Below the pieces are notes generated by a model that saw only the letters and a list, made by a program, of their open reading frames with translations, had not been told where the DNA came from and did not search any database. The position numbers were made by a program, and so were the translations under genes. This document shows, piece by piece, positions 1 through 64,000 of a stretch of DNA of 64,000 nucleotides (position 1 is its first letter; the number at the start of each line of letters is the position of its first letter). Source of the DNA: Oceanibacterium hippocampi (GTDB lineage Bacteria > Pseudomonadota > Alphaproteobacteria > Sneathiellales > Sneathiellaceae); NCBI RefSeq assembly GCF_900172325.1, contig NZ_FWFR01000001.1:1442335-1506334 (forward strand). Direction: 5' to 3'.

Positions 1-302
1 CGGTTCGGGTCGCAATAGGCGCGCGGGAACAGCGCCTTCAGGAGCGGCGCGCCGCATTCGGGCGCGGCGGCGAAGACCTCGTCGATGAAGCTGTCTTCGG
101 AACGCCGGATGGTCACCGGATCGAGCCGGGAGGCGGCGAGGAAGGTCTCGGAATAATCGCGCCCGCTATGCGGCGAGGCATAGACGAAGGGCAGGTTCTG
201 AACCGCCGGCGCCTCGATCGCGATGCGCGACGGGGCAGCCTCGCTGTCCGCAATTCGCCGGGTCGCGTCGTCCGGAACGCGATCGATAAGGGGGACGGGC
301 AT
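1..302 (-). CDS. N-formylglutamate amidohydrolase family protein, N-terminal part (runs off the window)
   Basis: Partial gene; about 100 N-terminal residues are visible and the rest lies before base 1. The translation has the opening motif of the HutG/FGase family (FVYASPHSGRDY near residues 38-49) and the downstream metal-site region ending in YCDPNR. FGases release formate from N-formyl-L-glutamate at the end of one histidine-degradation route, but many members have unknown substrates. The ATG at 302 is preceded by a GAGGAA ribosome site. It is divergent from cpdR, a pairing common in alphaproteobacteria. A second, distant family member lies at 18867-19697. Substrate is not shown by the sequence. 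Confidence 0.85.
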   Translation of the reverse strand, partial: MPVPLIDRVPDDATRRIADSEAAPSRIAIEAPAVQNLPFVYASPHSGRDYSETFLAASRLDPVTIRRSEDSFIDEVFAAAPECGAPLLKALFPRAYCDPN

Positions 303-523
303 CGGCGCGGAGTTCCTCAAACTGGCAAGACTGGTCGTTGGCGATCTGTCCGGATCGTGCGGCCGAACGGACAGCGCGGCCCGCCCGATCGCCGGACATC
401 ATAACATGGCCCCGGTCCCCTGACAGTGACAAGGGGGAACGAAAGTGCTATCCGCGTTGGCGTCTTCGGGCATCTTCACGGGCGTATGCGGCGGACCGGC
501 CCGGCGTTGAGGGATTGCGGGTG

Positions 524-907
524 ATGAGCAGGATTCTGCTGGCGGAAGACGACGACAGCATGCGGCTGTTCCTGGCACGCGAGCTCGAACGCGCCGGCCA
601 CGAGGTGACCGCCGTCGCCGATGGCGTCGATGCCCTGCCGATGCTCGGCCCGGGCCGCTTCGACGTCCTGGTCAGCGACCTGGTGATGCCGGAGGTGGAC
701 GGCCTGGCACTTGCCCAGCGGGCAACCGCGGCCGACCCGCTGCTCAAGGTGATTTTCATCACCGGCTTCTCCGGCGTCGCGCTGAAGGCGAGCGAGAGCA
801 TGCGCGGCATTCCGGTGCTTTCCAAGCCGTTCCACCTGAAGACCCTGGTCGAGGCGGTCGGCGAGGCGCTCGCCAGCGAGCAGCCGCCGCTCCGCCCGAC
901 CCGCTGA
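524..907 (+). CDS. cpdR: CpdR-type single-domain response regulator
   Basis: 127-residue stand-alone receiver domain without an output domain. The acidic pocket (AEDDD, residues 7-11), phosphoacceptor D52 in VSDLVMP, T80 and K101 in SKPF are all present. In alphaproteobacteria CpdR, when unphosphorylated, delivers substrates such as CtrA to the ClpXP protease and is controlled by the CckA-ChpT phosphorelay. Length, N-terminal MSRILLAEDDDS and the neighbouring amidohydrolase gene fit CpdR. A longer in-frame start at 338 exists, but the ATG at 524 gives exactly the family length. Assignment as CpdR rather than another lone receiver rests on similarity and context. Confidence 0.85.
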   Translation: MSRILLAEDDDSMRLFLARELERAGHEVTAVADGVDALPMLGPGRFDVLVSDLVMPEVDGLALAQRATAADPLLKVIFITGFSGVALKASESMRGIPVLSKPFHLKTLVEAVGEALASEQPPLRPTR

Positions 908-926
908 CGGAATGCCGATTGGGCGC

Positions 927-955
927 TTGCCAAGCCGGAACGGGATGGATATATA
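927..955 (+). promoter_or_regulatory. Sigma-70-type promoter of the tRNA-Val gene
   Basis: TTGCCA (927-932) and TATATA (950-955) are separated by 17 bases. The predicted start lies about 10 bases before the mature tRNA end at 973. Seen directly; promoter activity is inferred. Confidence 0.65.
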
Positions 956-972
956 CCGGTTTCGATTTCGAT

Positions 973-1049
973 GGGCGCATAGCTCAGCTGGTTAGAGCGC
1001 CGTCTTGACATGGCGGAGGTCCGTGGTTCGAGTCCACGTGCGCCCACCA
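973..1049 (+). tRNA. tRNA-Val (anticodon GAC)
   Basis: A full cloverleaf can be folded. The acceptor arm GGGCGCA pairs with TGCGCCC, the D arm is GCTC/GAGC, the anticodon stem CCGTC/GGCGG holds loop TTGACAT with anticodon GAC, and the T arm CGTGG/CCACG encloses TTCGAGT. ACCA is encoded at the 3' end. It decodes GUC and GUU valine codons, GUC being heavily used here. Confidence 0.97.
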
Positions 1050-1093
1050 TCGAAACGCCCCCCGAACATTCCGCGACATTCCGCATTCTCCGT

Positions 1094-1801
1094 TCAGCGG
1101 TCGAGGCTGACCGTGACCGTCGGGCTGTCCGCGTCGGCGATCGCGTGCGCGGTGCGGGCGCCGCAATGGCGGGAGAGCGATTCGGCGAGATCGGCGACCG
1201 CGTCCTCAAGCGGGGCCGGGGCCATCGCCTGCACGGTCAGGACCACGAGCCGGCTGTCCGGCGAAACCGCGCTGCGCGCGTCCTGGTACCAGTTCCAGCG
1301 CCGGCACAGGATCTTCGCCGCGTCCGCATAGACCACTTCGCCGTCCTTCGGCGGATCTTCCGTTTCGCCGTCGCCGCCGAGCGGGCGGAAACTGTCGCCT
1401 GGCCGGGCGTAGCGGAAGGCGAGTTGGCCATCCAGCCGGTCGGCATCGTCGGCGCCGAGCGGCATCAGGTGGCGGAGCGAGACCGCGTTGTAGCAATCGA
1501 CGAGGGAATTGATGCGCGGCAGGCCGCGCCCCGCCTGCACCGAGCGCAGCAGCCGCTCGACCGAGCAGCGATAGCTGGTCTTGCGGATGCCGAAGCCCTT
1601 GTAGGCCTCGCGCCAGGCGGCGATGCGGGGCTCCGCCGAGACCGGGCCGGTTGGCGCCGCCGCCTCGGCTTCGGCGATCTCCGCGGCCAGCGCGGCGCTC
1701 CGTTCCGGGGCGATGGCAAGCCCGCCGGCCAGCACCAGGGCGATCCGGGTTTCCGGGAAACGCGGCACTATGTCCGCGATGGTCAGGGTCTGTTCGGTCA
1801 T
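1094..1801 (-). CDS. Free-standing B3/B4 tRNA-binding (editing-like) domain protein
   Basis: 235 residues. The sequence matches the B3/B4 fold of phenylalanyl-tRNA synthetase beta chain as a separate protein (COG3382 type), with the family core KGFGIRKTSYRCSVERLLR at about residues 71-89 and INSLVDCYNAVSLRH following. In PheT this domain hydrolyses mischarged Tyr-tRNA; free-standing copies may edit tRNA or act on other substrates, which is not established. The ATG at 1801 follows GGGGAAGCGAGA. The gene converges on tRNA-Val, 45 bases away, and lies downstream of a DMT exporter on the same strand. Confidence 0.8.
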   Translation of the reverse strand: MTEQTLTIADIVPRFPETRIALVLAGGLAIAPERSAALAAEIAEAEAAAPTGPVSAEPRIAAWREAYKGFGIRKTSYRCSVERLLRSVQAGRGLPRINSLVDCYNAVSLRHLMPLGADDADRLDGQLAFRYARPGDSFRPLGGDGETEDPPKDGEVVYADAAKILCRRWNWYQDARSAVSPDSRLVVLTVQAMAPAPLEDAVADLAESLSRHCGARTAHAIADADSPTVTVSLDR

Positions 1802-1875
1802 TCTCGCTTCCCCGGAATGTGGTGTCGGGGCCGGTATAGAAAGCCCGTCCCGAAAAAGCGAGGGCCGGTCGCCGG

Positions 1876-2766
1876 TTACACGGATGCGGCGGACGCCGGA
1901 CGGGTTCGCGCTGCGGTCGGCGGGGGCGGCGCCTGCTGGCTCAGCCAGACGCTGGCGAACACGACCGCCATGCCGGCGAGCTGCGCCGGACCGAGCGACT
2001 GGCCGAGTATGGACCAGCCGAGCAGAACCGCGGTGAGCGGGCTCAGGAAGCCGAGCGGGGCGACGGTCGCGGGCTCGAGCCGGGAGATCCCGCGGAACCA
2101 GAGGATATAGGTGAGCGCGGCGCCGACCAGGCAGAGCCAGGCCATGCCGGCGGCATTGGCCAGCGTCGGCGCCGGCAGCGGCGGTTCCAGCCAGAGCGCG
2201 ATCGGTAGCAGCATGATGCCGCCCGCGGTCAGTTGCCAGGCGGTGACGGTGAGCGGCGAGACCGGTGGCTGCCAGCGCCGGCTCAGCACCGTGCCGCCGG
2301 CCATCGAGAGCGCGCCGGCCAGCCCGGCGGCGATGCCGACCGGGTCGAGCGCCGCCGCTGGCGTGAGGATCAGCAGCGCCACGCCGCCGATCCCGGCGAG
2401 TGCCGCCGCGACCGCCCGGGCACGGACCGGCGAGCCGAGCAGGACGCGGGCGAGCAGGACCACGACAAGCGGCTGGATCGCGCCGACCGTGGCCGCGACG
2501 CCGCCCGGCAGCCGGTAGGCCGCCTCGAACAGCATCCACCAGAAGAAGGTGAAATTGAGCAGCCCGAGGACGACGACCCGGGCCCACCAGATCCCGCCGG
2601 GCAACTGCCGGACGAGGAGCAGCAGCAGGAGCCCGGCCGGCAGCGCGCGCAGCAGCGAGACGGTAAGCGGGTAACCGGCCGGCAGCAGTTCGGTGGTCAC
2701 CAGGTAGCTGCTGCCCCAGATCGCCGGGGCGATCGCCGTCAGCATGAGGTCGGTCTTGCGGGTCAT
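1876..2766 (-). CDS. EamA/RhaT-family (DMT) transporter
   Basis: 296 residues made of two EamA repeats with about ten hydrophobic helices and the early motif WGSSYLVTTELLPAG (residues 18-32) plus LSPLTAVLLGW in the second repeat. DMT proteins export or import small metabolites, amino acids or drugs at the inner membrane; the substrate here cannot be read. It is divergent from a MarR regulator, with two MarR-type operators between the two starts, so it is probably the regulator's target. Confidence 0.9.
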   Translation of the reverse strand: MTRKTDLMLTAIAPAIWGSSYLVTTELLPAGYPLTVSLLRALPAGLLLLLLVRQLPGGIWWARVVVLGLLNFTFFWWMLFEAAYRLPGGVAATVGAIQPLVVVLLARVLLGSPVRARAVAAALAGIGGVALLILTPAAALDPVGIAAGLAGALSMAGGTVLSRRWQPPVSPLTVTAWQLTAGGIMLLPIALWLEPPLPAPTLANAAGMAWLCLVGAALTYILWFRGISRLEPATVAPLGFLSPLTAVLLGWSILGQSLGPAQLAGMAVVFASVWLSQQAPPPPTAARTRPASAASV

Positions 2767-2782
2767 GGGCGGCCTCTCGATA

Positions 2783-2802
2783 TTATCTTGATGTCAAGAT
2801 AA
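2783..2802. promoter_or_regulatory. Palindromic operator 1 (MarR type)
   Basis: Inverted repeat with 9-base arms TTATCTTGA and TCAAGATAA around a TG centre. It lies 17 bases upstream of the DMT transporter start. Arm sequence and spacing match the TATCTTGA-type half sites bound by MarR dimers. A second copy is centred 26 bases away. Confidence 0.8.
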
Positions 2803-2809
2803 GTGAAAT

Positions 2810-2827
2810 TATCTTGACGTCAAGATA
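2810..2827. promoter_or_regulatory. Palindromic operator 2 (MarR type)
   Basis: Perfect inverted repeat, arms TATCTTGA and TCAAGATA around CG. It is centred 26 bases from operator 1 (about 2.5 helical turns) and 21 bases before the MarR start codon, so it should autoregulate the regulator while operator 1 covers the exporter promoter. Confidence 0.8.
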
Positions 2828-2848
2828 TCATCCCGCGATTCTCGCCGG

Positions 2849-3340
2849 ATGGATCGCGTCGACGACATCATCGCCCAGTGGAACCGGGAACGGCCCGACC
2901 TCGACGTCGCGCCGATGGCCCTGATCGGCCGCATCCGGCGGCTTTCCGCCCACCTCGGCCGGGAGATGGCGGACACCCAGGCGAAATTCGGCCTGACGCC
3001 GGCGAGCTTCGACGTGCTGGCGACGCTCAGGCGCTCAGGCCCGCCCTACAGCCTCTCGCCGGGCGAACTGCTGGCGACGATGATGATCACCTCGGGAACG
3101 ATGACCCACCGGATCGACCAGCTGGCGAAGGCCGGGCTGGTCGCCCGCGCGGTCAACCCGGACGACCGGCGGAGCGTCCGCATCACCCTGACCGAGCAGG
3201 GGTTCGCGACCATCGAGGCGGCGGTCACCGAGCATGTGGCGACCCAGGCCCGCCTGACCGCCGCGCTCGGCGCCGACGAAGCCGCCGCGCTCAACGCCCT
3301 CCTGAGCCGCTACCTCACGACCTTCGAGGGTCCGCGCTAG
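2849..3340 (+). CDS. MarR-family transcriptional regulator
   Basis: 163 residues with a winged helix-turn-helix: recognition region LSPGELLATMMITSGTMTHR (about residues 70-89), then a wing containing NPDDRRSVRITLTEQG. MarR dimers bind palindromes and leave DNA when a small phenolic, lipophilic or CoA-thioester ligand binds. The start ATG lies just after operator 2 and has no clear ribosome site, so the mRNA leader must be very short. A DMT exporter is divergent and an acyl-CoA synthetase follows on the same strand after 104 bases, so the ligand could be an organic acid or its CoA ester (inference). Confidence 0.93.
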   Translation: MDRVDDIIAQWNRERPDLDVAPMALIGRIRRLSAHLGREMADTQAKFGLTPASFDVLATLRRSGPPYSLSPGELLATMMITSGTMTHRIDQLAKAGLVARAVNPDDRRSVRITLTEQGFATIEAAVTEHVATQARLTAALGADEAAALNALLSRYLTTFEGPR

Positions 3341-3444
3341 GCAGTCTTGCGACCGCCGCCCGATTGTCGCGCTCCGGCGATCCGCGCTATAGAGAGGCCA
3401 AGGCCGAACGGCTTCGGGAAACGGGCAGGGAACGGGCACAGGCG

Positions 3445-5046
3445 ATGACGGCGACGAGGACGACGACGGCGGACCGGCAGTTCATTTCTCCGCCCGGCGA
3501 GACGCTGGAGCACAATGTGCCGCGCATGATGGCCGAGGCGGCGCGACGCCTGGGACCGGCCCCGGCGATCGTCTTCGAGGGCGCGGAGACGAGCTGGCGC
3601 GATTTCGACGAGCGCGTGAGCCGGGTCGCCAACGGCCTGATCGCCCTCGGTCTCGAACGGAACGACAAGGTCGCGATCCTCGCCGGCAGCACGCCGGAGG
3701 CGGTGACGACCTATTTCGGCGCGGTTCGCGCAGGCGCCTGCGCGGTGCCGCTGTCGGCCATGGCGACGCCGGAACAGCTCGCCCGCATGATCGACGATTG
3801 CGACGCCCGGGTGCTCTTCCTGTCGGCCGGGATGCGGCCGCTGGTAGAGGCGGCGCTGGCCGGCTTCGGCAAGATCCGTCCCGGCGGACTGATCGCCTAC
3901 GATTTCGAGGCCGCCGGCTGGACCGGCTTCGAGGCCTGGCTGGCTGCCCAGGAGACCGGCGACCCCGATCTCGATCATCGCCCGGGCGACGACTTCAACC
4001 TGATCTATTCATCGGGGACGACCGGCGTGCCGAAGGGCATCGTGCAGAACCACGGCATGCGAAACTTTCACGTCCAGCGGATGACCAAGGCCGGGATCGC
4101 CGCCGGCAACGTCACCCTGGTCTCGACGCCGCTCTATTCCAACACGACCCTGGTGGCGATGATCCCGGCGCTGGCGCAGGGCGGAACCGTGGTGCTGATG
4201 CGCAAGTTCAACGCCCACGAGTTTCTCGTGCTCGCCGAGAAGCACCGGGTCAGCCACGCGATGCTGGTGCCGGTACAGTATCAGCGGATCCTCGCCGAGC
4301 CGTATTTCGACCGCTACGACCTGTCCGCCTTCCAGCTCAAGCTGTCGACCAGCGCGCCGCTCCGCGCCGCGGTCAAGCGCGATATCCTCGATCGCTGGCC
4401 GGGCCGCCTGGTCGAGGTCTATGGCCTGACCGAGGGCGGCGGCTCGACGGTCCTCGATGCGAGCGCCTTTCCCGACAAGCTCGCCTCGGTCGGCCGCCCG
4501 GCGGAAGGCGCCGAGATCCACGTCATCGACGAGGCCGGCAACATTCTCCCGGCCGGCGAGATCGGCGAGGTGGTCGGCCGTTCGTTCGGCTTCATGACCG
4601 GCTATTACAAGCGCCCGGACCTGACCGACGCGATCGTCTGGCGCGACGCGGCGGGCCGGCCGTTCCTGCGCACCGGCGACATGGGCCGCTTCGACGAGGA
4701 CGGCTTCCTGTTCCTGCTCGACCGCATCAAGGACATGATCATTTCCGGCGGCTTCAATGTCTACGCGGCCGACCTGGAAAGCGTCCTCGAACAGCACGAC
4801 GCCGTTGCCGACGTGGCGGTGATCGGCATTCCCGACGAGCGCTGGGGCGAGACCCCGCTGGCGCTGGTGGTGCGGAAGCCGGGATCGACGATCGGCGCCG
4901 AGGAACTGCGCGCCTGGGCCAACGAACGGCTCGGCAAGGCACAGCGCGTCGGCCGCCTCGAGTTCCGTGACGACCTGCCGCGCTCGACCATCGGCAAGAT
5001 CCTGAAGCGCGAGCTGCGCCAGCAATACCTAGCCGCGGCGGGCTAG
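3445..5046 (+). CDS. AMP-dependent acyl-CoA synthetase (class I adenylate-forming)
   Basis: 533 residues. Activates a carboxylic acid to acyl-AMP and then acyl-CoA. The P-loop-like motif IYSSGTTGVPKG (A3), YGLTEGG (A5), RTGDMGRFDEDG (A7), DRIKDMIISGGFNVY (A8) and the catalytic lysine motif RSTIGKILKRELR near the C terminus (A10) are all present, so it should be active. ATG 3445 was chosen because the family N-terminal region (FISPPGETLEHNVPRM) begins just after it; the frame stays open upstream only as a shadow of the marR gene. The acid substrate is not evident. It may be co-regulated with marR. Confidence 0.9.
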   Translation: MTATRTTTADRQFISPPGETLEHNVPRMMAEAARRLGPAPAIVFEGAETSWRDFDERVSRVANGLIALGLERNDKVAILAGSTPEAVTTYFGAVRAGACAVPLSAMATPEQLARMIDDCDARVLFLSAGMRPLVEAALAGFGKIRPGGLIAYDFEAAGWTGFEAWLAAQETGDPDLDHRPGDDFNLIYSSGTTGVPKGIVQNHGMRNFHVQRMTKAGIAAGNVTLVSTPLYSNTTLVAMIPALAQGGTVVLMRKFNAHEFLVLAEKHRVSHAMLVPVQYQRILAEPYFDRYDLSAFQLKLSTSAPLRAAVKRDILDRWPGRLVEVYGLTEGGGSTVLDASAFPDKLASVGRPAEGAEIHVIDEAGNILPAGEIGEVVGRSFGFMTGYYKRPDLTDAIVWRDAAGRPFLRTGDMGRFDEDGFLFLLDRIKDMIISGGFNVYAADLESVLEQHDAVADVAVIGIPDERWGETPLALVVRKPGSTIGAEELRAWANERLGKAQRVGRLEFRDDLPRSTIGKILKRELRQQYLAAAG

Positions 5047-5057
5047 GCTTTCCGCCT

Positions 5058-6032
5058 TCAGTCCTCGGGCGCGTCCGGCCCGGTCCCCAGCCGTGCTTCC
5101 GAGCTGGCCTTGGCGGCGAGGTGGGCGGCCCAGCCCTGGGCCTCGATGAAGACGCGGGAGACCTGCGGGAACTCCGCATGTATACGGGCTTCGAGCCGGC
5201 TGACTGCCGCTTCCACCTGCTCGGCGCTGAGATCCGGGGAGAAGCCGATGCTGATATTGAGCAGCACGTCCTGGGGTCCGAGATGCATGGTCAGCAACTC
5301 GTTGGCTTTCAGGATCTCCGGTTCGGCAAGGACGACGCGGCGTATCTCCTCGAGGACCTCCGGGTGGGTCGCCTCGCCGATCAGCAGCCCCTTGCTTTCA
5401 TAGGCGAGCAGGATCGCGGTCATCGCGAGGATCGCCGCGATGACGAGCGAGGCGATGGCGTCGGCCTCGACGATGCCGAGATACTCGCCGGCCGCGACGC
5501 CCGCGAAGGCGACCATCAGGCCCAGCATCGCGGCGGTATCCTCGAACAGCACGGTGAAGATGGTCGGATCCTTCGACCGGCGCACCGCTTCGAGCAGGCC
5601 GCGGTCGCCCTGTTCCTTGCGGAAGGCGACGAAGGCGACATACCAGGCCGCGCCCTCGAACAGCATCGCCGCGCCGAGCACGAGGTAGTTGACGTAGGCA
5701 TTGGCAATCGGATGGGGGTTGAGCAGCTTGTTGACGCCCTCGTAGGCGGCAACGCCGGCGCCGACGGCGAAGACCAGGATCGCCACCACGAAGGTCCAGA
5801 AATAGAGCTCCATGCCGTAGCCGAACGGATGCCGGCTGTCGGCCGGCTTGCTGGCCCGTTTCATGCCGTGGAGCAGGAGCATCTGGTTGCCGGTATCGAC
5901 GACCGAATGGATCCCTTCCGACATCATCGCGGCGCTGCCGGTGAAGGCGGCGGCGGCGAACTTCATGATCGCGATCAGTCCGTTCCCGATGAGGGCCGCG
6001 TAGATCACTTTCTTCGAGGAATGGCCTGCCAT
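5058..6032 (-). CDS. Cation diffusion facilitator (CDF/SLC30A9-like) transporter
   Basis: 324 residues with six hydrophobic helices. The metal site of helix II is present as SEGIHSVVDTGNQ (H and D four apart) and that of helix V as FEDTAAMLG. A soluble C-terminal domain follows, beginning near LLIGEATHPEVLEEIRRV. CDF proteins exchange Zn, Mn, Fe or Co for protons. The FGYGMELYFWTF stretch places it in the SLC30A9/YdfM-like branch. It converges on the acyl-CoA synthetase, 11 bases away. Metal specificity is not readable. Confidence 0.9.
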   Translation of the reverse strand: MAGHSSKKVIYAALIGNGLIAIMKFAAAAFTGSAAMMSEGIHSVVDTGNQMLLLHGMKRASKPADSRHPFGYGMELYFWTFVVAILVFAVGAGVAAYEGVNKLLNPHPIANAYVNYLVLGAAMLFEGAAWYVAFVAFRKEQGDRGLLEAVRRSKDPTIFTVLFEDTAAMLGLMVAFAGVAAGEYLGIVEADAIASLVIAAILAMTAILLAYESKGLLIGEATHPEVLEEIRRVVLAEPEILKANELLTMHLGPQDVLLNISIGFSPDLSAEQVEAAVSRLEARIHAEFPQVSRVFIEAQGWAAHLAAKASSEARLGTGPDAPED

Positions 6033-6083
6033 GGAATCTCCTGCACTGTCCGTGCGTTTCCGTTGCGTCGTCCGGCGTCTCGC

Positions 6084-7025
6084 TCAGCCCGTGCGGCCGG
6101 TGATGAACCGCCGGAGCTGGATCTGCAGCACCCCGACCAGCACCAGGATCCCGCCGACGAGCTGCAGCCAGCTCGGCTGGAAGCCGAGCGCGGTCGCGAT
6201 CAGCACGGCGATGATCGGCACCAGGTTGAGATAGAGGGCGGCCACCGCGACCGTGAACTGGCGGGCGCCGATATGCCATAGGACGATGGCGATGCCGCCG
6301 CCGCCGATGCCGATCCACAGCAGGAGCGCGATGTCGGGGAGTGTCACCGGTTCGGCCGGCAGATGGGCGAGGCCGAGCAGCCAGGCGATGCCGAACACGA
6401 AGGCGAGGCAGAAACTCGCCGTTGCCGAGGTGAGCGTGGTGACACTGAGCTGGCTCCAGCCCGGCAGCCAGATCTGGCACCTGATCGTGTACCAGGTCCA
6501 GCAGGTCATCGCCAGGATCAGCAGGATCTCGCCGCCCTGCAGGTCCGGCAGGCGGCCGGCGTTGTTCGGATTGCCGATGGCGACGACGATGCCGCCGCCG
6601 ACGGCGAGCAGAAGGCCGAGCTTGAAGCCCGGCTCGAACGGCGTCCGGAACGAGAGGCGGGCCATGATCGCGGCGATGACCGGACCGCCGGTCAGGATGA
6701 TCGCCGCCGTTACCGGGTCGGAGAACAGGATGCCGAAGGTGAAGAAGGTCGAGAAGGCGGCCATCGCGGCGCCGAGCGCCATCAGCCGCCCCCAGGGGGC
6801 GCCCCGAACGGTCAGGCCGCGCTCGATCGTCGCCTGCAGGATGACGAGGGCGAGCAGGGCGGCGCAGTAACGCAGGATCGACAGCAGGAACGGGTTGAAG
6901 ACGTCGAGCAGAAGCGCTGTCACCGGCACCATCGATCCCCACATGACCGTGGTGACCAGAAGGCCGCCGAAGGCGCCCCAATGTCCGCTGCGCGAGGTGC
7001 CGCCGAGCGCGGTTTCCTGGCTCAT
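6084..7025 (-). CDS. EamA-family (DMT) transporter
   Basis: 313 residues, ten predicted membrane helices in two EamA repeats (MWGSMVPVTALLLDVFNP near residue 30; second repeat ending in VGVLQIQLRRF). The ATG at 7025 follows GGGAACGAC; the reading frame is open further upstream to 7124, but that part is arginine-rich and poorly codon-biased. It is upstream of, and co-oriented with, the CDF transporter (51-base gap), so the two may be co-transcribed. Substrate unknown. Confidence 0.88.
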   Translation of the reverse strand: MSQETALGGTSRSGHWGAFGGLLVTTVMWGSMVPVTALLLDVFNPFLLSILRYCAALLALVILQATIERGLTVRGAPWGRLMALGAAMAAFSTFFTFGILFSDPVTAAIILTGGPVIAAIMARLSFRTPFEPGFKLGLLLAVGGGIVVAIGNPNNAGRLPDLQGGEILLILAMTCWTWYTIRCQIWLPGWSQLSVTTLTSATASFCLAFVFGIAWLLGLAHLPAEPVTLPDIALLLWIGIGGGGIAIVLWHIGARQFTVAVAALYLNLVPIIAVLIATALGFQPSWLQLVGGILVLVGVLQIQLRRFITGRTG

Positions 7026-7263
7026 GTCGTTCCCGTACTCGCTTTCTCGTCTCTTGCCGCGGGCAAACCCGGCATCCTGTCCGCCTCTTGATCCTGTCGT
7101 GATGGTGGGTCTCGCGTCCGCCAACTGTCGTCAAGGTCGCACAGAACCGGAACGCTTAGGAATAGATTAACGGTATCGCCCGATAATGACGCTCGTATCA
7201 ATCGGTGACCGGACGGTCGTCCGCGCGTCATCCATCAGTCCAGTCGAGGTCTTGTCCGGTCCA

Positions 7264-8226
7264 ATGCTTTCAGTACTGTCGAAATCGGGAAAAACGGCCG
7301 ACGGCGTCCCGCGCAAGCGCGCGCGTCCACCGCTCGGCAAGCGTCTGCGCGCCTGGTGGGAAGGTTACGATCTCGACGAGGATGACGCTGGCGGGGATGA
7401 CGATGCCGGCCCGTTCGACGCCGAGGGCGGCGACGATGCCGAGGAACGCCGGGCCGCCGGCTGGGCGCCGTCGCGGCTCGAGGCATTGCAGACGCTGTTC
7501 GGCGAGGGCATGGCCCAGTGCTGCGACGAGGAGGCGATGGAGCGGCTGACCACCCCGCTCGGCCTCGACGAGACCTCGCGGGTCTGCGAGATCGGCGCCG
7601 GTCTCGGCGGTTACGCCCGCTATATCGTCAAGGAAACCCAGGCCTGGGTCACCGGCTACGAGGAAACCCCGGAGCTGGCCGCCGCCGGGCATCAGCTTTC
7701 GGTCGATGCCGGCCTCGGCACCCGGGCGGCGATCGAGCCGGTCGATTTCTCGGCGTTCGAGCCGAAGCAAAAGTCGGTCGACGCGGTCGTTTCCCAGGAC
7801 GCGATCTTCACGATGGCCGACAAGAAGGCCGTTTTCTCAGCGATCAGCGGGATCCTGAAGCCCGGCGGGCAGGTCATGATCACCGACTACCTGCTTTCCG
7901 AGAACGTCGTCGGCGACAGCGCGGTGGCCGAATGGGCGGCGCGCGAGCCGAAGCCGGTTCACCTGATCACCCTGAAGCAGTATCGCGAGCTCCTGTTCGG
8001 CATCGATCTCAATGTCCGCGTCTGCGAGGAGATCACCGACGACTACAAGGAATGGATCACCGCGGCCTTCGCCGATTTCGCCGCCCGCCTGACCGGCACG
8101 GAGATTTCAAGCGAACTGCGGAACTGGGTGCTCGAGGAAACCGAGCACTGGCTGACGCGGCTCCGGCTGATGGACGAGGGCAAGCTCCGGGTCTATCGCT
8201 TCTACGGCGCGATGCCGGCGGAATGA
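7264..8226 (+). CDS. Class I SAM-dependent methyltransferase
   Basis: 320 residues. A basic, then strongly acidic N-terminal stretch (KRLRAWWEGYDLDEDD, then many D/E) precedes a Rossmann methyltransferase domain with motif I VCEIGAGLGGYARYI and post-I acidic region VTGYEETPELAAAG. LKPGGQVMITDYL is the usual strand-4/5 region. The acceptor is unknown. An earlier in-frame ATG exists at 7186, but a GATAAT -10-like element at 7182-7187 and the GAGGTC before 7264 favour the shorter form. It stands alone, divergent from the DMT gene. Confidence 0.82.
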   Translation: MLSVLSKSGKTADGVPRKRARPPLGKRLRAWWEGYDLDEDDAGGDDDAGPFDAEGGDDAEERRAAGWAPSRLEALQTLFGEGMAQCCDEEAMERLTTPLGLDETSRVCEIGAGLGGYARYIVKETQAWVTGYEETPELAAAGHQLSVDAGLGTRAAIEPVDFSAFEPKQKSVDAVVSQDAIFTMADKKAVFSAISGILKPGGQVMITDYLLSENVVGDSAVAEWAAREPKPVHLITLKQYRELLFGIDLNVRVCEEITDDYKEWITAAFADFAARLTGTEISSELRNWVLEETEHWLTRLRLMDEGKLRVYRFYGAMPAE

Positions 8227-8242
8227 TCGGCGCGCTAGACGG

Positions 8243-8271
8243 TTGACAGGACCGTCCCGTCCGCATAATTT
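8243..8271 (+). promoter_or_regulatory. Promoter of rpmJ
   Basis: A consensus -35 TTGACA (8243-8248) is followed after 15-17 bases by CATAATTT (8264-8271), which can serve as CATAAT or TAATTT -10. It lies 46 bases before the rpmJ start. Confidence 0.6.
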
Positions 8272-8317
8272 CCGCGCTCCGAATTCACTATTGGTCACCT
8301 GAGGAAGGTACCCGGTC

Positions 8318-8443
8318 ATGAAGGTCGTCAGTTCGCTCAAGTCGCTGAAGAAGCGCCATCGCGATTGCCGCGTTGTCCGTCGCAAGGGCCGCGTCTACGT
8401 CATCTGCAAGTCCAATCCCCGCTTCAAGGCCCGCCAGGGCTGA
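8318..8443 (+). CDS. rpmJ: 50S ribosomal protein L36 (zinc-ligand-free type)
   Basis: 41-residue basic protein ending in the L36 signature NPRFKARQG. It has two cysteines (C17, C30) but no CxxC-C-H zinc site, so it is of the C-minus (YkgO-like) class usual in alphaproteobacteria. Strong ribosome site GAGGAAGG (8301-8308), own promoter and own terminator, hence a monocistronic gene. Confidence 0.96.
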
Positions 8444-8482
8444 ACGGGGACGGGCGCCGCGGGTTTCGCGGCGCTGGACGGC

Positions 8483-8515
8483 AAAACCGCGCCGGGTGAT
8501 CGGGCGCGGTTTTTT
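8483..8515 (+). terminator. Rho-independent terminator of rpmJ
   Basis: Arms AAAACCGCGCC and GGCGCGGTTTT around a short loop, ending in a run of six T (8510-8515). Confidence 0.92.
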
Positions 8516-8686
8516 GTCGTCCGGAATCCGACCCGGAGAGGCCCGGATTCTCCCGCGATGCGGTACGGGCGCGTCGGCGAGACCGGTCGTTCGCCTTTCC
8601 GCCATGGCAGCCTCGTCCTATAGTCACCGCAACGATCGACCGTAGTGGCCGGGCCCGGGCATTCCGGGTCCGCGGAGGACCTGACA

Positions 8687-10174
8687 ATGCTGATGCCGGC
8701 GCCGGAAGAGGGCACGCTTGCGAAACGGGGCGCGCTGGTCGACGCGCTTCGCGCGATCGTGCCGGGCGAAGGCGTGATCGATGACCCGGCCGCGCTGCGC
8801 GCCTTCGAAAGCGACGGCCTCACCGCCTACCGCCAGCCGCCGATGATCGCCGTGCTGCCGAGCACGGTCGAGCAGGTCTCGGCGGTGCTGGCGCTCTGTC
8901 ACCGGGAAGGCGTCAAGGTGGTTCCGCGCGGTGCCGGCACCTCGCTCTCCGGTGGCGCCCTTCCGCTCGCCGACGGGGTCCTGCTCGGGCTCGGAAAATT
9001 CAATCGCGTGCTCGAGATCGACTACGGGAACCGTGCCGTCGTGGTCCAGCCGGGCGTCACCAACCTTGCCGTGACCGGCGCGGTGGCCGCCGAGGGCTTC
9101 TACTACGCGCCGGATCCGTCGAGCCAGATCGCCTGCACGATCGGCGGCAACGTGGCGGAGAATTCCGGCGGCGTGCACTGCCTGAAATACGGGCTGACGA
9201 CGAACAACATCCTCGGCCTGCAGATGGTGCTGATGGACGGCACCGTGCTGCGCCTTGGCGGCCGTCACCTCGATCCCGGCGGCTACGACCTGGTCGGGCT
9301 GATGACCGGGTCGGAGGGACTGCTCGGCGTCATCACCGAGGTCACGGTCCGCATCCTGCGCCGCCCGGAGAGCCAGCGGGCGCTGCTCGTCGGCTTCCCG
9401 GATTCCGAATCGGCCGGCGATTGCGTCGCCCGCATCATCGGCGCCGGGATCATCCCGGCCGGCATGGAGATGATGGACCGCTATGCGATCCAAGCGGCGG
9501 AGGCCTTCGTCGAGGCCGGCTACCCGCTCGATGTCGAGGCCCTGCTGATCATCGAGCTCGACGGCCCGACGGTCGAGGTCGATTACCTGGTCGACCGGAT
9601 CGGCGCGCTCTGCCGCGAGGCCGGCGCGGTCTCGCTCCGGGCCAGCGAGAACGAGGCCGAGCGTGAACGGTTCTGGGCCGGACGCAAGGCGGCCTTCCCG
9701 GCGGTCGGGCGGATCTCGCCGGACTATTACTGCATGGACGGGACCATTCCGCGCCACAAGCTGCCGGTCGTGCTGACCCGGATGGCGGCGATGTCGCAGC
9801 GCTACGGGCTTCGTGTCGCCAATGTCTTCCATGCCGGCGACGGCAACCTGCATCCGTTGATCCTCTACGACGCCAACCAACCGGGCGAACTCGAGCGGGC
9901 CGAGGAATTCGGCGCCGAGATCCTCAAGCTCTGCGTCGAGGTCGGCGGGGTGCTGACCGGCGAACATGGCGTCGGCGTCGAGAAACGCGACCTGATGGGC
10001 GAGATGTTCACCGAGATCGACCTGAACCAGCAGCAGCGCGTCAAATGCGCCTTCGACCCCGAGGGCCGGCTCAACCCGGGCAAGGTCTTCCCGGTGCTGC
10101 ACCGCTGCGCCGAACTCGGCCGCGTTCATGTCCGCAAGGGCGAGACGCGCTTCCCCGACATCCCGCGCTTCTGA
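8687..10174 (+). CDS. glcD: Glycolate oxidase subunit GlcD (FAD-linked)
   Basis: 495 residues. N-terminal FAD-binding-4 domain (VPRGAGTSLSGGALP, about residues 84-98; GGNVAENSGGVHCLKYG) and C-terminal FAD-oxidase domain with the conserved VFHAGDGNLHPLI and GGVLTGEHGVGVEKR. GlcD is the catalytic flavin subunit oxidising glycolate (also D-lactate) to glyoxylate and passing electrons through GlcE and GlcF to the quinone pool. ATG 8687 has a perfect GGAGGA ribosome site. First gene of glcDEF; its stop overlaps the glcE start (TGATG). Confidence 0.95.
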   Translation: MLMPAPEEGTLAKRGALVDALRAIVPGEGVIDDPAALRAFESDGLTAYRQPPMIAVLPSTVEQVSAVLALCHREGVKVVPRGAGTSLSGGALPLADGVLLGLGKFNRVLEIDYGNRAVVVQPGVTNLAVTGAVAAEGFYYAPDPSSQIACTIGGNVAENSGGVHCLKYGLTTNNILGLQMVLMDGTVLRLGGRHLDPGGYDLVGLMTGSEGLLGVITEVTVRILRRPESQRALLVGFPDSESAGDCVARIIGAGIIPAGMEMMDRYAIQAAEAFVEAGYPLDVEALLIIELDGPTVEVDYLVDRIGALCREAGAVSLRASENEAERERFWAGRKAAFPAVGRISPDYYCMDGTIPRHKLPVVLTRMAAMSQRYGLRVANVFHAGDGNLHPLILYDANQPGELERAEEFGAEILKLCVEVGGVLTGEHGVGVEKRDLMGEMFTEIDLNQQQRVKCAFDPEGRLNPGKVFPVLHRCAELGRVHVRKGETRFPDIPRF

Positions 10175-11400
10175 TGACCGCGACCTTCCAGCCCGACAGC
10201 CCCGAACAGGTGGTGGAGGCGGTCACCTGGGCGCTGTCCTCCGGCACGCCGCTTTCGGTCGCGGGTCGGGGCAGCAAGGCTGCCTTCGGCCGTCCGGTCG
10301 CGGCGGCGCAGGGCCTGTCGCTGGCCGGGCTCACCGGGATCACGCTCTACGAACCCGAGGAGCTAGTCATGCAGGCGGGGCCCGGCACCGGGCTCGCGGA
10401 AATCGAGGCGGCGCTGGCCGAGAAGGGCCAGGAGCTGGCCTTCGAGCCGGCCGATCTCGGCCCGCTGCTCGGCGGTCCGGCGGCGGCCGGGTCGATCGGC
10501 GGCGCCGTGGCCTGCAACCTCGCCGGCCCGCGCCGGGTCAAGGCGGGCGCGGCGCGCGACCACCTGCTCGGCTTCGCGGCGGTGTCCGGACGCGGCGAGC
10601 TGTTCCATTCCGGCGGCCGGGTCGTGAAGAACGTCACCGGCTACGATCTCTGCAAGCTTCTCGCCGGCAGCTTCGGAACCCTGGGCGTGATGACGACGCT
10701 GACCTTCAAGGTGCTGCCGCGGGCCGAGAAGACCCGCACGCTGCTCGCCTACGGGCTCGAGGCGGAAGCGGCGACGGCGCTGCTCTGTGCCGCCGCCGGC
10801 TCGCCGCACGAGGTCTCCGGGCTGGCCCATCTGCCGGCCGCTGTCGCCGCCCGCTCGGCGGTCGGCCGGGTCGCCGATGCCGGGCGGCCGGTCACCGCCA
10901 TCCGGATCGAGGGGCCGGGCGCGTCGGTCGAGTACCGGCTTCGGGCGCTGGCCGCGCTGGCCGGCGCGACGGCGGCCGAGACCGAGGAACTGCACAGCCA
11001 CAACAGTCGCACGCTGTGGCGCGAGATCCGCGACGTCGGCCTGTTCGGCGCGCTCGGCGACCGAGTCGTCTGGCGGCTTTCGGTGGCGCCGACCGCCGGT
11101 CCGGCGACGGCCGCCGCGGTTCTCGCGCAGCTTCCCGGCGAGGCTTTCCTCGACTGGAGCGGCGGGCTGGTCTGGCTCGCCCTCGACGGCGGCGACGATG
11201 CCGGCGCGGCGGTCGTGCGGGCGGCACTTCCGGGGTCGGGCGGCCACGCGACGCTGGTCCGCGCGCCCGAGGCAGTTCGCGGCCGCGTCCCCGTGTTCCA
11301 GCCGCTGGCGCCGGCGCTGGCGGCGCTCAGCGCCCGGGTCAAGGCGAGCTTCGATCCGGAAGGCCTGCTCAACCCAGGCCGCATGTACGAGGGGATCTGA
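10174..11400 (+). CDS. glcE: Glycolate oxidase subunit GlcE
   Basis: 408 residues; a shortened, FAD-binding-4 type subunit (RGSKAAFGRP near residue 30; LLGGPAAAGSIGGAVACNLA; VTGYDLCKLLAGSFGTLGVM). It accompanies GlcD in the membrane-associated glycolate oxidase complex. The start overlaps the glcD stop by one base, which implies translational coupling. glcF begins two bases after the stop. Confidence 0.94.
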   Translation: MTATFQPDSPEQVVEAVTWALSSGTPLSVAGRGSKAAFGRPVAAAQGLSLAGLTGITLYEPEELVMQAGPGTGLAEIEAALAEKGQELAFEPADLGPLLGGPAAAGSIGGAVACNLAGPRRVKAGAARDHLLGFAAVSGRGELFHSGGRVVKNVTGYDLCKLLAGSFGTLGVMTTLTFKVLPRAEKTRTLLAYGLEAEAATALLCAAAGSPHEVSGLAHLPAAVAARSAVGRVADAGRPVTAIRIEGPGASVEYRLRALAALAGATAAETEELHSHNSRTLWREIRDVGLFGALGDRVVWRLSVAPTAGPATAAAVLAQLPGEAFLDWSGGLVWLALDGGDDAGAAVVRAALPGSGGHATLVRAPEAVRGRVPVFQPLAPALAALSARVKASFDPEGLLNPGRMYEGI

Positions 11401-11401
11401 G

Positions 11402-12691
11402 GTGCAGACCGCGTTCACGCCCGAGCAGTTGCAGGATCCCGAGGTCGCGCGCTCGAACGAGGTGCTGCGGAGCTGCGTCCATTGCGGCTTCTGCACCGCG
11501 ACCTGCCCGACCTATGTCGAACTCGGCGACGAACGCGACAGCCCGCGCGGGCGGATCTACCTGATCAAGGAAATGCTCGAAAAGGGCGGCGCCCCCGACC
11601 CGGCGGTGGTCACCCATGTCGACCGCTGCCTGTCCTGCCTGTCCTGCATGACGACCTGTCCGTCGGGCGTGCATTACATGCATCTGGTCGATCATGCGCG
11701 GAACCATATCGCCGCCCATCACGAGCGGCCGGCACCGGACCGTCTCGTCCGTCGCCTGCTCGGCTTCGTCCTGCCGCGCCCCGGCCTGTTCCGGCTGGCG
11801 CTGATCGGCGGCCTGCTGGCGCGGCCGTTCCGGGCCATCCTGCCGGGCCGGCTCGGCGCCATGCTGAAGCTTGCGCCTGCACGCCTGCCCGGGCGCTCGC
11901 CGCTCGAGGGCGCGCGCGTCCATCGGGCGGAAGGGACCCGGCGGAAACGGGTCGCGCTCCTGCAGGGCTGCGCCCAGGTGGCGCTGGCGCCGGAGATCAA
12001 CGAGGCGACGATCCGCCTCTTGACCCGCCACGGCGTCGAGGTCGTGGTCGCCGAGGGGGCCAGCTGCTGCGGCGCGCTCAACCATCACATGGGCCAGCAT
12101 GATGCGGCGCTCGCCCTGGTGAAGGGCAATGTCGCGGCCTGGACCCGGGAACTCGACGGCGAGGGGCTCGACGCCATCGTCATCAATGCCTCGGGCTGCG
12201 GCACCACGGTCAAGGACTATGGCCACATGCTGCGGAACGACCGCGACTGGGCGGCGCGGGCGGCGGCGGTGAGCGCGCTCACCCGCGATATCAGCGAACT
12301 GCTGGAAGCGATCGACCTGCCGGCCGGCGCCCCGCCCGAGCCGCTGGCGGTCGCCTATCATGCCGCCTGCTCGCTGCAGCACGGCCAGCGCGTTCGCCAT
12401 GCCCCGAAGCTCCTGCTCGCGCGCGCCGGCTTCGAGGTGCGCGAGATCGGCGAGGCCCATCTCTGCTGCGGCTCGGCTGGGACCTACAACCTGCTGCAGC
12501 CGGCGATGGCCGAGCGCCTGGCGGCCCGCAAGGTCGGCCATATCGAGGCGGTCCGCCCGGACGTCGTGGCGACCGGCAATATCGGCTGCCTGATGCAGAT
12601 CGGCGGCCGCACCGCCGTTCCGGTCGTTCACACGGTCGAACTGCTCGACTGGGCGACCGGCGGGCCGAAACCCCGGGCGCTCATGCGCTGA
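11402..12691 (+). CDS. glcF: Glycolate oxidase iron-sulfur subunit GlcF
   Basis: 429 residues. Two 4Fe-4S motifs near the N terminus (CVHCGFCTATCP and CLSCLSCMTTCP) and two CCG domains in the C-terminal half (GASCCGALNHH, LCCGSAGTYN), the standard GlcF layout for electron transfer to quinone. Starts with GTG at 11402; no ATG suits the frame. Last gene of glcDEF. Confidence 0.95.
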   Translation: MQTAFTPEQLQDPEVARSNEVLRSCVHCGFCTATCPTYVELGDERDSPRGRIYLIKEMLEKGGAPDPAVVTHVDRCLSCLSCMTTCPSGVHYMHLVDHARNHIAAHHERPAPDRLVRRLLGFVLPRPGLFRLALIGGLLARPFRAILPGRLGAMLKLAPARLPGRSPLEGARVHRAEGTRRKRVALLQGCAQVALAPEINEATIRLLTRHGVEVVVAEGASCCGALNHHMGQHDAALALVKGNVAAWTRELDGEGLDAIVINASGCGTTVKDYGHMLRNDRDWAARAAAVSALTRDISELLEAIDLPAGAPPEPLAVAYHAACSLQHGQRVRHAPKLLLARAGFEVREIGEAHLCCGSAGTYNLLQPAMAERLAARKVGHIEAVRPDVVATGNIGCLMQIGGRTAVPVVHTVELLDWATGGPKPRALMR

Positions 12692-12777
12692 TGCCGATGC
12701 GCGGATCCGGCCGCCGCTCGCGCATCCGTGTTGGCCCGGCTCTTGGCGGCGCGGCGATCGCGCCCTATCCTTGAATC

Positions 12778-13335
12778 ATGGGACGGGTCCTGATTGCCTT
12801 CCTCGTCTCGCTCGGCCTCGCCACGGTCTCGACGGCGGCGCTGGCCCGGCAGGACGACAGCCGGCTCGATATACTCTTCGGGCAGCTTCAGCACGCGCCA
12901 AGCCCGCAGCTTGCCCATCTCCTGGAACTGCAGATCTGGTCGATCTGGACCGAGAGCCGGAGCGACACCATCGACCTGCTGATGCAGAGCGGCTCGCTGG
13001 CGCTCCAGCGCCAGCAGTTCGACAAGGCGCTCGACGCCTTCAACCACGTGATCGAGATCGACCCGGAGTTTGCCGAGGCCTGGAACAAGCGGGCGACGCT
13101 GCATTACATGACCGGCGCCTACCCGGAATCGATCGCCGACATCAAGCGCACGCTGGCCCTGGAGCCGCGTCATTTCGGGGCGCTGTCCGGGCTCGGGCTG
13201 ATCTACGACGCGATGGAGGAGCGCGAGCAGGCGCTCGATGCCTATCGCCGTGCACTCGAGGTCAATCCCCATCTCGGCCATGCCAAATCCCGGGTCGAGG
13301 AACTCATCGACGAGGTCGAGGGCCGGGGAATCTAG
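12778..13335 (+). CDS. Secreted or periplasmic TPR-repeat protein
   Basis: 185 residues. A Sec signal peptide (residues 1-23, ending STAALA) precedes about three tetratricopeptide repeats, seen as ALQRQQFDKALDAFNHVIEI, NKRATLHYMTGAYPESIADI and LGLIYDAMEEREQALDAY. TPR units mediate protein binding; the partner is unknown. It follows glcF by 86 bases and converges on pyruvate kinase. The family is common in alphaproteobacteria as a lone periplasmic TPR protein. Confidence 0.85.
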   Translation: MGRVLIAFLVSLGLATVSTAALARQDDSRLDILFGQLQHAPSPQLAHLLELQIWSIWTESRSDTIDLLMQSGSLALQRQQFDKALDAFNHVIEIDPEFAEAWNKRATLHYMTGAYPESIADIKRTLALEPRHFGALSGLGLIYDAMEEREQALDAYRRALEVNPHLGHAKSRVEELIDEVEGRGI

Positions 13336-13353
13336 GGCGCGCCGTCCGGCGGG

Positions 13354-14772
13354 TCAGCCGGTGACCTGGGCAATGCGCAGGATGTTCGTCGCGCCGGGGG
13401 TGCCGAAGGGGACGCCGGCCATGATGACGATGCGGTCGCCGGCCTTGGCGAAGCCCTCCTTGATGGCGGTCCGGCTGGCGCGCTGCACCATGTCGCCGAA
13501 ATTCTTGGCGTCGTCCGAATGGACGCAATGCAGGCTCCAGACGATGGCGAGCCGCCTGGCGGTGGCAAGGCGGGGCGTCAGCACCATGATCGGCGCCTCG
13601 GACCGTTCCCGGCTGGCCCGGATCGCGGTCGAGCCGGAGGTCGTGTAGGTGACGATCGCCGCGGCGCCGATGGTATTGGCGACCTGGCGGGCGGCGGCGC
13701 TGATGGCGTCCGCCGTCGTCGCCTCGGGCGCCGCGTGCTTGGCGTCCATCAGGGCGCGGTATTGCGGCTCGCGCTCGACCTGCTGGGCGATCCGGTTCAT
13801 CATCGCGACCGCCTCGACCGGGTAGGTGCCGGCGGCCGATTCCGCCGACAGCATCACCGCGTCGGCGCCGTCGAAGATCGCCGAGGCGACATCGGTGACC
13901 TCTGCCCGGGTCGGGATCGGCGCGGAGACCATGCTTTCCAGCATCTGGGTCGCGACCACGACCGGCTTGCCGGCATCGCGGGCCATCTGGATGATCCGCT
14001 TCTGCTGGCCCGGCACTTCCTCGACCGGCAGTTCGACCCCGAGATCGCCGCGCGCCACCATGATGCCTTCCGACAGGTCGATGATCTCGTCGAGCCGGCG
14101 GAGCGCCAGCGGCTTCTCGATCTTCGCCATCAGGGCCGCCCGGCCGGCGATCAGCTTCTTCGCCTCGGCCACGTCCTCGGGCTGTTGCACGAAACTCAGC
14201 GCGACCCAGTCGACACCGAGGTCGAGGGCGAACTGCAGGTCGCTCTCGTCCTTCCGGGTGAGCGCGGTGACCGGCAGCAGCACTTCCGGCACGTTGATGC
14301 CCTTGCGGCTTTTCAGCACCCCGCCGACGATCACCTCGGTCTCGACGTAGCCCTTGCCGGATTTCTCCACGCGCAGCCGGAGCCGGCCGTCATCGAGCAG
14401 CAGGGGTGTGCCCTTCTCGAGCGCCTCGATCAGTTCCGGATGCGGCAGGGGCGCGCGGCGCTCGTCGCCCGGCGCCTTGTCGAGGTCGAAGCGGTAGCGC
14501 GTGCCGGGAATGAGCAGCGTCTCGCCGCCACCGATCTCGCCGACCCGGAGCTTCGGGCCCTGAAGGTCGGCGAGGATCCCGATCGGTCGCCCGGTCGCCT
14601 TTTCCAGCGCCCGGATCTTGGCGAATCGCGCCTTGTGCTCGTCATGGCTGCCGTGGCTGAAATTCAGCCGGAAGACATCGGCGCCGGCCAGGAATAGCGC
14701 CTCGATCTGCGCATTCGTGGAACTCGCCGGGCCGAGCGTCGCCAGGATCTTCGTGCTGCGCATCCGTCGCAT
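13354..14772 (-). CDS. pyk: Pyruvate kinase
   Basis: 472 residues. Converts phosphoenolpyruvate and ADP to pyruvate and ATP. N-terminal STKILATLGPASS, catalytic lysine region LMAKIEKP and active-site MVARGDLGVELP are all present, and the C-terminal allosteric domain is complete. Starts at 14772 or at the in-frame ATG 14763, which gives the more usual N terminus. It is 15 bases downstream of the glycerate kinase gene, forming the ttuD-pyk pair known from tartrate and glycerate utilisation in rhizobia. Confidence 0.96.
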   Translation of the reverse strand: MRRMRSTKILATLGPASSTNAQIEALFLAGADVFRLNFSHGSHDEHKARFAKIRALEKATGRPIGILADLQGPKLRVGEIGGGETLLIPGTRYRFDLDKAPGDERRAPLPHPELIEALEKGTPLLLDDGRLRLRVEKSGKGYVETEVIVGGVLKSRKGINVPEVLLPVTALTRKDESDLQFALDLGVDWVALSFVQQPEDVAEAKKLIAGRAALMAKIEKPLALRRLDEIIDLSEGIMVARGDLGVELPVEEVPGQQKRIIQMARDAGKPVVVATQMLESMVSAPIPTRAEVTDVASAIFDGADAVMLSAESAAGTYPVEAVAMMNRIAQQVEREPQYRALMDAKHAAPEATTADAISAAARQVANTIGAAAIVTYTTSGSTAIRASRERSEAPIMVLTPRLATARRLAIVWSLHCVHSDDAKNFGDMVQRASRTAIKEGFAKAGDRIVIMAGVPFGTPGATNILRIAQVTG

Positions 14773-14787
14773 GGGACGATCTTCCCT

Positions 14788-16047
14788 TCAGTCGATGAGT
14801 ATGGCGCGGAAATCGTTGACATTGGTTCGTGTCGGTCCCGTGACGATCAGGTCGCCGAGCGCCTCGAAGAAGCGGTAGGCGTCGTTGTCGGCGAGCAGGC
14901 TCCTGGCGTTGAGGCCCAGCGCGGCGGCGCGCGCCAGGCTGTCCGGCCGGGTCACGGCGCCCGCATTGTCCTCCGATCCGTCGATGCCGTCGGTGTCGCA
15001 GGCAACCGCGTGGATCCCGGCCGCCCCGTCGAGCGCGATGGTCAGCGACAGCAGGTATTCCGCGTTCCGCCCGCCTCGCCCGTGGCCGGTCACGGTCACC
15101 GTCGTCTCGCCGCCGGACAGGATCGCGACCCGGCCGCCCTCGCGCCTGGCCGCCAGCGCCAGCCGGGCATGCTCGACGGCAAGCTCCCGGGCCTCGCCTT
15201 CCAGGTCGTCGCCGATCAGGCGAACGCTGTAGCCGGCCGCTTCCGCTGCCGTCGCCGCCGCCGCCAACGAGGCCGCGGGCGTGGCGACGATCGCAGTGGT
15301 CGCGCCGGCGATGCGCGGGTCGCCGGGCTTCGGGCTTTCCTCGTTCGCCGCCTCCAAGTGCGCGGCGACCGACGCCGGCGCCTCGATCCGGTATTTCGCC
15401 AGCACGGCGCGGGCCTCGGCGAAGCTGGTCGGGTCGGCGACGGTCGGGCCCGAGGCGATGGTCGCGGGATCGTCGCCGGGGACGTCGGAAATCAGCAGCG
15501 AGACGACCTGCGCCGGCCAGGCGGCGGCGGCGAGGCGGCCGCCCTTGATGGCGGAGAGATGCTTGCGGACGCAATTGATCTCGTGGATCGTCGCGCCGCA
15601 TTCGAGCAGCGCCTTGGTGACGCTGCGCTTGTCGTCGAGCGTCAGGCCGTCGGCTGGCAGCGCCAGCAGGGCCGAGCCGCCGCCGGAAATCAGGCAGAGC
15701 ACGAGATCGTCGGGGCCGAGGTCGCGAACCATGGCGAGGATCCGCCGGGCGGCTTTCAGCCCGGCCTCGTCGGGCCGCGGGTGCGAGGCCTCGACGACCT
15801 CGATCCGCGTGGTCGGCAGGCCGTGCCCGTAGCGGGTGATGACCAGACCGGAAAGCGGCCCGGGCCAGTGATCCTCGACCGACTTCGCCATCGACGCGGC
15901 GGCCTTGCCGGCGCCGATCACGATGGTCCGCCCTTTCGGCGGCGGTGGCAGGTAGCCGGGCAGGCAGCGCGCCGGATCGGCCGCGGCGACGGCCGTCTCG
16001 AAGAGCGCGCGGGCGAGCGTTTCCGGGTTCGAACTCTCAGATGACAT
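14788..16047 (-). CDS. Glycerate 2-kinase, MOFRL family (TtuD/GckA type)
   Basis: 419 residues: N-terminal DUF4147 domain (VIGAGKAAASMAKSVE; LVLCLISGGGSALLALP) and C-terminal MOFRL domain (GGRNAEYLLSLTIAL; ACDTDGIDGSEDNAGA). Phosphorylates D-glycerate to 2-phosphoglycerate; older annotations call it hydroxypyruvate reductase. Co-transcribed with pyk just downstream. With glcDEF opposite, the pair fits glyoxylate-to-glycerate-to-pyruvate flow, although glyoxylate carboligase and tartronate semialdehyde reductase are not in the window. Confidence 0.93.
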   Translation of the reverse strand: MSSESSNPETLARALFETAVAAADPARCLPGYLPPPPKGRTIVIGAGKAAASMAKSVEDHWPGPLSGLVITRYGHGLPTTRIEVVEASHPRPDEAGLKAARRILAMVRDLGPDDLVLCLISGGGSALLALPADGLTLDDKRSVTKALLECGATIHEINCVRKHLSAIKGGRLAAAAWPAQVVSLLISDVPGDDPATIASGPTVADPTSFAEARAVLAKYRIEAPASVAAHLEAANEESPKPGDPRIAGATTAIVATPAASLAAAATAAEAAGYSVRLIGDDLEGEARELAVEHARLALAARREGGRVAILSGGETTVTVTGHGRGGRNAEYLLSLTIALDGAAGIHAVACDTDGIDGSEDNAGAVTRPDSLARAAALGLNARSLLADNDAYRFFEALGDLIVTGPTRTNVNDFRAILID

Positions 16048-16137
16048 GAAAGGCGGTCTGCAATTGGCGGGATCGGGCAGGAGAGTCTAGCCCGGATGGC
16101 GTCGTCTCACCAGTAGCCGGAACGGCGCAACCCGCGC

Positions 16138-17886
16138 TCAGCGCCTGACGCCGTCCATGGCCGCCTGGCGTTCGATGTCGATCCGCTTCAGCGAGACCTC
16201 TTCGGGCACGCCGAGGCCGTTCAGGATCTGGAAGCCGAGTTGCAGGCTCGCCTCGGTCGTTTCCGGCACCACGTCGGTCGCACCGAGCGCCAGCAGCCGC
16301 TTCGCATGCTGGCGGTCGCGCGCGCGCGCGTACACCGGCACGGCCGGCCAATGCCGGCGAACCGCGCGCACCACATGTTCCGAGGCCTCCGGATCGTCGA
16401 TGGTGACGACGATCGCCGAGGCGGTCTCGACATGGGCCTGGCGCAGCAGCGCGGTCCGCGAGGCATCGCCGTAGAAGACCGGCAGCCCGTCCGCCCGCAG
16501 CCGGCCGATGGAAGGGCCGTTCAGGTCGAACCCGAGATAGGGGATCTCCTCGCGATCGAGGATGCGGCCGAGCATCTGCCCGACACGGCCGAAGCCGGCG
16601 ATCACCACATGCCCCTCGATGTCGCCGATGGCGGCCAGCCCCTCCGGCTCGCGCCGCGCCTCCTGGTCGCGTTCGAGCCGGATCGCCAGCCGGCGGCCGA
16701 TGGCGGCGACCGGCGGCGTGAGCACCATCGAGAGGGCGGCGACGATCAGCATGAAATGTCCGGCGTCCAGGGTGACGAGGCCGAGGCTGAGGGCCAGCCC
16801 GATGACCACGAAGGCGAACTCGCCGCCCTGTCCGAGCAGCAGCCCGGCCTCGATGGCGACGTGCCGGGGGAAGCCGAAGGCGCGCGTCAGGCCGCCGGCG
16901 ATCAATCCCTTGATCGCGAACAGGCCGGCCAGAGAGAGGCCGATCCAGAGCGCCTGGCCGATGATCGCGCGGTAGTCGATGCCCATGCCGACGGTCATGA
17001 AGAACAGGCCGAGCAGGAGCCCCCTGAACGGCTCGATATCGACCTCGATCTCGTGGCGGAACTCGCTGCCGGCGAGCAGCAGGCCGGCGAGGAAGGCGCC
17101 GAGCGCCATCGACAGGCCGAAATAGCCGGTGATCGCCGAGGCGCCGATCGCGACCAGCAGGATCGCCGCCATGAACATGCCGCGCGCGCCTGCCCGGGCG
17201 ACGAACTGGAAGAACGGGCGAAAGGCGATCCGGCCGACCAGGTAGATCGCGGCGATCACCGCGGCGGCCTGCAGCAGGGCCAGCGCGAAGCCGAGCGCCG
17301 CGGCTGCCATCCCGCCCTCGGTCTGGGTGCCGAATACCCCGAGCATGAAGAGGATCGGCACGACCGCGAGATCCTGGAACAGCAGGACCGAGAAACTGGC
17401 GCGGCCGAGCGGCGTGCCGAGGCGGCGCCGCTCGATCAGCAGCTGCATGACGATCGCGGTCGAGGAGAGTGCCAGGCAGGCGCCGATGATCACCGCCGCG
17501 CGCGGGCTGTTGCCCCAGGCCCAGGCGACCGCGCCGATGACGATCGCGCTCAGCAGCACCTGCAGCGATCCGAGGCCGAAGACCAGCCGCCGCATCGCCC
17601 AGAGCCGCTCGAAGGAGAGTTCGAGGCCGATCACGAAGAGCAGGAAGATGACGCCGAGTTCGGCCAGCGGGCGGATGCCCTCGATGTCGGCAATCACCGC
17701 GTAGGAGATCCAGGGCGCCGTCTCGACCAGCAGCCCGAGGCCATAGGGTCCGATCAGCGCGCCGATCGCGAGGTAGCCGAGCACCGGGCTGATCCGGAGC
17801 CGGTGGAAGGCGGGCACGATGATCGCCGCGGCGATGAGGAAGACCACGATCTCGCGGAGAAACGGTATGCCGACATGTTCTTCCAA
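16138..17886 (-). CDS. CPA2-family monovalent cation:proton antiporter (KefB/C type)
   Basis: 582 residues. About twelve hydrophobic helices of the Na/H exchanger fold (LGYLAIGALIGPYGLG; LALSSTAIVMQLL; GLLLGQGGEFAFV) followed by a TrkA-N/RCK nucleotide-binding domain (VIAGFGRVGQMLGRIL, about residues 411-426). Such proteins export K+ or Na+ for protons under NAD(H) or thiol control. Starts with TTG at 17886 behind AGGGGG, as no ATG fits; unusual but well placed. It lies downstream of a DMT gene on the same strand. Confidence 0.92.
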   Translation of the reverse strand: MEEHVGIPFLREIVVFLIAAAIIVPAFHRLRISPVLGYLAIGALIGPYGLGLLVETAPWISYAVIADIEGIRPLAELGVIFLLFVIGLELSFERLWAMRRLVFGLGSLQVLLSAIVIGAVAWAWGNSPRAAVIIGACLALSSTAIVMQLLIERRRLGTPLGRASFSVLLFQDLAVVPILFMLGVFGTQTEGGMAAAALGFALALLQAAAVIAAIYLVGRIAFRPFFQFVARAGARGMFMAAILLVAIGASAITGYFGLSMALGAFLAGLLLAGSEFRHEIEVDIEPFRGLLLGLFFMTVGMGIDYRAIIGQALWIGLSLAGLFAIKGLIAGGLTRAFGFPRHVAIEAGLLLGQGGEFAFVVIGLALSLGLVTLDAGHFMLIVAALSMVLTPPVAAIGRRLAIRLERDQEARREPEGLAAIGDIEGHVVIAGFGRVGQMLGRILDREEIPYLGFDLNGPSIGRLRADGLPVFYGDASRTALLRQAHVETASAIVVTIDDPEASEHVVRAVRRHWPAVPVYARARDRQHAKRLLALGATDVVPETTEASLQLGFQILNGLGVPEEVSLKRIDIERQAAMDGVRR

Positions 17887-17917
17887 GGGATCCCCCTGCG
17901 CGCCTCGAGCTCCGAGT

Positions 17918-18832
17918 CTAGACGCGCTCGCGCCGCGCGACCAGAATTCCCGCGAGCACCAGCGCCGCGCCGACGGATTCGTAGGGTCCGAGGAATTCGC
18001 CCAGCAGGAGCGCGCCCAGGATCGCGGCGGTCAGCGGTTCGATCAGGATGATCAGCGACGACAGCCCGACCGGCAGATGGCCGAAGCCCCAGGCGATCAG
18101 CCCCTGGCCGATGGCCTGGGCGAGCCAGGCAAGGGTGATCAGGGTGATCCAGCCGTCGGTGCCGGCGGGCAGCAGGGCCTCGCCGCTCAGCAGCGCCACG
18201 GGAATGAGCGCGAGCCCGGTCACGAAACTCGACCAGAACATCAGCGTCGTTGCCGAGAACACGCCGCGCAGCGCCTTGACCGCCAGCAGGTAGGCGCCGA
18301 ACCAGAGCGCGGTGAGAAGCCCCAGCAGATCGCCGAGCAGGCGCTCCCCGCCGAGCCCGAAGCCGTCGCCGAGCAGCAGCAGGGTGCCGCCGACGGCGAG
18401 CGCCAGGCCGAGGTAATAGCCCGGCCCCGGCCGCTCCCGGAACAGCAGCCAGGCGCCGATGGCGACGACCACCGGCGCCATGTTGGCGAACAGCGTGGCG
18501 TTGGCGACCGTGGTCAGGCGGATCGACCAGTGCCAGGTCGCGAGGTCGCCGGCGAACAGCAGCCCGGCGAAGATCAGCAGCGCCCATGCCTTGCGGCCCG
18601 CCGGACGCCGTTTCTCGACGCGGCCGCGGAACAGGAAGCCGAGCGCCAGCAGCGGGACCGCGAGCAGCGCCCGGTGAACCGCGGTCGCGGTCGGCTCGAG
18701 CGGGCTGTAGCGCACCAGGATTGGCGAGAAGCCCACCGCGATCGCCCCCAGTATCACCGCCAGCGTGGCGAGACGGGCGTCGGCCGCCGTCGTCCGCCCG
18801 TCGTCAAGCGGTTCGTTCTGCAATGATGCCAC
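17918..18832 (-). CDS. EamA-family (DMT) transporter
   Basis: 304 residues, ten predicted helices in two EamA repeats (VGFSPILVRYSPLEPTATAV; LIEPLTAAILGALLLGEFLG). I place the start at GTG 18832 because AGAGGC precedes it; a TTG at 18823 is an alternative. The open frame continues to 18982, but that portion would overlap the divergent amidohydrolase gene. Third DMT exporter in 19 kb; substrate unknown. It precedes the CPA2 gene with a 31-base gap. Confidence 0.87.
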   Translation of the reverse strand: MASLQNEPLDDGRTTAADARLATLAVILGAIAVGFSPILVRYSPLEPTATAVHRALLAVPLLALGFLFRGRVEKRRPAGRKAWALLIFAGLLFAGDLATWHWSIRLTTVANATLFANMAPVVVAIGAWLLFRERPGPGYYLGLALAVGGTLLLLGDGFGLGGERLLGDLLGLLTALWFGAYLLAVKALRGVFSATTLMFWSSFVTGLALIPVALLSGEALLPAGTDGWITLITLAWLAQAIGQGLIAWGFGHLPVGLSSLIILIEPLTAAILGALLLGEFLGPYESVGAALVLAGILVARRERV

Positions 18833-18866
18833 GTGTGCGCCTCTACCAAGCCAAGGCAAATCGTCT

Positions 18867-19697
18867 ATGATGCCGGCCCCGATGCAGCAACCGATTTCCG
18901 CACGAACAAGAGCCGGCAAGCCAGTGTCAGATGCAGCCTTCGAATCCGTCAACGAGGACGGCGCTTCCGATATCATCCTCATTTGCGACCACGCCTCCCG
19001 CGCGGTGCCGGCGGACCTGGCCGATCTCGGCCTCGAGACCGACCTGCTGTGGCGACATATCGCCTGGGATATCGGTGCGGCCGACGTGGCGCGCCGGCTC
19101 GCCGGTTATCTGGACGCGCCGGCCATGCTCTCCTGCTTCTCGCGACTGGTGATCGATCCCAACCGTTTCCTCGATGACCCGAGCTCGATCCCCGAGGTCA
19201 GCGACGGGATCGAGGTTCCCGGCAATGCCGGGCTCGACCGGGCCGCCCGGGAGGATCGGGCGGCGCGCTTCTTCCGTCCCTATCACGAGGCGGTTTCCGC
19301 GATGCGCAGCCGGGTGATGGCGCGAACGAAGCTGCCGGCGCTGGTCTCGGTGCACAGTTTCACGCCGGTGATGGACGGGTTCGAGCGCCCCTGGCACGTC
19401 GGCGTGCTCTGGGACCAGGATGACCGCATCGCCGCCCCGCTGCTCCGCCACCTGCGTGCCGAGAGCGGCCTCGTGATCGGCGACAACCAGCCCTACAGCG
19501 CGCGCCAGCCGTTCGGCTATTCGACCGAGACACACGCGGTCGCCCACGGGCTGCCCCATGTCGTGCTCGAGATCCGCCAGGACCTGATCGATACCCGCCA
19601 TGGCGCCGAGACATATGCCCGGCTGCTCGCGGAGGCGTTCCGCGCTATCCTGCCCGGGGCGATCAGAAACGGGGATGACAATGGGGCGAGGCGTTAG
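18867..19697 (+). CDS. N-formylglutamate amidohydrolase-like protein (COG3931 type)
   Basis: 276 residues of the FGase fold: ICDHASRAVP (about residue 35), HIAWDIGAADVARRL, CFSRLVIDPNR, VSVHSFTPVMDG and HVVLEIRQDLI carry the predicted metal and catalytic residues. Members cleave formyl or similar small acyl amides of amino acids; the substrate is unproven. The 3' end overlaps the next gene, a carboxylate-amine ligase, by 17 bases, so the two proteins are very likely made together and act on related metabolites. ATG 18867 is chosen; ATG 18882 is possible. Confidence 0.87.
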   Translation: MMPAPMQQPISARTRAGKPVSDAAFESVNEDGASDIILICDHASRAVPADLADLGLETDLLWRHIAWDIGAADVARRLAGYLDAPAMLSCFSRLVIDPNRFLDDPSSIPEVSDGIEVPGNAGLDRAAREDRAARFFRPYHEAVSAMRSRVMARTKLPALVSVHSFTPVMDGFERPWHVGVLWDQDDRIAAPLLRHLRAESGLVIGDNQPYSARQPFGYSTETHAVAHGLPHVVLEIRQDLIDTRHGAETYARLLAEAFRAILPGAIRNGDDNGARR

Positions 19698-20829
19698 CGA
19701 ACCGGCCTGGACTGTCGGGATCGAGGAAGAATATCTGATCGTCGATCCGGACAGCCGCAACCTCGCGGCCGATCCGCCTGAATCGATCTGGGGCGAATGC
19801 GAGCGCCGCCTCGCCGGCCAGCAGGTTTCGCCGGAGTTCCTGCGCAGCCAGATCGAGATCGGCACGCCGGTCTGCGCCAACATCGGCGAGGCCCGCGAAA
19901 GCCTGGTTCATCTTCGCCGCACGGTTGCCGAGGTGGTCGGCGAGCACGGCCTGGCGCTGATCGCGGCCTCGACCCACCCGTTCGCCGAATGGGACCATCA
20001 GAAACATACCGGCAAGGCGCGATACGACGAGATCGCCCGCGACCTGCAGGCGGTGGTCCGGCGCCTGCTGATCTGCGGCATGCATGTCCATGTCGGGATC
20101 GACAACAAGGACCTGCGCATCGACCTGATGAACCAGGTCGTCTATTTCCTCCCGCACCTGCTGGCGCTCTCGACCTCCTCGCCGTTCTGGCGCGGCCAGG
20201 AAACCGGGCTCCGCTCCTACCGGCTCACCGTCTTCGACGCCCTGCCGCGGACCGGGTTCCCGGACCAGTTCGGATCGTTCAGCGAGTATCAGCGGCTGGT
20301 CGACACCCTGGTCGAGGCGGGCTGCATCGAGGACGGCACCAAGCTCTGGTGGGACGTCCGCCCCTCGGCCCGCTATCCGACGATCGAGATGCGCATCGCC
20401 GATGTCTGCACCCGGGTCGAGGATGCGCTGACCGTCGCCGCCCTGTTCGTCTGCCTGCTGCGCATGCTCTACCGGCTGCGCCGCCGCAACCAGCGCTGGC
20501 GGGTCTATCCGCCGTCGCTGATCGCCGAGAACCGCTGGCTCGCCCAGCGTCACGGCGAGACCGCCGGGCTGATCGATTTCGGTTTGCCGTCGAAGGTGCC
20601 GTTCGCCGACCTGCTCGAGGAGATCATCGATCTCGTGGCCGAGGATGCCGAGCATCTGGGCTGCACCAAGGAAGTCCTTCATGCTCGGGAGATCGTCCGC
20701 CGCGGCACCTCGGCCGGCCGCCAGCTCGTCGTCTACCAGGAGGCGAAGGCCGCCGGCGCCGACCAGGCCGAGGCGCTCCGCGCAGTCGTCGACATGCTGA
20801 TCCGCGAAACCCTGGCGGTCGGGGACTGA
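19681..20829 (+). CDS. Carboxylate-amine ligase, glutamate-cysteine ligase 2 family (YbdK type)
   Basis: 382 residues. Begins with the family opening TVGIEEEYLIVDPDSRNL (residues 11-28) and has the core GMHVHVGIDNKD, TSSPFWRGQETGLRSYR and WWDVRPSARYPTIEMRIADV. GCS2-fold ligases make amide bonds using ATP; E. coli YbdK has weak gamma-glutamylcysteine synthetase activity, but the true substrates of most members are unknown. ATG 19681 is preceded by GGGGAT. It overlaps the FGase-like gene by 17 bases. A ligase and an amidohydrolase as a coupled pair suggests an amide that is made and broken (inference). Confidence 0.9.
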   Translation: MGRGVSEPAWTVGIEEEYLIVDPDSRNLAADPPESIWGECERRLAGQQVSPEFLRSQIEIGTPVCANIGEARESLVHLRRTVAEVVGEHGLALIAASTHPFAEWDHQKHTGKARYDEIARDLQAVVRRLLICGMHVHVGIDNKDLRIDLMNQVVYFLPHLLALSTSSPFWRGQETGLRSYRLTVFDALPRTGFPDQFGSFSEYQRLVDTLVEAGCIEDGTKLWWDVRPSARYPTIEMRIADVCTRVEDALTVAALFVCLLRMLYRLRRRNQRWRVYPPSLIAENRWLAQRHGETAGLIDFGLPSKVPFADLLEEIIDLVAEDAEHLGCTKEVLHAREIVRRGTSAGRQLVVYQEAKAAGADQAEALRAVVDMLIRETLAVGD

Positions 20830-20983
20830 ACCTGCCCGAACGTCCGTTTCGCCCGCTTGCCGGGCAGCCTCGCGACATCGCGCGCGGTGTGGTTGCCGCG
20901 TGGCACGGGGCGGGTTATGTAGTCAGGCAATCATCAGCGGGGTGGCATATGCGTGCCATCCGCGACGATCGGAGGACGAAAAG

Positions 20984-21283
20984 ATGGACGACAGGACCCA
21001 GATGGAGCTCGAGGCAGCCGCCTTCCGCCGGCTCCGGGATCACCTTCGCGGCCGCACCGACGTGCAGAATATCGACCTCATGAATCTGGCCGGTTTCTGC
21101 CGGAACTGCCTGTCGAACTGGTATCGGGAAGCAGCCGAGGAGAAGGGCATCGCGCTCGACAAGGCCGAGGCCCGGGAGATCGTCTACGGCATGCCGTATG
21201 ACGAATGGCGTAGCCGCTATCAGACCGAGGCGAATGCGGATAAACTGACGGCATTCGAGAAGAGCCGGCCGCAGGAGCGGTAA
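20984..21283 (+). CDS. DUF1244 family protein
   Basis: 99 residues. Family signature LAGFCRNCLSNWYREAA (about residues 34-50, with two cysteines) and IVYGMPYDEWRSRYQ. Small, soluble, widespread in proteobacteria, function unknown. GGAGGA ribosome site 8 bases before ATG 20984. It follows the ligase gene by 154 bases. Confidence 0.92.
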   Translation: MDDRTQMELEAAAFRRLRDHLRGRTDVQNIDLMNLAGFCRNCLSNWYREAAEEKGIALDKAEAREIVYGMPYDEWRSRYQTEANADKLTAFEKSRPQER

Positions 21284-21404
21284 CGCGATCCGAGCTTTCA
21301 CGGGGGGAGCTTCGACGCCGGGCGCGCCATCGGCGCGCGTCGGCCGATTGAAACAGCGTTCGGCCAGCGGACCCGGCCGGACGGTGCGTAGCGAGGGGTG
21401 AACG

Positions 21405-22817
21405 ATGATCGAGCAAGTGCTGCGGCCGCTGACGGCCGGGCTTTTCATGGCGACCATGCTGGCTGCCGTGCCTGTCATGGCGCAGGAGAAGGAACCGATT
21501 ACCACGTCGGGCGACAGCGACGGTTCGCTTGGCGGGACGTTCTCGGGGATCTTCGGCTCGAAGGCGGGTACCGAGACCAGGAACACGTCGGGCGATACCA
21601 ACAGCCCCGATATCAACGCCGCGATACAGGAGGCCTATAACGGGCCGAAGGCGCGGATCGCGGTGGCCCGCTTCACCGACAAGACCGGTTCGGGCTGGTA
21701 CAACGGCGCGATCGGCGACGGCATGGCCGACCAGCTGACCACTGCGCTGTTCCATTCCAACCGCTTCATCGTGCTGGAGCGGCAGACCCTCGGCGATGTC
21801 CTCCAGGAACAGGACCTCGGTGCTTCGGGGCGGGTGCGTGAAAGCACCGCCGCCCGGATCGGCGAGATCGAGGGTGCCGAGATTCTCATCACCGCGGCCG
21901 TCACCGAATTCGAGGGCAAGGCGTCCGGCGGCGGCGGTGGCGCCGGCGGCGGCCTGCTCGGCAGCTTCGGCACCATTCTCGGCGCCGTCGCCAGCAGCTA
22001 CAGCCGCGCCCACATCGCCATCGACCTCCGGCTGATCGATACCCGGACCTCGCGCATCGTCGCCGCGACCTCGATCGAGGGCGAGGCGACCGACGTCAGC
22101 ATGGGCGCGGCGCTCGGCGGTGCCGCCGGTGGTGGTGCCCTCGGCGGCGCGCTCGGCGGCTGGAAGAACACACCGGTGGAAAAGGCACTGCGCATCGTCA
22201 TCCGCGATGCGGTCGCCTATATCTCGACCAAGATGCCGGCCCAGTATTACCGCGTCGGTCCGGACGGCCGGCAGATGCAGCCGCAGACCGCGGCGATCGC
22301 CCCGGCGCCGGCCGCCGTCTCTGCGCCCGCCGCCTCGAACGACCGGGCGAACGCCCCGAACTACGATGCCGGCACGGTGGTCCGCGTCAGCTCGGATTCG
22401 CTCAACGCCCGCAGCGGACCGGGGACCCAGTTCGACAAGGTCTTCTCGAACCCGCAGGGCACGCCGCTTCTCGTGCTCGCGCAGAGCGGCACCTGGGTCC
22501 AGGTCAAGCGCCAGGACGGCCAGGTCGGCTGGGTGGCGAGCTGGCTGACCTATCCGGACGGAACCCTGAACGAGGCGAGCTTCATGCAGGCCGCCGCGCC
22601 GGCCCAGGCGCCCGAGACGCGGGAAGCCGCGCCGCAGGCCGTGACCGCCCCGGCCCCTGCCGCGGTGACCGCGCCGGCGCCCGCTCCGGCGGCGGCCGCG
22701 GTCGATCCGGAGAGCCCGGCGGCCCGGCTCACCAAGCTGAAGAACCTCTTCGACCAGGGCCTGATCGACCAGCAGCTCTACGACGAGAAGCGCCGCAAGA
22801 TCCTCGAGGAGCTTTAA
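21405..22817 (+). CDS. Secreted CsgG-domain protein with SH3b and SHOCT domains
   Basis: 470 residues. Signal peptide (residues 1-26, cleavage after VMA; no lipobox cysteine). CsgG/TolB-N-like domain at about 70-280 (RIAVARFTDKTGSGWYNGAI; LTTALFHSNRFIVLERQTL; HIAIDLRLIDTRTSRIVAAT) with two glycine-rich insertions. Ala/Pro linker, bacterial SH3 domain at about 323-385 (LNARSGPGTQFDKVF), second Ala/Pro linker, then a C-terminal SHOCT motif (LKNLFDQGLIDQQLYDEKRR). True CsgG is a lipoprotein pore for curli; without the lipid anchor or curli genes, this is probably a cell-wall-associated relative of unknown role. Confidence 0.87.
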   Translation: MIEQVLRPLTAGLFMATMLAAVPVMAQEKEPITTSGDSDGSLGGTFSGIFGSKAGTETRNTSGDTNSPDINAAIQEAYNGPKARIAVARFTDKTGSGWYNGAIGDGMADQLTTALFHSNRFIVLERQTLGDVLQEQDLGASGRVRESTAARIGEIEGAEILITAAVTEFEGKASGGGGGAGGGLLGSFGTILGAVASSYSRAHIAIDLRLIDTRTSRIVAATSIEGEATDVSMGAALGGAAGGGALGGALGGWKNTPVEKALRIVIRDAVAYISTKMPAQYYRVGPDGRQMQPQTAAIAPAPAAVSAPAASNDRANAPNYDAGTVVRVSSDSLNARSGPGTQFDKVFSNPQGTPLLVLAQSGTWVQVKRQDGQVGWVASWLTYPDGTLNEASFMQAAAPAQAPETREAAPQAVTAPAPAAVTAPAPAPAAAAVDPESPAARLTKLKNLFDQGLIDQQLYDEKRRKILEEL

Positions 22818-22947
22818 TCCGGGCGACGCCCGCCGGGCGGGGCGACGATTGCCCTTTGCACCGGCGGGCGGGCGCGGCTAAGGTGCCGGCCGCGCGGCCA
22901 GCCGGTCGCGTCCAATCCTGTGACCGTGTCTGAAGGAGCATCCCGCC

Positions 22948-23229
22948 ATGACGGATGTGGGCGGCGTCGCCGCGGAACGCCTGCGCTCGTTCATCGAGCG
23001 CATCGAACGGCTCGAGGAAGAGAAGAAGGTCCTCGCCGACGACATCAAGGAAGTCTTCGCCGAAGCCAAGGGCGAGGGCTTCGATACCAAGATCATGCGC
23101 CAGGTGATCCGGCTCCGGAAGATGGACAAGGCGTCCTACCAGGAAATGGAAACCCTGCTCGACGTCTACAAGCATGCCCTCGGCATGGTCGACGGCGGCG
23201 TGATCGACGAGGAGATCGACGCGGCCTGA
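22948..23229 (+). CDS. gapR: GapR-family DNA-binding domain protein (DUF2312)
   Basis: 93 residues. Matches DUF2312/GapR over its length: coiled-coil [19 protein letters not shown], then [17 protein letters not shown] and [13 protein letters not shown]. GapR of Caulobacter forms a tetramer clamping overtwisted, AT-rich DNA ahead of replication and transcription, and is an essential nucleoid protein there. Ribosome site GAAGGAG before ATG 22948. Stands alone. Confidence 0.93.
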
Positions 23230-23335
23230 ACGCCGATCTCGATCCACGCGCCGGCGCCGGCCGCCGCCTCCGCGTGTGCTCGGCCCTTAACCTCGCGCAT
23301 CGGTTGGACTATCCTGTCGCCGACAGGGAGACGCC

Positions 23336-23632
23336 ATGCGCAAGGTCGGGCCCGACGCGGCCGGTTTCGCCGCCTTCACGATTTGCGAGCTGCTGATCCA
23401 GCGGCTGATCCTCGACGGCCGGCTGAGCGGCGCCGAGGCGCGTGACCTGCTGGAGGTCGCGGCGCTCCGCCACGAGGACAGTGCCGTCGGCGACGAGGCC
23501 GCCCTGAACGGCGACGCGGCCTACCTGATCCGTCGCCTGGTGCGCGGCCTGAAGCCACTGCTCGACCGCGACGGCGCGGGCCCGGCCGAGGCGCCTGCAC
23601 CCGCGCCGGACCGGGCCGGGATCGACGGCTGA
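23336..23632 (+). CDS. Hypothetical protein, 98 residues
   Basis: Not recognised. It has good GC-rich codon bias, a GGGAG ribosome site before ATG 23336, and a mostly helical, acidic composition (GFAAFTICELLIQRLILDGR; DLLEVAALRHEDSA) with a Pro/Ala-rich tail. No signal peptide or membrane helix. It lies between gapR and the convergent MATE gene. Likely a small cytosolic protein of narrow distribution. Confidence 0.65.
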   Translation: MRKVGPDAAGFAAFTICELLIQRLILDGRLSGAEARDLLEVAALRHEDSAVGDEAALNGDAAYLIRRLVRGLKPLLDRDGAGPAEAPAPAPDRAGIDG

Positions 23633-23648
23633 GGAAGTCGCCTTGGGG

Positions 23649-25061
23649 TCAGGCGGTCGCGGGGTCCGGCAGGCGGCGCGCCTGCCTCATGAAGCGGCCG
23701 ATATAGAGCAGGCAGACGAGCAGGAGTGCCGCCGCGAGGCTGGTCCAGATCGCCTGGCTGCCATGACCCGCCGCGATCCCGAAATACCAGGCAGAGCAGA
23801 GCCCGAGGCCGAGATAGCAGACGATCGCGATCAGCATCGGCACGCGCGTATCCTTGTAACCCCTGAGCACGCCGAGCGTGGTCACCTGCAGCGCGTCGAC
23901 CAGGTGGAAGAGGGCGGCGAAGGCGAGCAGCGAGACGGCGAGCGTCGCGGTCGGCTCGGTCGCCGGGCTCGGCGCGCCGAGGAACAGGCCGACGATCGGC
24001 CGGCCGAGGAACAGGAAGCCCGCGATCGGCAGGAGCGCGAACGAGGCCGAGAGCGCCAGCGCCGTCCAGCCGGCCCGGCGCGCCGCCGGCCGGTCGCCGG
24101 CGCCGACCGCGTAGCCGACCCGGACCGTCGCCGCCTGGCCGATCCCGAGCGGGATCATGTAGATCACGGCGACGCATTGCACGGCGATGGCGTGGGCGGC
24201 GAGCGCGGTGGTGCCGAGCAGGCCCATGAGCAGCGCCGCGGCCAGGAAGGCGCCGATCTCCGAAAGCTGGGTGATGCCGATTGGCAGGCCGAGCCGGAAG
24301 ATGCGCGCCAGTTCCGGCCAGTCGGCGCGCCAGAACCGGGCGAGCAGCCGGTAGCGGCGGAAGCGCCGGTCGGCAAGCACGACGCCGGCGAGCGCCAGGA
24401 ACATCGCCACGTTGACGAAGGCGCTGGCCAGCCCGGCGCCGACCAGGCCGAGGGCCGGGCTGCCGAAATGGCCGAACATCAGGGCATAGTCGAGCAGGGC
24501 GTTCAGCAGGATGCCGCCGAGCGCGACGATCAGCGTGGCGCGCGGCCGGGAATGGGCGGCGAGAAACTCCGCCAGCACCATGAACCAGTAGCCGGGCAGC
24601 AGCCCGACCGTCATCACCTGGAGGTAGGGCGCGCCGGCGGCGACGATGTCCGGCTGCTGGCCGAGCAGCAGGAACAGCGGCTCGATCTGCCAGATGACGA
24701 GGGTCGCCGGGGCGGCCAGGATGATCGCCGCCCAGAAGCCCTGGCGCACCGTGCGGCGAACCTGCCGGTAGCGCCGCGCGCCCAGGTGATGGGCGATCAT
24801 CGGTGCGACCGCGGCGAGCAGGCCGAGCGAGAAGAATTCGACGAAGCCGTAGAAATGCCCGGCCAGCGAACCGGCGGCCAGCGCATCCGGCCCGAGCCGG
24901 CCCATCATGATGCCGTCGGTCAGGACCAGCGCCATGAAGGAGAGCTGGGTCAGCGCCAGCGGCGTGGCCAGCCGCACCATGCCGCCCGCCTCGGCAAGCC
25001 AGCCGGTGGCGTGCGCGGCCGTCTGCCGTTTCGGATCGCTGATCTGCTCGCTCGTGGTCAC
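23649..25061 (-). CDS. MATE-family multidrug/organic cation efflux transporter
   Basis: 470 residues, twelve predicted helices in two homologous halves. LALTQLSFMALVLTDGIMMG near residue 36 is the family opening, and GLPIGITQLSEIGAFLAAA lies at the start of the second half. Exports cationic compounds using Na+ or H+. The start is GTG at 25061 (no ATG in range; the next is within the first helix). A promoter-like element lies 190 bases upstream at 25252-25280, giving a leader of about 185 bases. Confidence 0.93.
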   Translation of the reverse strand: MTTSEQISDPKRQTAAHATGWLAEAGGMVRLATPLALTQLSFMALVLTDGIMMGRLGPDALAAGSLAGHFYGFVEFFSLGLLAAVAPMIAHHLGARRYRQVRRTVRQGFWAAIILAAPATLVIWQIEPLFLLLGQQPDIVAAGAPYLQVMTVGLLPGYWFMVLAEFLAAHSRPRATLIVALGGILLNALLDYALMFGHFGSPALGLVGAGLASAFVNVAMFLALAGVVLADRRFRRYRLLARFWRADWPELARIFRLGLPIGITQLSEIGAFLAAALLMGLLGTTALAAHAIAVQCVAVIYMIPLGIGQAATVRVGYAVGAGDRPAARRAGWTALALSASFALLPIAGFLFLGRPIVGLFLGAPSPATEPTATLAVSLLAFAALFHLVDALQVTTLGVLRGYKDTRVPMLIAIVCYLGLGLCSAWYFGIAAGHGSQAIWTSLAAALLLVCLLYIGRFMRQARRLPDPATA

Positions 25062-25251
25062 GACGAATAATCCGCTTCGATCGGTTCGGGAATGCGCAAG
25101 GCCGGTACGGGGCCGAAGGCTGGAGAAACCCGGTCGGAACGGTTGCTGGTCGGAAGAGGGTCGGTCGCGCGCGTCAGGGCCGGCATTGTGCCGGCGTCGG
25201 GTCTGGCCTGCCCTGGGGCCGTGTCAGGCGGTGCGCGTGTCCATGCCGCTC

Positions 25252-25280
25252 CTATTAGCCGAGGCGGATATGCCGGTCAA
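25252..25280 (-). promoter_or_regulatory. Promoter of the MATE gene
   Basis: On the minus strand TTGACC (25280-25275) and TAATAG (25257-25252) are 17 bases apart, close to sigma-70 consensus. It lies between the SDR stop and the MATE start. Confidence 0.7.
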
Positions 25281-25310
25281 GATCGGCAATGGCCGAAGTG
25301 GGAGGGGCAG

Positions 25311-25329
25311 GGGAGGGTTCGACCCTCCC
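25311..25329 (-). terminator. Strong hairpin downstream of the SDR gene
   Basis: GGGAGGG and CCCTCCC arms around a five-base loop. It sits between the SDR stop and the MATE promoter, where termination would be expected, but there is no T run. Confidence 0.45.
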
Positions 25330-25458
25330 TTCCTGCGTCTGCCGGCAATCTGGAATGTTGCTCGATAAGCGGCCGGCTCGTCACCTGGATGGATCAGCGC
25401 CGCCAAGCCCCCCGTTCCGCGTGCCTCGCCTTGCGCCTTCATCCCGATGTCGGCTCGT

Positions 25459-26133
25459 TCAGAACTTCTCGACCCAGGGGCGGAGCTCGATCTCCTGGCT
25501 CCAGGCCGAGCGGTCCTGGCAGTGAAGCTGCCAGTAGGCCTCGGCGATCGCGTCCGGCTCGAGCCGGGCACCGCCCTCGTCGACACCGATGCCGCCGTCG
25601 ATCACCACGTGGGCGACGTGGATGCCCTGCGGGTGCAGTTCGCGGGCCATCGACTGGGCAAGCGCGCGGAGCGCGAACTTGCCGCCGGCGAAGGCGGCCG
25701 ACTGGGCGAACGACTTGACGCTGGCGGTCGCCCCGGTGAACAGGATCGTGCCCTGCTTGCGCGGCAGCATGACGCGCGCCGCCTCGCGCCCGAGCAGGAA
25801 GCCGCCGAGCGCGGAGGCTTCCCACGCCTTGCGGTATTCCTCGGCCGGAAGTTCCGCGATCGGTGAGCGGTAGCGGCCGCTGGCATTATGCACGGCGACC
25901 CGGATCGGTCCGATCTCGCCCTCGACCCGCCCGACGAGCGCGGTGACGGCCTCTTCGTCGGTGCCGTCGCAGGCGAAGGCCCGCGCGCCGTCGATCCCGG
26001 CGGCGATGTCCTTCACCTTCGCCTCGGTGCGCGAGGCAATGACCGGGATCAGCCCGCCGGCGGCGAAGCGACGGGCCAGCGCCGCGCCCAGTCCGGGTCC
26101 GGCGCCGACGATGAGGGCGGTTTCCTTGGCCAT
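25459..26133 (-). CDS. SDR-family protein with a non-canonical active site
   Basis: 224 residues. The NAD(P)-binding motif is GAGPGLG (residues 10-16) and NAS follows strand 4. The catalytic Tyr-x3-Lys is Phe148-x3-Lys152, and the position 13 residues before it is Ala135 instead of Ser. It belongs to a frequent proteobacterial SDR branch (GATAS...KFALRALAQSMAREL...HVVIDGG) that shares this Phe, so it may bind a nucleotide and ligand without classical dehydrogenase chemistry. It lies 35 bases downstream of the indolepyruvate oxidoreductase gene and is probably in its operon. Confidence 0.85.
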   Translation of the reverse strand: MAKETALIVGAGPGLGAALARRFAAGGLIPVIASRTEAKVKDIAAGIDGARAFACDGTDEEAVTALVGRVEGEIGPIRVAVHNASGRYRSPIAELPAEEYRKAWEASALGGFLLGREAARVMLPRKQGTILFTGATASVKSFAQSAAFAGGKFALRALAQSMARELHPQGIHVAHVVIDGGIGVDEGGARLEPDAIAEAYWQLHCQDRSAWSQEIELRPWVEKF

Positions 26134-26168
26134 GGTCGTTCAGGTCCCCTTCTGCCGGTCCGGTGGGC

Positions 26169-29100
26169 CTATTCCGCCGCCTTGACCGCGGATGCCGGAT
26201 CGCGGAAGGCGCCGAGCAGCTCGGCCTCCTTCTTCCGGGCCGCGGCCAGGTGCCGGTCCTTGACATGGCCGTAGCCGCGGATCTCTTCCGGGATGCGGGC
26301 GACGGCGACGGCAAGACCGTGATTGGCCGGCGTCAGGCCGCCGATCAGCCGCTCGACGGTCGCCTCGTAGTCGCGGATCAGCTTGCGCTCGGTCTTCCGC
26401 TCCTCGGTCCGGCCGAACGGGTCGAGCGGGGTCGCGCGCAGGAACTTCAGGCGGGCGAGCACGCGGAAGGCCTTGAACATCCAGGGACCGTAGGTCCGCT
26501 TCTCCGGCGCCCCGGTGGCGGGATCGCGCTTGGCGAGGATCGGCGGGGCGAGATGGAACTCGATCCGGTAGTCGCCGGCGAACTGGGCGGCGAGCTTCTC
26601 CTCGAAGCGGCCGTCGGTATAGAGCCGGGCGACCTCGTACTCGTCCTTGTAGGCCATCAGCTTGAAGGCATAGCGGGCGACCGCCTCGGCGAGGCCGTGC
26701 CGGCCCGGGGTCTTCTCGGCCTCGGCAGCGGCGACCTTGTCGACCAGGGCGCGGTAGCGCCGGGCGTAGCGGGCATTCTGGTAGGCGGTCAGGTAATCGC
26801 TGCGGAAGGCGACGATCTCCTCCAGCGTCTTCGCCGCCGGCCGCGGCCTGAGCGGGGTCACGACCGGGTCGATGATCCGGTTGACCCGCTCGATGTCGTG
26901 GGCCGCGGCACGGCCCCAGCCGAAGGTCTTGAGGTTGGCCTCGACGGCGACGCCGTTCAGGCGGATGGCATCCTCGATCGAGCTTCGCCGGAGCGGCAGC
27001 AGGCCCTTCTGCCAGGCATAGCCGAGCAGGAACAGGTTGGTCGCGATGGCGTCGCCGGCCAGCGCCGTGGCGATCTCGGTGGCCTCGATGAAGGTCGTCG
27101 CGTCCTCGCCGGCGGCAAGCTCGATGGCGCGACGGATCTCGTCCTCGTGCCAGTCGGCGTCGGGGTTGAGGGTGAAGTCCATGGTCGGCGTCTTGTGGGT
27201 GTTGATCAGCGCCCGGGTCACGCCGTCGCGGCAGCGGGTCACCGAATCGGCCGAGGCGGCGACCACCGAATCGAAGCCGAGCAGCAGGTCGCTCTCGCCG
27301 GCGGCGATGCGGACGGCGGCGATATCCTCGCGCGCGTTCGCGATCTGGACATGGCTGAGCACGGCGCCGCCCTTCTGGGCGAGACCGGCCTGGTCGAGCA
27401 CCGAGACACCCTTGCCCTCGATATGGCCGGCCATCCCGATCAGCGCGCTGACCGTGACGACGCCGGTGCCGCCGATGCCGGCGAGCAGGATCCGGTAGGG
27501 TTCCTCGCGGGCCGGCGGCAGTTCCGGTTCCGGCACGCCGTCCAGCGGGTCGGTATCGGCGGCGGCCCGGGTCTTGGCGAGCGTGCCGCCATGCACGGTG
27601 ACGAAGCTCGGGCAGAAGCCCTCGACGCAGGAATAGTCCTTGTTGCAGGTCGACTGGTTGATCCGCCGCTTGCGCCCGAGCTCGGTCTCGACCGGCTCGA
27701 CCGACAGGCAGTTCGACTTGACCGAGCAGTCGCCGCAGCCTTCGCAGACCTGTTCGTTGATGAAGACCCGCTTGGCCGGATCGGGGAAGGTGCCGCGCTT
27801 GCGCCGGCGCCGTTTCTCGGCGGCGCAGGTCTGGTCGTAGATCAGCACCGTGCAGCCCTCGGTCTCGCGCAACTCGCGCTGGACATGGTCGAGGGCGCGC
27901 CGGTGATGCACGGCGATCCCCGCCGGCAGGCCGGCGACCGCGCCGCCGGATTCGTATTTCTCGGGCTCGTCGGTGACGACGACGATGCGCTTCACGCCTT
28001 CCGCCGCGACCTGGCGCGCGATGGTCGGGACCGACAGGCCGCCCTCGACCGGCTGCCCGCCGGTCATGGCGACGGCGTCGTTGTAGAGGAGCTTGTAGGT
28101 GATGTTGACGCCGGCCGCGACCGAGGCGCGGATCGCCAGCAGGCCGGAATGGTTGTAGGTGCCGTCGCCCAGGTTCGCGAACAGATGCTTCTCGGCCGTG
28201 AACGGCGCCTGGCCGATCCACGGCACGCCCTCGCCGCCCATCTGGGTGAAGGTCGAGGTCTCCCGGTCCATCCAGATCGTCATGTAGTGGCAGCCGATGC
28301 CGGCCATGGCGCGGCTGCCCTCGGGCACCCGGGTCGAGGTATTGTGCGGGCAGCCCGAGCAGAAATAGGGCGTGCGCGAGATTTCCGCCGGATCGTTCCT
28401 GAGCTGCAGGGCCTTGGCCTCGAGGAACGCAAGCCGGTCCTTGATCCGCGACGAGGTGTAGAAGCGGCCGATCCGCTCGGCCACGACCCGGGCGATCAGC
28501 GCCGGGTTGAGGTCGCCGTCCGCCGGCAGCAGGATGTTGCGGTTCTCGTCATACTTGCCGACGATCGACGGCCGGACGCCCGGATCCCAGTTGTAGAGCT
28601 GTTCCTTGAGCTGGTTCTCGATCAGCGCCCTCTTCTCCTCGACCACGATGACCTGGTCGAGGCCCTCGGCGAAGCGCCGCGCGCCGGTCGGCTCGAGCGG
28701 CCAGGGCATGCCGACCTTGTAGACCCGGAGGCCGATTTCGCGGGCATGGTCGGCGTCGATGCCGAGATCGGCGAGCGCCTGCATGACGTCCAGGTAGGCC
28801 TTGCCGGTGGTGATGATGCCGAGCCGCGGTTTCGGGCTGTCGATGACCGTGCGGTCGAGGCCGTTCACCCGGGCGAATTCGCGGGCCGCCAGCACCTTGT
28901 AGGTATGCAGCCGGCGTTCCTGCTCGAAGCGGTCGTCCGGCCAGCGGATGTTGAGCCCGTCGGCCGGCATGTCGAAATCCGGGGTGACGAGCTTGTAGTT
29001 CTCCGGATCGATCACGACCGAGGCCGATCCCTCGACCGTCTCGGAAATCGCCTTGAAGCCGACCCAGCAGCCGGAGAAGCGCGACATCGCGAAGCCGAGC

Positions 29101-29675
29101 ACGCCGTAGTCGAGGAATTCCTGCACCGTCGCCGGATGCAGCACGGGCATCATCCAGCTGGCGAAATTGTGATCGCTCTGGTGCGCCAGCGTCGAGGAGA
29201 CCGCCGCGTGGTCGTCGCCGGCGATGACCAGGACGCCGCCATGCTTCGAGGAGCCGGCGGCATTGCCGTGACGGAAGACGTCGCCGGACCGGTCGACGCC
29301 CGGCCCCTTGCCGTACCAGATGCCGAAGACGCCGTCATAGGTCGCGTCCTTGTACAGGTTGACCTGCTGGCTGCCCCAGACCGCCGTGGCCGCCAGGTCC
29401 TCGTTGAGGCCGGGCTGGAAAACGACGTGGTTCTCCTTGAGATGCGGCCGCGCGCGCCATAGCTCCTGGTCGTAGCCGCCAAGCGGCGATCCCCGGTAGC
29501 CCGAGATGAAACCGGCCGTGTTCAGGCCGTTTGCCAGATCGATCTGGCGCTGCAGCAGGGGCAGGCGGACGAGCGCCTGGGTGCCGGTCAGATAGACGAC
29601 GCCCCTGGGCAGGAGATACTTGTCGTCGAGCGAGACGGTTTGGGGCGCTACCAAGGCTTCAGCGGACGCGGACAT
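26169..29675 (-). CDS. Indolepyruvate:ferredoxin oxidoreductase (fused IorA-IorB type)
   Basis: 1168 residues in one chain. Order: PP/TPP region (GYRGSPLGGYDQELWRARP; GKGPGVDRSGDVFRHGN), TPP-binding part (MAGIGCHYMTIWMD; LFANLGDGTYNHSGLLAI), iron-sulfur motif CEGCGDCSVKSNC with a second CNKDYSC...C, then the gamma domain (GIGGTGVVTVSALIGMAGH). Oxidatively decarboxylates aryl-2-oxo acids (from Trp, Phe, Tyr transamination) to aryl-acetyl-CoA with ferredoxin. A fused version of this size is usual in proteobacteria. Ribosome site GGAGGAGA; promoter at 29729-29757. No ferredoxin gene adjacent. Confidence 0.94.
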   Translation of the reverse strand: MSASAEALVAPQTVSLDDKYLLPRGVVYLTGTQALVRLPLLQRQIDLANGLNTAGFISGYRGSPLGGYDQELWRARPHLKENHVVFQPGLNEDLAATAVWGSQQVNLYKDATYDGVFGIWYGKGPGVDRSGDVFRHGNAAGSSKHGGVLVIAGDDHAAVSSTLAHQSDHNFASWMMPVLHPATVQEFLDYGVLGFAMSRFSGCWVGFKAISETVEGSASVVIDPENYKLVTPDFDMPADGLNIRWPDDRFEQERRLHTYKVLAAREFARVNGLDRTVIDSPKPRLGIITTGKAYLDVMQALADLGIDADHAREIGLRVYKVGMPWPLEPTGARRFAEGLDQVIVVEEKRALIENQLKEQLYNWDPGVRPSIVGKYDENRNILLPADGDLNPALIARVVAERIGRFYTSSRIKDRLAFLEAKALQLRNDPAEISRTPYFCSGCPHNTSTRVPEGSRAMAGIGCHYMTIWMDRETSTFTQMGGEGVPWIGQAPFTAEKHLFANLGDGTYNHSGLLAIRASVAAGVNITYKLLYNDAVAMTGGQPVEGGLSVPTIARQVAAEGVKRIVVVTDEPEKYESGGAVAGLPAGIAVHHRRALDHVQRELRETEGCTVLIYDQTCAAEKRRRRKRGTFPDPAKRVFINEQVCEGCGDCSVKSNCLSVEPVETELGRKRRINQSTCNKDYSCVEGFCPSFVTVHGGTLAKTRAAADTDPLDGVPEPELPPAREEPYRILLAGIGGTGVVTVSALIGMAGHIEGKGVSVLDQAGLAQKGGAVLSHVQIANAREDIAAVRIAAGESDLLLGFDSVVAASADSVTRCRDGVTRALINTHKTPTMDFTLNPDADWHEDEIRRAIELAAGEDATTFIEATEIATALAGDAIATNLFLLGYAWQKGLLPLRRSSIEDAIRLNGVAVEANLKTFGWGRAAAHDIERVNRIIDPVVTPLRPRPAAKTLEEIVAFRSDYLTAYQNARYARRYRALVDKVAAAEAEKTPGRHGLAEAVARYAFKLMAYKDEYEVARLYTDGRFEEKLAAQFAGDYRIEFHLAPPILAKRDPATGAPEKRTYGPWMFKAFRVLARLKFLRATPLDPFGRTEERKTERKLIRDYEATVERLIGGLTPANHGLAVAVARIPEEIRGYGHVKDRHLAAARKKEAELLGAFRDPASAVKAAE

Positions 29676-29728
29676 CGATTCTCCTCCAGCCTCATGGTTT
29701 AGAATCTAGGGTCGGATGACCGGAAAAA

Positions 29729-29757
29729 TAGGTAAACAATATTGACCTAAATGACAA
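29729..29757 (-). promoter_or_regulatory. Promoter of the indolepyruvate oxidoreductase gene with dyad in the spacer
   Basis: On the minus strand TTGTCA (29757-29752) and TACCTA (29734-29729) are 17 bases apart. The spacer contains the palindrome CAATATTG flanked by TAGGT and ACCTA. This AT-rich patch stands out in GC-rich surroundings and may bind a regulator that blocks RNA polymerase. Confidence 0.6.
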
Positions 29758-29931
29758 GCCTCTCCGTCGTCTCGCGCCGGCGGCCCGGCGAACGCCGCCG
29801 AACCGCGCGGGCAGCGCGTTACACACTGTTACCCGAAAGCGAATGACTGTCCGGTATTTTCCATCACCCTCATGATTTCGCATAATGTTTCCGTCAGCCG
29901 CTTGCGGCCTGGCACCGGAGGTGCCGCAACC

Positions 29932-32229
29932 ATGGGACCACGATACCGCACGATCTCGCTCCCGGACGTCCTGGACAGCCTGGACCAGGGTATCGGCGTG
30001 TTCGATCCCGATCTGAGGCTCGCTGCCTGGAACGACCGGCTGATCGCGCTCATGGAGCTGCCGGACGGTCTCGCCGAAGTCGGCCGGCCGATCGGGGACC
30101 TGATCCGTTTCGGTGCAGAGCGGGGCGATTACGGCGCCGGCGAGCCGGAAGCGCTTCTTGCGTTCCAGCTGGGCGCCATCCGGCGTGGCGATACGTTCCG
30201 ACACGAGCGCCTCCTGCCGGATGGGACCCGCCTCGAGGTTGTCCGCAAACCGCTGCCGGGCGGCGGCGCGTGCGTCACCTGCACCGACATCACGGCGGTC
30301 CGTGCGCGCGAGCATGAGCTGGAGGAGCGTAGCGGCCAGTTCGAGTTCGTGCTCGACCAGGCGCCGAGCGGCATCTGCCTGAAGGACCTCGAGGGCCGGT
30401 ATCTCTACGTCAACCGGGCATTCGCCGACCTCTACGGCTATGCGGCGCAGCGCCTTCTTGGCCGCACCGCGCAGGATCTCTTTCCGGCGCCGGTGGCCGA
30501 AATCCACACGCGCCTCGAATCGAAAGTGGTCGAGAGCGGCGAGGCCCAGGAACAGATTGTCGATGCGGTGTTCGCCGACGGTATCGTTCGTCCGATCCTC
30601 GCGCACAAGTTCCCGATCTACGGCGAGGGCGGCAGGATCGTCGGCGTGGGCACGATCTTCACCGACATCTCGGGTACCAAACGGGCCGACGAGCGGATCC
30701 GCGCCCGCGACGCCTGGCTCGGCGCCATTCTCGACAATGCCCCGATCGAGATCATCCTGAAGGACAAGGAAGGCCGCATCCAGGCGGTCAGCCGCAATGT
30801 CGCCGAGGAGATCGGCCGTCCGCCCGACGCGCTGATCGGACTGCGGACACGCGACTACCTGCCGCCGGAGATCGCGACGATCTACGAGGAGGCGGACCGC
30901 CGGGTGATCGAAACCGGCGAACCCTATCAGCAGGAGGTCGAGGAAAGCGCCGATGGCAAGGTGCGGACCTTCCTGAACGCCAAGTTTCCGCTCCGCGACG
31001 AGAATGGCGAGATCATCGGCGTCTGTTCGATAGTCAGCGACGTGACCGACCAGAAGGAGGCCGAGGAACGTTTCCGCCAGGCCCAGAAGATGGAGGCGGT
31101 GGGCCAGCTCACCGGCGGCGTGGCCCATGACTTCAACAATCTGCTCGCGGTCATCCAGGGCAATGCCGAACTGATCAGCGAACGCTCGTCCGATCTCGCC
31201 GATGCGGCCCGGCCCATTCTTCGCGCCGCCGAGCGGGGCGCCGAACTGACCCAGCGGCTGCTCGCCTTCTCTCGCCGCCAGCCGCTCCGCCCGCGGCCGG
31301 TCGATCTCCGCTCGCTGGTCGCCGGCGTCGAGGAGATGCTCGTCCGCACGCTCGGCGAGACGATCGAGATCGAGAGCCGGGCGACCGGCGGTCTCTGGAT
31401 GGCGCTTGCCGATCCCGGGCAGATCGAGAACGCGATCATCAACCTCGCGATCAATGCCCGCGACGCGATGCCGAACGGCGGGCGGCTCTGCATCGCCAGC
31501 GAGAACCGGCGCATCGGTGCCGACGAGGTCGGTCCCGACGGCCTGCCGGCGCCGGGCGATTATGTCATGCTGTCGGTCATCGACGATGGCCTCGGCATGA
31601 GCGCCGATGTCGCGAGCCATGTCTTCGAACCCTTCTTCACCACCAAGGAGGTCGGCAAGGGCTCGGGCCTCGGGCTCTCGATGGTATACGGATTCGCGCA
31701 GCAGTCCGGCGGCCATGTGGAGATCGAGAGCGCGCCGGGCAAGGGCACGACGGTGCGCCTTCTCCTGCCGCGCTTCGGCGCCGCCGCGATCCACCGGGTC
31801 GACGGCCTCTACGAGGATATCCCGCTCGGCAGCGGCGAGAACATCCTGCTGATCGAATCCGACAGTGACCTGCGCGCCTTCACGCGGCGGATGCTCGAGG
31901 GGCTGGGCTACCGGGTGTTCGCCGTCGGCGAGGCCGAGGCCGCGACCGAGGCGCTTGAGGCCGGCACGCCGGTCGACCTGATCCTGGCCGACGCGATCCC
32001 GGGCGGTGGCGGCGCGGGTACCGACATCGCCGCCGCGGCGCGAATGGCCCGGCCCGGCCTGCCGGTGCTCTACATGTCCGGTCCGGGTCCGGCCGATGCC
32101 GTCGCGCCGGCCCGCCATGCCGAACGCGAATCCTTCCCGCACCGGATCGACAAGCCGTTCCGCCGACCGGCGCTGGCGCGCGCCCTGCGCCGGGTTCTCG
32201 ACGGCGAGGCGGATGCCCTGCTCCGCTAA
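29932..32229 (+). CDS. Soluble hybrid histidine kinase with three PAS domains and a receiver
   Basis: 765 residues. PAS-7-like domain (about 12-115, LDQGIGVFDPDLRLAAWND), two further PAS domains (about 135-250 and 265-385), HisKA with H399 in GGVAHDFNNLL, HATPase (NLAINARDAMPNGG; GLGLSMVYGFAQQSGGHVEI), and a C-terminal receiver with D687 in LADAIPG and K741 in DKPF. No membrane helix, so it senses a cytosolic signal. ATG 29932 follows a GGAGG at some distance; a 20-residue longer form is possible. It is divergent from the indolepyruvate oxidoreductase, but no response regulator is adjacent, so its target is unknown. Confidence 0.93.
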   Translation: MGPRYRTISLPDVLDSLDQGIGVFDPDLRLAAWNDRLIALMELPDGLAEVGRPIGDLIRFGAERGDYGAGEPEALLAFQLGAIRRGDTFRHERLLPDGTRLEVVRKPLPGGGACVTCTDITAVRAREHELEERSGQFEFVLDQAPSGICLKDLEGRYLYVNRAFADLYGYAAQRLLGRTAQDLFPAPVAEIHTRLESKVVESGEAQEQIVDAVFADGIVRPILAHKFPIYGEGGRIVGVGTIFTDISGTKRADERIRARDAWLGAILDNAPIEIILKDKEGRIQAVSRNVAEEIGRPPDALIGLRTRDYLPPEIATIYEEADRRVIETGEPYQQEVEESADGKVRTFLNAKFPLRDENGEIIGVCSIVSDVTDQKEAEERFRQAQKMEAVGQLTGGVAHDFNNLLAVIQGNAELISERSSDLADAARPILRAAERGAELTQRLLAFSRRQPLRPRPVDLRSLVAGVEEMLVRTLGETIEIESRATGGLWMALADPGQIENAIINLAINARDAMPNGGRLCIASENRRIGADEVGPDGLPAPGDYVMLSVIDDGLGMSADVASHVFEPFFTTKEVGKGSGLGLSMVYGFAQQSGGHVEIESAPGKGTTVRLLLPRFGAAAIHRVDGLYEDIPLGSGENILLIESDSDLRAFTRRMLEGLGYRVFAVGEAEAATEALEAGTPVDLILADAIPGGGGAGTDIAAAARMARPGLPVLYMSGPGPADAVAPARHAERESFPHRIDKPFRRPALARALRRVLDGEADALLR

Positions 32230-32313
32230 TCATGCGGACGCAAAACGGATGATTAATGCCCTCCCCGTCATTATGGTGGCGACGCGAAACAAGGGGCAGG
32301 GGACCAGGCGAAC

Positions 32314-33291
32314 ATGACCGTCCTAATTACCGGCGTGGCCGGCTTCATCGGCTTTCACGTGGCCGAGGCTCTGATCGCCCGCGGCGAACGGGTCGTCGGC
32401 ATCGATTCACTGAACGACTATTATCCCGTGAGCCTGAAGCAGGCGCGCCTTGAACGGCTGGGCCGGCACAACGCCTTCTCCTTTGCCCGCGTCGACATAT
32501 CCGACCTGGAAGGGCTCAAGGCCGCGCTCGTGCCGTTCGGACCGATCCGCCGGATCGTCCATCTGGCGGCCCAGGCCGGGGTCCGCTACTCGATCGACAA
32601 TCCCTTCGCCTATGCCCAGGCAAACCTCGTCGGCCACCTGGCGATCCTCGAGCATTGCCGCCACCAGGACGGCTTCGAGCATCTCGTCTATGCGAGTTCC
32701 AGCTCGGTCTACGGCGGCAACAAGAAGGTCCCGTTCGCGGTCGGCGATCCGGTCGATCACCCGGTCTCGCTCTATGCCGCGACCAAGAAGGCGGACGAGC
32801 TGATGAGCCACGCCTATTCCCATCTCTACCGCTTCCCGCAGACCGGGCTCCGCTTCTTCACCGTTTACGGGCCCTGGGGCCGGCCGGACATGGCCTACTG
32901 GCTGTTCACCGAGGCGATCCTCAAGGGCAAGCCGATCCGGATCTTCAATCACGGCGACATGAAGCGCGATTTCACCTATATCGACGACATCGTCGCCGGG
33001 ATCGTCGCGGCGCTCGACAATCCGCCGACCGGCGGCGACGGCGCCCCGCAGCGGGTCTACAATATCGGCAACCACAGGGCCGAACCGCTGATGAAGTTCG
33101 TTTCGGTTCTGGAAGATGCGCTCGGCCGCAAGGCGGAGAAGCAGCTGGAACCGATGCAGCCGGGCGATGTTTACGAAACCTACGCGGATATCGGCGATAT
33201 CGAGCGCGATCTCGGCTATCGCCCGACGACGACGATCGAGGAGGGATTGCCGAAATTCGTCCGCTGGTACCGCGACTATCACGGAGTCTGA
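32314..33291 (+). CDS. UDP-glucuronate 4-epimerase-like NAD-dependent epimerase
   Basis: 325 residues, extended SDR. GVAGFIGFHVAEALI (residues 7-21) binds NAD, YAATKKADELM holds the catalytic Tyr-x3-Lys, and RFFTVYGPWGRPDMAYWLF plus MKRDFTYIDDIV are typical of UDP-GlcA/GalA epimerases (CapI/LspL type). Supplies UDP-galacturonate or a related sugar for surface polysaccharide. Overlaps nothing but is three bases from the next gene, a thioesterase. Confidence 0.9.
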   Translation: MTVLITGVAGFIGFHVAEALIARGERVVGIDSLNDYYPVSLKQARLERLGRHNAFSFARVDISDLEGLKAALVPFGPIRRIVHLAAQAGVRYSIDNPFAYAQANLVGHLAILEHCRHQDGFEHLVYASSSSVYGGNKKVPFAVGDPVDHPVSLYAATKKADELMSHAYSHLYRFPQTGLRFFTVYGPWGRPDMAYWLFTEAILKGKPIRIFNHGDMKRDFTYIDDIVAGIVAALDNPPTGGDGAPQRVYNIGNHRAEPLMKFVSVLEDALGRKAEKQLEPMQPGDVYETYADIGDIERDLGYRPTTTIEEGLPKFVRWYRDYHGV

Positions 33292-33294
33292 ACG

Positions 33295-33798
33295 ATGGCG
33301 GACAACGCCGGAACGGGGGGCGTGGCCGGGTTCGACCCGGCCCGGATCGAGGAGATCATCAACCGCGGCATCCCCCATTGCGGCGAACTCGGCATTCATG
33401 TCGAGCGGATCGGCGACGGGACCTGCTGCCTGCGCCTCGATTACCAGGAGCGGCTGGTCGGTGACCCGGCCAGCGGCGTGCTGCATGGCGGCGTGATCAC
33501 CACGCTCACCGATTCGGTGAGCGGCATGTCGGTTTACATGGCGCTGAAGAAATTCGTGCCGATCGCGACCCTCGATCTCCGCATCGACTACCTGCGTCCG
33601 TCGACGCCGCACGAGCCGCTGTTCGCCGAGGCCCATTGTTTCAAGACGACGCGGCAGATCGCCTTCGTCCGCGGCCTTGCCTACAACAACGACCGCGACG
33701 ACCCGGTGGCGAGCTGCGCCGGCACCTTCATGATCAATTCCTCCGACACGCCGCCGCTTTCCGGCCGCTCGAAGCAGGGCAGGGAGGCCGGGCAATGA
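33295..33798 (+). CDS. PaaI-family hotdog thioesterase (first of two)
   Basis: 167 residues. Hotdog fold with GVLHGGVITTLTDSVSGM (about residues 61-78), where the Asp is the usual catalytic residue. Hydrolyses acyl- or aryl-CoA; substrate unknown. Its stop overlaps the start of a second, different hotdog gene by ATGA, so the two are probably made in equal amounts. Context with an epimerase upstream is probably only co-transcription. Confidence 0.88.
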   Translation: MADNAGTGGVAGFDPARIEEIINRGIPHCGELGIHVERIGDGTCCLRLDYQERLVGDPASGVLHGGVITTLTDSVSGMSVYMALKKFVPIATLDLRIDYLRPSTPHEPLFAEAHCFKTTRQIAFVRGLAYNNDRDDPVASCAGTFMINSSDTPPLSGRSKQGREAGQ

Positions 33799-34247
33799 GC
33801 GAACGCTTCAGCGAACTGGAGCGGACCGTCGCCCGCGCCCGGGCAGACGGCGACTGGCGGCCGTTGTTCCGGGCGATCCCCTATCTGAGCTTCATGGGAC
33901 TGGAGATGATCGAGGACGCGGCCGACGGCCGGCTCGTCTGCGTGCTTCCGGAAGATCCGAAATTCATCGGCAACCCGTTGCTGCCGGCGCTTCACGGCGG
34001 GGTCGTCGGCGCCCTGCTGGAAGCGGCCGCGGTGATCGAGCTGATGGCCGTGCAGGAAACCGCGCGGGTGCCGAAGATCATCAACCTGACGGTCGACTAC
34101 CTGCGCTCGGCGAAGCCGGTGCGGACCTTCGCGCAGGGCTCGGTCACCAAGCCCGGCCGGCGCGTGGCCAGCGTTCATGTCGAGGCCTGGCAGGGCGACC
34201 GGGCGAAGCCGGTGGCGACCGCCAACGCGCATTTCCTGCTCGCCTGA
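33795..34247 (+). CDS. PaaI-family hotdog thioesterase (second of two)
   Basis: 150 residues. LPALHGGVVGALLEAAAV (about residues 61-78) is the hotdog helix, with Glu instead of the Asp of the first copy; VDYLRSAKPVRTFAQG follows. ATG 33795 overlaps the previous stop (ATGA). Longer upstream frame is a shadow of the first gene. The pair could form a hetero-oligomer (inference). Confidence 0.87.
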   Translation: MSERFSELERTVARARADGDWRPLFRAIPYLSFMGLEMIEDAADGRLVCVLPEDPKFIGNPLLPALHGGVVGALLEAAAVIELMAVQETARVPKIINLTVDYLRSAKPVRTFAQGSVTKPGRRVASVHVEAWQGDRAKPVATANAHFLLA

Positions 34248-34340
34248 GCGGCACGCGGCGGCGGCAACGAAGGCGCTGCCCCTTTTCCCGCCTCGGCGCA
34301 GGGCCTATATCGGGTGGGCACCCGACGAACGAGAGGTTAC

Positions 34341-36119
34341 ATGCGTAAAGAGGCGGCGCTCGGCGAGCTCCCCGAATGGGACCTCGCCGATCTCTATCCC
34401 GGCACCGAATCCGACGAGCTGAAGGGGGACATCGCCGCCATGAAGGCGGCGACCACGACCTTCCAGGACAGCTACAAGGACAGGGTCGCGACGCTCGACG
34501 GCGCGGCGCTGGCCGAGGCGGTCGCGGAGTACGAACGCATCCAGGAAGTGCTCGGCCGGATCGGTTCCTACTCCTACCTCGTCTATGCCGGAAACATGGC
34601 GGATCCGGTCGTCGGCCGCTTCTTCCAGTCGATGCAGGAAGTGCTGAACGAGATCTCGACCCGGCTGATCTTCTTCAGCCTCGAGATCAACCGCATCGAG
34701 GATGACGCGCTGGGCGCGAAATACGCCGAGAGCGCCGCGCTCCGCCATTACGAGCCGTGGCTTCGCGACGTCCGCCTGTTCCGCGATCACGACCTGTCGG
34801 ACGAGATCGAACGGATCCTGCATGCCAAGTCGGTCTCGGGGCGGAATGCCTGGGTCCGGCTGTTCGACGAGACCCTTGCCAGCCTCGTCTTCGAGGTCGA
34901 CGGCGAGCGGCTCGGGCTGGAGGAGACCCTGCATCTGCTCTCCGACAGCGACGGGGCGGCGCGCAAGAAGGCGGCCAAGGCGCTCGGCACGGTGTTCGCC
35001 GCCAACAACCGGCTGTTCGCGCTGATCACCAACACGCTCGCCCGGGACAAGCAGACCGAGGACGAGTGGCGCCACTACCCGGCTCCGGAAAGCGCCCGCC
35101 ATCTCGCCAACCAGGTCGAGCCGGAAGTGGTCGACGCCCTCACCAAGGCGGTGACCGACGCCTATCCGAAGCTCTCGCACCGCTATTACACGTGGAAGGC
35201 GAAGCAGTTCGGGGTCGAGCAGATAGACTACTGGGACCGCAACGCGCCGCTGCCCGGCGGGGAGGACAAGCTGATCGGCTGGCCGGAGGCGCGCGACATC
35301 GTGCTCGACGCCTACGGCCGTTTCTCACCCGATCTTGCGGCCATCGGCAAGCGCTTCTTCGACAATGCCTGGATCGACGCGCCGGCCCGCAAGGGCAAGG
35401 CGCCCGGCGCCTTCGCCCATCCGACGGTGCCGGCGGCCCACCCCTACCTGCTGCTTAACTACCAGGGCCGGACGCGCGACGTGATGACGCTGGCGCACGA
35501 ACTCGGCCACGGCGTGCACCAGGTGCTGGCCGGGCCGCAGGGCGCGCTGATGTCGTCAACGCCGCTGACGCTCGCCGAGACCGCGAGCGTGTTCGGCGAG
35601 CAGCTCACCTTCCGCGCCCTGCTCGAGCGCGAGACCGACCCGGCCCGGCGCCGGCTGATGCTGGCCGGCAAGGTCGAGGACATGCTGAACACGGTGGTCC
35701 GGCAGATCGCCTTCTACCGCTTCGAGCAGCGTGTCCACGGCGAGCGGCGCGAGGGCGAACTGCTGCCCGACCGCATCGGCGATATCTGGATGGAGGTGCA
35801 GACCGAGAGCCTCGGTCCGGGCATCCGCTTCCACGAGGAGTACCGGAACTTCTGGTGCTACGTGCCGCACTTCATCCATTCGCCGTTCTACGTCTATGCC
35901 TATGCTTTCGGTGATTGCCTGGTGAACGCGCTCTACGCCGTCTACCAGCAGAGCGAGAGCGGCTTCCAGGAGAAGTATTTCGAGATGCTGAAGGCCGGCG
36001 GCACCCGCCGCCACAAGGAGCTGCTGGCGCCGTTCGGCCTCGACGCCTCCGATCCGGCCTTCTGGTCGCTCGGCCTCGACGTGATCGAAAGCTTCATCGA
36101 CGAACTGACGGCGGCCTGA
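34341..36119 (+). CDS. pepF: Oligoendopeptidase F, M3B zinc peptidase
   Basis: 592 residues. The zinc site is H386-E-L-G-H390 in LAHELGHGVHQ with third ligand E413 in LAETASVFGEQ. Cytosolic zinc endopeptidase degrading short oligopeptides. Full family length. ATG 34341 chosen for GAGAGG upstream; an earlier in-frame start at 34314 lacks one. Followed by an ABC1 kinase gene after 6 bases. Confidence 0.95.
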   Translation: MRKEAALGELPEWDLADLYPGTESDELKGDIAAMKAATTTFQDSYKDRVATLDGAALAEAVAEYERIQEVLGRIGSYSYLVYAGNMADPVVGRFFQSMQEVLNEISTRLIFFSLEINRIEDDALGAKYAESAALRHYEPWLRDVRLFRDHDLSDEIERILHAKSVSGRNAWVRLFDETLASLVFEVDGERLGLEETLHLLSDSDGAARKKAAKALGTVFAANNRLFALITNTLARDKQTEDEWRHYPAPESARHLANQVEPEVVDALTKAVTDAYPKLSHRYYTWKAKQFGVEQIDYWDRNAPLPGGEDKLIGWPEARDIVLDAYGRFSPDLAAIGKRFFDNAWIDAPARKGKAPGAFAHPTVPAAHPYLLLNYQGRTRDVMTLAHELGHGVHQVLAGPQGALMSSTPLTLAETASVFGEQLTFRALLERETDPARRRLMLAGKVEDMLNTVVRQIAFYRFEQRVHGERREGELLPDRIGDIWMEVQTESLGPGIRFHEEYRNFWCYVPHFIHSPFYVYAYAFGDCLVNALYAVYQQSESGFQEKYFEMLKAGGTRRHKELLAPFGLDASDPAFWSLGLDVIESFIDELTAA

Positions 36120-36125
36120 GCCGCG

Positions 36126-37478
36126 ATGGCCGGCGAGCGGGACAATCTGGGCGGCCGGATCCGTCGCTACGGGCAGGTATCGACGGCGGTCGGCGGCCTT
36201 GCCGCCCGGCTCGCGGGCGAGCGGCTGTTCGGCGTCAAGATCAACCGCCAGGAGCATGCCTCGGAGCTTCGCCGGGCGCTCGGCGGCCTGAAGGGGCCGC
36301 TGATGAAGGTCGCCCAGATCATGGCGACGATCCCCGAGGCAATGCCCCAGGAATATGTCCAGGAACTGGTGCAGCTGCAGTCGAACGCGCCGGCGATGGG
36401 GCCGGCCTTCGTGCGCCGCCGCATGCAGAGCGAGCTCGGCCCCGACTGGCGCGACCGCTTCAAGGCGTTCGAGATCGAGGCCGCGGCAGCCGCCTCGCTC
36501 GGCCAGGTGCATCGCGCGGTCGGCCTCGACGGCAGCGACCTCGCGGTCAAGCTGCAATATCCCGACATGCAGTCGGCTGTCGAGGCCGACCTGCAGCAGC
36601 TCAGGCTGATCTTCGCGATCTACCATCGCTACGACCGCACCATCGATACCCGCCATATCCATGCCGAGATCGCCGCCCGGCTCCGCGAGGAGCTCGACTA
36701 TGCGCTCGAGGCCCGGCACACGACGCTCTACGGGACGATCCTGAAGGACGAAAGCGGCGTCCATGTCCCCGACATCGTGCCGGAGCTGTCGACCGGCCGG
36801 CTGCTGACCATGAGCTGGATGGAGGGGCGCAAGCTGCTGGAATTCCGCGACGCCCCGCAGGAGGCGCGCGACGCCATCGCCGGCAACCTGTTCCGCGCCT
36901 GGTACGTGCCGTTCTACTATTACGGGATCATTCACGGCGACCCGCACCTCGGCAACTACTCGGTGCGCGAGGATCACGGCATCAATCTGCTCGATTTCGG
37001 CTGCATCCGGACCTTCCAGCCGAAATTCGTCCAGGGCGTGATCGATCTCTACCGCTCGCTGGAAACCGGCGACCGGGACCTCGCCGTGCATGCCTACGAG
37101 ACCTGGGGCTTCACCGGCCTCTCGGCCGAGGTCATCGACACCCTCAACCTGTGGGCGGAGTTCGTTTACGCACCGCTGCTGGAGGATCGTCCCCGGCGCA
37201 TCCAGGAATTCGAGGCCGGCGGCGTCTACGGGCGCGAGATCGCCGAGAAGGTGCATGCCGAACTACGCAAGTCCGGCGGTGTCACGCCGCCGCGCGAGTT
37301 CGTCTTCATGGACCGGGCGGCGATCGGCCTCGGCGGCGTGTTCCTGCATCTCAAGGCCGAGATCAACTGGCACCGGCTGTTTCACGAGCTGATCAGCGAT
37401 TTCTCAAGCGAGGCCCTGGCCGAGCGTCAGCAGCGCCTGTTCGACGACGTCGGCGTGCCGGTGCCGGAGCGGACCTGA
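36126..37478 (+). CDS. ABC1/UbiB-family atypical kinase
   Basis: 450 residues. PLMKVAQIMATIPEAMP (about residues 58-74) is the family N-terminal motif; here K61-V-A-Q64 replaces the usual K-x-G-Q. The alanine-rich loop AAAAASLGQVHRAVG, catalytic YYGIIHGDPHLGNY and LLDFGCIR are present. UbiB homologues are ATPases needed for ubiquinone synthesis or lipid handling. There is no C-terminal membrane anchor, so this is more like the soluble branch than E. coli UbiB. Six bases after pepF. Confidence 0.9.
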   Translation: MAGERDNLGGRIRRYGQVSTAVGGLAARLAGERLFGVKINRQEHASELRRALGGLKGPLMKVAQIMATIPEAMPQEYVQELVQLQSNAPAMGPAFVRRRMQSELGPDWRDRFKAFEIEAAAAASLGQVHRAVGLDGSDLAVKLQYPDMQSAVEADLQQLRLIFAIYHRYDRTIDTRHIHAEIAARLREELDYALEARHTTLYGTILKDESGVHVPDIVPELSTGRLLTMSWMEGRKLLEFRDAPQEARDAIAGNLFRAWYVPFYYYGIIHGDPHLGNYSVREDHGINLLDFGCIRTFQPKFVQGVIDLYRSLETGDRDLAVHAYETWGFTGLSAEVIDTLNLWAEFVYAPLLEDRPRRIQEFEAGGVYGREIAEKVHAELRKSGGVTPPREFVFMDRAAIGLGGVFLHLKAEINWHRLFHELISDFSSEALAERQQRLFDDVGVPVPERT

Positions 37479-37485
37479 GACCGGG

Positions 37486-38907
37486 TCAGCGCCGCGTGCG
37501 GGTCAGCCGCACGAAGCCGAGCGCGGCGCCGAGCGAGAGCAGGGCGATCACCGCGCCGGCATAGAAGACCGCCTGGGCGGCGCGCGCCGCGACCACCGGC
37601 TCGAGCTGTTCCTCGAGCCCGGCGAGGCTCGCGATCATCCCCGAAACCGCCGCGCCGAGCGCCCAGCCGGCATTCTCCAGCGTCGGAATGGCCCCGGCCG
37701 TGAGATCCCGTTCGGCGGCCGGTGTCGCGTCGAGCAGGCGCTGGCTGAGAAAGGCCCAGGAGATCCCGAATCCGGTGCCGGCGACGATGAGCGCCAGGGC
37801 CGGCAGGACGACCGAACTGCCGACGATGGTCGGCGCGAGAATGAACATCCCGACCGCGATCAGAGCCGGTCCGGCGATCAGCAGCGGATCCGCGCGCTCG
37901 CTCCTGAGGCTGGCGACGAGAAAGGCCGCTCCCGACCAGGCGAGCGAGAGCAGGACCACCACGTAGCCTGCCTCGAGCGGGGTGAGGCCCTGGAACTCCT
38001 GCATGAACAGGGGCACGTAGACGGTGATCCCGCCGGTCGCCAACGCCATGAGGAGCGCCGCCCAGAAACCGAGACCGACCGCGCCGGAAAGCCCGAAGGC
38101 GGCAAGCGGGAACAGCCGGGAGTTCTGCCGCCGGTCGACGATGACCGAGCCGGCAAGGGCAGCGACGGCGATGGCGAGCCAACCGGCGGTGAGCAGCGCG
38201 TCGCCGGCCCGGCCGGCCATGGAGATCGCCATCACGCCGCCGGCGATTGCCGTGAGCCTGCCGAGCGGGGGAATCCGGCGCCCGCCCGCCCGCGGCGTCG
38301 AGGCCGGCCCGGCGAGGACGAGAAGAACGAAGATCAGCCCGAGCGGCAGGTTGGCGAGAAAGGCGATCCGCCAGCTCGCATGCTCGGCCAGCAGCCCGGC
38401 GCCGGCGGGACCGATCAGGGCCGCGGCCGCATAGACGATCGACAGCAGGCCGAAGGCGCGCGGCATGGCGCGGCTCGGATAGACCTCGCCCACCAGCGCG
38501 TAACAGAGCGCGAGCACCGCCCCCTCGCCGATCCCCTGCAGCGCCCGGCCGATGAGCAGCACCGGCATCGAGGGCGCCAGCGCCGCGATCAGCGAGCCCG
38601 CGATCAGCAGCAGGGTCGAGACGAGAAAGACCCGGCGCCCGCCGAACGCGCCCTTCAGCCAGCCGCCCGACGCGCCAGTCACGATCGAGGCCACGAGAAA
38701 GACCGACGAGGCCCAGCTGATCAGCGCCAGGCCGCCGATGTCGCGGACCGCGGAGGGCATGATTGTCGCCACCATGAAGGCGTTGAGCGCATGCAGCCCG
38801 ACGCCGAGGCCGAGCGTCCAGGTGGGAACGGCGTACGCGCCCCGGAACAGCGTCAGCCAGCCGATCGGCGCCTCGTCGTCCGCGTTGGTCATTGCTGGCT
38901 CGGGCAT
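37486..38907 (-). CDS. MFS transporter, DHA2-like (about 14 helices)
   Basis: 473 residues, about fourteen hydrophobic helices. LVASIVTGASGGWLKGAFGGR is the loop 2-3 motif and GRALQGIGEGAVLALCYALV motif C-like. Such proteins export drugs or other organic molecules with protons. The start at 38907 or 38892 gives little difference. It converges on the ABC1 kinase gene; no regulator adjacent. Confidence 0.9.
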   Translation of the reverse strand: MPEPAMTNADDEAPIGWLTLFRGAYAVPTWTLGLGVGLHALNAFMVATIMPSAVRDIGGLALISWASSVFLVASIVTGASGGWLKGAFGGRRVFLVSTLLLIAGSLIAALAPSMPVLLIGRALQGIGEGAVLALCYALVGEVYPSRAMPRAFGLLSIVYAAAALIGPAGAGLLAEHASWRIAFLANLPLGLIFVLLVLAGPASTPRAGGRRIPPLGRLTAIAGGVMAISMAGRAGDALLTAGWLAIAVAALAGSVIVDRRQNSRLFPLAAFGLSGAVGLGFWAALLMALATGGITVYVPLFMQEFQGLTPLEAGYVVVLLSLAWSGAAFLVASLRSERADPLLIAGPALIAVGMFILAPTIVGSSVVLPALALIVAGTGFGISWAFLSQRLLDATPAAERDLTAGAIPTLENAGWALGAAVSGMIASLAGLEEQLEPVVAARAAQAVFYAGAVIALLSLGAALGFVRLTRTRR

Positions 38908-39032
38908 TGGATAAGGCCTGTCCCCGGGAACGGTCGATTGTCGACCGGGTGCTGCATGCCCTGAAAGGGGCGTGAGCGCAAGACGCCGGAACGTGCCCGA
39001 TGGATCGGCAGGGGTTCTTGCGCGACACCGGC

Positions 39033-39066
39033 AAAAGAAAATCCGGCGCCGTTGCCGGCGCCGGAT
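39033..39066 (-). terminator. Rho-independent terminator of the first PEP-CTERM gene
   Basis: On the minus strand ATCCGGCGCC and GGCGCCGGAT enclose a six-base loop and are followed by TTTCTTTT. It begins 31 bases after the PEP-CTERM stop. Confidence 0.9.
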
Positions 39067-39096
39067 CGTTCGTCAGGCCGCGAAGGCGGTCGTCGT

Positions 39097-39669
39097 TCAG
39101 ACGGCGTGGCCGTCCCGTGCCGCGAGGCGCCCGCGCCGAAGTTGCCAGCCGAGGCCGAGCACAGCGGCGGCGAAGAGCAGCAGCGCCGCCGGTTCGGGGA
39201 TGTCGGTCGAACCGCCGTTGTCCGGCGTGTCGACGCGCAGCGTGGCGCTCAGGATGCCCTGCGCGAAGGGGAAGGGATAGGGTGCCGCGAAGTTCGAATA
39301 GGTGAAGGAGAGGGCGCCGACCGTCAGCGAGACGAGAATGTTGTTGTCGGTGCCGAGGAAGGTGAGACCCGCCAGGTTGCCGTTCTGGAAGAAGATCTGC
39401 GACCCGGTGTTGCTGGCGTCCGCGAGGTCGAAATTGTGGCCGTCGATGTCGAACGAGAGCGCCAGCAGCTTCCCGTTCAGCACGGAGAAGAACTCGTTGC
39501 CGATGCCGAGGACCGAGCCGTCGATGGTGAGGGAACCCGTGCCGCCGGCAACGTTGCCGATCGGATTGGTGTTGGTCAGCGTCAGGTCGTAGGTGGTGGG
39601 CACGGCCGATGCCGTGCCGCAGAAGGTCACCAGGGCCAACGAAAGCGCCGCAAGCGTACGAAGAAACAT
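39097..39669 (-). CDS. PEP-CTERM sorting-domain protein (first)
   Basis: 190 residues. Signal peptide (residues 1-23, MFLRTLAALSLALV to ASA), a beta-rich, Asn/Gly/Thr-rich body, and a C-terminal tripartite signal: IPEP, hydrophobic helix (AALLLFAAAVLGLGW) and basic tail QLRRGR. An exosortase removes this tail and the protein is moved to the surface or polysaccharide. ATG 39669 has AGGA upstream. No exosortase is in the window; another PEP-CTERM gene is at 44636. Confidence 0.92.
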   Translation of the reverse strand: MFLRTLAALSLALVTFCGTASAVPTTYDLTLTNTNPIGNVAGGTGSLTIDGSVLGIGNEFFSVLNGKLLALSFDIDGHNFDLADASNTGSQIFFQNGNLAGLTFLGTDNNILVSLTVGALSFTYSNFAAPYPFPFAQGILSATLRVDTPDNGGSTDIPEPAALLLFAAAVLGLGWQLRRGRLAARDGHAV

Positions 39670-39847
39670 GGAGCAATTCCTGTCTTGAGCCGATGCCGGC
39701 CGTCCGGTTATTCCCAACCCCGGCCTCGCGCAATCAGGTTCGCAGGAAGCGTGCCAAGCGCCTGATGCGGGATTTCCGCCATTCCGCCGGCCGGGCCCCG
39801 GGCGGTTCCGGCAGGATTGTCAGAAAAGATGACGATTCACCTAACGA

Positions 39848-39870
39848 GGCGCCGGCGCGGGGCCGGCGCC
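39848..39870 (-). terminator. Hairpin just downstream of the iron alcohol dehydrogenase gene
   Basis: GGCGCCGGC and GCCGGCGCC arms, five-base loop, two bases after the stop. No clear T run, so it may be only a transcript-end stabiliser. Confidence 0.55.
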
Positions 39871-39872
39871 GC

Positions 39873-41006
39873 TCAGCCCATCGCCTCGGCGAACAGCGTC
39901 TCGTAATCCTCCGCCTTTGCCGGGCGCGGGTTGGTCTGGTTGGTGTGATCCTGCTCGGCCAGCACCGCCATCGCCGGGATCACCTGGCGCGGCACGCCCA
40001 TTTCGGCGAGATTGGCCGGCAGGCCGAGTCGGGCATTGAGCGCCGCGATCGCGTCAGCCAGGTCGACGCCGGGCGCCAGCCCCATGACCGCATGCAGATG
40101 TTCGTACTTCCGCCCGACATGGCCGGCGTTGAAGCGCAGCACCGCCGGCATGACGACGGCGTTGAGCGTGCCGTGATGCAGTTTCAGGTCGGGCAGGCCG
40201 CCGAGCGGGTGGCTCATCGCGTGCACCGCGCCGAGACCCTTCTGGAAGGCCATCGCGCCTTCCATCGAGGCCATCATCATGTTCCAGCGCGCCTCCCGGT
40301 CGTGGCCGTCGGCAACGGCCCGCTCGATATGGGCGATGGCCCGGCCGAGCCCGTCGCAGGCGATCGCCTCGGCCGGCGGATTGACCAGCGGGGAGAGATA
40401 GGTCTCGATGCAGTGGGCAACGGCGTCCATGCCGGTCGCCGCGGTGATCGGGGCCGGCAGGTCGAGCGTCAGCTCGGGATCGCAGAGCGCCACCTTGGGC
40501 AGCAAGTGCGGGCTGAGCAGGCCGAGCTTGCGGCCGTCGTCGAAGACGATGACGGCGCCGCGGCCGACCTCGCTCCCGGTCCCGGCGGTGGTCGGGATCG
40601 CGATCAGCGGGGCGACGGCGGCGGTGATCCGCGGCATGCCGCCCTCGACCGCCGCGTAGGAGCGGAGCGGCCCGTCATGGGTCGCGATGATGGCGACCGC
40701 CTTGGCGAGGTCCATCGACGAGCCGCCGCCGATCGCCACCAGCCCGTCGCAGCGGGCCTCGCGGTATAGCGCGGTGGCCTGCTTGACGGCCGCCTCGGTC
40801 GGGTTGGCCGGGGTGTCCTGGTAGACCGTCGCCTCGATCCCGGCGCCCATCGCCTGCAACGCCCGCTCGGCCAGGCCGGCGGCGACGACGCCGCGGTCGG
40901 TGACCAGCAGGGGCTTGCGGATGCCGAGCGTCGCGAGCTCGGTGCGGAGCTCGGCGAGGACGCCGAAGTCGAACAGGATTCGGGTCAGATAGGATATGAC
41001 GGCCAC
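39873..41006 (-). CDS. Iron-containing alcohol dehydrogenase
   Basis: 377 residues, type III ADH. Cofactor-binding AIGGGSSMDLAKAVAII and metal ligands in MSHPLGGLPDLKLHHGTLNAV and the AHCIETYLSP region are present. Oxidises or reduces a primary alcohol, hydroxyacid or similar; the substrate cannot be told. Starts with GTG 41006 behind GAAGGAAA. Alone on the minus strand; divergent from the cox-like/pnt operon. Confidence 0.93.
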   Translation of the reverse strand: MAVISYLTRILFDFGVLAELRTELATLGIRKPLLVTDRGVVAAGLAERALQAMGAGIEATVYQDTPANPTEAAVKQATALYREARCDGLVAIGGGSSMDLAKAVAIIATHDGPLRSYAAVEGGMPRITAAVAPLIAIPTTAGTGSEVGRGAVIVFDDGRKLGLLSPHLLPKVALCDPELTLDLPAPITAATGMDAVAHCIETYLSPLVNPPAEAIACDGLGRAIAHIERAVADGHDREARWNMMMASMEGAMAFQKGLGAVHAMSHPLGGLPDLKLHHGTLNAVVMPAVLRFNAGHVGRKYEHLHAVMGLAPGVDLADAIAALNARLGLPANLAEMGVPRQVIPAMAVLAEQDHTNQTNPRPAKAEDYETLFAEAMG

Positions 41007-41110
41007 GGTATATTTCCTTCTCTCGCTGTCCGGCGTCTGTCAATCTAGCCGAGGGCGGATCGCGCGCCCAGCGCCGCGGTTGCCGCCCGCCGCGGAGCCG
41101 GCCAAGCGTC

Positions 41111-41138
41111 TTGTTATGCATTGACGCTCTGGTATAGT
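41111..41138 (+). promoter_or_regulatory. Promoter of the cox IV-like/pnt operon
   Basis: TTGTTA (41111-41116) and TATAGT (41133-41138) are 16 bases apart, about 50 bases before the first ATG (41191). Confidence 0.6.
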
Positions 41139-41190
41139 TCGCGACCGCTGAGGCGGCAATTCTGGGCTGCGACTACTCGACAGGAAGAAC

Positions 41191-41319
41191 ATGAGCGATA
41201 CGGGAAAAATGGATATCTCCGCGCAGAAGGCGATGTGGCGGGATTTCACGCGATTCACGGTCTGGAGCACTGGCTTCGTCATCGTGCTGTTGGTTCTGAT
41301 GGCGCTCTTCCTGCTCTAG
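41191..41319 (+). CDS. aa3-type cytochrome c oxidase subunit IV-like peptide
   Basis: 42 residues: a short polar head (MSDTGKMDISAQKAMWRDF) and one membrane helix (VIVLLVLMALFLL). Matches the short bacterial aa3 oxidase subunit IV family, which is often encoded just before pntA in alphaproteobacteria. AGGAAG ribosome site. Too short for usual gene finders. 103 bases before pntAA. Confidence 0.85.
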   Translation: MSDTGKMDISAQKAMWRDFTRFTVWSTGFVIVLLVLMALFLL

Positions 41320-41422
41320 GCGGCGCTTTAGACGACCATTTCGATGCGCCTCCGGGGGGCCGGGGGCATCCATAAGCGGTGCGCCGCACAGGCGGTGCGA
41401 CAGGCCGACAGGGGGGTAGCCG

Positions 41423-42577
41423 ATGAAACTGGCCGTTCCGCGCGAACGACGACCGGACGAGAGCCGCGTCGCGATTTCGCCAGACATGGTCAAGAAGCTC
41501 ACGGGGCTGGGCTTCGACGTGATCATCGAGGCCGGCGCCGGTACCGGCGCCAACATGACCGATGCTGCCTATGAAGCCGCGGGCGCGACGATCGTCGCCG
41601 ACGAGGCGGCCGCGCTCGGCGATGCCGACGTGGTCTTCAAGGTCCAGCGCCCGCTGAGCGGCGATGACGACGGCCCGGACGAGATCGCGATGATGAAGAA
41701 GGGCGCGGTGCTGATCGGCTCGCTTGCCCCGCTGCAGAATCGCGAACAGGTCAAGGCCTATGCCGCCGCCGGGATCGACACCTTCGCGATGGAAATGGTG
41801 CCGCGCATCACCCGCGCGCAGTCGATGGACGTCCTCTCCTCGCAGGCCAACCTCGCCGGCTACAAGGCGGTGCTCGACGCCTGCGCCCATTACGGCCGCG
41901 CCATGCCGATGATGATGACCGCCGCCGGCACGATCGCGCCGGCCCGGGTCTTCGTCATGGGCGCCGGCGTCGCCGGTCTGCAGGCGATCGCCACCGCCCG
42001 CCGGCTCGGCGCCATCGTCTCGGCGACCGACGTGCGGCCCGAGGTGGCCGAACAGATCCAGTCGCTCGGCGCCAAGTATATCGGCGTCGAATCCGAGGAA
42101 AGCGGCGCCGGCGCGGGCGGCTATGCCAAGGAGATGAGCGACGATTACAAGCAGCGCCAGGCGGCGCTGATCGCCGAGACCATCAAGAAGCAGGACATCG
42201 TCATCACGACGGCGGCGATTCCGGGCCGGGCGGCGCCGAGGCTGGTGTCGGAGGAGATGCTGGCGTCGATGAAGCCGGGTTCGGTGATCGTCGATCTCGC
42301 GGTCGAGACCGGCGGCAACTGCGCGCTGTCGAAGCCGGGCGAGGTGGTGCGGACCGACAACGGGGTCCTGATCGTCGGCTACCGCAATGTTCCGGGCCGG
42401 CTCGCCGAGGATGCCTCGGCGCTCTATGCCCGCAATCTCGTGAATTTCATCACGCCGCTGGTCGATAGCGAGACGAAGGCGCTCAAGATCGACTGGGAGG
42501 ACGAGATCGTCAAGGGTGCCGGCATCACCCGCGACGGCGCGGTCGTTCATCCGATGCTGCAGGAAGAGGGCAAATGA
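41423..42577 (+). CDS. pntAA: NAD(P) transhydrogenase subunit alpha part 1
   Basis: 384 residues, the soluble NAD(H)-binding domain I. Begins MKLAVPRERRPDESRVAISP and has MGAGVAGLQAIATARRLGA for NAD binding plus RQAALIAETIKKQDIVITTA. Full complex pumps protons while transferring hydride from NADH to NADP+. Its stop overlaps the start of pntAB (ATGA), the standard split-alpha operon. GGGGGG upstream of ATG. Confidence 0.96.
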   Translation: MKLAVPRERRPDESRVAISPDMVKKLTGLGFDVIIEAGAGTGANMTDAAYEAAGATIVADEAAALGDADVVFKVQRPLSGDDDGPDEIAMMKKGAVLIGSLAPLQNREQVKAYAAAGIDTFAMEMVPRITRAQSMDVLSSQANLAGYKAVLDACAHYGRAMPMMMTAAGTIAPARVFVMGAGVAGLQAIATARRLGAIVSATDVRPEVAEQIQSLGAKYIGVESEESGAGAGGYAKEMSDDYKQRQAALIAETIKKQDIVITTAAIPGRAAPRLVSEEMLASMKPGSVIVDLAVETGGNCALSKPGEVVRTDNGVLIVGYRNVPGRLAEDASALYARNLVNFITPLVDSETKALKIDWEDEIVKGAGITRDGAVVHPMLQEEGK

Positions 42578-42870
42578 CCATGGTCGTCGATCCCTTCATT
42601 TTCCGTCTCGCCATCTTCATCCTGGCGATCTTCGTCGGCTATTACGTGGTCTGGAGCGTGACGCCCGCGCTGCATACGCCGCTGATGTCGGTGACCAACG
42701 CGATCTCCTCGGTGATCATCGTCGGTGCACTGATCGCGGCCGGCCCCGAAGGCGCCGACCTGGCGAAGATCTTCGGCTTCGTCGCGATCACGCTGGCGGC
42801 GATCAACATCTTCGGCGGCTTCGTTGTCACCCAGCGAATGCTGTCGATGTACAAGAAGAAAAAGAAATGA
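42574..42870 (+). CDS. pntAB: NAD(P) transhydrogenase subunit alpha part 2
   Basis: 98 residues with three to four membrane helices (FILAIFVGYYVVWSVTPALH; NAISSVIIVGALIAAG; LAAINIFGGFVVTQRML) and a Lys-rich end KKKKK. Membrane part of the alpha chain, separate from PntAA as in Rhodospirillum. Four-base overlap with pntAA. Confidence 0.95.
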   Translation: MTMVVDPFIFRLAIFILAIFVGYYVVWSVTPALHTPLMSVTNAISSVIIVGALIAAGPEGADLAKIFGFVAITLAAINIFGGFVVTQRMLSMYKKKKK

Positions 42871-42883
42871 CGGGGGGCCTGAC

Positions 42884-44275
42884 GTGTCCGCAAATCTGAC
42901 GGCCTTCGCCTATCTGGTCTCGGCGGTCCTGTTCATCCTGGCGCTGCGCGGCCTGTCCTCGCCGGAGACCTCCCGGCGCGGCAACATCATGGGGATGATC
43001 GGCATGCTGATCGCGGTGGTCGTCACCGTGATCCGCCCCGACGTCGTGTCCTACGAATGGATCATCGCCGGCCTGGTCATCGGCGGCGGCATCGGCACCG
43101 CGACGGCGCTCCGCATCCAGATGACGGCGATGCCGCAGCTGGTTGCCGCCTTCCACAGCCTGGTCGGCCTTGCCGCGGTGCTGGTCGCTGCGGCCGCCTA
43201 CTACAACCCGGAGGCCTACGGCATCGTCGATGCCGGCGGCGACCTGCTGGTCGCCAGCCGGATCGAGATGGGCATCGGTGTCGTCATCGGCGCGATCACC
43301 TTCACCGGCTCGATCGTCGCCTTCACCAAGCTGCAGGGCCTGGTGTCCGGCAACCCGGTGACCTTTCCGGGCCAGCACCTGGTCAACCTGGCGATCGGCG
43401 TTGCCATCGTCGCGCTGATCGTCTGGTTCTGCTTCGATCTCGACCCGCGCATCTTCTGGGCGATGACCGTGCTCTCGCTGGTCATCGGCGTGCTCATCAT
43501 CATCCCGATCGGCGGCGCCGACATGCCGGTCGTGGTCTCGATGCTGAACTCCTATTCCGGCTGGGCGGCGGCCGGCATCGGCTTCACGCTGGAGAATACC
43601 GCGCTGATCATCACCGGCGCGCTGGTCGGCTCGTCGGGCGCGATCCTCTCCTACATCATGTGCAAGGCGATGAACCGGTCGTTCTTCTCGGTCATCCTCG
43701 GCGGCTTCGGCGGCGAGGATACCTCGGCCGCCCGGGGCGCCCGTTCGGATCGTCCGGTCAAGGCGGGCTCGGCCGAGGACGCCGCCTTCATCATGAAGAA
43801 TGCCGGCAAGGTCATTATTGTCCCCGGCTACGGCATGGCGGTCGCCCAGGCCCAGCATACCCTGCGCGAGATGTGCGACGAATTGAAGGCGCAGGGCGTC
43901 GAGATCCGGCACGCCATCCATCCGGTCGCCGGCCGGATGCCGGGCCACATGAACGTGCTGCTGGCCGAGGCCAACGTGCCCTATGACGAGGTCTTCGAAC
44001 TCGAGGAGATCAACTCCGAGTTCCAGACCGCCGACGTCGCCTTCGTCATCGGTGCCAACGACGTGACCAACCCGGCGGCGCGCGACGATCCGCAAAGCCC
44101 GATCTTCGGCATGCCGATCCTCGATGTCGACAAGGCCAAGACGGTGCTGTTCGTGAAGCGCTCGCTGTCGCCGGGCTATGCCGGCATCGATAACGAGCTG
44201 TTCTACAAGGACAACACGATGATGCTCTTCGGCGACGCCAAGAAGATGGTCGAGGATATCGTCAAGGCACTCTGA
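42884..44275 (+). CDS. pntB: NAD(P) transhydrogenase subunit beta
   Basis: 463 residues. About nine membrane helices, then the soluble NADP(H)-binding domain III (VIIVPGYGMAVAQAQHTLRE; RMPGHMNVLLAEANVPYDEV; VIGANDVTNPAARDDPQSP). The start is GTG 42884 with a G run 8 bases upstream; the frame is open further up only across the pntAB end. Last gene of the operon, followed by a strong terminator. Confidence 0.95.
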   Translation: MSANLTAFAYLVSAVLFILALRGLSSPETSRRGNIMGMIGMLIAVVVTVIRPDVVSYEWIIAGLVIGGGIGTATALRIQMTAMPQLVAAFHSLVGLAAVLVAAAAYYNPEAYGIVDAGGDLLVASRIEMGIGVVIGAITFTGSIVAFTKLQGLVSGNPVTFPGQHLVNLAIGVAIVALIVWFCFDLDPRIFWAMTVLSLVIGVLIIIPIGGADMPVVVSMLNSYSGWAAAGIGFTLENTALIITGALVGSSGAILSYIMCKAMNRSFFSVILGGFGGEDTSAARGARSDRPVKAGSAEDAAFIMKNAGKVIIVPGYGMAVAQAQHTLREMCDELKAQGVEIRHAIHPVAGRMPGHMNVLLAEANVPYDEVFELEEINSEFQTADVAFVIGANDVTNPAARDDPQSPIFGMPILDVDKAKTVLFVKRSLSPGYAGIDNELFYKDNTMMLFGDAKKMVEDIVKAL

Positions 44276-44318
44276 GGGCGACCGGGCCGCAACGGCCCGG
44301 CGCACCGGAAACGACGGG

Positions 44319-44350
44319 AACGGCGGCGCTTCGGCGCCGCCGTTTTTTTT
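44319..44350 (+). terminator. Rho-independent terminator of the pnt operon
   Basis: CGGCGGCGC and GCGCCGCCG around a TTCG tetraloop, preceded by AA and followed by eight T (44343-44350). Confidence 0.95.
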
Positions 44351-44421
44351 GTCGCGCGGCCAACGACGGCGAAAGACGGGAAGCGGCGCATGCCGAGCCC
44401 TCTTCACGGCACACGCGCATC

Positions 44422-44439
44422 TATTCGAAAAGTCGAATA
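44422..44439. promoter_or_regulatory. Dyad upstream of the second PEP-CTERM gene
   Basis: Seven-base arms TATTCGA and TCGAATA around AAAG, in an AT-rich patch about 25 bases before the promoter-like element. Placed as an activator site might be; the binding protein is unknown. Confidence 0.5.
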
Positions 44440-44463
44440 AATAAACAATTTGTTAATTAATGG

Positions 44464-44492
44464 TTGAGAACGGCGCGCTGTGGATGCAGAAT
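44464..44492 (+). promoter_or_regulatory. Candidate promoter of the second PEP-CTERM gene
   Basis: TTGAGA (44464-44469) and CAGAAT (44487-44492) with a 17-base spacer. It would give a leader of about 135 bases. Confidence 0.5.
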
Positions 44493-44535
44493 CGCGTCTC
44501 CGGGATTTGATCTGTTGAGCTTGTTCCTGTCGGGT

Positions 44536-44590
44536 GGGCCGGTTTCCGGTCCCTCCGCAGCGGTTGGGGAACCGTCGCCCGGGTCGGGCG
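44536..44590 (+). other. Three consecutive hairpins in the PEP-CTERM leader
   Basis: Stem 1 GGGCCGG-TTT-CCGGTCC (44536-44552, one G-U pair), stem 2 CGGTT-GGGG-AACCG (44561-44574), stem 3 CGCCCG-GGT-CGGGCG (44576-44590). They end 46 bases before the ATG. Could be a regulatory leader; no known riboswitch class is recognised. Confidence 0.5.
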
Positions 44591-44635
44591 GCGCGCGTGC
44601 ACTGACGGGACGACTCCGAATGGAAGGAATTTGAC

Positions 44636-45454
44636 ATGACGATTCGTCATCTGGTCCGTCTCGGCATTGCAAGCAGTCTGCTCAGCATTGCCTACGGATT
44701 CTCGGCCCACGCGGCCATTGTGACCCCGGCCGACACGTCGCCGACAGCGGTCGATCCGTTCGTCTGGGGCGATGCCAACGTTCGCCCGGGTGGATCGGTC
44801 GCGATCACCAACAGCCAGCCGCGCAGCGGCAACGGCTCGCTCGAGTTCGCCACCTCGGGGAGCGGCGCCAAGGCCGATTTCGAGATCTTCTGGAATGACC
44901 CGACGCGCACGCTCGGCAACCTGAGCGCGGCATCCTTCGACTGGTACCGCGATTCGTCGAGCACCGCGCCCCAGCACCTGACGCCGACCTTCCGGCTCTA
45001 TTTCCAGACCGCGTCGGGCGAAACCGGACTGCTGATCTGGGAGGACGTCTACAACGGTGGCAGCACCGCCGTTCCAGCGCCGACCGACACCTGGGTTTCG
45101 GAAGACATCACCGACGACAACTTCTGGATGCGGGCCTTCGGTCCCGGCCGGACGATCGAGCAGTTCGGCGTGACGCTGGCCGACTGGGAAGGCGGCGCGA
45201 CCTTCCCGAACCCGTCCGGCCAGTCGCCGGTTCTCGGCGCCGATACGCTGATCACCGGCATGAATGTCGGCGTCGGTTCCGGATGGGCAGGCGATTTCCT
45301 GGGTTACGTCGACAATGTCTCGCTGACCTTCGGCCAGGACGACACCATCCTGGCGAATTTCGAGACCGCCGCGGTGCCTGAGCCGGCCAGCCTGGCGCTG
45401 TTCGTCGTCGGCCTGCTCGGCCTCGGCGCGACGGCCCGCCGCCGCAGGGCCTGA
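44636..45454 (+). CDS. PEP-CTERM sorting-domain protein (second)
   Basis: 272 residues. Signal peptide (1-26, ending SAHA), a beta-sandwich-like body with Trp- and Asp-rich stretches (SFDWYRDSSS; VGSGWAGDFLGYVDNVSLTF), reminiscent of carbohydrate-binding folds, and a C-terminal signal VPEPASLALFVVGLLGLGA followed by ARRRRA. Predicted exosortase substrate for the cell surface. GGAAGGA ribosome site. Own promoter and terminator. Confidence 0.93.
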   Translation: MTIRHLVRLGIASSLLSIAYGFSAHAAIVTPADTSPTAVDPFVWGDANVRPGGSVAITNSQPRSGNGSLEFATSGSGAKADFEIFWNDPTRTLGNLSAASFDWYRDSSSTAPQHLTPTFRLYFQTASGETGLLIWEDVYNGGSTAVPAPTDTWVSEDITDDNFWMRAFGPGRTIEQFGVTLADWEGGATFPNPSGQSPVLGADTLITGMNVGVGSGWAGDFLGYVDNVSLTFGQDDTILANFETAAVPEPASLALFVVGLLGLGATARRRRA

Positions 45455-45488
45455 TCCCTCCGACATACTGGCCGAAATCCGGCCACGG

Positions 45489-45511
45489 ACGGCGGCGCCT
45501 CGCGCCGCCGT
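45489..45511 (+). terminator. Terminator of the second PEP-CTERM gene
   Basis: ACGGCGGCGC and GCGCCGCCGT around CTC, 35 bases after the stop. Only a short T stretch follows. Confidence 0.65.
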
Positions 45512-45595
45512 TTGCATGTTTGCCGCAACTGTCTTCTACCATGGGCCGCTTGCGCGATAATGCGCCCCCGGGCGACGACATGATGAGGCGGCAGC

Positions 45596-47377
45596 GTGTT
45601 GACGAATGCCCTCAGCGGTGCAGGCGGATTGGCGCTGTTCCTGCTCGCCATGGCCATGATGACCGACGGTCTGAAGGTCTTCGGCGGGCGGAACCTGAAG
45701 GCGCTCCTGAAGAACTGGACCGGTACCACGATCCGCGGTGTGCTTTCCGGCGCGCTGGTCACGGCGACGGTTCAATCGTCGAGCGCTGTCACGGTGGCCA
45801 CCATCGGTTTCGTCAATGCCGGCGTGCTGTCGCTTCGCCAGGCCCTGACCGTGATCTTCGGCGCCAACGTGGGGACGACGATTACCGGCTGGCTCGTTGC
45901 GGTCGTGGGTTTCGGCTTTCGAATTGAGGCATTTGCGCTGCCCATCATCGCCATCGGCGTCGGGCTGCGTTTGCTCATGCCGACTGCCCGGCAACGGGGG
46001 CTTGGTGATGCCATCACCGGTTTCGGCCTGTTCTTCCTCGGCCTCGCCTTCCTGAAGGAGGGGTTCGCCGGTGTCGCCGCGAACTTCGGGATCGATGCGT
46101 TCGGGAGTCCCGGTGGGCCGCTCGGGACACTGGCCTATGTGGCGGTCGGCTTCGTCGCGACCGTATTGACGCAATCGTCGAGCGCGGCCATCGCACTGAT
46201 CCTGACAGCGGTCTCGGAAGGGGTAATCGGGCCCGAGATCGGTGCGGCGGCGATCATTGGCGCCAATGTCGGAACGACCTCGACTGCGGTGATCGCCGTG
46301 ATCGCCGCGACGCCGAACGCCAAGCGTGTTGCCGCCGGCCATCTCGCTTTCAATCTGGCCACCGGAATAATCGCGCTCGCACTGTTACCGGGATTGCTCG
46401 CGGTGATCACATGGATCGGCGGGTTCGCCGGCATGACGGGCCATCCGGTGCCGCTGCTTGCCCTCTTCCACACGGTTTTCAATTTTCTGGGCGTCGTCCT
46501 GTTGTCGCCTTTCGCCGGCCGGATGTCCCGCCTCCTGGACCGTTTCTTCCGTTCCGCGGAAGAGGATATGAGCCGGCCGCAGCATCTCGACCAGACGGTG
46601 CTGGCGGCGCCCGAACTTGCGATCGGCGCCCTGCACCAGGAACTCGGCCGGCTGCAGTCGATTGTCCGGGCACTGGCGCGGGCTTCGCTCGGACGGAGCG
46701 GACCGAAGCCGGCGGCTGTCGCCCGACGCTCCGAGGCGATCACTTCGCTCGGCGAGGCGATTACCGAGTTCGCGGCCTCAATCCGGACAGAAAACCTGTC
46801 TCGCGCCGTCGCCGAGGAACTGCCGCGCGCGCTTCGCGTTGCCCGCTACTTGGAGGAAGCGGCGCGGCTGGCGCCGCTCGTCGAGGATCTGGCGCGCCAG
46901 ACCGAATCGCTGGACTATCTGCCGGCGCGTCTGCCGGTCCGGAACGCACTGGACGCCGCGCTCCGGGTGATCGGGCGTCCGGACGAAGACCCCGCCGACG
47001 GATCGGCCGATGTTGCTGTCAGGGAAGAGGCGACCGAGGCGGCGCGAGATGTCGACAAGGATCTTGCCGATTTCGAGACTCGCTACCAGGAGGCCAAGGC
47101 GGCGGCGCTGGCCGCGGTCGCGGGGCATGGGCTCGGCATCAGCAAGGTCGGCGTCCTGCTCGACGGCCTCAGCCACCTGCGCCGGCTGGTCGAACAGATC
47201 GCCAAGGCCGGTGCCTCGTTCCGGCTTGGACTTGGCGACGGGTCGCCCGCCGATGTCGGGGGCAATGGTAACGGGAATGGTGAAACGGAGGCCGACCCGC
47301 CGAGGACTGTGCCCGACGAGCGGGGGGCGTCGGCCGGAACGCCGCCGACCGCAGGACGAACCGGTGGGGAGGGCTGA
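45596..47377 (+). CDS. Na/Pi cotransporter family protein with PhoU-like tail
   Basis: 593 residues. Two inverted Na/Pi-cotransporter repeats, each with the QSSSA motif (TATVQSSSAVTVATIGFVNA; VATVLTQSSSAAIALILTA) and GANVGTT, then a long cytosolic helical region (about 330-560) resembling PhoU. Takes up or exports phosphate with Na+. Start is GTG 45596 with GAGG upstream. The C-terminal 40 residues are Gly/Pro-rich and low-complexity. Confidence 0.92.
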   Translation: MLTNALSGAGGLALFLLAMAMMTDGLKVFGGRNLKALLKNWTGTTIRGVLSGALVTATVQSSSAVTVATIGFVNAGVLSLRQALTVIFGANVGTTITGWLVAVVGFGFRIEAFALPIIAIGVGLRLLMPTARQRGLGDAITGFGLFFLGLAFLKEGFAGVAANFGIDAFGSPGGPLGTLAYVAVGFVATVLTQSSSAAIALILTAVSEGVIGPEIGAAAIIGANVGTTSTAVIAVIAATPNAKRVAAGHLAFNLATGIIALALLPGLLAVITWIGGFAGMTGHPVPLLALFHTVFNFLGVVLLSPFAGRMSRLLDRFFRSAEEDMSRPQHLDQTVLAAPELAIGALHQELGRLQSIVRALARASLGRSGPKPAAVARRSEAITSLGEAITEFAASIRTENLSRAVAEELPRALRVARYLEEAARLAPLVEDLARQTESLDYLPARLPVRNALDAALRVIGRPDEDPADGSADVAVREEATEAARDVDKDLADFETRYQEAKAAALAAVAGHGLGISKVGVLLDGLSHLRRLVEQIAKAGASFRLGLGDGSPADVGGNGNGNGETEADPPRTVPDERGASAGTPPTAGRTGGEG

Positions 47378-47404
47378 CGGTCGAGCAGAACCCGATCAGC
47401 ACCC

Positions 47405-47439
47405 AAACGACGAAAGCCGCGTCGGGTGACCGGCGCGGC
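47405..47439 (-). terminator. Rho-independent terminator of rpsU
   Basis: On the minus strand GCCGCG and CGCGGC flank an inner CGG-TCAC-CCG stem with one mismatch, followed by TTTCGTCGTTT. It lies 57 bases after the rpsU stop. Confidence 0.7.
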
Positions 47440-47495
47440 AACATCGTACCTGTTCGGAAAGGACCCGCCGGCAAGCGGGACGGGAGGGGTGCGGC

Positions 47496-47702
47496 TTATG
47501 CCGCTCCCTCGCGCTGCAGACGCTTGCGCGCCAGCTTGCGTGCCCGGCGGACAGCCTCGGCCCGCTCGCGAGCCCGCTTTTCCGACGGCTTCTCGTAATA
47601 GTTCCGGAGCTTCATCTCACGGAAGATACCCTCGCGCTGCATCTTCTTCTTGAGTGCACGCAAGGCCTGATCGACGTTGTTGTCGCGAACTTGAACCAGC
47701 AA
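47496..47702 (-). CDS. rpsU: 30S ribosomal protein S21 (TTG start)
   Basis: 68 residues with the S21 signature [20 protein letters not shown] and [20 protein letters not shown], then a basic tail. The conserved region begins VQVRDNN, and the only start codon at the right place is TTG 47702, behind AAAGGAG. A GTG-started longer form (47747) would add 15 residues that S21 proteins lack. S21 helps mRNA binding to the 30S subunit. Divergent from def-coq9. Confidence 0.93.
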
Positions 47703-47758
47703 AGCTTTCAAATCTCCTTTCCGGTCGCATACGGCAAAAAGCCCCACGCGGAGCCGCG

Positions 47759-47787
47759 GTCATATCACAGCGACCGGCCCCCGTGAA
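47759..47787 (-). promoter_or_regulatory. Candidate rpsU promoter
   Basis: On the minus strand TTCACG (47787-47782) and TATGAC (47764-47759) are 17 bases apart, about 55 bases before the rpsU start. Confidence 0.5.
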
Positions 47788-47870
47788 GGTCTTTGAATTG
47801 AACTTTCGCACTTATCCTAGTGCTTTTTGCCGGCCTTTACCACCGTTTCTACCGTCGCCATAGTAAGGCC

Positions 47871-48452
47871 ATGGCCATATTGAAGATTGCCCGCATGGGG
47901 CACCCTGTCCTGGCGCGGCCGGCACCGCCCGTCGCCGACCCCGGCGACCCGGAAATCGCCCGGCTTATCGTCGACATGATCGAGACGCTGGAGGATGCCG
48001 GCGGGGTCGGGCTTGCCGCCACCCAGGTTCATGTCCCGACACGGCTGGTGATGTTCTTCGTGCCGGCTGCCCGCGCCGCCGCCGAGGACGGCGCGGCCGA
48101 AGGCGAGGGCGGCGTGCCGTTCACGGTGCTCATCAACCCGGAGATCGAGCCGCTTGGCGAGACCATGGTCGCGGGATGGGAGGGCTGTCTCTCGGTTCCG
48201 GGACTGCGCGGCCTGGTGCCGCGCCACGACCATATCCGCTATCGCGGGCTTGCCCCGGACGGCAGCCTGATCGAGCGCGAGGCGCGCGGCTTCCATGCCC
48301 GGGTCGTGCAGCATGAATGCGACCATCTTGACGGCGTGCTCTATCCGCAGCGCATGACGGATCTGTCGAGGCTGGTCTTCGAGAGCGAATTCAGGCATCA
48401 GACGGCAGCCGCCCCGGACGGGGACGGCGCGGACGACGAGGAGGTGGCTTAG
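47871..48452 (+). CDS. def: Peptide deformylase
   Basis: 193 residues. The three motifs GVGLAATQ, WEGCLSV and QHECDHLDG (metal ligands Cys and two His, catalytic Glu) are intact. Removes the formyl group from nascent proteins. An acidic insertion (AAEDGAAEGEGG) lies between motifs 1 and 2. ATG 47871 has AAGG before it. coq9 begins three bases after the stop. Confidence 0.93.
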   Translation: MAILKIARMGHPVLARPAPPVADPGDPEIARLIVDMIETLEDAGGVGLAATQVHVPTRLVMFFVPAARAAAEDGAAEGEGGVPFTVLINPEIEPLGETMVAGWEGCLSVPGLRGLVPRHDHIRYRGLAPDGSLIEREARGFHARVVQHECDHLDGVLYPQRMTDLSRLVFESEFRHQTAAAPDGDGADDEEVA

Positions 48453-48455
48453 GCG

Positions 48456-49127
48456 ATGGCCCATCATCTGGAGGAGGAGCGCCGGCGGATTCTCGCAGCG
48501 GCGCTGCCGAACGTGGCCTTCGACGGCTGGACGGCGAAGACCCTGACGGCGGCGGTCGAGGCGGCCGGATTCGAGCCGGCGATGGCGGTCCGGGCCTTTC
48601 CCGGCGGCGTCCGCGAGATGATCGGCTTCTTCATCGCCGAGGCCGACCGGGAAATGGTCGAGGCGCTGGAGGCACGCGACCTGCCGTCGATGAAGATCCG
48701 CGACCGCATCCGCACCGCCGTGCAGGTTCGGCTCGAGCAGAACGCGCCCTGGCGCGAGGCGATCCGGCGGGCGCTGGCGCACGAGATGGCGCCGCAGAAC
48801 GCCCCGGCGGCGCTTCGGCGGCTGCACCGCACGGTCGATGCCATGTGGTACGCGGCCGGGGACCGTGCTGCCGACTTCAATTACTACACCAAGCGGATGC
48901 TGCTCGCCGGGGTCTATTCCTCGACCCTGCTCTACTGGCTGAACGACCGCTCGGAAGGATCCGCCGCGACCTGGCGGTTCCTCGACCGGCGCATCGACGA
49001 CGTGATGAAGATCCAGACCGTGAAAGGACGGCTCGGCGGCCGGCTCGACAGGATTGGCGGGCTGGTCCGGCGGCCGCGACGGCCGGGCGCGGTGATCGGC
49101 GCCTGGGCGCGGCGGGGCGACGCATGA
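48456..49127 (+). CDS. COQ9-family ubiquinone biosynthesis protein
   Basis: 223 residues, TetR-like helical fold. LPNVAFDGWTAKTLTAAVEA near the N terminus and TKRMLLAGVYSSTLLYWLND, FLDRRIDDVMKI in the C-terminal lipid-binding half match COQ9, which binds isoprenoid lipid and assists the COQ7 hydroxylation step. Adjacency of coq9, rpsU and def is usual in this class. The stop overlaps the next start (ATGA). Confidence 0.93.
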   Translation: MAHHLEEERRRILAAALPNVAFDGWTAKTLTAAVEAAGFEPAMAVRAFPGGVREMIGFFIAEADREMVEALEARDLPSMKIRDRIRTAVQVRLEQNAPWREAIRRALAHEMAPQNAPAALRRLHRTVDAMWYAAGDRAADFNYYTKRMLLAGVYSSTLLYWLNDRSEGSAATWRFLDRRIDDVMKIQTVKGRLGGRLDRIGGLVRRPRRPGAVIGAWARRGDA

Positions 49128-49864
49128 GCCGGCCGCTGGATGGGCGCACGATCCTCGTCACCAATGTCACTCATTTCGTTGGCCCGCCGTCCGTTCCGGC
49201 CTTCCTCGCCGCCGGGGCGAGGCTGGTCTGTCACGACGAGGGCTTTGCCGACGCCGAGCGGGCGGCGGCGTTCGGCGCCGCCCATCCGGACGCCATCGTC
49301 GCGCCGGAACCGCTGGCCGAGGATTGCGTCGCCTGGGCGGAAGCCGAGGTCGGCCCGCTCGACGTCGTCGTCAGCAACGACCATTTCCCGGCCCACCGGA
49401 TTCTCGTCGACGCGGCCGGTCGGGACGATTTCCGGGCCGCGCTCGAGGCCCTTGCCGTTACCCCCTTCGCGGTTGCCGGAGCGGCGGCCAAGGCGATGAA
49501 GCCGCGCCGGGCGGGCAAGATCATCCTTGTCACCTCGGCGGCGCCATTGCAGGGCCTGGCCAATTACTCGATTTACGCGGCCGCGCGCGAGGCCGCCAAC
49601 GGGCTGGTGAAATCGCTCGCCCGCGAACTCGGCAAGGCGAATATCCAGGTCAACGCGCTGGCGCCCAATTTCGTCGAGAGTCCGAGCTATTTCCCCGAGG
49701 CGCTGCTCGCCGACGAGGCGGCGATGGCGAAGATTACCCGGCAGATCCCGCTCGGCCGGCTCGGCAAGCCGGAAGAGGCGGCGGCCTATCTGGTCTTCCT
49801 CGCCTCCGGCCAGTCGGATTTCATCACCGGACAGGTGCTCGCCTTCGCCGGCGGCTGGGCCTGA
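49124..49864 (+). CDS. Putative halohydrin dehalogenase (HheC-like, SDR-derived)
   Basis: 246 residues. SDR fold, but the cofactor motif TGxxxGxG is replaced by T13-NVTH-F18-V-G20, i.e. the T-x4-F-x-G fingerprint, and the catalytic set is S138-x12-Y151-x3-R155 instead of Ser-Tyr-Lys. Both are the defining features of halohydrin dehalogenases, which reversibly form epoxides from vicinal haloalcohols without NAD(P) and can open them with nucleophiles. Spacing equals that of HheC (S132, Y145, R149), and VVVSND, LAPNF and the terminal TGQVLAFAGGW region also fit. Overlaps coq9 by ATGA, so it is translationally coupled. Activity and substrate are inferred. Confidence 0.85.
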   Translation: MSRPLDGRTILVTNVTHFVGPPSVPAFLAAGARLVCHDEGFADAERAAAFGAAHPDAIVAPEPLAEDCVAWAEAEVGPLDVVVSNDHFPAHRILVDAAGRDDFRAALEALAVTPFAVAGAAAKAMKPRRAGKIILVTSAAPLQGLANYSIYAAAREAANGLVKSLARELGKANIQVNALAPNFVESPSYFPEALLADEAAMAKITRQIPLGRLGKPEEAAAYLVFLASGQSDFITGQVLAFAGGWA

Positions 49865-49876
49865 TCGGGCGGGCGC

Positions 49877-50983
49877 TCAGCGGCGGCCGCAGGCTGCCGG
49901 ATCGGGCGTCTCGCCGAGCGGGAAAAGCCAGGTGACATGGCCCATCTTGCGGCCGGGGCGGGCCTCGCCCTTGCCATAGATATGCAGCGCCGCCTTCGGA
50001 TCGGCGAGGATCGCCGCCCAGTCGTCCGCCTCGTCGCCGAGCAGGTTCCGCATCACCGCGTTCGCATGGCGGTCGGGCGAGCCGAGCGGCAGGCCGGCGA
50101 CGGCGCGGATCGCCTGCCGGAACTGGCTGGTGACGCAGCCCTCGATCGTCCAGTGCCCGGAATTGTGCGGCCGGGGCGCCAGTTCGTTGACCAGCAGGCG
50201 GCCGTCGCCGGTGACGAACATCTCGACCGCGAGCAGGCCGACCAGGTCGAGCGCGGTGACGATCCGGCCGGCCATCGCCACGGCCTCCGCCGCGGTCGCC
50301 TCGTCGAGCGGGGCCGGCGCGATCGTGACGTCGAGGATATGATCGCGGTGCCGGTTCTCGACCGCGACGAAGCAGGCGACCTCGCCGCCGAGCCCCCGGG
50401 CCGCGACCACGGAAACCTCCATGCGGAAATCGACGAAGCCCTCGAGGATCGCGGGCGCGCCCGCGATCGCCTCCCAGGCGGCGGCCGCATCGCCCGGGGT
50501 CCTGATCGCGGCCTGGCCCTTGCCGTCGTAGCCGAGCCGGCGGGTCTTCAGGATCGCCGGGGTGCCGATGGCCGCGATGGCGGTGTCGAGCGCGGCCGCG
50601 TCGTCGACCTGGCGGTAGGGTGCGGTGCCGAGGCCGAGGCCGGTCAGGAAATCCTTCTCCGCCAGCCGGTCCTGGGTGACCGCCAGTACCGACGGGCCGG
50701 GGCGCACAGGCGTTGCCCGGCCGAGGCGGGCGAGGGCCGCGACCGGGATATTCTCGAACTCCAGGGTGACCGCATCGACCGCGGCCGCGAACCGGTCGAG
50801 CGCGGCCTCGTCGTCATAACCGGCGCGCGTCGTCTCGTTCGCTACCTGGGCGGCCGGCGGATCGGCCTCGGGCGCGAAGATGTGGGTGCGGTAGCCCATT
50901 TCGGCGGCGGCAATCGCCATCATGCGGCCGAGCTGGCCGCCCCCCAGGATGCCGATCGTCGAACCCGGCGGCAGCGCGGTCAT
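49877..50983 (-). CDS. purK: N5-carboxyaminoimidazole ribonucleotide synthase
   Basis: 368 residues, ATP-grasp. [20 protein letters not shown] at the N terminus, [12 protein letters not shown] in the central domain and [18 protein letters not shown] near the end are diagnostic. Converts AIR, bicarbonate and ATP to N5-CAIR in purine synthesis. The start overlaps the purE stop by four bases. Converges on the halohydrin dehalogenase gene. Confidence 0.97.
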
Positions 50984-51486
50984 GCCCGGCTGTCTTCGGG
51001 AGCTTCATCGACCGGGGCGTCGGCGACGGCCGCCGTCTGGCGCGCCCGCCAGGCGTCGAGCGCGGCGGCGACGGTCGCATCGGTGCGGGCGACCATGGCG
51101 GCGGCGAACAAGGCCGCGTTGACCGCTCCGGCGCGGCCGATGGCGAATGTGGCGACCGGTATTCCGGCCGGCATCTGGACGATCGAGAGCAGCGAATCCA
51201 TGCCCTTGAGCGCCTTGCTCTCGACCGGCACGCCGAGGACCGGGACAGGCGTCATCGCGGCCGCCATGCCGGGCAGGTGGGCGGCGCCGCCGGCGCCGGC
51301 GATGATTGCCGTGAGGCCGCGTTCGACGGCGCTGCCGGCATAGTCGTAGAGCCGGTCCGGCGTGCGGTGGGCGGAGACGATCCGCGTTTCGTGGGCGATG
51401 CCGAGCTCGTCCAGTATCCCGGCGGCGTGCCGCATCGTCTGCCAGTCGGACTGGCTGCCCATGATAATGCCGACCAGCGCCGCCAT
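50980..51486 (-). CDS. purE: N5-CAIR mutase
   Basis: 168 residues. [26 protein letters not shown] and [12 protein letters not shown] are the class I PurE signatures; it moves the carboxyl of N5-CAIR to form CAIR. The start is ATG 51486 with GGGAGAGCGAAAGG upstream; a longer in-frame ATG is at 51582. The C-terminal [15 protein letters not shown] tail is extra. First gene of purEK. Confidence 0.96.
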
Positions 51487-51692
51487 ACCTTTCGCTCTCC
51501 CTGTCGTCGCGGACCCCTCCGGGTCCGGGAAAGCGGTGAAGTATACGGAGCCGGTTCCGTCAGGCAATGGCCACGCGGGCATATTAACCTTTCGTTGACC
51601 CAGAACCGGCTTAATGGCATCACTGACGGCGGCGAGTTCGGCTAGAACCGATCGGATCGACGGGAACCAGTGGTAGCAGATGGCATGCTCGA

Positions 51693-52439
51693 ATGAAGAT
51701 CGGTGATCGCAATCGCGCTTCGGGCGCGACGGCGGTAAGTGGACCCCGGCCGACCGGCTATTCCAGTGAAGGGCGGGCCGCCGGGGCAGCGGCGCCCTCG
51801 CGCGATATCAACGACGTCACCACGATCCTGGGAATCCCGGAGAACGAGCTGACGCCGAAAGTCCGCGATGCGATCATGACGCTGATGCGCGAGGTCGACA
51901 CGCTGCGCAGCGAACTCGACCGAAGCAACAAGCGTCTCGGCGAGATGGAGAAACTGGCCGATCTCGACTCGCTGGCGGCGATCTACAATCGCCGGGCCTT
52001 CGTGCGCGAACTGACCCGTCTGATCGCCTTCGCCGACCGCTATGGCGAGGCCGGGACCGCCAGCCTGGTCTATTTCGACGTGAACAATTTCAAGGCTATC
52101 AACGACACCTATGGCCACGCGGTCGGTGACGAGGTGTTGAAATCGGTCGCGGGGACCATCGTCGACAACGTCCGCCGCTCGGATGTCGTCGGCCGGCTCG
52201 GCGGCGACGAATTCGGTGTCATCCTGGTCCAGGCCGAGGGCGCGCGGGCACAGGAGAAAGCCACCTTCCTGGTCGATTCGGTGCGCCAGAACAAATACCT
52301 GCACGACGGCACGGAAATCGAAATCGAACTGTCCTTCGGCGTCTATACCTTCCGCCCGGGGGACGAGCCCGCGGCGGCGCTGGCGGCGGCGGACGAGGCG
52401 ATGTACGCGCACAAGGCATCCGCCCGGAAAGCCAGCTAA
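51693..52439 (+). CDS. GGDEF-domain diguanylate cyclase
   Basis: 248 residues. A disordered Gly/Ala-rich start, a coiled coil (about 58-90), then a GGDEF domain with active G170-G-D-E-F174 and an inhibition site R161-R-S-D164 exactly five residues before it. It should make c-di-GMP and be product-inhibited. No membrane segment or sensory domain. The coiled coil may drive dimerisation. Divergent from purEK. Confidence 0.92.
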
Positions 52440-52517
52440 GCGGCCGCCACCGGGGCCACCCGTTCGATCTGTCGCAGTCCCCCGCGAGCCGCCCCGGCGG
52501 GACGGCTCCATCGCCGT

Positions 52518-52727
52518 TCAGGCGATGATGTCGGGCAGGAGACTGCTTTCCAGCTTGGCGATCTGATCCTTCAGGACGAGCTTGCGTTTCTTCAGACGCT
52601 GAATCTGCAGCCTGTCGAAACTCGTCCCGGTTGCCATCGCGTCGATGGCGGCGTCCAGATCCCCATGCTCCATCCGCAGCTTCATCAGCGCGGACTGCAA
52701 TTCCTCCGGGTCGGATATGTCTGTCAT
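52518..52727 (-). CDS. DUF465 (YdcH-like) small coiled-coil protein
   Basis: 69 residues. LRMEHGDLDAAIDAMATG and LKKRKLVLKDQIAKLES form the helical hairpin of DUF465. Function unknown. A second DUF465 gene (54301-54474) is 1.6 kb away on the other strand. Confidence 0.9.
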   Translation of the reverse strand: MTDISDPEELQSALMKLRMEHGDLDAAIDAMATGTSFDRLQIQRLKKRKLVLKDQIAKLESSLLPDIIA

Positions 52728-52993
52728 GGATTCCGTCGAGATATGCGTTGTTGCCTCCCACGTTCCAGAAGGGTCCAGATCGCACGGCAGGTCGCATCCG
52801 GCGACCGGAACCGGATCCTATCCACAGTTCGCTGCGGATGTCCAATTCAACCCCGATAGACTACCATCCATGTCGGCCCAAGCCTAGGCGAAGATTGCCT
52901 TTTGCGACTTCGGCGACCGGCTGGCGGGGGGCATGGAACGGGCGGCACAGATCCGCTTTTGACAGGAACCGGGAGAAGCGGGACGGGCGTGCG

Positions 52994-53551
52994 ATGTCGC
53001 CGACGAGTTTTCCACCCAATGAGTTCTGGGATTTTTCCTCGCGGCTCTATGCCCGCGACGGGGTCGCCGAGGCCTCGCTCGCGCTGCAGGATCGCCATGG
53101 CATCGACGTCAATCTGCTGCTCTTCTGCTGCTGGGTCGCGGCGAGTGGGCGCGGCACCTTCGAGGACGGCGAACTCGAATCGGCGATCGACAGGGTGGCG
53201 GCCTGGCGGGACAACGTGATCCTCCCGCTGCGGGACCTGCGCCGCTACCTCAAGGGCGGCGCCGCGCCGGCGCCCTACCAGCTTGCCGACGAACTGCGGC
53301 GGGTGATCGCCGACATCGAGCTGCATGGGGAGCATGTCGAGCAGCTCATCCTGAGTGCCGGCATGACGCGACTCGGAACAGGCAGTTTCGAGGCGCATCG
53401 CCAGGCCCGCGACGCTGCGGTCAACCTGTCGCGCTATTTCGCCATTCTCGCGATCGGGCTGGACGAGGAGACCGACCGGGCGGCACTCCGCATCCTCGTC
53501 AGCGCCGCCTTCCCGAGCGTCGAGGACTGGCTGGTCGCCGACTGGATCTAG
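52994..53551 (+). CDS. TIGR02444 family protein
   Basis: 185 residues. FPPNEFWDFSSRLYARDGV (residues 6-24), ASLALQDRHGIDVNLLLFCC and LPLRDLRRYLKGG are typical of this proteobacterial family of unknown role. No signal or membrane helix. It ends in a CTAG shared with the convergent ubiX stop. The frame is open upstream to 52631 as a GC-rich shadow only. Confidence 0.88.
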   Translation: MSPTSFPPNEFWDFSSRLYARDGVAEASLALQDRHGIDVNLLLFCCWVAASGRGTFEDGELESAIDRVAAWRDNVILPLRDLRRYLKGGAAPAPYQLADELRRVIADIELHGEHVEQLILSAGMTRLGTGSFEAHRQARDAAVNLSRYFAILAIGLDEETDRAALRILVSAAFPSVEDWLVADWI

Positions 53552-54132
53552 GCGCGGCCTTCCGGCCGGCCCTGCCAGCGTCGCGCCAGGTCGTTGTCGA
53601 TCTCCAGCAGGTCGAGCAGGCGTCCGACGCTGTGATCGACCATCGCCTCGAGGCTGTCCGGGCGGGCATAGAAGGCCGGCATCGGGGGCGCGATGATGGC
53701 GCCGATCTCCGACAATTGCGTGAGCATTCTCAGGTGCCCGGTGTGAAGCGGCGTCTCGCGCGGCATCACGATCAGCCGGCGGCGCTCCTTGAGCGTCACG
53801 TCGGCGGCGCGGGTCAGCAGGGTGGTCGTCATGCCGGTGGCGATCTCGGCGGCGCTGCGGATCGAGCAGGGCGCGATGACCATGCCGCGGGTCCGGAAGG
53901 AGCCGGAAGCGATCGCCGCGCCGATGTCGCCGACCGGATGGACATGATCGGCGAGCGCCTTGATCTCGGCCGGCTTCCGGTCGGTTTCGTAGGCGATCGT
54001 CAGCTCGGCCGCCTTGGAGACCACGAGGTGGCTCTCGATTCGCAATTCGCGGCAGGCTTCGAGCAGGCGGATGCCGTAGACCGAGCCCGACGCGCCGCTT
54101 ATTCCGATCACGAGGGGACCCGCGTTCGCCAT
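53548..54132 (-). CDS. ubiX: Flavin prenyltransferase UbiX
   Basis: 194 residues. GISGASGSVYGIRLLEA (residues 10-26), APCSIRSAAEIATGMTTTLL and VMPRETPLHTGHLRMLTQL are diagnostic. Makes prenylated FMN for UbiD-type decarboxylases, required for ubiquinone synthesis. Its stop and that of the convergent TIGR02444 gene share CTAG (53548-53551). Confidence 0.96.
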   Translation of the reverse strand: MANAGPLVIGISGASGSVYGIRLLEACRELRIESHLVVSKAAELTIAYETDRKPAEIKALADHVHPVGDIGAAIASGSFRTRGMVIAPCSIRSAAEIATGMTTTLLTRAADVTLKERRRLIVMPRETPLHTGHLRMLTQLSEIGAIIAPPMPAFYARPDSLEAMVDHSVGRLLDLLEIDNDLARRWQGRPEGRA

Positions 54133-54300
54133 CCCGAATATCCTTTCCGCTTCGTCCGGCAGTTCCCGGCGGGATGGTCCGCCCGTCGGTTGAAATCACA
54201 GGATGGCAGAGTCTTGAAGGCTGACAAGTCCTGACCCACCTGTTCTAGTAGGGATGTGTCGCAAGGCACAACCATGGCTCTGTACGGAGGACGTTTGCCA

Positions 54301-54474
54301 ATGTCGCTCGTTGACCATCTCAGGCAGCTGAACGAAAAGCACCGCAGCCTCGACGAACGGATCGAACAGGAAGTCCACCGCCCCAGTCCCGACAACATCA
54401 AGCTCACGGATCTCAAGCGAAAGAAGCTCAAGCTCAAGGAACGGATCGCCGAGCTCGAGCACGAGATACACTAG
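54301..54474 (+). CDS. DUF465 (YdcH-like) small coiled-coil protein
   Basis: 57 residues. LRQLNEKHRSLDERIEQE and LTDLKRKKLKLKERIAELEH give the DUF465 helical hairpin. Ribosome site GGAGGA (54286-54291) nine bases before ATG 54301 settles the start. Divergent from ubiX. Confidence 0.92.
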   Translation: MSLVDHLRQLNEKHRSLDERIEQEVHRPSPDNIKLTDLKRKKLKLKERIAELEHEIH

Positions 54475-54517
54475 CCGGACCGGCGCGCCGACGGGCCGCC
54501 ACGGCGGTCCGTCCGCG

Positions 54518-55945
54518 TCAGATCGTCTTGCCCGGGTTGAGAATGCCGTTGGGGTCGAGGGTTGCCTTCAACGACCGCATCATGGCCATCTCGACATCGG
54601 ACTTGTAGCGCAGGATTTCCTCGCGCTTCATGCGCCCGAGTCCGTGCTCGGCGCTGATGCTGCCGCCGAGGTCGTGCGCGATGCCGTGCACGAGGTCGTT
54701 GACCTCTTGCCAGCGGGCAAGGAAGGCCGCCTTGTCGGCGCCCGCCGGCTGTAGCGGGTTGTAGTGCACGTTGCCGTCGCCGACATGGCCGAAGGCGACG
54801 CTGCGGACCCCCGGGATGAGCGCCGCGACCGCCGCGTCGGCGCGCTCGATGAACTCGGCCATCTTCGAGACCGGCACCGAGATGTCGTGCTTGATGCTGC
54901 CGCCTTCCGGCTTCTGGGCGCCGGAAATCTCCTCCCGGATATGCCACAGCGCCTTCGACTGGCGCTCGCTCGCGGCGATCGTCGCGTCGACCACGAGGCC
55001 CTTCTCCATCGCCTCGGCCAGCAGGTCCTCGGCCATCGTGCCCATGTCGCTCTCGCGCGCCGCGGAAAGCTCCAGCAGCACGTACCAGGGATGGCGGCCC
55101 TGCAGCGGGTCGGTGACACCCGGGACGTTCTTCCGCACCATGTCGAGGGCGATCCGCGGCATGAGTTCGAAGGCCGTCAGCCGGTCGCCGGCGATGCCCC
55201 GGGCGAGCGAGAAGAGGTCGAGCGCCGGCCGCACGCCGGGCACCGCGACGAAGGCGGTGCGCTGCGCCTTCGGCTTCGGATAGAGCTTCAGGACCGCCCT
55301 GGTGATCACCCCGAGCGTGCCCTCGGCGCCGACGAAGAGCTGTTTCAGGTCGTAGCCGGTATTGTCCTTGCGGAGGCCCCGGAGGCCGTTCCAGACGCGG
55401 CCGTCGGCGAGCACGACTTCCAGCCCGAGCACCAGGTCGCGTGCGTTGCCGTAGCGGAGCACGGCGACGCCGCCCGCGTTGGTCGACAGGTTGCCGCCGA
55501 TCTGGCAACTGCCTTCCGAGCCGATACGCAGAGGAAACAGCCGGTCGGCATCGTCGGCGGCCTGCTGGATGTTGGCGAGCACGGTGCCCGCCTCGACCAG
55601 CATCGTGTCGTTCAGCGGATCGATCTCCAGCACCCGGTTCATGCGCGAGAGCGAGAGCACCACCTCGTCGTTGCCGTCGAAGGGGATCGAGCCGCCGACC
55701 AGCGAGGTGTTGCCGCCCTGGGGGACGACCGGGGTGCGCGTCTCGTTGCAGAGCGCGAGGATGCGCGAGACTTCCTCGGTGCTGCCGGGGCGCAGGACGA
55801 GCGGCGTCCGGCCGCGATAGAGATCGCGCCATTCGACGACATGGGGCTCGACATCCGCCGGTTCGGTGAGCGCCCCGCCAGGTCCGACGATATCGCTCAG
55901 GCGCTGGATGAGCGCTGCGTTGACTTCTGCCATGCCGTTCGACAT
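54518..55945 (-). CDS. FAD-binding D-2-hydroxyacid dehydrogenase (D2HGDH/D-lactate type)
   Basis: 475 residues. FAD-binding-4 domain (VVPQGGNTSLVGGSIP; GGNLSTNAGGVAVLRYGNARD) and C-terminal domain (FGHVGDGNVHYNP; SISAEHGLGRMKREE). Of the single-chain branch oxidising D-2-hydroxyglutarate or D-lactate, and not the GlcD branch. ATG 55945 has GGAAGG upstream; ATG 55933 is possible. Lies 55 bases downstream of the tsaC gene on the same strand. Confidence 0.92.
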   Translation of the reverse strand: MSNGMAEVNAALIQRLSDIVGPGGALTEPADVEPHVVEWRDLYRGRTPLVLRPGSTEEVSRILALCNETRTPVVPQGGNTSLVGGSIPFDGNDEVVLSLSRMNRVLEIDPLNDTMLVEAGTVLANIQQAADDADRLFPLRIGSEGSCQIGGNLSTNAGGVAVLRYGNARDLVLGLEVVLADGRVWNGLRGLRKDNTGYDLKQLFVGAEGTLGVITRAVLKLYPKPKAQRTAFVAVPGVRPALDLFSLARGIAGDRLTAFELMPRIALDMVRKNVPGVTDPLQGRHPWYVLLELSAARESDMGTMAEDLLAEAMEKGLVVDATIAASERQSKALWHIREEISGAQKPEGGSIKHDISVPVSKMAEFIERADAAVAALIPGVRSVAFGHVGDGNVHYNPLQPAGADKAAFLARWQEVNDLVHGIAHDLGGSISAEHGLGRMKREEILRYKSDVEMAMMRSLKATLDPNGILNPGKTI

Positions 55946-56000
55946 AGCCCAGCCTTCCGGGCCCTGCAAGCATCGGCGCAGGTCCCGGGCCAACGGCCGT

Positions 56001-56954
56001 TCAGGGGCGCGGCGCCGCCGCCCGGCGAAGCCGGTCGTTGATCGCCACCCCGAGCCCCACGTCGGGTACCGGGCTCACGGCGATCGTGCTCGCGCCGGCC
56101 TCGTCGAGGGCATGCAGCATGGCGAACAGGTTTGCCGCCGCCTCGACGGGATCCCCGCTCGGACTGAGATTGAGATCGGCGCCGGCCGCCTCCGGTCCGA
56201 AGCCGAGCCAGTGCTCGCCCGCCCGTCGCGCCGTCGCCCCGAGGCGGACCGCCCCGGCCGGAGCGTAATGGCTTTCCATCATGCCGGGACTGGGGCCCTG
56301 GCCGTTCGTCGCCGGCCTGCCGAGCGGGCCGATCACGGCCTCGATCGCCTCGCGGGCGATGGCGCCGGGGCGAAGTAGCAGCGGTTCCGGGCCGGCCAGT
56401 CCGACCACGGTGGATTCGAGGCCGAAGGCGCAGGCGCCGCCATCGAGGATCATCGCCGGCGCCTGTCCGAGACTGCGCAGGACATGCGCGGCCCGGGTCG
56501 GGCTCAACTGGCCGGAGCGGTTGGCGCTCGGCGCCACCACCGGGCGGCCGGTCGCCGCGAGCAGGGCCTGGGCGACCGGGTGCGCCGGCAGCCGGATCGC
56601 GATGCTGGCAAGGCCGGCCGAGGCCAGCCGCGAGACCGGGCAATCTTCGGTGCGCGGCAAGACCATGGTCAGCGGGCCGGGCCAGAAGGCGGCGGCCAGC
56701 GCCTCGGCGGCGTCGCCGAAGCGGCCGAGGCGGCGCGCCATGGCTAGTTCCGCGACGTGCGAGATCAGCGGATTGAAGCTCGGCCGTTCCTTGGCGGCAT
56801 AAATCCCCGCGACCGCGCGGTCGCTGGTGGCGTCGGCGCCGAGCCCGTAGACGGTCTCGGTCGGAAAGGCGACAAGCCGCCCGTCGCGGAGAAGCGCCGC
56901 CGCCGCCCCGATCGCATCGGGGGTCGCGTCGTACAGATTGTCGGATCGTGACAT
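56001..56954 (-). CDS. tsaC: L-threonylcarbamoyladenylate synthase (Sua5 type)
   Basis: 317 residues. YrdC domain (GRLVAFPTETVYGLGADATS; AKERPSFNPLI; GPLTMVLP; VAPSANRSGQLSPT) plus a C-terminal Sua5 domain (SPGMMESHYAPAGAVRL). Makes threonylcarbamoyl-AMP for t6A37 of tRNAs. ATG 56954; the open frame upstream is a shadow. Confidence 0.95.
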   Translation of the reverse strand: MSRSDNLYDATPDAIGAAAALLRDGRLVAFPTETVYGLGADATSDRAVAGIYAAKERPSFNPLISHVAELAMARRLGRFGDAAEALAAAFWPGPLTMVLPRTEDCPVSRLASAGLASIAIRLPAHPVAQALLAATGRPVVAPSANRSGQLSPTRAAHVLRSLGQAPAMILDGGACAFGLESTVVGLAGPEPLLLRPGAIAREAIEAVIGPLGRPATNGQGPSPGMMESHYAPAGAVRLGATARRAGEHWLGFGPEAAGADLNLSPSGDPVEAAANLFAMLHALDEAGASTIAVSPVPDVGLGVAINDRLRRAAAPRP

Positions 56955-57015
56955 GACGGCGCAGTCTAGCGTCGGCGAGGCCGCCGTCCAGTGACGAATC
57001 GCCGCGTCCGGGGGG

Positions 57016-57912
57016 CTAGTCCGCCGACGCTGAGCCCGGCATGCCGTCGACCAGCTTGCCGGTGTCCACAAGGTCGTCCACGGGGTTGTCCGCCTGCTTC
57101 TCCGCCGTCAGATCGGTCGTCTCGAACCGGGTCAGGTGGGCGATGAAACTGCCGACCGGGGCGTTGGCCTGGAAACGAACCGGCAGAGAAAGACCGCTTT
57201 GCGGGAAGCGGGCGATCCAGATCGCGGTGCGGTCCCGGTCGGCGTCGGTTGAACGCCAGTCGTCGGCGTCGCTGAATCCGGCGATCGGTTCGACCCTCAC
57301 CTGGCATCGCACGGCTTCGCCGGCGAAGCGCGACTGGCCGGAGGTCTTCAGGCTGTCGGTTCGGGGCGCCGAGAATTTCAGGTCGAAGCGGCGGCGGCCG
57401 TCGAAGATCGGCATGGTGCTGGAACAGATCGCCTCCGGGTCGCGCTCGACGGCCGAGGCGAGCACCGCGGTCAGCGGGTCGAGGGCGCTGCGGCGAAGCT
57501 CGTCCGGTACTTCCTCGCCGGGTTCGGGTTTCTTCGAATCCGGCTCGATGGTGACATCCCGCTTGCCGTCCGGGCGGTACACGATCGCCGTCCGCCGGCC
57601 GTCCTCGCGGCTGGCGTCCCGGGTATTGAAACGCCTCGGCGTCAACTCTGCGTCGCCGACCGATTCCGATTCGAGCCTTATCTTGCGGAAGAAATCGACC
57701 AGTCCGCGTCCGTTGACGACACTTTCGATCCGGTAGCCCTCGGCGGTCAGCGCCGCGGTGATGTCGATGTCGAGAAAATGGAAACCGCCCGCATAGACCT
57801 CGTAGCCGAGCGAGATCCGCTCGGGCGGGGTTGCGGCGGCGGGTGCCGCGGCGCCGAGCGTCAGGACCAGGGCGGCGATCGACAAGGCTGAGACGGACCG
57901 GGCTTCGGGCAA
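57016..57912 (-). CDS. Periplasmic DUF3108 family protein
   Basis: 298 residues. Signal peptide ends at about residue 26 (LGAAAPAAA), then the DUF3108 beta domain (LGYEVYAGGFHFLDIDI; GLVDFFRKI; RTAIVYRPDGKRD). Start chosen as TTG 57912 because AAGGAGG precedes it by 8 bases; ATG 57939 would add nine residues before the signal peptide. Function unknown; family members are outer-envelope or periplasmic. Confidence 0.85.
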   Translation of the reverse strand: MPEARSVSALSIAALVLTLGAAAPAAATPPERISLGYEVYAGGFHFLDIDITAALTAEGYRIESVVNGRGLVDFFRKIRLESESVGDAELTPRRFNTRDASREDGRRTAIVYRPDGKRDVTIEPDSKKPEPGEEVPDELRRSALDPLTAVLASAVERDPEAICSSTMPIFDGRRRFDLKFSAPRTDSLKTSGQSRFAGEAVRCQVRVEPIAGFSDADDWRSTDADRDRTAIWIARFPQSGLSLPVRFQANAPVGSFIAHLTRFETTDLTAEKQADNPVDDLVDTGKLVDGMPGSASAD

Positions 57913-57999
57913 GGGCGCACCCTCCTTGTGACGGATCATGTCTAGCAGTTTTCGTCCACCCGGAGATATAGGCTGCCTCGGCGGAATGTGTATTCGCCG

Positions 58000-58029
58000 T
58001 TGTCGTGCGCCGCGGCTTGCGCCTATATC
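58000..58029 (+). promoter_or_regulatory. Candidate promoter of the acyl-CoA dehydrogenase gene
   Basis: TTGTCG (58000-58005) and TATATC (58024-58029), 18 bases apart, about 48 bases before the ATG. Confidence 0.5.
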
Positions 58030-58077
58030 TGGTGCGACAAATTCATCTCCGATCAGAATCGTCAGGGAGAAACTGGC

Positions 58078-59877
58078 ATGGCCGACTATCGCGCGCCGCT
58101 CGGCGACATGCGCTTCGTGCTCAACAACATCGTCGACCTGAAGGCGCTCGCCGCCCTGCCGGGCCTCGACGCTGCCGAACCGGAGCTTGTCGACGCCGTG
58201 CTCGAAGAGGCGGGCAAGATGGCGAGCCAGATTCTCGACCCGATCAACTATTCCGGCGATCGCACCGGCAGCCGCCTCGCCGACGGCGTCGTGACCACCC
58301 CGCCCGGTTACAAGGAGGCCTATCGCGCCTATGTCGAGGGCGGCTGGAACGGCATGCCCTTCGATCCGGAATATGGTGGCGGCGGCCTGCCCTGGGCGGT
58401 CACGCTGGCGGCGATGGAAATGTGGAATTCCGCCAATCTCGCCTTCTCGCTCTGCCCGCTGCTGAACCAGGGCGCCATCGAGGCGCTGGAGGCGCACGGC
58501 TCGGACGAGCTGAAGGCGACCTACCTGGCGAAGATGGTGAGCGGCGAATGGTCCGCCACCATGAACCTGACCGAGCCCTCGGCCGGCTCCGACGTCGGCG
58601 CACTCCGCTCCAAGGCGGAACCGCGCGGCGACGGCACCTACCGGATCAGCGGCCAGAAGATCTTCATCACCTATGGCGAACACGACATGGCCGAGAATAT
58701 CGTCCACCTCGTGCTCGCCCGGCTGCCCGACGCACCGCCGGGCACGCGCGGCATCTCGCTGTTCGTCGTGCCGAAATTCCTCGTCGAGGCGGATGGCAGC
58801 CTCGGCCGGCGAAACGATGTCCGCTGCGTCTCGCTGGAAGAGAAACTCGGCATTCACGGCAGCCCGACCTGCGTCATGTCCTACGGCGACGAGGGCGACT
58901 GCGTCGGCTACCTGCTCGGCGCCGAGAACAAGGGCATGCGCTGCATGTTCACGATGATGAACGCGGCCCGGATCTCGGTCGGCCTGCAGGGGCTGGCAAT
59001 CGCCGAGCGGGCCTATCAACGGGCGCTCGCCTTCGCCGCCGAGCGTCGCCAGGGCCGTACGCCCGGCATGCCCGCGACCGAGAGCGCGGCGATCATCGAA
59101 CATGCCGACGTGCGCCGGAACCTGATGCTGATGAAGTCGCAGGTCGAGGCGATGCGCTGCCTGCTCTATGTGAACGGCGCGGCGCTCGACGCCGCCCGGC
59201 ACCATCCGGATCCGGCCGTGCGCGAGGCCAGGCAGGCGCTGACCGAACTGCTGACGCCGATTTCCAAGGCCTGGTCAACCGACCTCGGCTGCGAGATCGC
59301 CTCGATCGGCGTGCAGATTCACGGCGGCATGGGCTTCGTCGAGGAAACCGGCGCCGCGCAATATTACCGCGACGCCCGGATCCTGCCGATCTACGAGGGC
59401 ACCAACGGCATCCAGGCGATCGACCTGGTCGGTCGCAAGCTGCCGATGCTGGGCGGCGAGACGGTGCGCGAACTGATCGCCGAGATGCGGGCGACCGCCG
59501 AGGCGCTGTCGGGTGCCGGCGGCGATCTCGGCGCGATCGCCGATCCGCTGTCGCGGGCCGCCGACGTGGTGGCCGAGACCAGCGACTGGCTGCTCGCCAA
59601 CATGGCCAACGATCCGAATGCCGGGCTGGCCGGCGCGACGCCGTTCCTGAAGCTGTTCGGCTACGCCCTTGGCGGTCATTTCCTCGGCCGTTCGGCCCTG
59701 GCCGCGAATGCCGCGCTGAACGGCGGGGCCGGGAACCGCGAACAGCTCGAGGCGAAGATCGTCACTGCGCGCTTCTATGCAACCCAGGTCCTGCCCCAGG
59801 TCGACGCCAACCGGGCGGCGGCGATGGCTGGCCCGGAGCTATTGTTCGCCATCGGTGCCGACGCGCTTGCTTCCTGA
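58078..59877 (+). CDS. Acyl-CoA dehydrogenase, DmdC-like long type
   Basis: 599 residues: N-terminal (DYRAPLGDMRFVLN), core ACAD domain (NLTEPSAGSDVGALRSKAEP; FITYGEHDMAEN), catalytic E in LPIYEGTNGIQAIDL, and a C-terminal extension found in the DmdC/methylthiopropionyl-CoA dehydrogenase group. Uses FAD to oxidise an acyl-CoA to enoyl-CoA. Ribosome site CAGGGAGA. First gene of a + strand group with an MBL hydrolase, crotonase and SDR; its exact substrate is unknown, and true DMSP use is not shown. Confidence 0.93.
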   Translation: MADYRAPLGDMRFVLNNIVDLKALAALPGLDAAEPELVDAVLEEAGKMASQILDPINYSGDRTGSRLADGVVTTPPGYKEAYRAYVEGGWNGMPFDPEYGGGGLPWAVTLAAMEMWNSANLAFSLCPLLNQGAIEALEAHGSDELKATYLAKMVSGEWSATMNLTEPSAGSDVGALRSKAEPRGDGTYRISGQKIFITYGEHDMAENIVHLVLARLPDAPPGTRGISLFVVPKFLVEADGSLGRRNDVRCVSLEEKLGIHGSPTCVMSYGDEGDCVGYLLGAENKGMRCMFTMMNAARISVGLQGLAIAERAYQRALAFAAERRQGRTPGMPATESAAIIEHADVRRNLMLMKSQVEAMRCLLYVNGAALDAARHHPDPAVREARQALTELLTPISKAWSTDLGCEIASIGVQIHGGMGFVEETGAAQYYRDARILPIYEGTNGIQAIDLVGRKLPMLGGETVRELIAEMRATAEALSGAGGDLGAIADPLSRAADVVAETSDWLLANMANDPNAGLAGATPFLKLFGYALGGHFLGRSALAANAALNGGAGNREQLEAKIVTARFYATQVLPQVDANRAAAMAGPELLFAIGADALAS

Positions 59878-59909
59878 GCGGCGCGGCGGGCGCCGCCTCG
59901 CCGTTTGAC

Positions 59910-59927
59910 GTTGACGTAAACGTCAAC
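59910..59927. promoter_or_regulatory. Perfect palindrome between ACAD and MBL genes
   Basis: GTTGACGT-AA-ACGTCAAC. It overlaps TTGAC -35-like elements. It is shaped like the dyads of MerR-type regulators of acyl-CoA catabolism (LiuR-like motifs are similar), but the regulator is not in the window. Confidence 0.7.
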
Positions 59928-60025
59928 TAGCGTTGAAGACATTCTGCGCTGCACAGTCGATGCTGCAGTGCGAAGTTCATCCGGTTGACGAGGTTCGCGT
60001 ATTGTCCAGTAAGAAAATCGACCGC

Positions 60026-61072
60026 ATGGTCTACCCGCTCGACGGGCGGCCCGAATCCGGCCAGGTCATGGCGGTGACCGACGGCGTCTTCTGGCTCCGT
60101 CTGCCGATCCCCTTCAAGGGCCTGGACTACATCAACTGCTGGCTGCTCGAGGATGGCGACGGCTGGACGATCGTCGATACCGGCTATCCGAGCGACGAGG
60201 CAAAGGCGATCTGGCGCCGCGTCATGGCCGACGAGATGGGCGGCCGCCCGGTCCGACGTATCATTTGCACCCATTTCCACCCGGACCATCTGGGCCTTGC
60301 CGGCTGGCTCCAGCAGGAAACCGGGGCGACGCTTTCGATGAGCCACGGCGAATGGACCTTCGGCCGCATGCTGTCGCTCGACCGCACCGAGGCAATGCCG
60401 GACGAGGTGGTCGACTACCATTTGCGGCTCGGCTTCTCGCAGGAGGCGATCGGCCAGTTGCGTGCCCGTGGCGTCAACAATTACGCCAATTCCGTTTCGC
60501 CGATCCCGCGCGCCTTCCGCCGGCTTTCCGATGGCGAGAGCGTGCGCATCGGCGCCCATGACTGGCGCATCGTCGTCGGCCGCGGCCATAGCCCGGAGCA
60601 TGCCTGTCTTCACTGCGAGGATCTGGGACTGCTGATCTCCGGCGATCAGGTCCTGCCCCGCATCACCCCGCATATCGGCGTCTACTCGGCCGAGCCGGAG
60701 GCCAACCCGCTCAGCCTGTTCCTGGCGTCGCTGTCGCGGCTGCGCGCCCTGCCCGGCGAGACGACGGTGCTGCCCGCCCACGGCGACGTCTTCCAGGGCC
60801 TGCACGAACGGCTCGACTACTATCGCGAGCACCACCAGCTCCGCCTCGACCGGCTGCTTCGCGCCTGTGCCGAGAGCCTGCGGGCGACCGACGTGGTGCC
60901 GCTGCTGTTCCGCCCGAACCTGAACGAGTTCGAGACCTATCTCGGCGTGGCCGAGGGGCTCGCCCATCTCCATTGCCTGCTCGGCGACGGGCTGATCGAA
61001 CGAACCGTCGATGCCGACGCGGTGTACCGTTTCCAGGTACCGAAGACGGTCGGCAAGGAAGCCGCCGCCTGA
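60026..61072 (+). CDS. MBL-fold metallo-hydrolase
   Basis: 348 residues. Zinc motif THFHPDHLGLAGW (HxHxDH), VVGRGHSPEHACLH and LPAHGDVF supply the other ligands. Belongs to the larger metallo-beta-lactamase hydrolases common in acyl-CoA operons, possible thioesterase or esterase. Start is uncertain: ATG 60026 used; TTG 60002 (GAGG upstream) and ATG 59960 are in frame. The palindrome lies upstream. Confidence 0.85.
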   Translation: MVYPLDGRPESGQVMAVTDGVFWLRLPIPFKGLDYINCWLLEDGDGWTIVDTGYPSDEAKAIWRRVMADEMGGRPVRRIICTHFHPDHLGLAGWLQQETGATLSMSHGEWTFGRMLSLDRTEAMPDEVVDYHLRLGFSQEAIGQLRARGVNNYANSVSPIPRAFRRLSDGESVRIGAHDWRIVVGRGHSPEHACLHCEDLGLLISGDQVLPRITPHIGVYSAEPEANPLSLFLASLSRLRALPGETTVLPAHGDVFQGLHERLDYYREHHQLRLDRLLRACAESLRATDVVPLLFRPNLNEFETYLGVAEGLAHLHCLLGDGLIERTVDADAVYRFQVPKTVGKEAAA

Positions 61073-61107
61073 CCGGCCAACCAGAAGAGTCTCCGGGAGT
61101 GAACGGG

Positions 61108-61905
61108 ATGAGTGACGATATTCTGATGAACAAGGCGGATGGCGTCGCGACCATCACGCTCAACCGGCCGGAAGTCCTGAACGCGCTGTCCGAGGCGATG
61201 GTCCAGGGGCTCGGCGAATTCCTGACCGATATCGAGGGCGATCCGTCCGTCCGCTGCGTCGTGCTGAAGGGCGCGGGCGAGCATTTCATGGCCGGTGGCG
61301 ACGTCAAGGGCTTCGGGCCGCTGGCCAAGTTGCCGCCGGAGGAGCGGCGTCGCCGCTTCGAGGCGCGGATCCACAAGCTGCATCCGGTGATCTTCACCAT
61401 GCGCCGGCTGAGGCAGCCGGTGATCGCCAGTGTCCAGGGCGCCGCGGCCGGTTTCGGCCTGTCGCTGGCGATGGCCTGCGACATGGTGATCGCCGCCGAC
61501 AAGGCCTTCTTCACGCTCGCCTATGTCCGCATCGGCACCAGCCCGGACGGTTCCGGCTCCTATTTCCTGCCGCGCATTGTCGGCATGAAGAAGGCGATGG
61601 AGATCGCCCTGCTCGGCGACCGCTTCGACGCGGCGACGGCCAGGGATCTCGGGCTGGTCAACTATGTCGTGCCGGCCGAGACGCTCGAGGCCGAAACGGC
61701 GAAGCTCGCCGCCCGCTTCGTTGCCGGACCGGCGCGGGCGATCGCCAACACCAAGGCGCTGCTCAATGCCTCGCTCGGCAACTCGCTGGAAAGCCAGCTC
61801 GCCCGCGAGGCCTGGTCCTTCGCCGACAGCGCCGCGTCCGAGGACTGGGCCGAGGGCGTCACGGCCTTCGCCGAGAAACGGGAGCCGCGTTTCACCGGGA
61901 AATAG
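61108..61905 (+). CDS. Enoyl-CoA hydratase/isomerase (crotonase) family protein
   Basis: 265 residues. Oxyanion-hole motifs AGGDVKGFG and QGAAAGFGLSLAMACDM. The two Glu residues of the classical hydratase are S119 and Y139 here, while D147 in the TSPDGSGS region is positioned like the Asp of PaaG-type isomerases. So it is more likely an isomerase or other crotonase reaction than a simple hydratase (inference). GGGAGTG upstream of ATG 61108. 35 bases after the MBL gene. Confidence 0.9.
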   Translation: MSDDILMNKADGVATITLNRPEVLNALSEAMVQGLGEFLTDIEGDPSVRCVVLKGAGEHFMAGGDVKGFGPLAKLPPEERRRRFEARIHKLHPVIFTMRRLRQPVIASVQGAAAGFGLSLAMACDMVIAADKAFFTLAYVRIGTSPDGSGSYFLPRIVGMKKAMEIALLGDRFDAATARDLGLVNYVVPAETLEAETAKLAARFVAGPARAIANTKALLNASLGNSLESQLAREAWSFADSAASEDWAEGVTAFAEKREPRFTGK

Positions 61906-61972
61906 TGCTAGCCTTGGCGCAACCGGCGAAACCGGCCGGGAACGACAACAGCAAACGATGAGGGAGGCGGTC

Positions 61973-62797
61973 ATGGCCGATCTGGCCGGAAAGACCCTGT
62001 TCATCACCGGCGCGAGCCGTGGCATCGGGCTTGCCATCGCGCTGCGCGCGGCCCGGGACGGCGCCAATATCGCGATCGCGGCCAAGACCGCCGAGCCCCA
62101 TCCGAAGCTGCCGGGGACGATCTACACGGCGGCCGAGGAGATCGAGGCGGCCGGCGGGCGGGCGCTGCCCTGCATCGTCGATGTCCGGGAAGAGGAAACC
62201 GTCGAGGCCGCCGTCGAGAAGACCGCCGAGACCTTCGGCGGCATCGACATCCTGATCAACAATGCCTCGGCGATCAGCCTGACCGGCACCCTGCAGACGC
62301 CGATGAAGCGCTACGACCTGATGCACCAGATCAACACGCGCGGCACCTATCTCTGCTCGCAGAAATGCATCCCGTACCTGAAGAAGGCAGACAACCCGCA
62401 TGTCCTGAACCTGTCGCCGCCACTCAACATGGTGCCGCACTGGTTCGGTTCGCATGTCGCCTACACGATGGCGAAATACGGGATGAGCATGTGCGTGCTC
62501 GGCATGGCGGAGGAATTCCGGCGCGACAGGATCGCCTTCAACGCGCTCTGGCCGCGAACCGCGATCGACACGGCGGCAATGGCCATGCTGGGCGGCAAGG
62601 GCGTCTCGATCCGCTGTCGCACGCCGGAGATCATGGCCGACGCCGCCCATGCGATCCTGACCAAGCCGTCGGCGGAATTCACCGGCAACTTCGTCATCGA
62701 CGACGACCTGCTGCGCGCCGAGGGCGTGACCGATTTCTCGGTTTACCTGCACGAGGGCGGCAAGGAAAAGGATCTGCTGCCGGACTTCTTCCTCTAG
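61973..62797 (+). CDS. SDR-family oxidoreductase, HSDL2-like
   Basis: 274 residues. TGASRGIG (residues 12-19), NNASA, LNLSPPLNMVPHWF and Y164-x3-K168 in AYTMAKYGMSM match the HSDL2/peroxisomal-type SDR group; the LWPRTAIDTAAMAMLGG stretch is typical of it. A dehydrogenase of hydroxyacyl or steroid-like substrates. Start ATG 61973 has GGGAGG; ATG 61958 is in frame. Last gene of the catabolic group. Confidence 0.92.
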   Translation: MADLAGKTLFITGASRGIGLAIALRAARDGANIAIAAKTAEPHPKLPGTIYTAAEEIEAAGGRALPCIVDVREEETVEAAVEKTAETFGGIDILINNASAISLTGTLQTPMKRYDLMHQINTRGTYLCSQKCIPYLKKADNPHVLNLSPPLNMVPHWFGSHVAYTMAKYGMSMCVLGMAEEFRRDRIAFNALWPRTAIDTAAMAMLGGKGVSIRCRTPEIMADAAHAILTKPSAEFTGNFVIDDDLLRAEGVTDFSVYLHEGGKEKDLLPDFFL

Positions 62798-62803
62798 GCA
62801 GGC

Positions 62804-64000
62804 TCAGAGGCCCGTCGGTGGCATCCGGCGGCGCAGCGAGTCGGCCAGATGCTTCATCGCGTCGCCGACCTCGCGGAACTGGGCGTAGTGGCTCTGGACC
62901 TCCTCGACGCCGCCGAAATCGTCGCGCTGGATGCGCCGTGCATTCCGTTGCAGCTGGGCGATCGGGCGGCCGAGGCTGCGCGCGAGCACCAGCGCGAAAG
63001 CCAGCGTGATCAGCATGGAAATCACCGCGACGCCGATGAGCATCAACTCGCTGCCGCGCGCCGCGTCGACCACGCTCCCCTCCGGCACCAGCACGGCGAG
63101 CAGCCAGGGACGCTCGTTCCGCGACATCCGGGCGACGCCCAGCTGGTAGGTCTTGTCCTCGAAGCTGAAGGTCGTGAGCACCGGCTGTTCGGGGATGACG
63201 CCCTGCTTCATGCGGCTGAGGATCTCGGCCGAGACGGCGCCTCCGACCCCGGCGAGTTCCTCGCTGCGGCGGAACCGCACGGGACGGGCCCGGTCGTCGG
63301 TCACCTGGACAACCGTTTCCGGCTGAGTATGGGCGATGATGCCGCCGTCCGGGCCGACGATGAAGGCGGTGCCGGCGAAGCCGATGCTGAGCTGCCGGAG
63401 ATATTGCGAGAGCTTGCTGATCTCGATGTCGACTCCGACCACGCCGGCGAGTTTCCGGTCGGCGCCCTCGAGCGGCGCGGCGGCGGTAATGCCCGGCTTG
63501 CGTGACGAGTAGAAGACATAGGGGTCGGTCCAGATCGGGCCCTGGGCGCTCTTCGCCTTGCGGTACCAGTCACGGGTCCTGGGGTCGAAATCGTCGTTGT
63601 CGTCGCGCGCCGCCTCGACCTGCTGGAAATCCGCGCGGCGCCAGACCAGCTCGGTCCGCCGATGCGTGTCGTCGATGACGATCGACTTGGTGCGGAAGCC
63701 GCCGGGGCCCTTGCTGTCGTCCCGCATGACATAGTGGAAACTGCCGTCGGCGAGGCCGAGGTAGAGACCGGCGAGTTGCGGATGGTTCTTCAGCTGCTCG
63801 AAGAACAGCAGTTCCAGCGCCGCGCTGTTGTCGGATGCCGGCACGCCGCGATCGATCAGGTTCTGCGACAGCGCGGCCGCGGCTTCCGCCGGCTGCAGGT
63901 AGCTGTCGGTCAGCGCCACCGCGCGGGCGATGACCGTCTCGACATTGCGCCGGGCCAGGGACCGCAGTTCGCCACGGCTCGAATGAACGAACCAGAGGCC
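62804..64000 (-). CDS. dCache-HAMP membrane sensor, C-terminal part (runs off the window)
   Basis: 399 codons visible, with the N terminus past base 64000. A periplasmic double-Cache domain (DPRTRDWYRKAKSAQGPIWT; GVVGVDIEISKLSQYL; FIVGPDGGIIAHTQ), a membrane helix (LMLIGVAVISMLITLAFALV), then a HAMP domain (LGRPIAQLQRNARRIQRDDF). The chain ends about 35 residues after HAMP with no kinase, cyclase or MCP signalling domain. Such proteins may act with a partner or be truncated; there is no downstream remnant before the SDR gene. Confidence 0.88.
   Translation of the reverse strand, partial: GLWFVHSSRGELRSLARRNVETVIARAVALTDSYLQPAEAAAALSQNLIDRGVPASDNSAALELLFFEQLKNHPQLAGLYLGLADGSFHYVMRDDSKGPGGFRTKSIVIDDTHRRTELVWRRADFQQVEAARDDNDDFDPRTRDWYRKAKSAQGPIWTDPYVFYSSRKPGITAAAPLEGADRKLAGVVGVDIEISKLSQYLRQLSIGFAGTAFIVGPDGGIIAHTQPETVVQVTDDRARPVRFRRSEELAGVGGAVSAEILSRMKQGVIPEQPVLTTFSFEDKTYQLGVARMSRNERPWLLAVLVPEGSVVDAARGSELMLIGVAVISMLITLAFALVLARSLGRPIAQLQRNARRIQRDDFGGVEEVQSHYAQFREVGDAMKHLADSLRRRMPPTGL

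Follow-up and report, generated by a model that had tools for sequence, protein, structure and literature searches.

The window, a 64,000-nucleotide stretch of DNA from Oceanibacterium hippocampi, carries a gene of the halohydrin dehalogenase (HHDH) family whose reading frame is intact from its ATG to its stop codon and encodes a protein named P0001. The gene and its immediate neighbours are arranged as follows:

47820-48452, + strand: peptide deformylase-family gene (Pfam PF01327), probably in the same operon as the HHDH gene
48456-49127, + strand: COQ9-family gene (Pfam PF08511; sequence 49090-49150), directly upstream of the HHDH gene
49124-49864, + strand: HHDH-family gene encoding P0001, 246 amino acids (motifs, searches, tree and model)
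49877-50983, - strand: purK-like gene (name from sequence inspection), a convergent neighbour conserved across the order by synteny (cluster c1)
50980-51582, - strand: purE-like gene (name from sequence inspection), a neighbour also conserved by synteny (cluster c2)

A mechanical list of open reading frames opens the P0001 frame at a GTG at position 48845, giving 339 amino acids; alignments of homologues support ATG 49124 as the true start. The stop codon of the COQ9-family gene overlaps this start (ATGA), which suggests that the two genes form one operon, and the codon-position G+C of the HHDH gene (0.73/0.51/0.85) is similar to that of the adjacent genes. A chromosomal, non-plasmid setting, as proposed in the initial annotation, is supported by a gene order that is conserved within the host's order and by the size of the contig that carries the gene, 2.31 Mb in a genome of 4.83 Mb. 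In a plasmid collection, no close relative of P0001 was seen, the best matches (36.7%) being annotated as SDRs. The window that holds the COQ9-family gene also contains a ubiX-like gene (53548-54132; name from inspection).

The fingerprints of HHDHs have been described as T-x4-F/Y-x-G and S-x12-Y-x3-R, and those of SDR oxidoreductases as T-G/A-x3-G/A-x-G and S-x10-14-Y-x3-K (PMC11976700, PMC4989007). Three segments of the gene concern such residues:

49160-49183, + strand: codons of motif 1, T13-N-V-T-H-F18-V-G20, the nucleophile/halide pocket loop that replaces the glycine-rich NAD loop of SDRs (motif check and alignment)
49535-49588, + strand: codons of motif 2, S138-x12-Y151-x3-R155, the Ser-Tyr-Arg catalytic triad (motif check and alignment)
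49664-49693, + strand: codons of the halide site, P181-N182-F183-V184-E-S-P-S-Y189-F190 (alignment to an HheC variant)

Both HHDH motifs were found where they had originally been placed (T13/F18/G20 and S138/Y151/R155), and the classical SDR motifs TGxxxGxG and YxxxK are both absent, TNVTHFVG standing instead of the former. The accompanying claim that the NAD-binding glycines are gone holds for two of the three glycines of TGxxxGxG, which are replaced by N14 and F18; the third is retained as G20, a residue that is also part of HHDH motif 1. The spacing of the motifs had been correctly described as HheC-like. In an alignment to an HheC variant, T7, F12 and G14 of HheC correspond to T13, F18 and G20 of P0001, and S132, Y145 and R149 to S138, Y151 and R155, all at a constant offset of +6. 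This offset also relates P175, N176, Y177 and L178 of HheC to P181, N182, F183 and V184, while F186 and Y187 correspond to Y189 and F190. The halide-pocket residues of HheC (F12, P175, N176, F186 and Y187) are matched in P0001 by F18, P181, N182, Y189 and F190; at positions 186 and 187 of HheC, which are believed to interact with the anion, only Tyr/Phe variability has been reported (PMC5292711). Ordinary SDRs differ from P0001 over the aligned P181-F190 segment. At the substrate-pocket positions P84, F86 and W139 of HheC, P0001 has A90, R92 and L145.

Among 55 relatives of P0001, no variation occurs at S138, R155, N182 or Y189, and conservation is 90% or above at T13, G20 and Y151. A search of the host genome with P0001 returned 59 matches, among which the P0001 gene was the sole close one, the next being an ordinary SDR of 35% identity. 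Motif 2 occurs in none of the 46 other SDR-type proteins that were examined from this genome, nor do the two HHDH motifs occur together in any of them; S-x10-14-Y-x3-K is present in 40 of the 46, a glycine-rich dinucleotide motif in 44, and the string T-x4-[FY]-x-G, counted anywhere in the sequence, in three. A separate scan of the genome contigs with P0001 led to ordinary SDRs, and all six that were checked have motifs of the TGxxxGxG/YxxxK type.

Scans of P0001 against NCBIfam and Pfam returned generic SDR models only, with scores below the NCBIfam cut-offs. Searches against the PDB were more discriminating. With P0001 as the phmmer query, the top match was 6a41 (208.7 bits), followed by the HheC and HheA structures (134-151 bits) and by HheD8 (8xxb) and HheD2 (7b73) at 104-105 bits, the D-type identity of these two being taken from the titles of their entries; the best NAD-dependent SDR scored 100.9 bits. 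A profile of the 55 relatives widened the gap between HHDHs and SDRs, giving 351 bits for 6a41, 220-250 for HheC and HheA, and 149 for the best SDR. The monomer of P0001 was modelled with AlphaFold2 from an alignment of 55 sequences (pLDDT 95.4, pTM 0.92); this model was used instead of a prediction from the single sequence, which reached a pLDDT of 42. Foldseek placed HHDH chains (6a41, HheC and HheA) in the first 15 positions, ahead of the first FabG, and the top 11 matches in VIA-align were again 6a41, HheC and HheA, ahead of any ordinary SDR. The VIA-align Z scores were 36.9 for 6a41, about 33-34 for HheC, about 32 for HheA and at most 31.5 for ordinary SDRs, the last gap, of less than 1, not being meaningful alone. 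As the SDR fold is common to all of these proteins, the fold by itself is not decisive; the ranking and the residues together are.

A maximum-likelihood tree of 69 proteins separated an HHDH side of 58 rows from 11 SDRs with a support of 100/99. P0001 did not cluster with the NAD-dependent SDRs, the grouping that the initial annotation had named beforehand as telling against its proposal. That annotation had also proposed a tree with HheA to HheG. In the tree obtained, HheA, HheB, HheC and HheD (the last as HheD2 and HheD8) group with P0001, 6a41 and the alphaproteobacterial relatives on the HHDH side; these named members of subtypes A to D are the ones that the comparison covered. The reference sequences were the residues of PDB chains as printed in HMMER alignments, and the HheA2 and HheB queries served only to retrieve PDB entries. 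Within the HHDH side, P0001 is sister to the orthologs of the host's family (99/86), has a rather long branch (0.73) and falls outside HheB/HheD; the tree settles little of the branching order on this side, including the deeper forks among the HheA/HheC branch, 6a41 and P0001, and so places P0001 in no single subtype from A to G.

The original proposal of an HHDH candidate is thus supported by the motifs, the ranking by sequence and fold, and the tree. Family membership, fold and the residues of motifs and pocket having been computed here, P0001 is judged to be a true HHDH by sequence and fold, with a predicted activity; it would be an SDR-fold enzyme that has lost the nicotinamide site and uses that space as a halide pocket (a probability of about 0.9). 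Inferred from the HHDH family, its chemistry would be the conversion of a halohydrin to an epoxide, and it would share the tetrameric state of the family and its non-use of NAD(P). In HheC, the Ser positions the substrate hydroxyl, the Tyr, activated by the Arg, takes the proton, and the resulting oxyanion displaces the vicinal halide; the space that formerly took up the nicotinamide then holds this halide (PMC4989007). By analogy, S138 of P0001 would hold the hydroxyl of the substrate, and R155 would lower the pKa of Y151, which would accept the proton; the alkoxide would then displace the neighbouring halide to yield an epoxide and a halide ion, the latter being held near F18, N182, Y189 and F190. 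Run in reverse, the reaction would use halide, azide, cyanide or nitrite to open epoxides. The gene would probably be used in the host's order to detoxify natural halohydrins or epoxides.

The closest solved relative of P0001 is 6a41 (titled "Dehalogenation enzyme", released in 2019), with 46% identity over 244 residues, a VIA-align Z of 36.9 and an rmsd of 1.4 to the P0001 model, and the motifs TNVEKFAG and SAAPLRGIANYAPYVSAR. Almost the same sequence is encoded in a further genome of the host's class (G302); by the tree, 6a41 comes from a different alphaproteobacterial family than P0001, which differs from it at more than half of its positions. A full-text literature search found no paper on 6a41, the function of which is indicated by the entry title. 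HheC of Agrobacterium radiobacter AD1 (1pwx and engineered forms) shares the motifs and the halide-pocket residues described above but has only 36-38% identity to P0001, which lacks both its three-residue loop insertion and its C-terminal extension with the active-site Trp249, ending in GGWA, and has Leu145 in place of Trp139. HheA and HheA2 (1zmo, 4z9f) share the motifs of P0001, are close to it in length (244 amino acids) and have a Z of about 32; their identity to it is 34%, and the motif-2 loop and the 83-92 loop differ. HheB (4zd6), HheD2 (7b73) and HheD8 (8xxb) have motifs 1 and 2 in common with P0001 and fall among the HHDHs in the tree, but with 28-36% identity, a shorter N-terminal half and a separate branch. 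Active A-type HHDHs have been described from the alphaproteobacterial genomes of Parvibaculum lavamentivorans (HheA3) and Tistrella mobilis (HheA5) (PMC4989007); these plausibly belong to the same subclade as P0001.

The initial annotation held that few HHDHs have been characterised, which is dated: a review of 2016 counts 37 genes identified by motif mining, 19 of them with a confirmed activity (PMC4989007), and in a paper of 2025 the new enzymes are called a plethora (PMC11976700). P0001 adds one more enzyme to a known kind, and a genome-encoded HHDH is not novel in itself. The Parvibaculum and Tistrella enzymes are already published (PMC4989007), and in a sample of the class a relative was found, at 1e-40, in 42 of 385 genomes (about 11%) and 26 of 277 genera, a few of these 42 being without the catalytic Tyr; together, these observations indicate that genome-encoded HHDHs are not unusual. 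In a sample of the phylum, only two of 398 genomes, one of them that of the host, matched at 1e-36. As an enzyme, P0001 is diverged, with 46% identity to the nearest structure and substrate-pocket residues different from those of HheC. What rises above the ordinary is that, within one alphaproteobacterial order, the gene is near-core, syntenic and constrained.

With an ortholog cut-off of E 1e-45 or better, the gene was found once per genome in 23 of the 26 genomes of the host's order, and one of the three genomes without a match is only 65% complete. The COQ9-family gene lies directly upstream of it in the host genome and in 11 related genomes, and across the order the orthologs usually stand next to purK/purE, the convergent arrangement with these purK-like and purE-like genes being shared by the two genera of the host's family. 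One further group of the sister genus has a SulP-type permease gene in the upstream place, and its dN/dS is 0.04-0.19 for the HHDH gene, which in the host's order is under strong purifying selection. The order-wide orthologs, the synteny and the low dN/dS argue for an old vertical inheritance and not for a recent catabolic acquisition. In other families, the neighbours are an amylase, antiporter subunits, RPE65, BrkB, an acyl-CoA dehydrogenase and others, and no shared function was seen among these neighbourhoods.

The operon of HheC also includes an epoxide hydrolase (PMC11976700), but the gene of P0001 has no such partner: neither an epoxide hydrolase nor another dehalogenation gene was found adjoining it. 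The host genome has no epoxide hydrolase of the EHN or LEH (limonene-type) kind, other alpha/beta-hydrolase epoxide hydrolases lying outside this search, and no match to a Trp-halogenase. It does have two type II haloacid dehalogenase matches above the NCBIfam cut-off (L155, L156; C9, C12), both on contigs other than that of the HHDH gene. With no obvious epoxide-hydrolase partner and with the overlap to a COQ9-family gene, the role of P0001 need not be the degradation of pollutants. The HHDH of this order is near-core, vertically inherited and strongly constrained, often follows a COQ9-family gene and has no epoxide hydrolase as a partner; it is therefore tentatively proposed, at rather less than even odds, to perform a native step of metabolism or detoxification whose substrate is a halohydrin or epoxide that is endogenous or abundant in nature. 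Such a step, if true, would give the HHDH family a physiological role that has yet to be described. As the gene is kept under purifying selection in 23 of 26 genomes, a natural function of an HHDH would be testable by simple deletion in a culturable relative.

A rival explanation is an enzyme with the HHDH fold whose physiological reaction is not a dehalogenation, being instead, for instance, the opening of an endogenous epoxide by another anion or some other acid-base reaction without a cofactor; dehalogenation would then be a side activity. The near-universal presence of the gene in the order, the lack of signs of a haloalcohol pathway around it, the absence of an EHN or LEH enzyme to process the product and the probable operon with the COQ9-family gene all fit this possibility, as does the view that the natural substrates, those of HheC included, are probably different from the ones tested (PMC11976700). 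However, the retained halide-pocket residues appear suited to halide binding, the two haloacid dehalogenase matches make organohalide metabolism plausible, and the operon neighbours vary freely in other families, such that this explanation is regarded as possible but somewhat unlikely. Far less probable is that P0001 is a catalytically dead SDR or HHDH paralog that is retained for a structural or regulatory role; degenerate copies do seem to exist in the clade (for example, partners of the tandem pairs in L092-L094, and L097, L101 and L102, which lack the Tyr), but in P0001 all catalytic and tested pocket residues are either kept or exchanged between Tyr and Phe or Leu and Val. That P0001 is an ordinary NAD(P)-dependent SDR resembling HHDHs by chance is scarcely credible, since its shared fold and its generic SDR matches in Pfam and NCBIfam are set against the missing TGxxxGxG and YxxxK, the absence of motif 2 from the 46 other SDR-type proteins examined from the genome, and the contrary results of the tree and the fold ranking.

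Several relatives depart from the canonical motifs. In three genomes of one genus, HHDH paralogs occur as tandem pairs (L093:7647-9140, L092:7777-9249 and L094:7857-9337). One copy of each pair has S...Y...R, and its motif 1 is T-x4-Y-x-G in two of the three, the Thr being replaced in L093; in the other copy, Arg is changed to Gln and the aromatic residue of motif 1 is lost. The dN/dS of this second copy, about 0.2-0.33 despite the lost residues, suggests a maintained non-catalytic partner, perhaps in a hetero-oligomer. On the HheA/HheC side, the catalytic Tyr is lost and the Ser and Arg are kept in L097:7990-8748, L101:7914-8873 and L102:7986-8759, the last of which comes after a TetR gene and an RPE65-family gene. 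Trp is the central residue of motif 1 (T-x4-W-x-G) in the relatives at L075:7940-8719, L078:4516-5310 and L110:8004-8738. Two natural variants at the position of the motif-1 Thr have been mentioned as very recent (PMC11976700), and Ser replaces this Thr in the natural relatives at L083:7869-8684 and L090:3788-4504.
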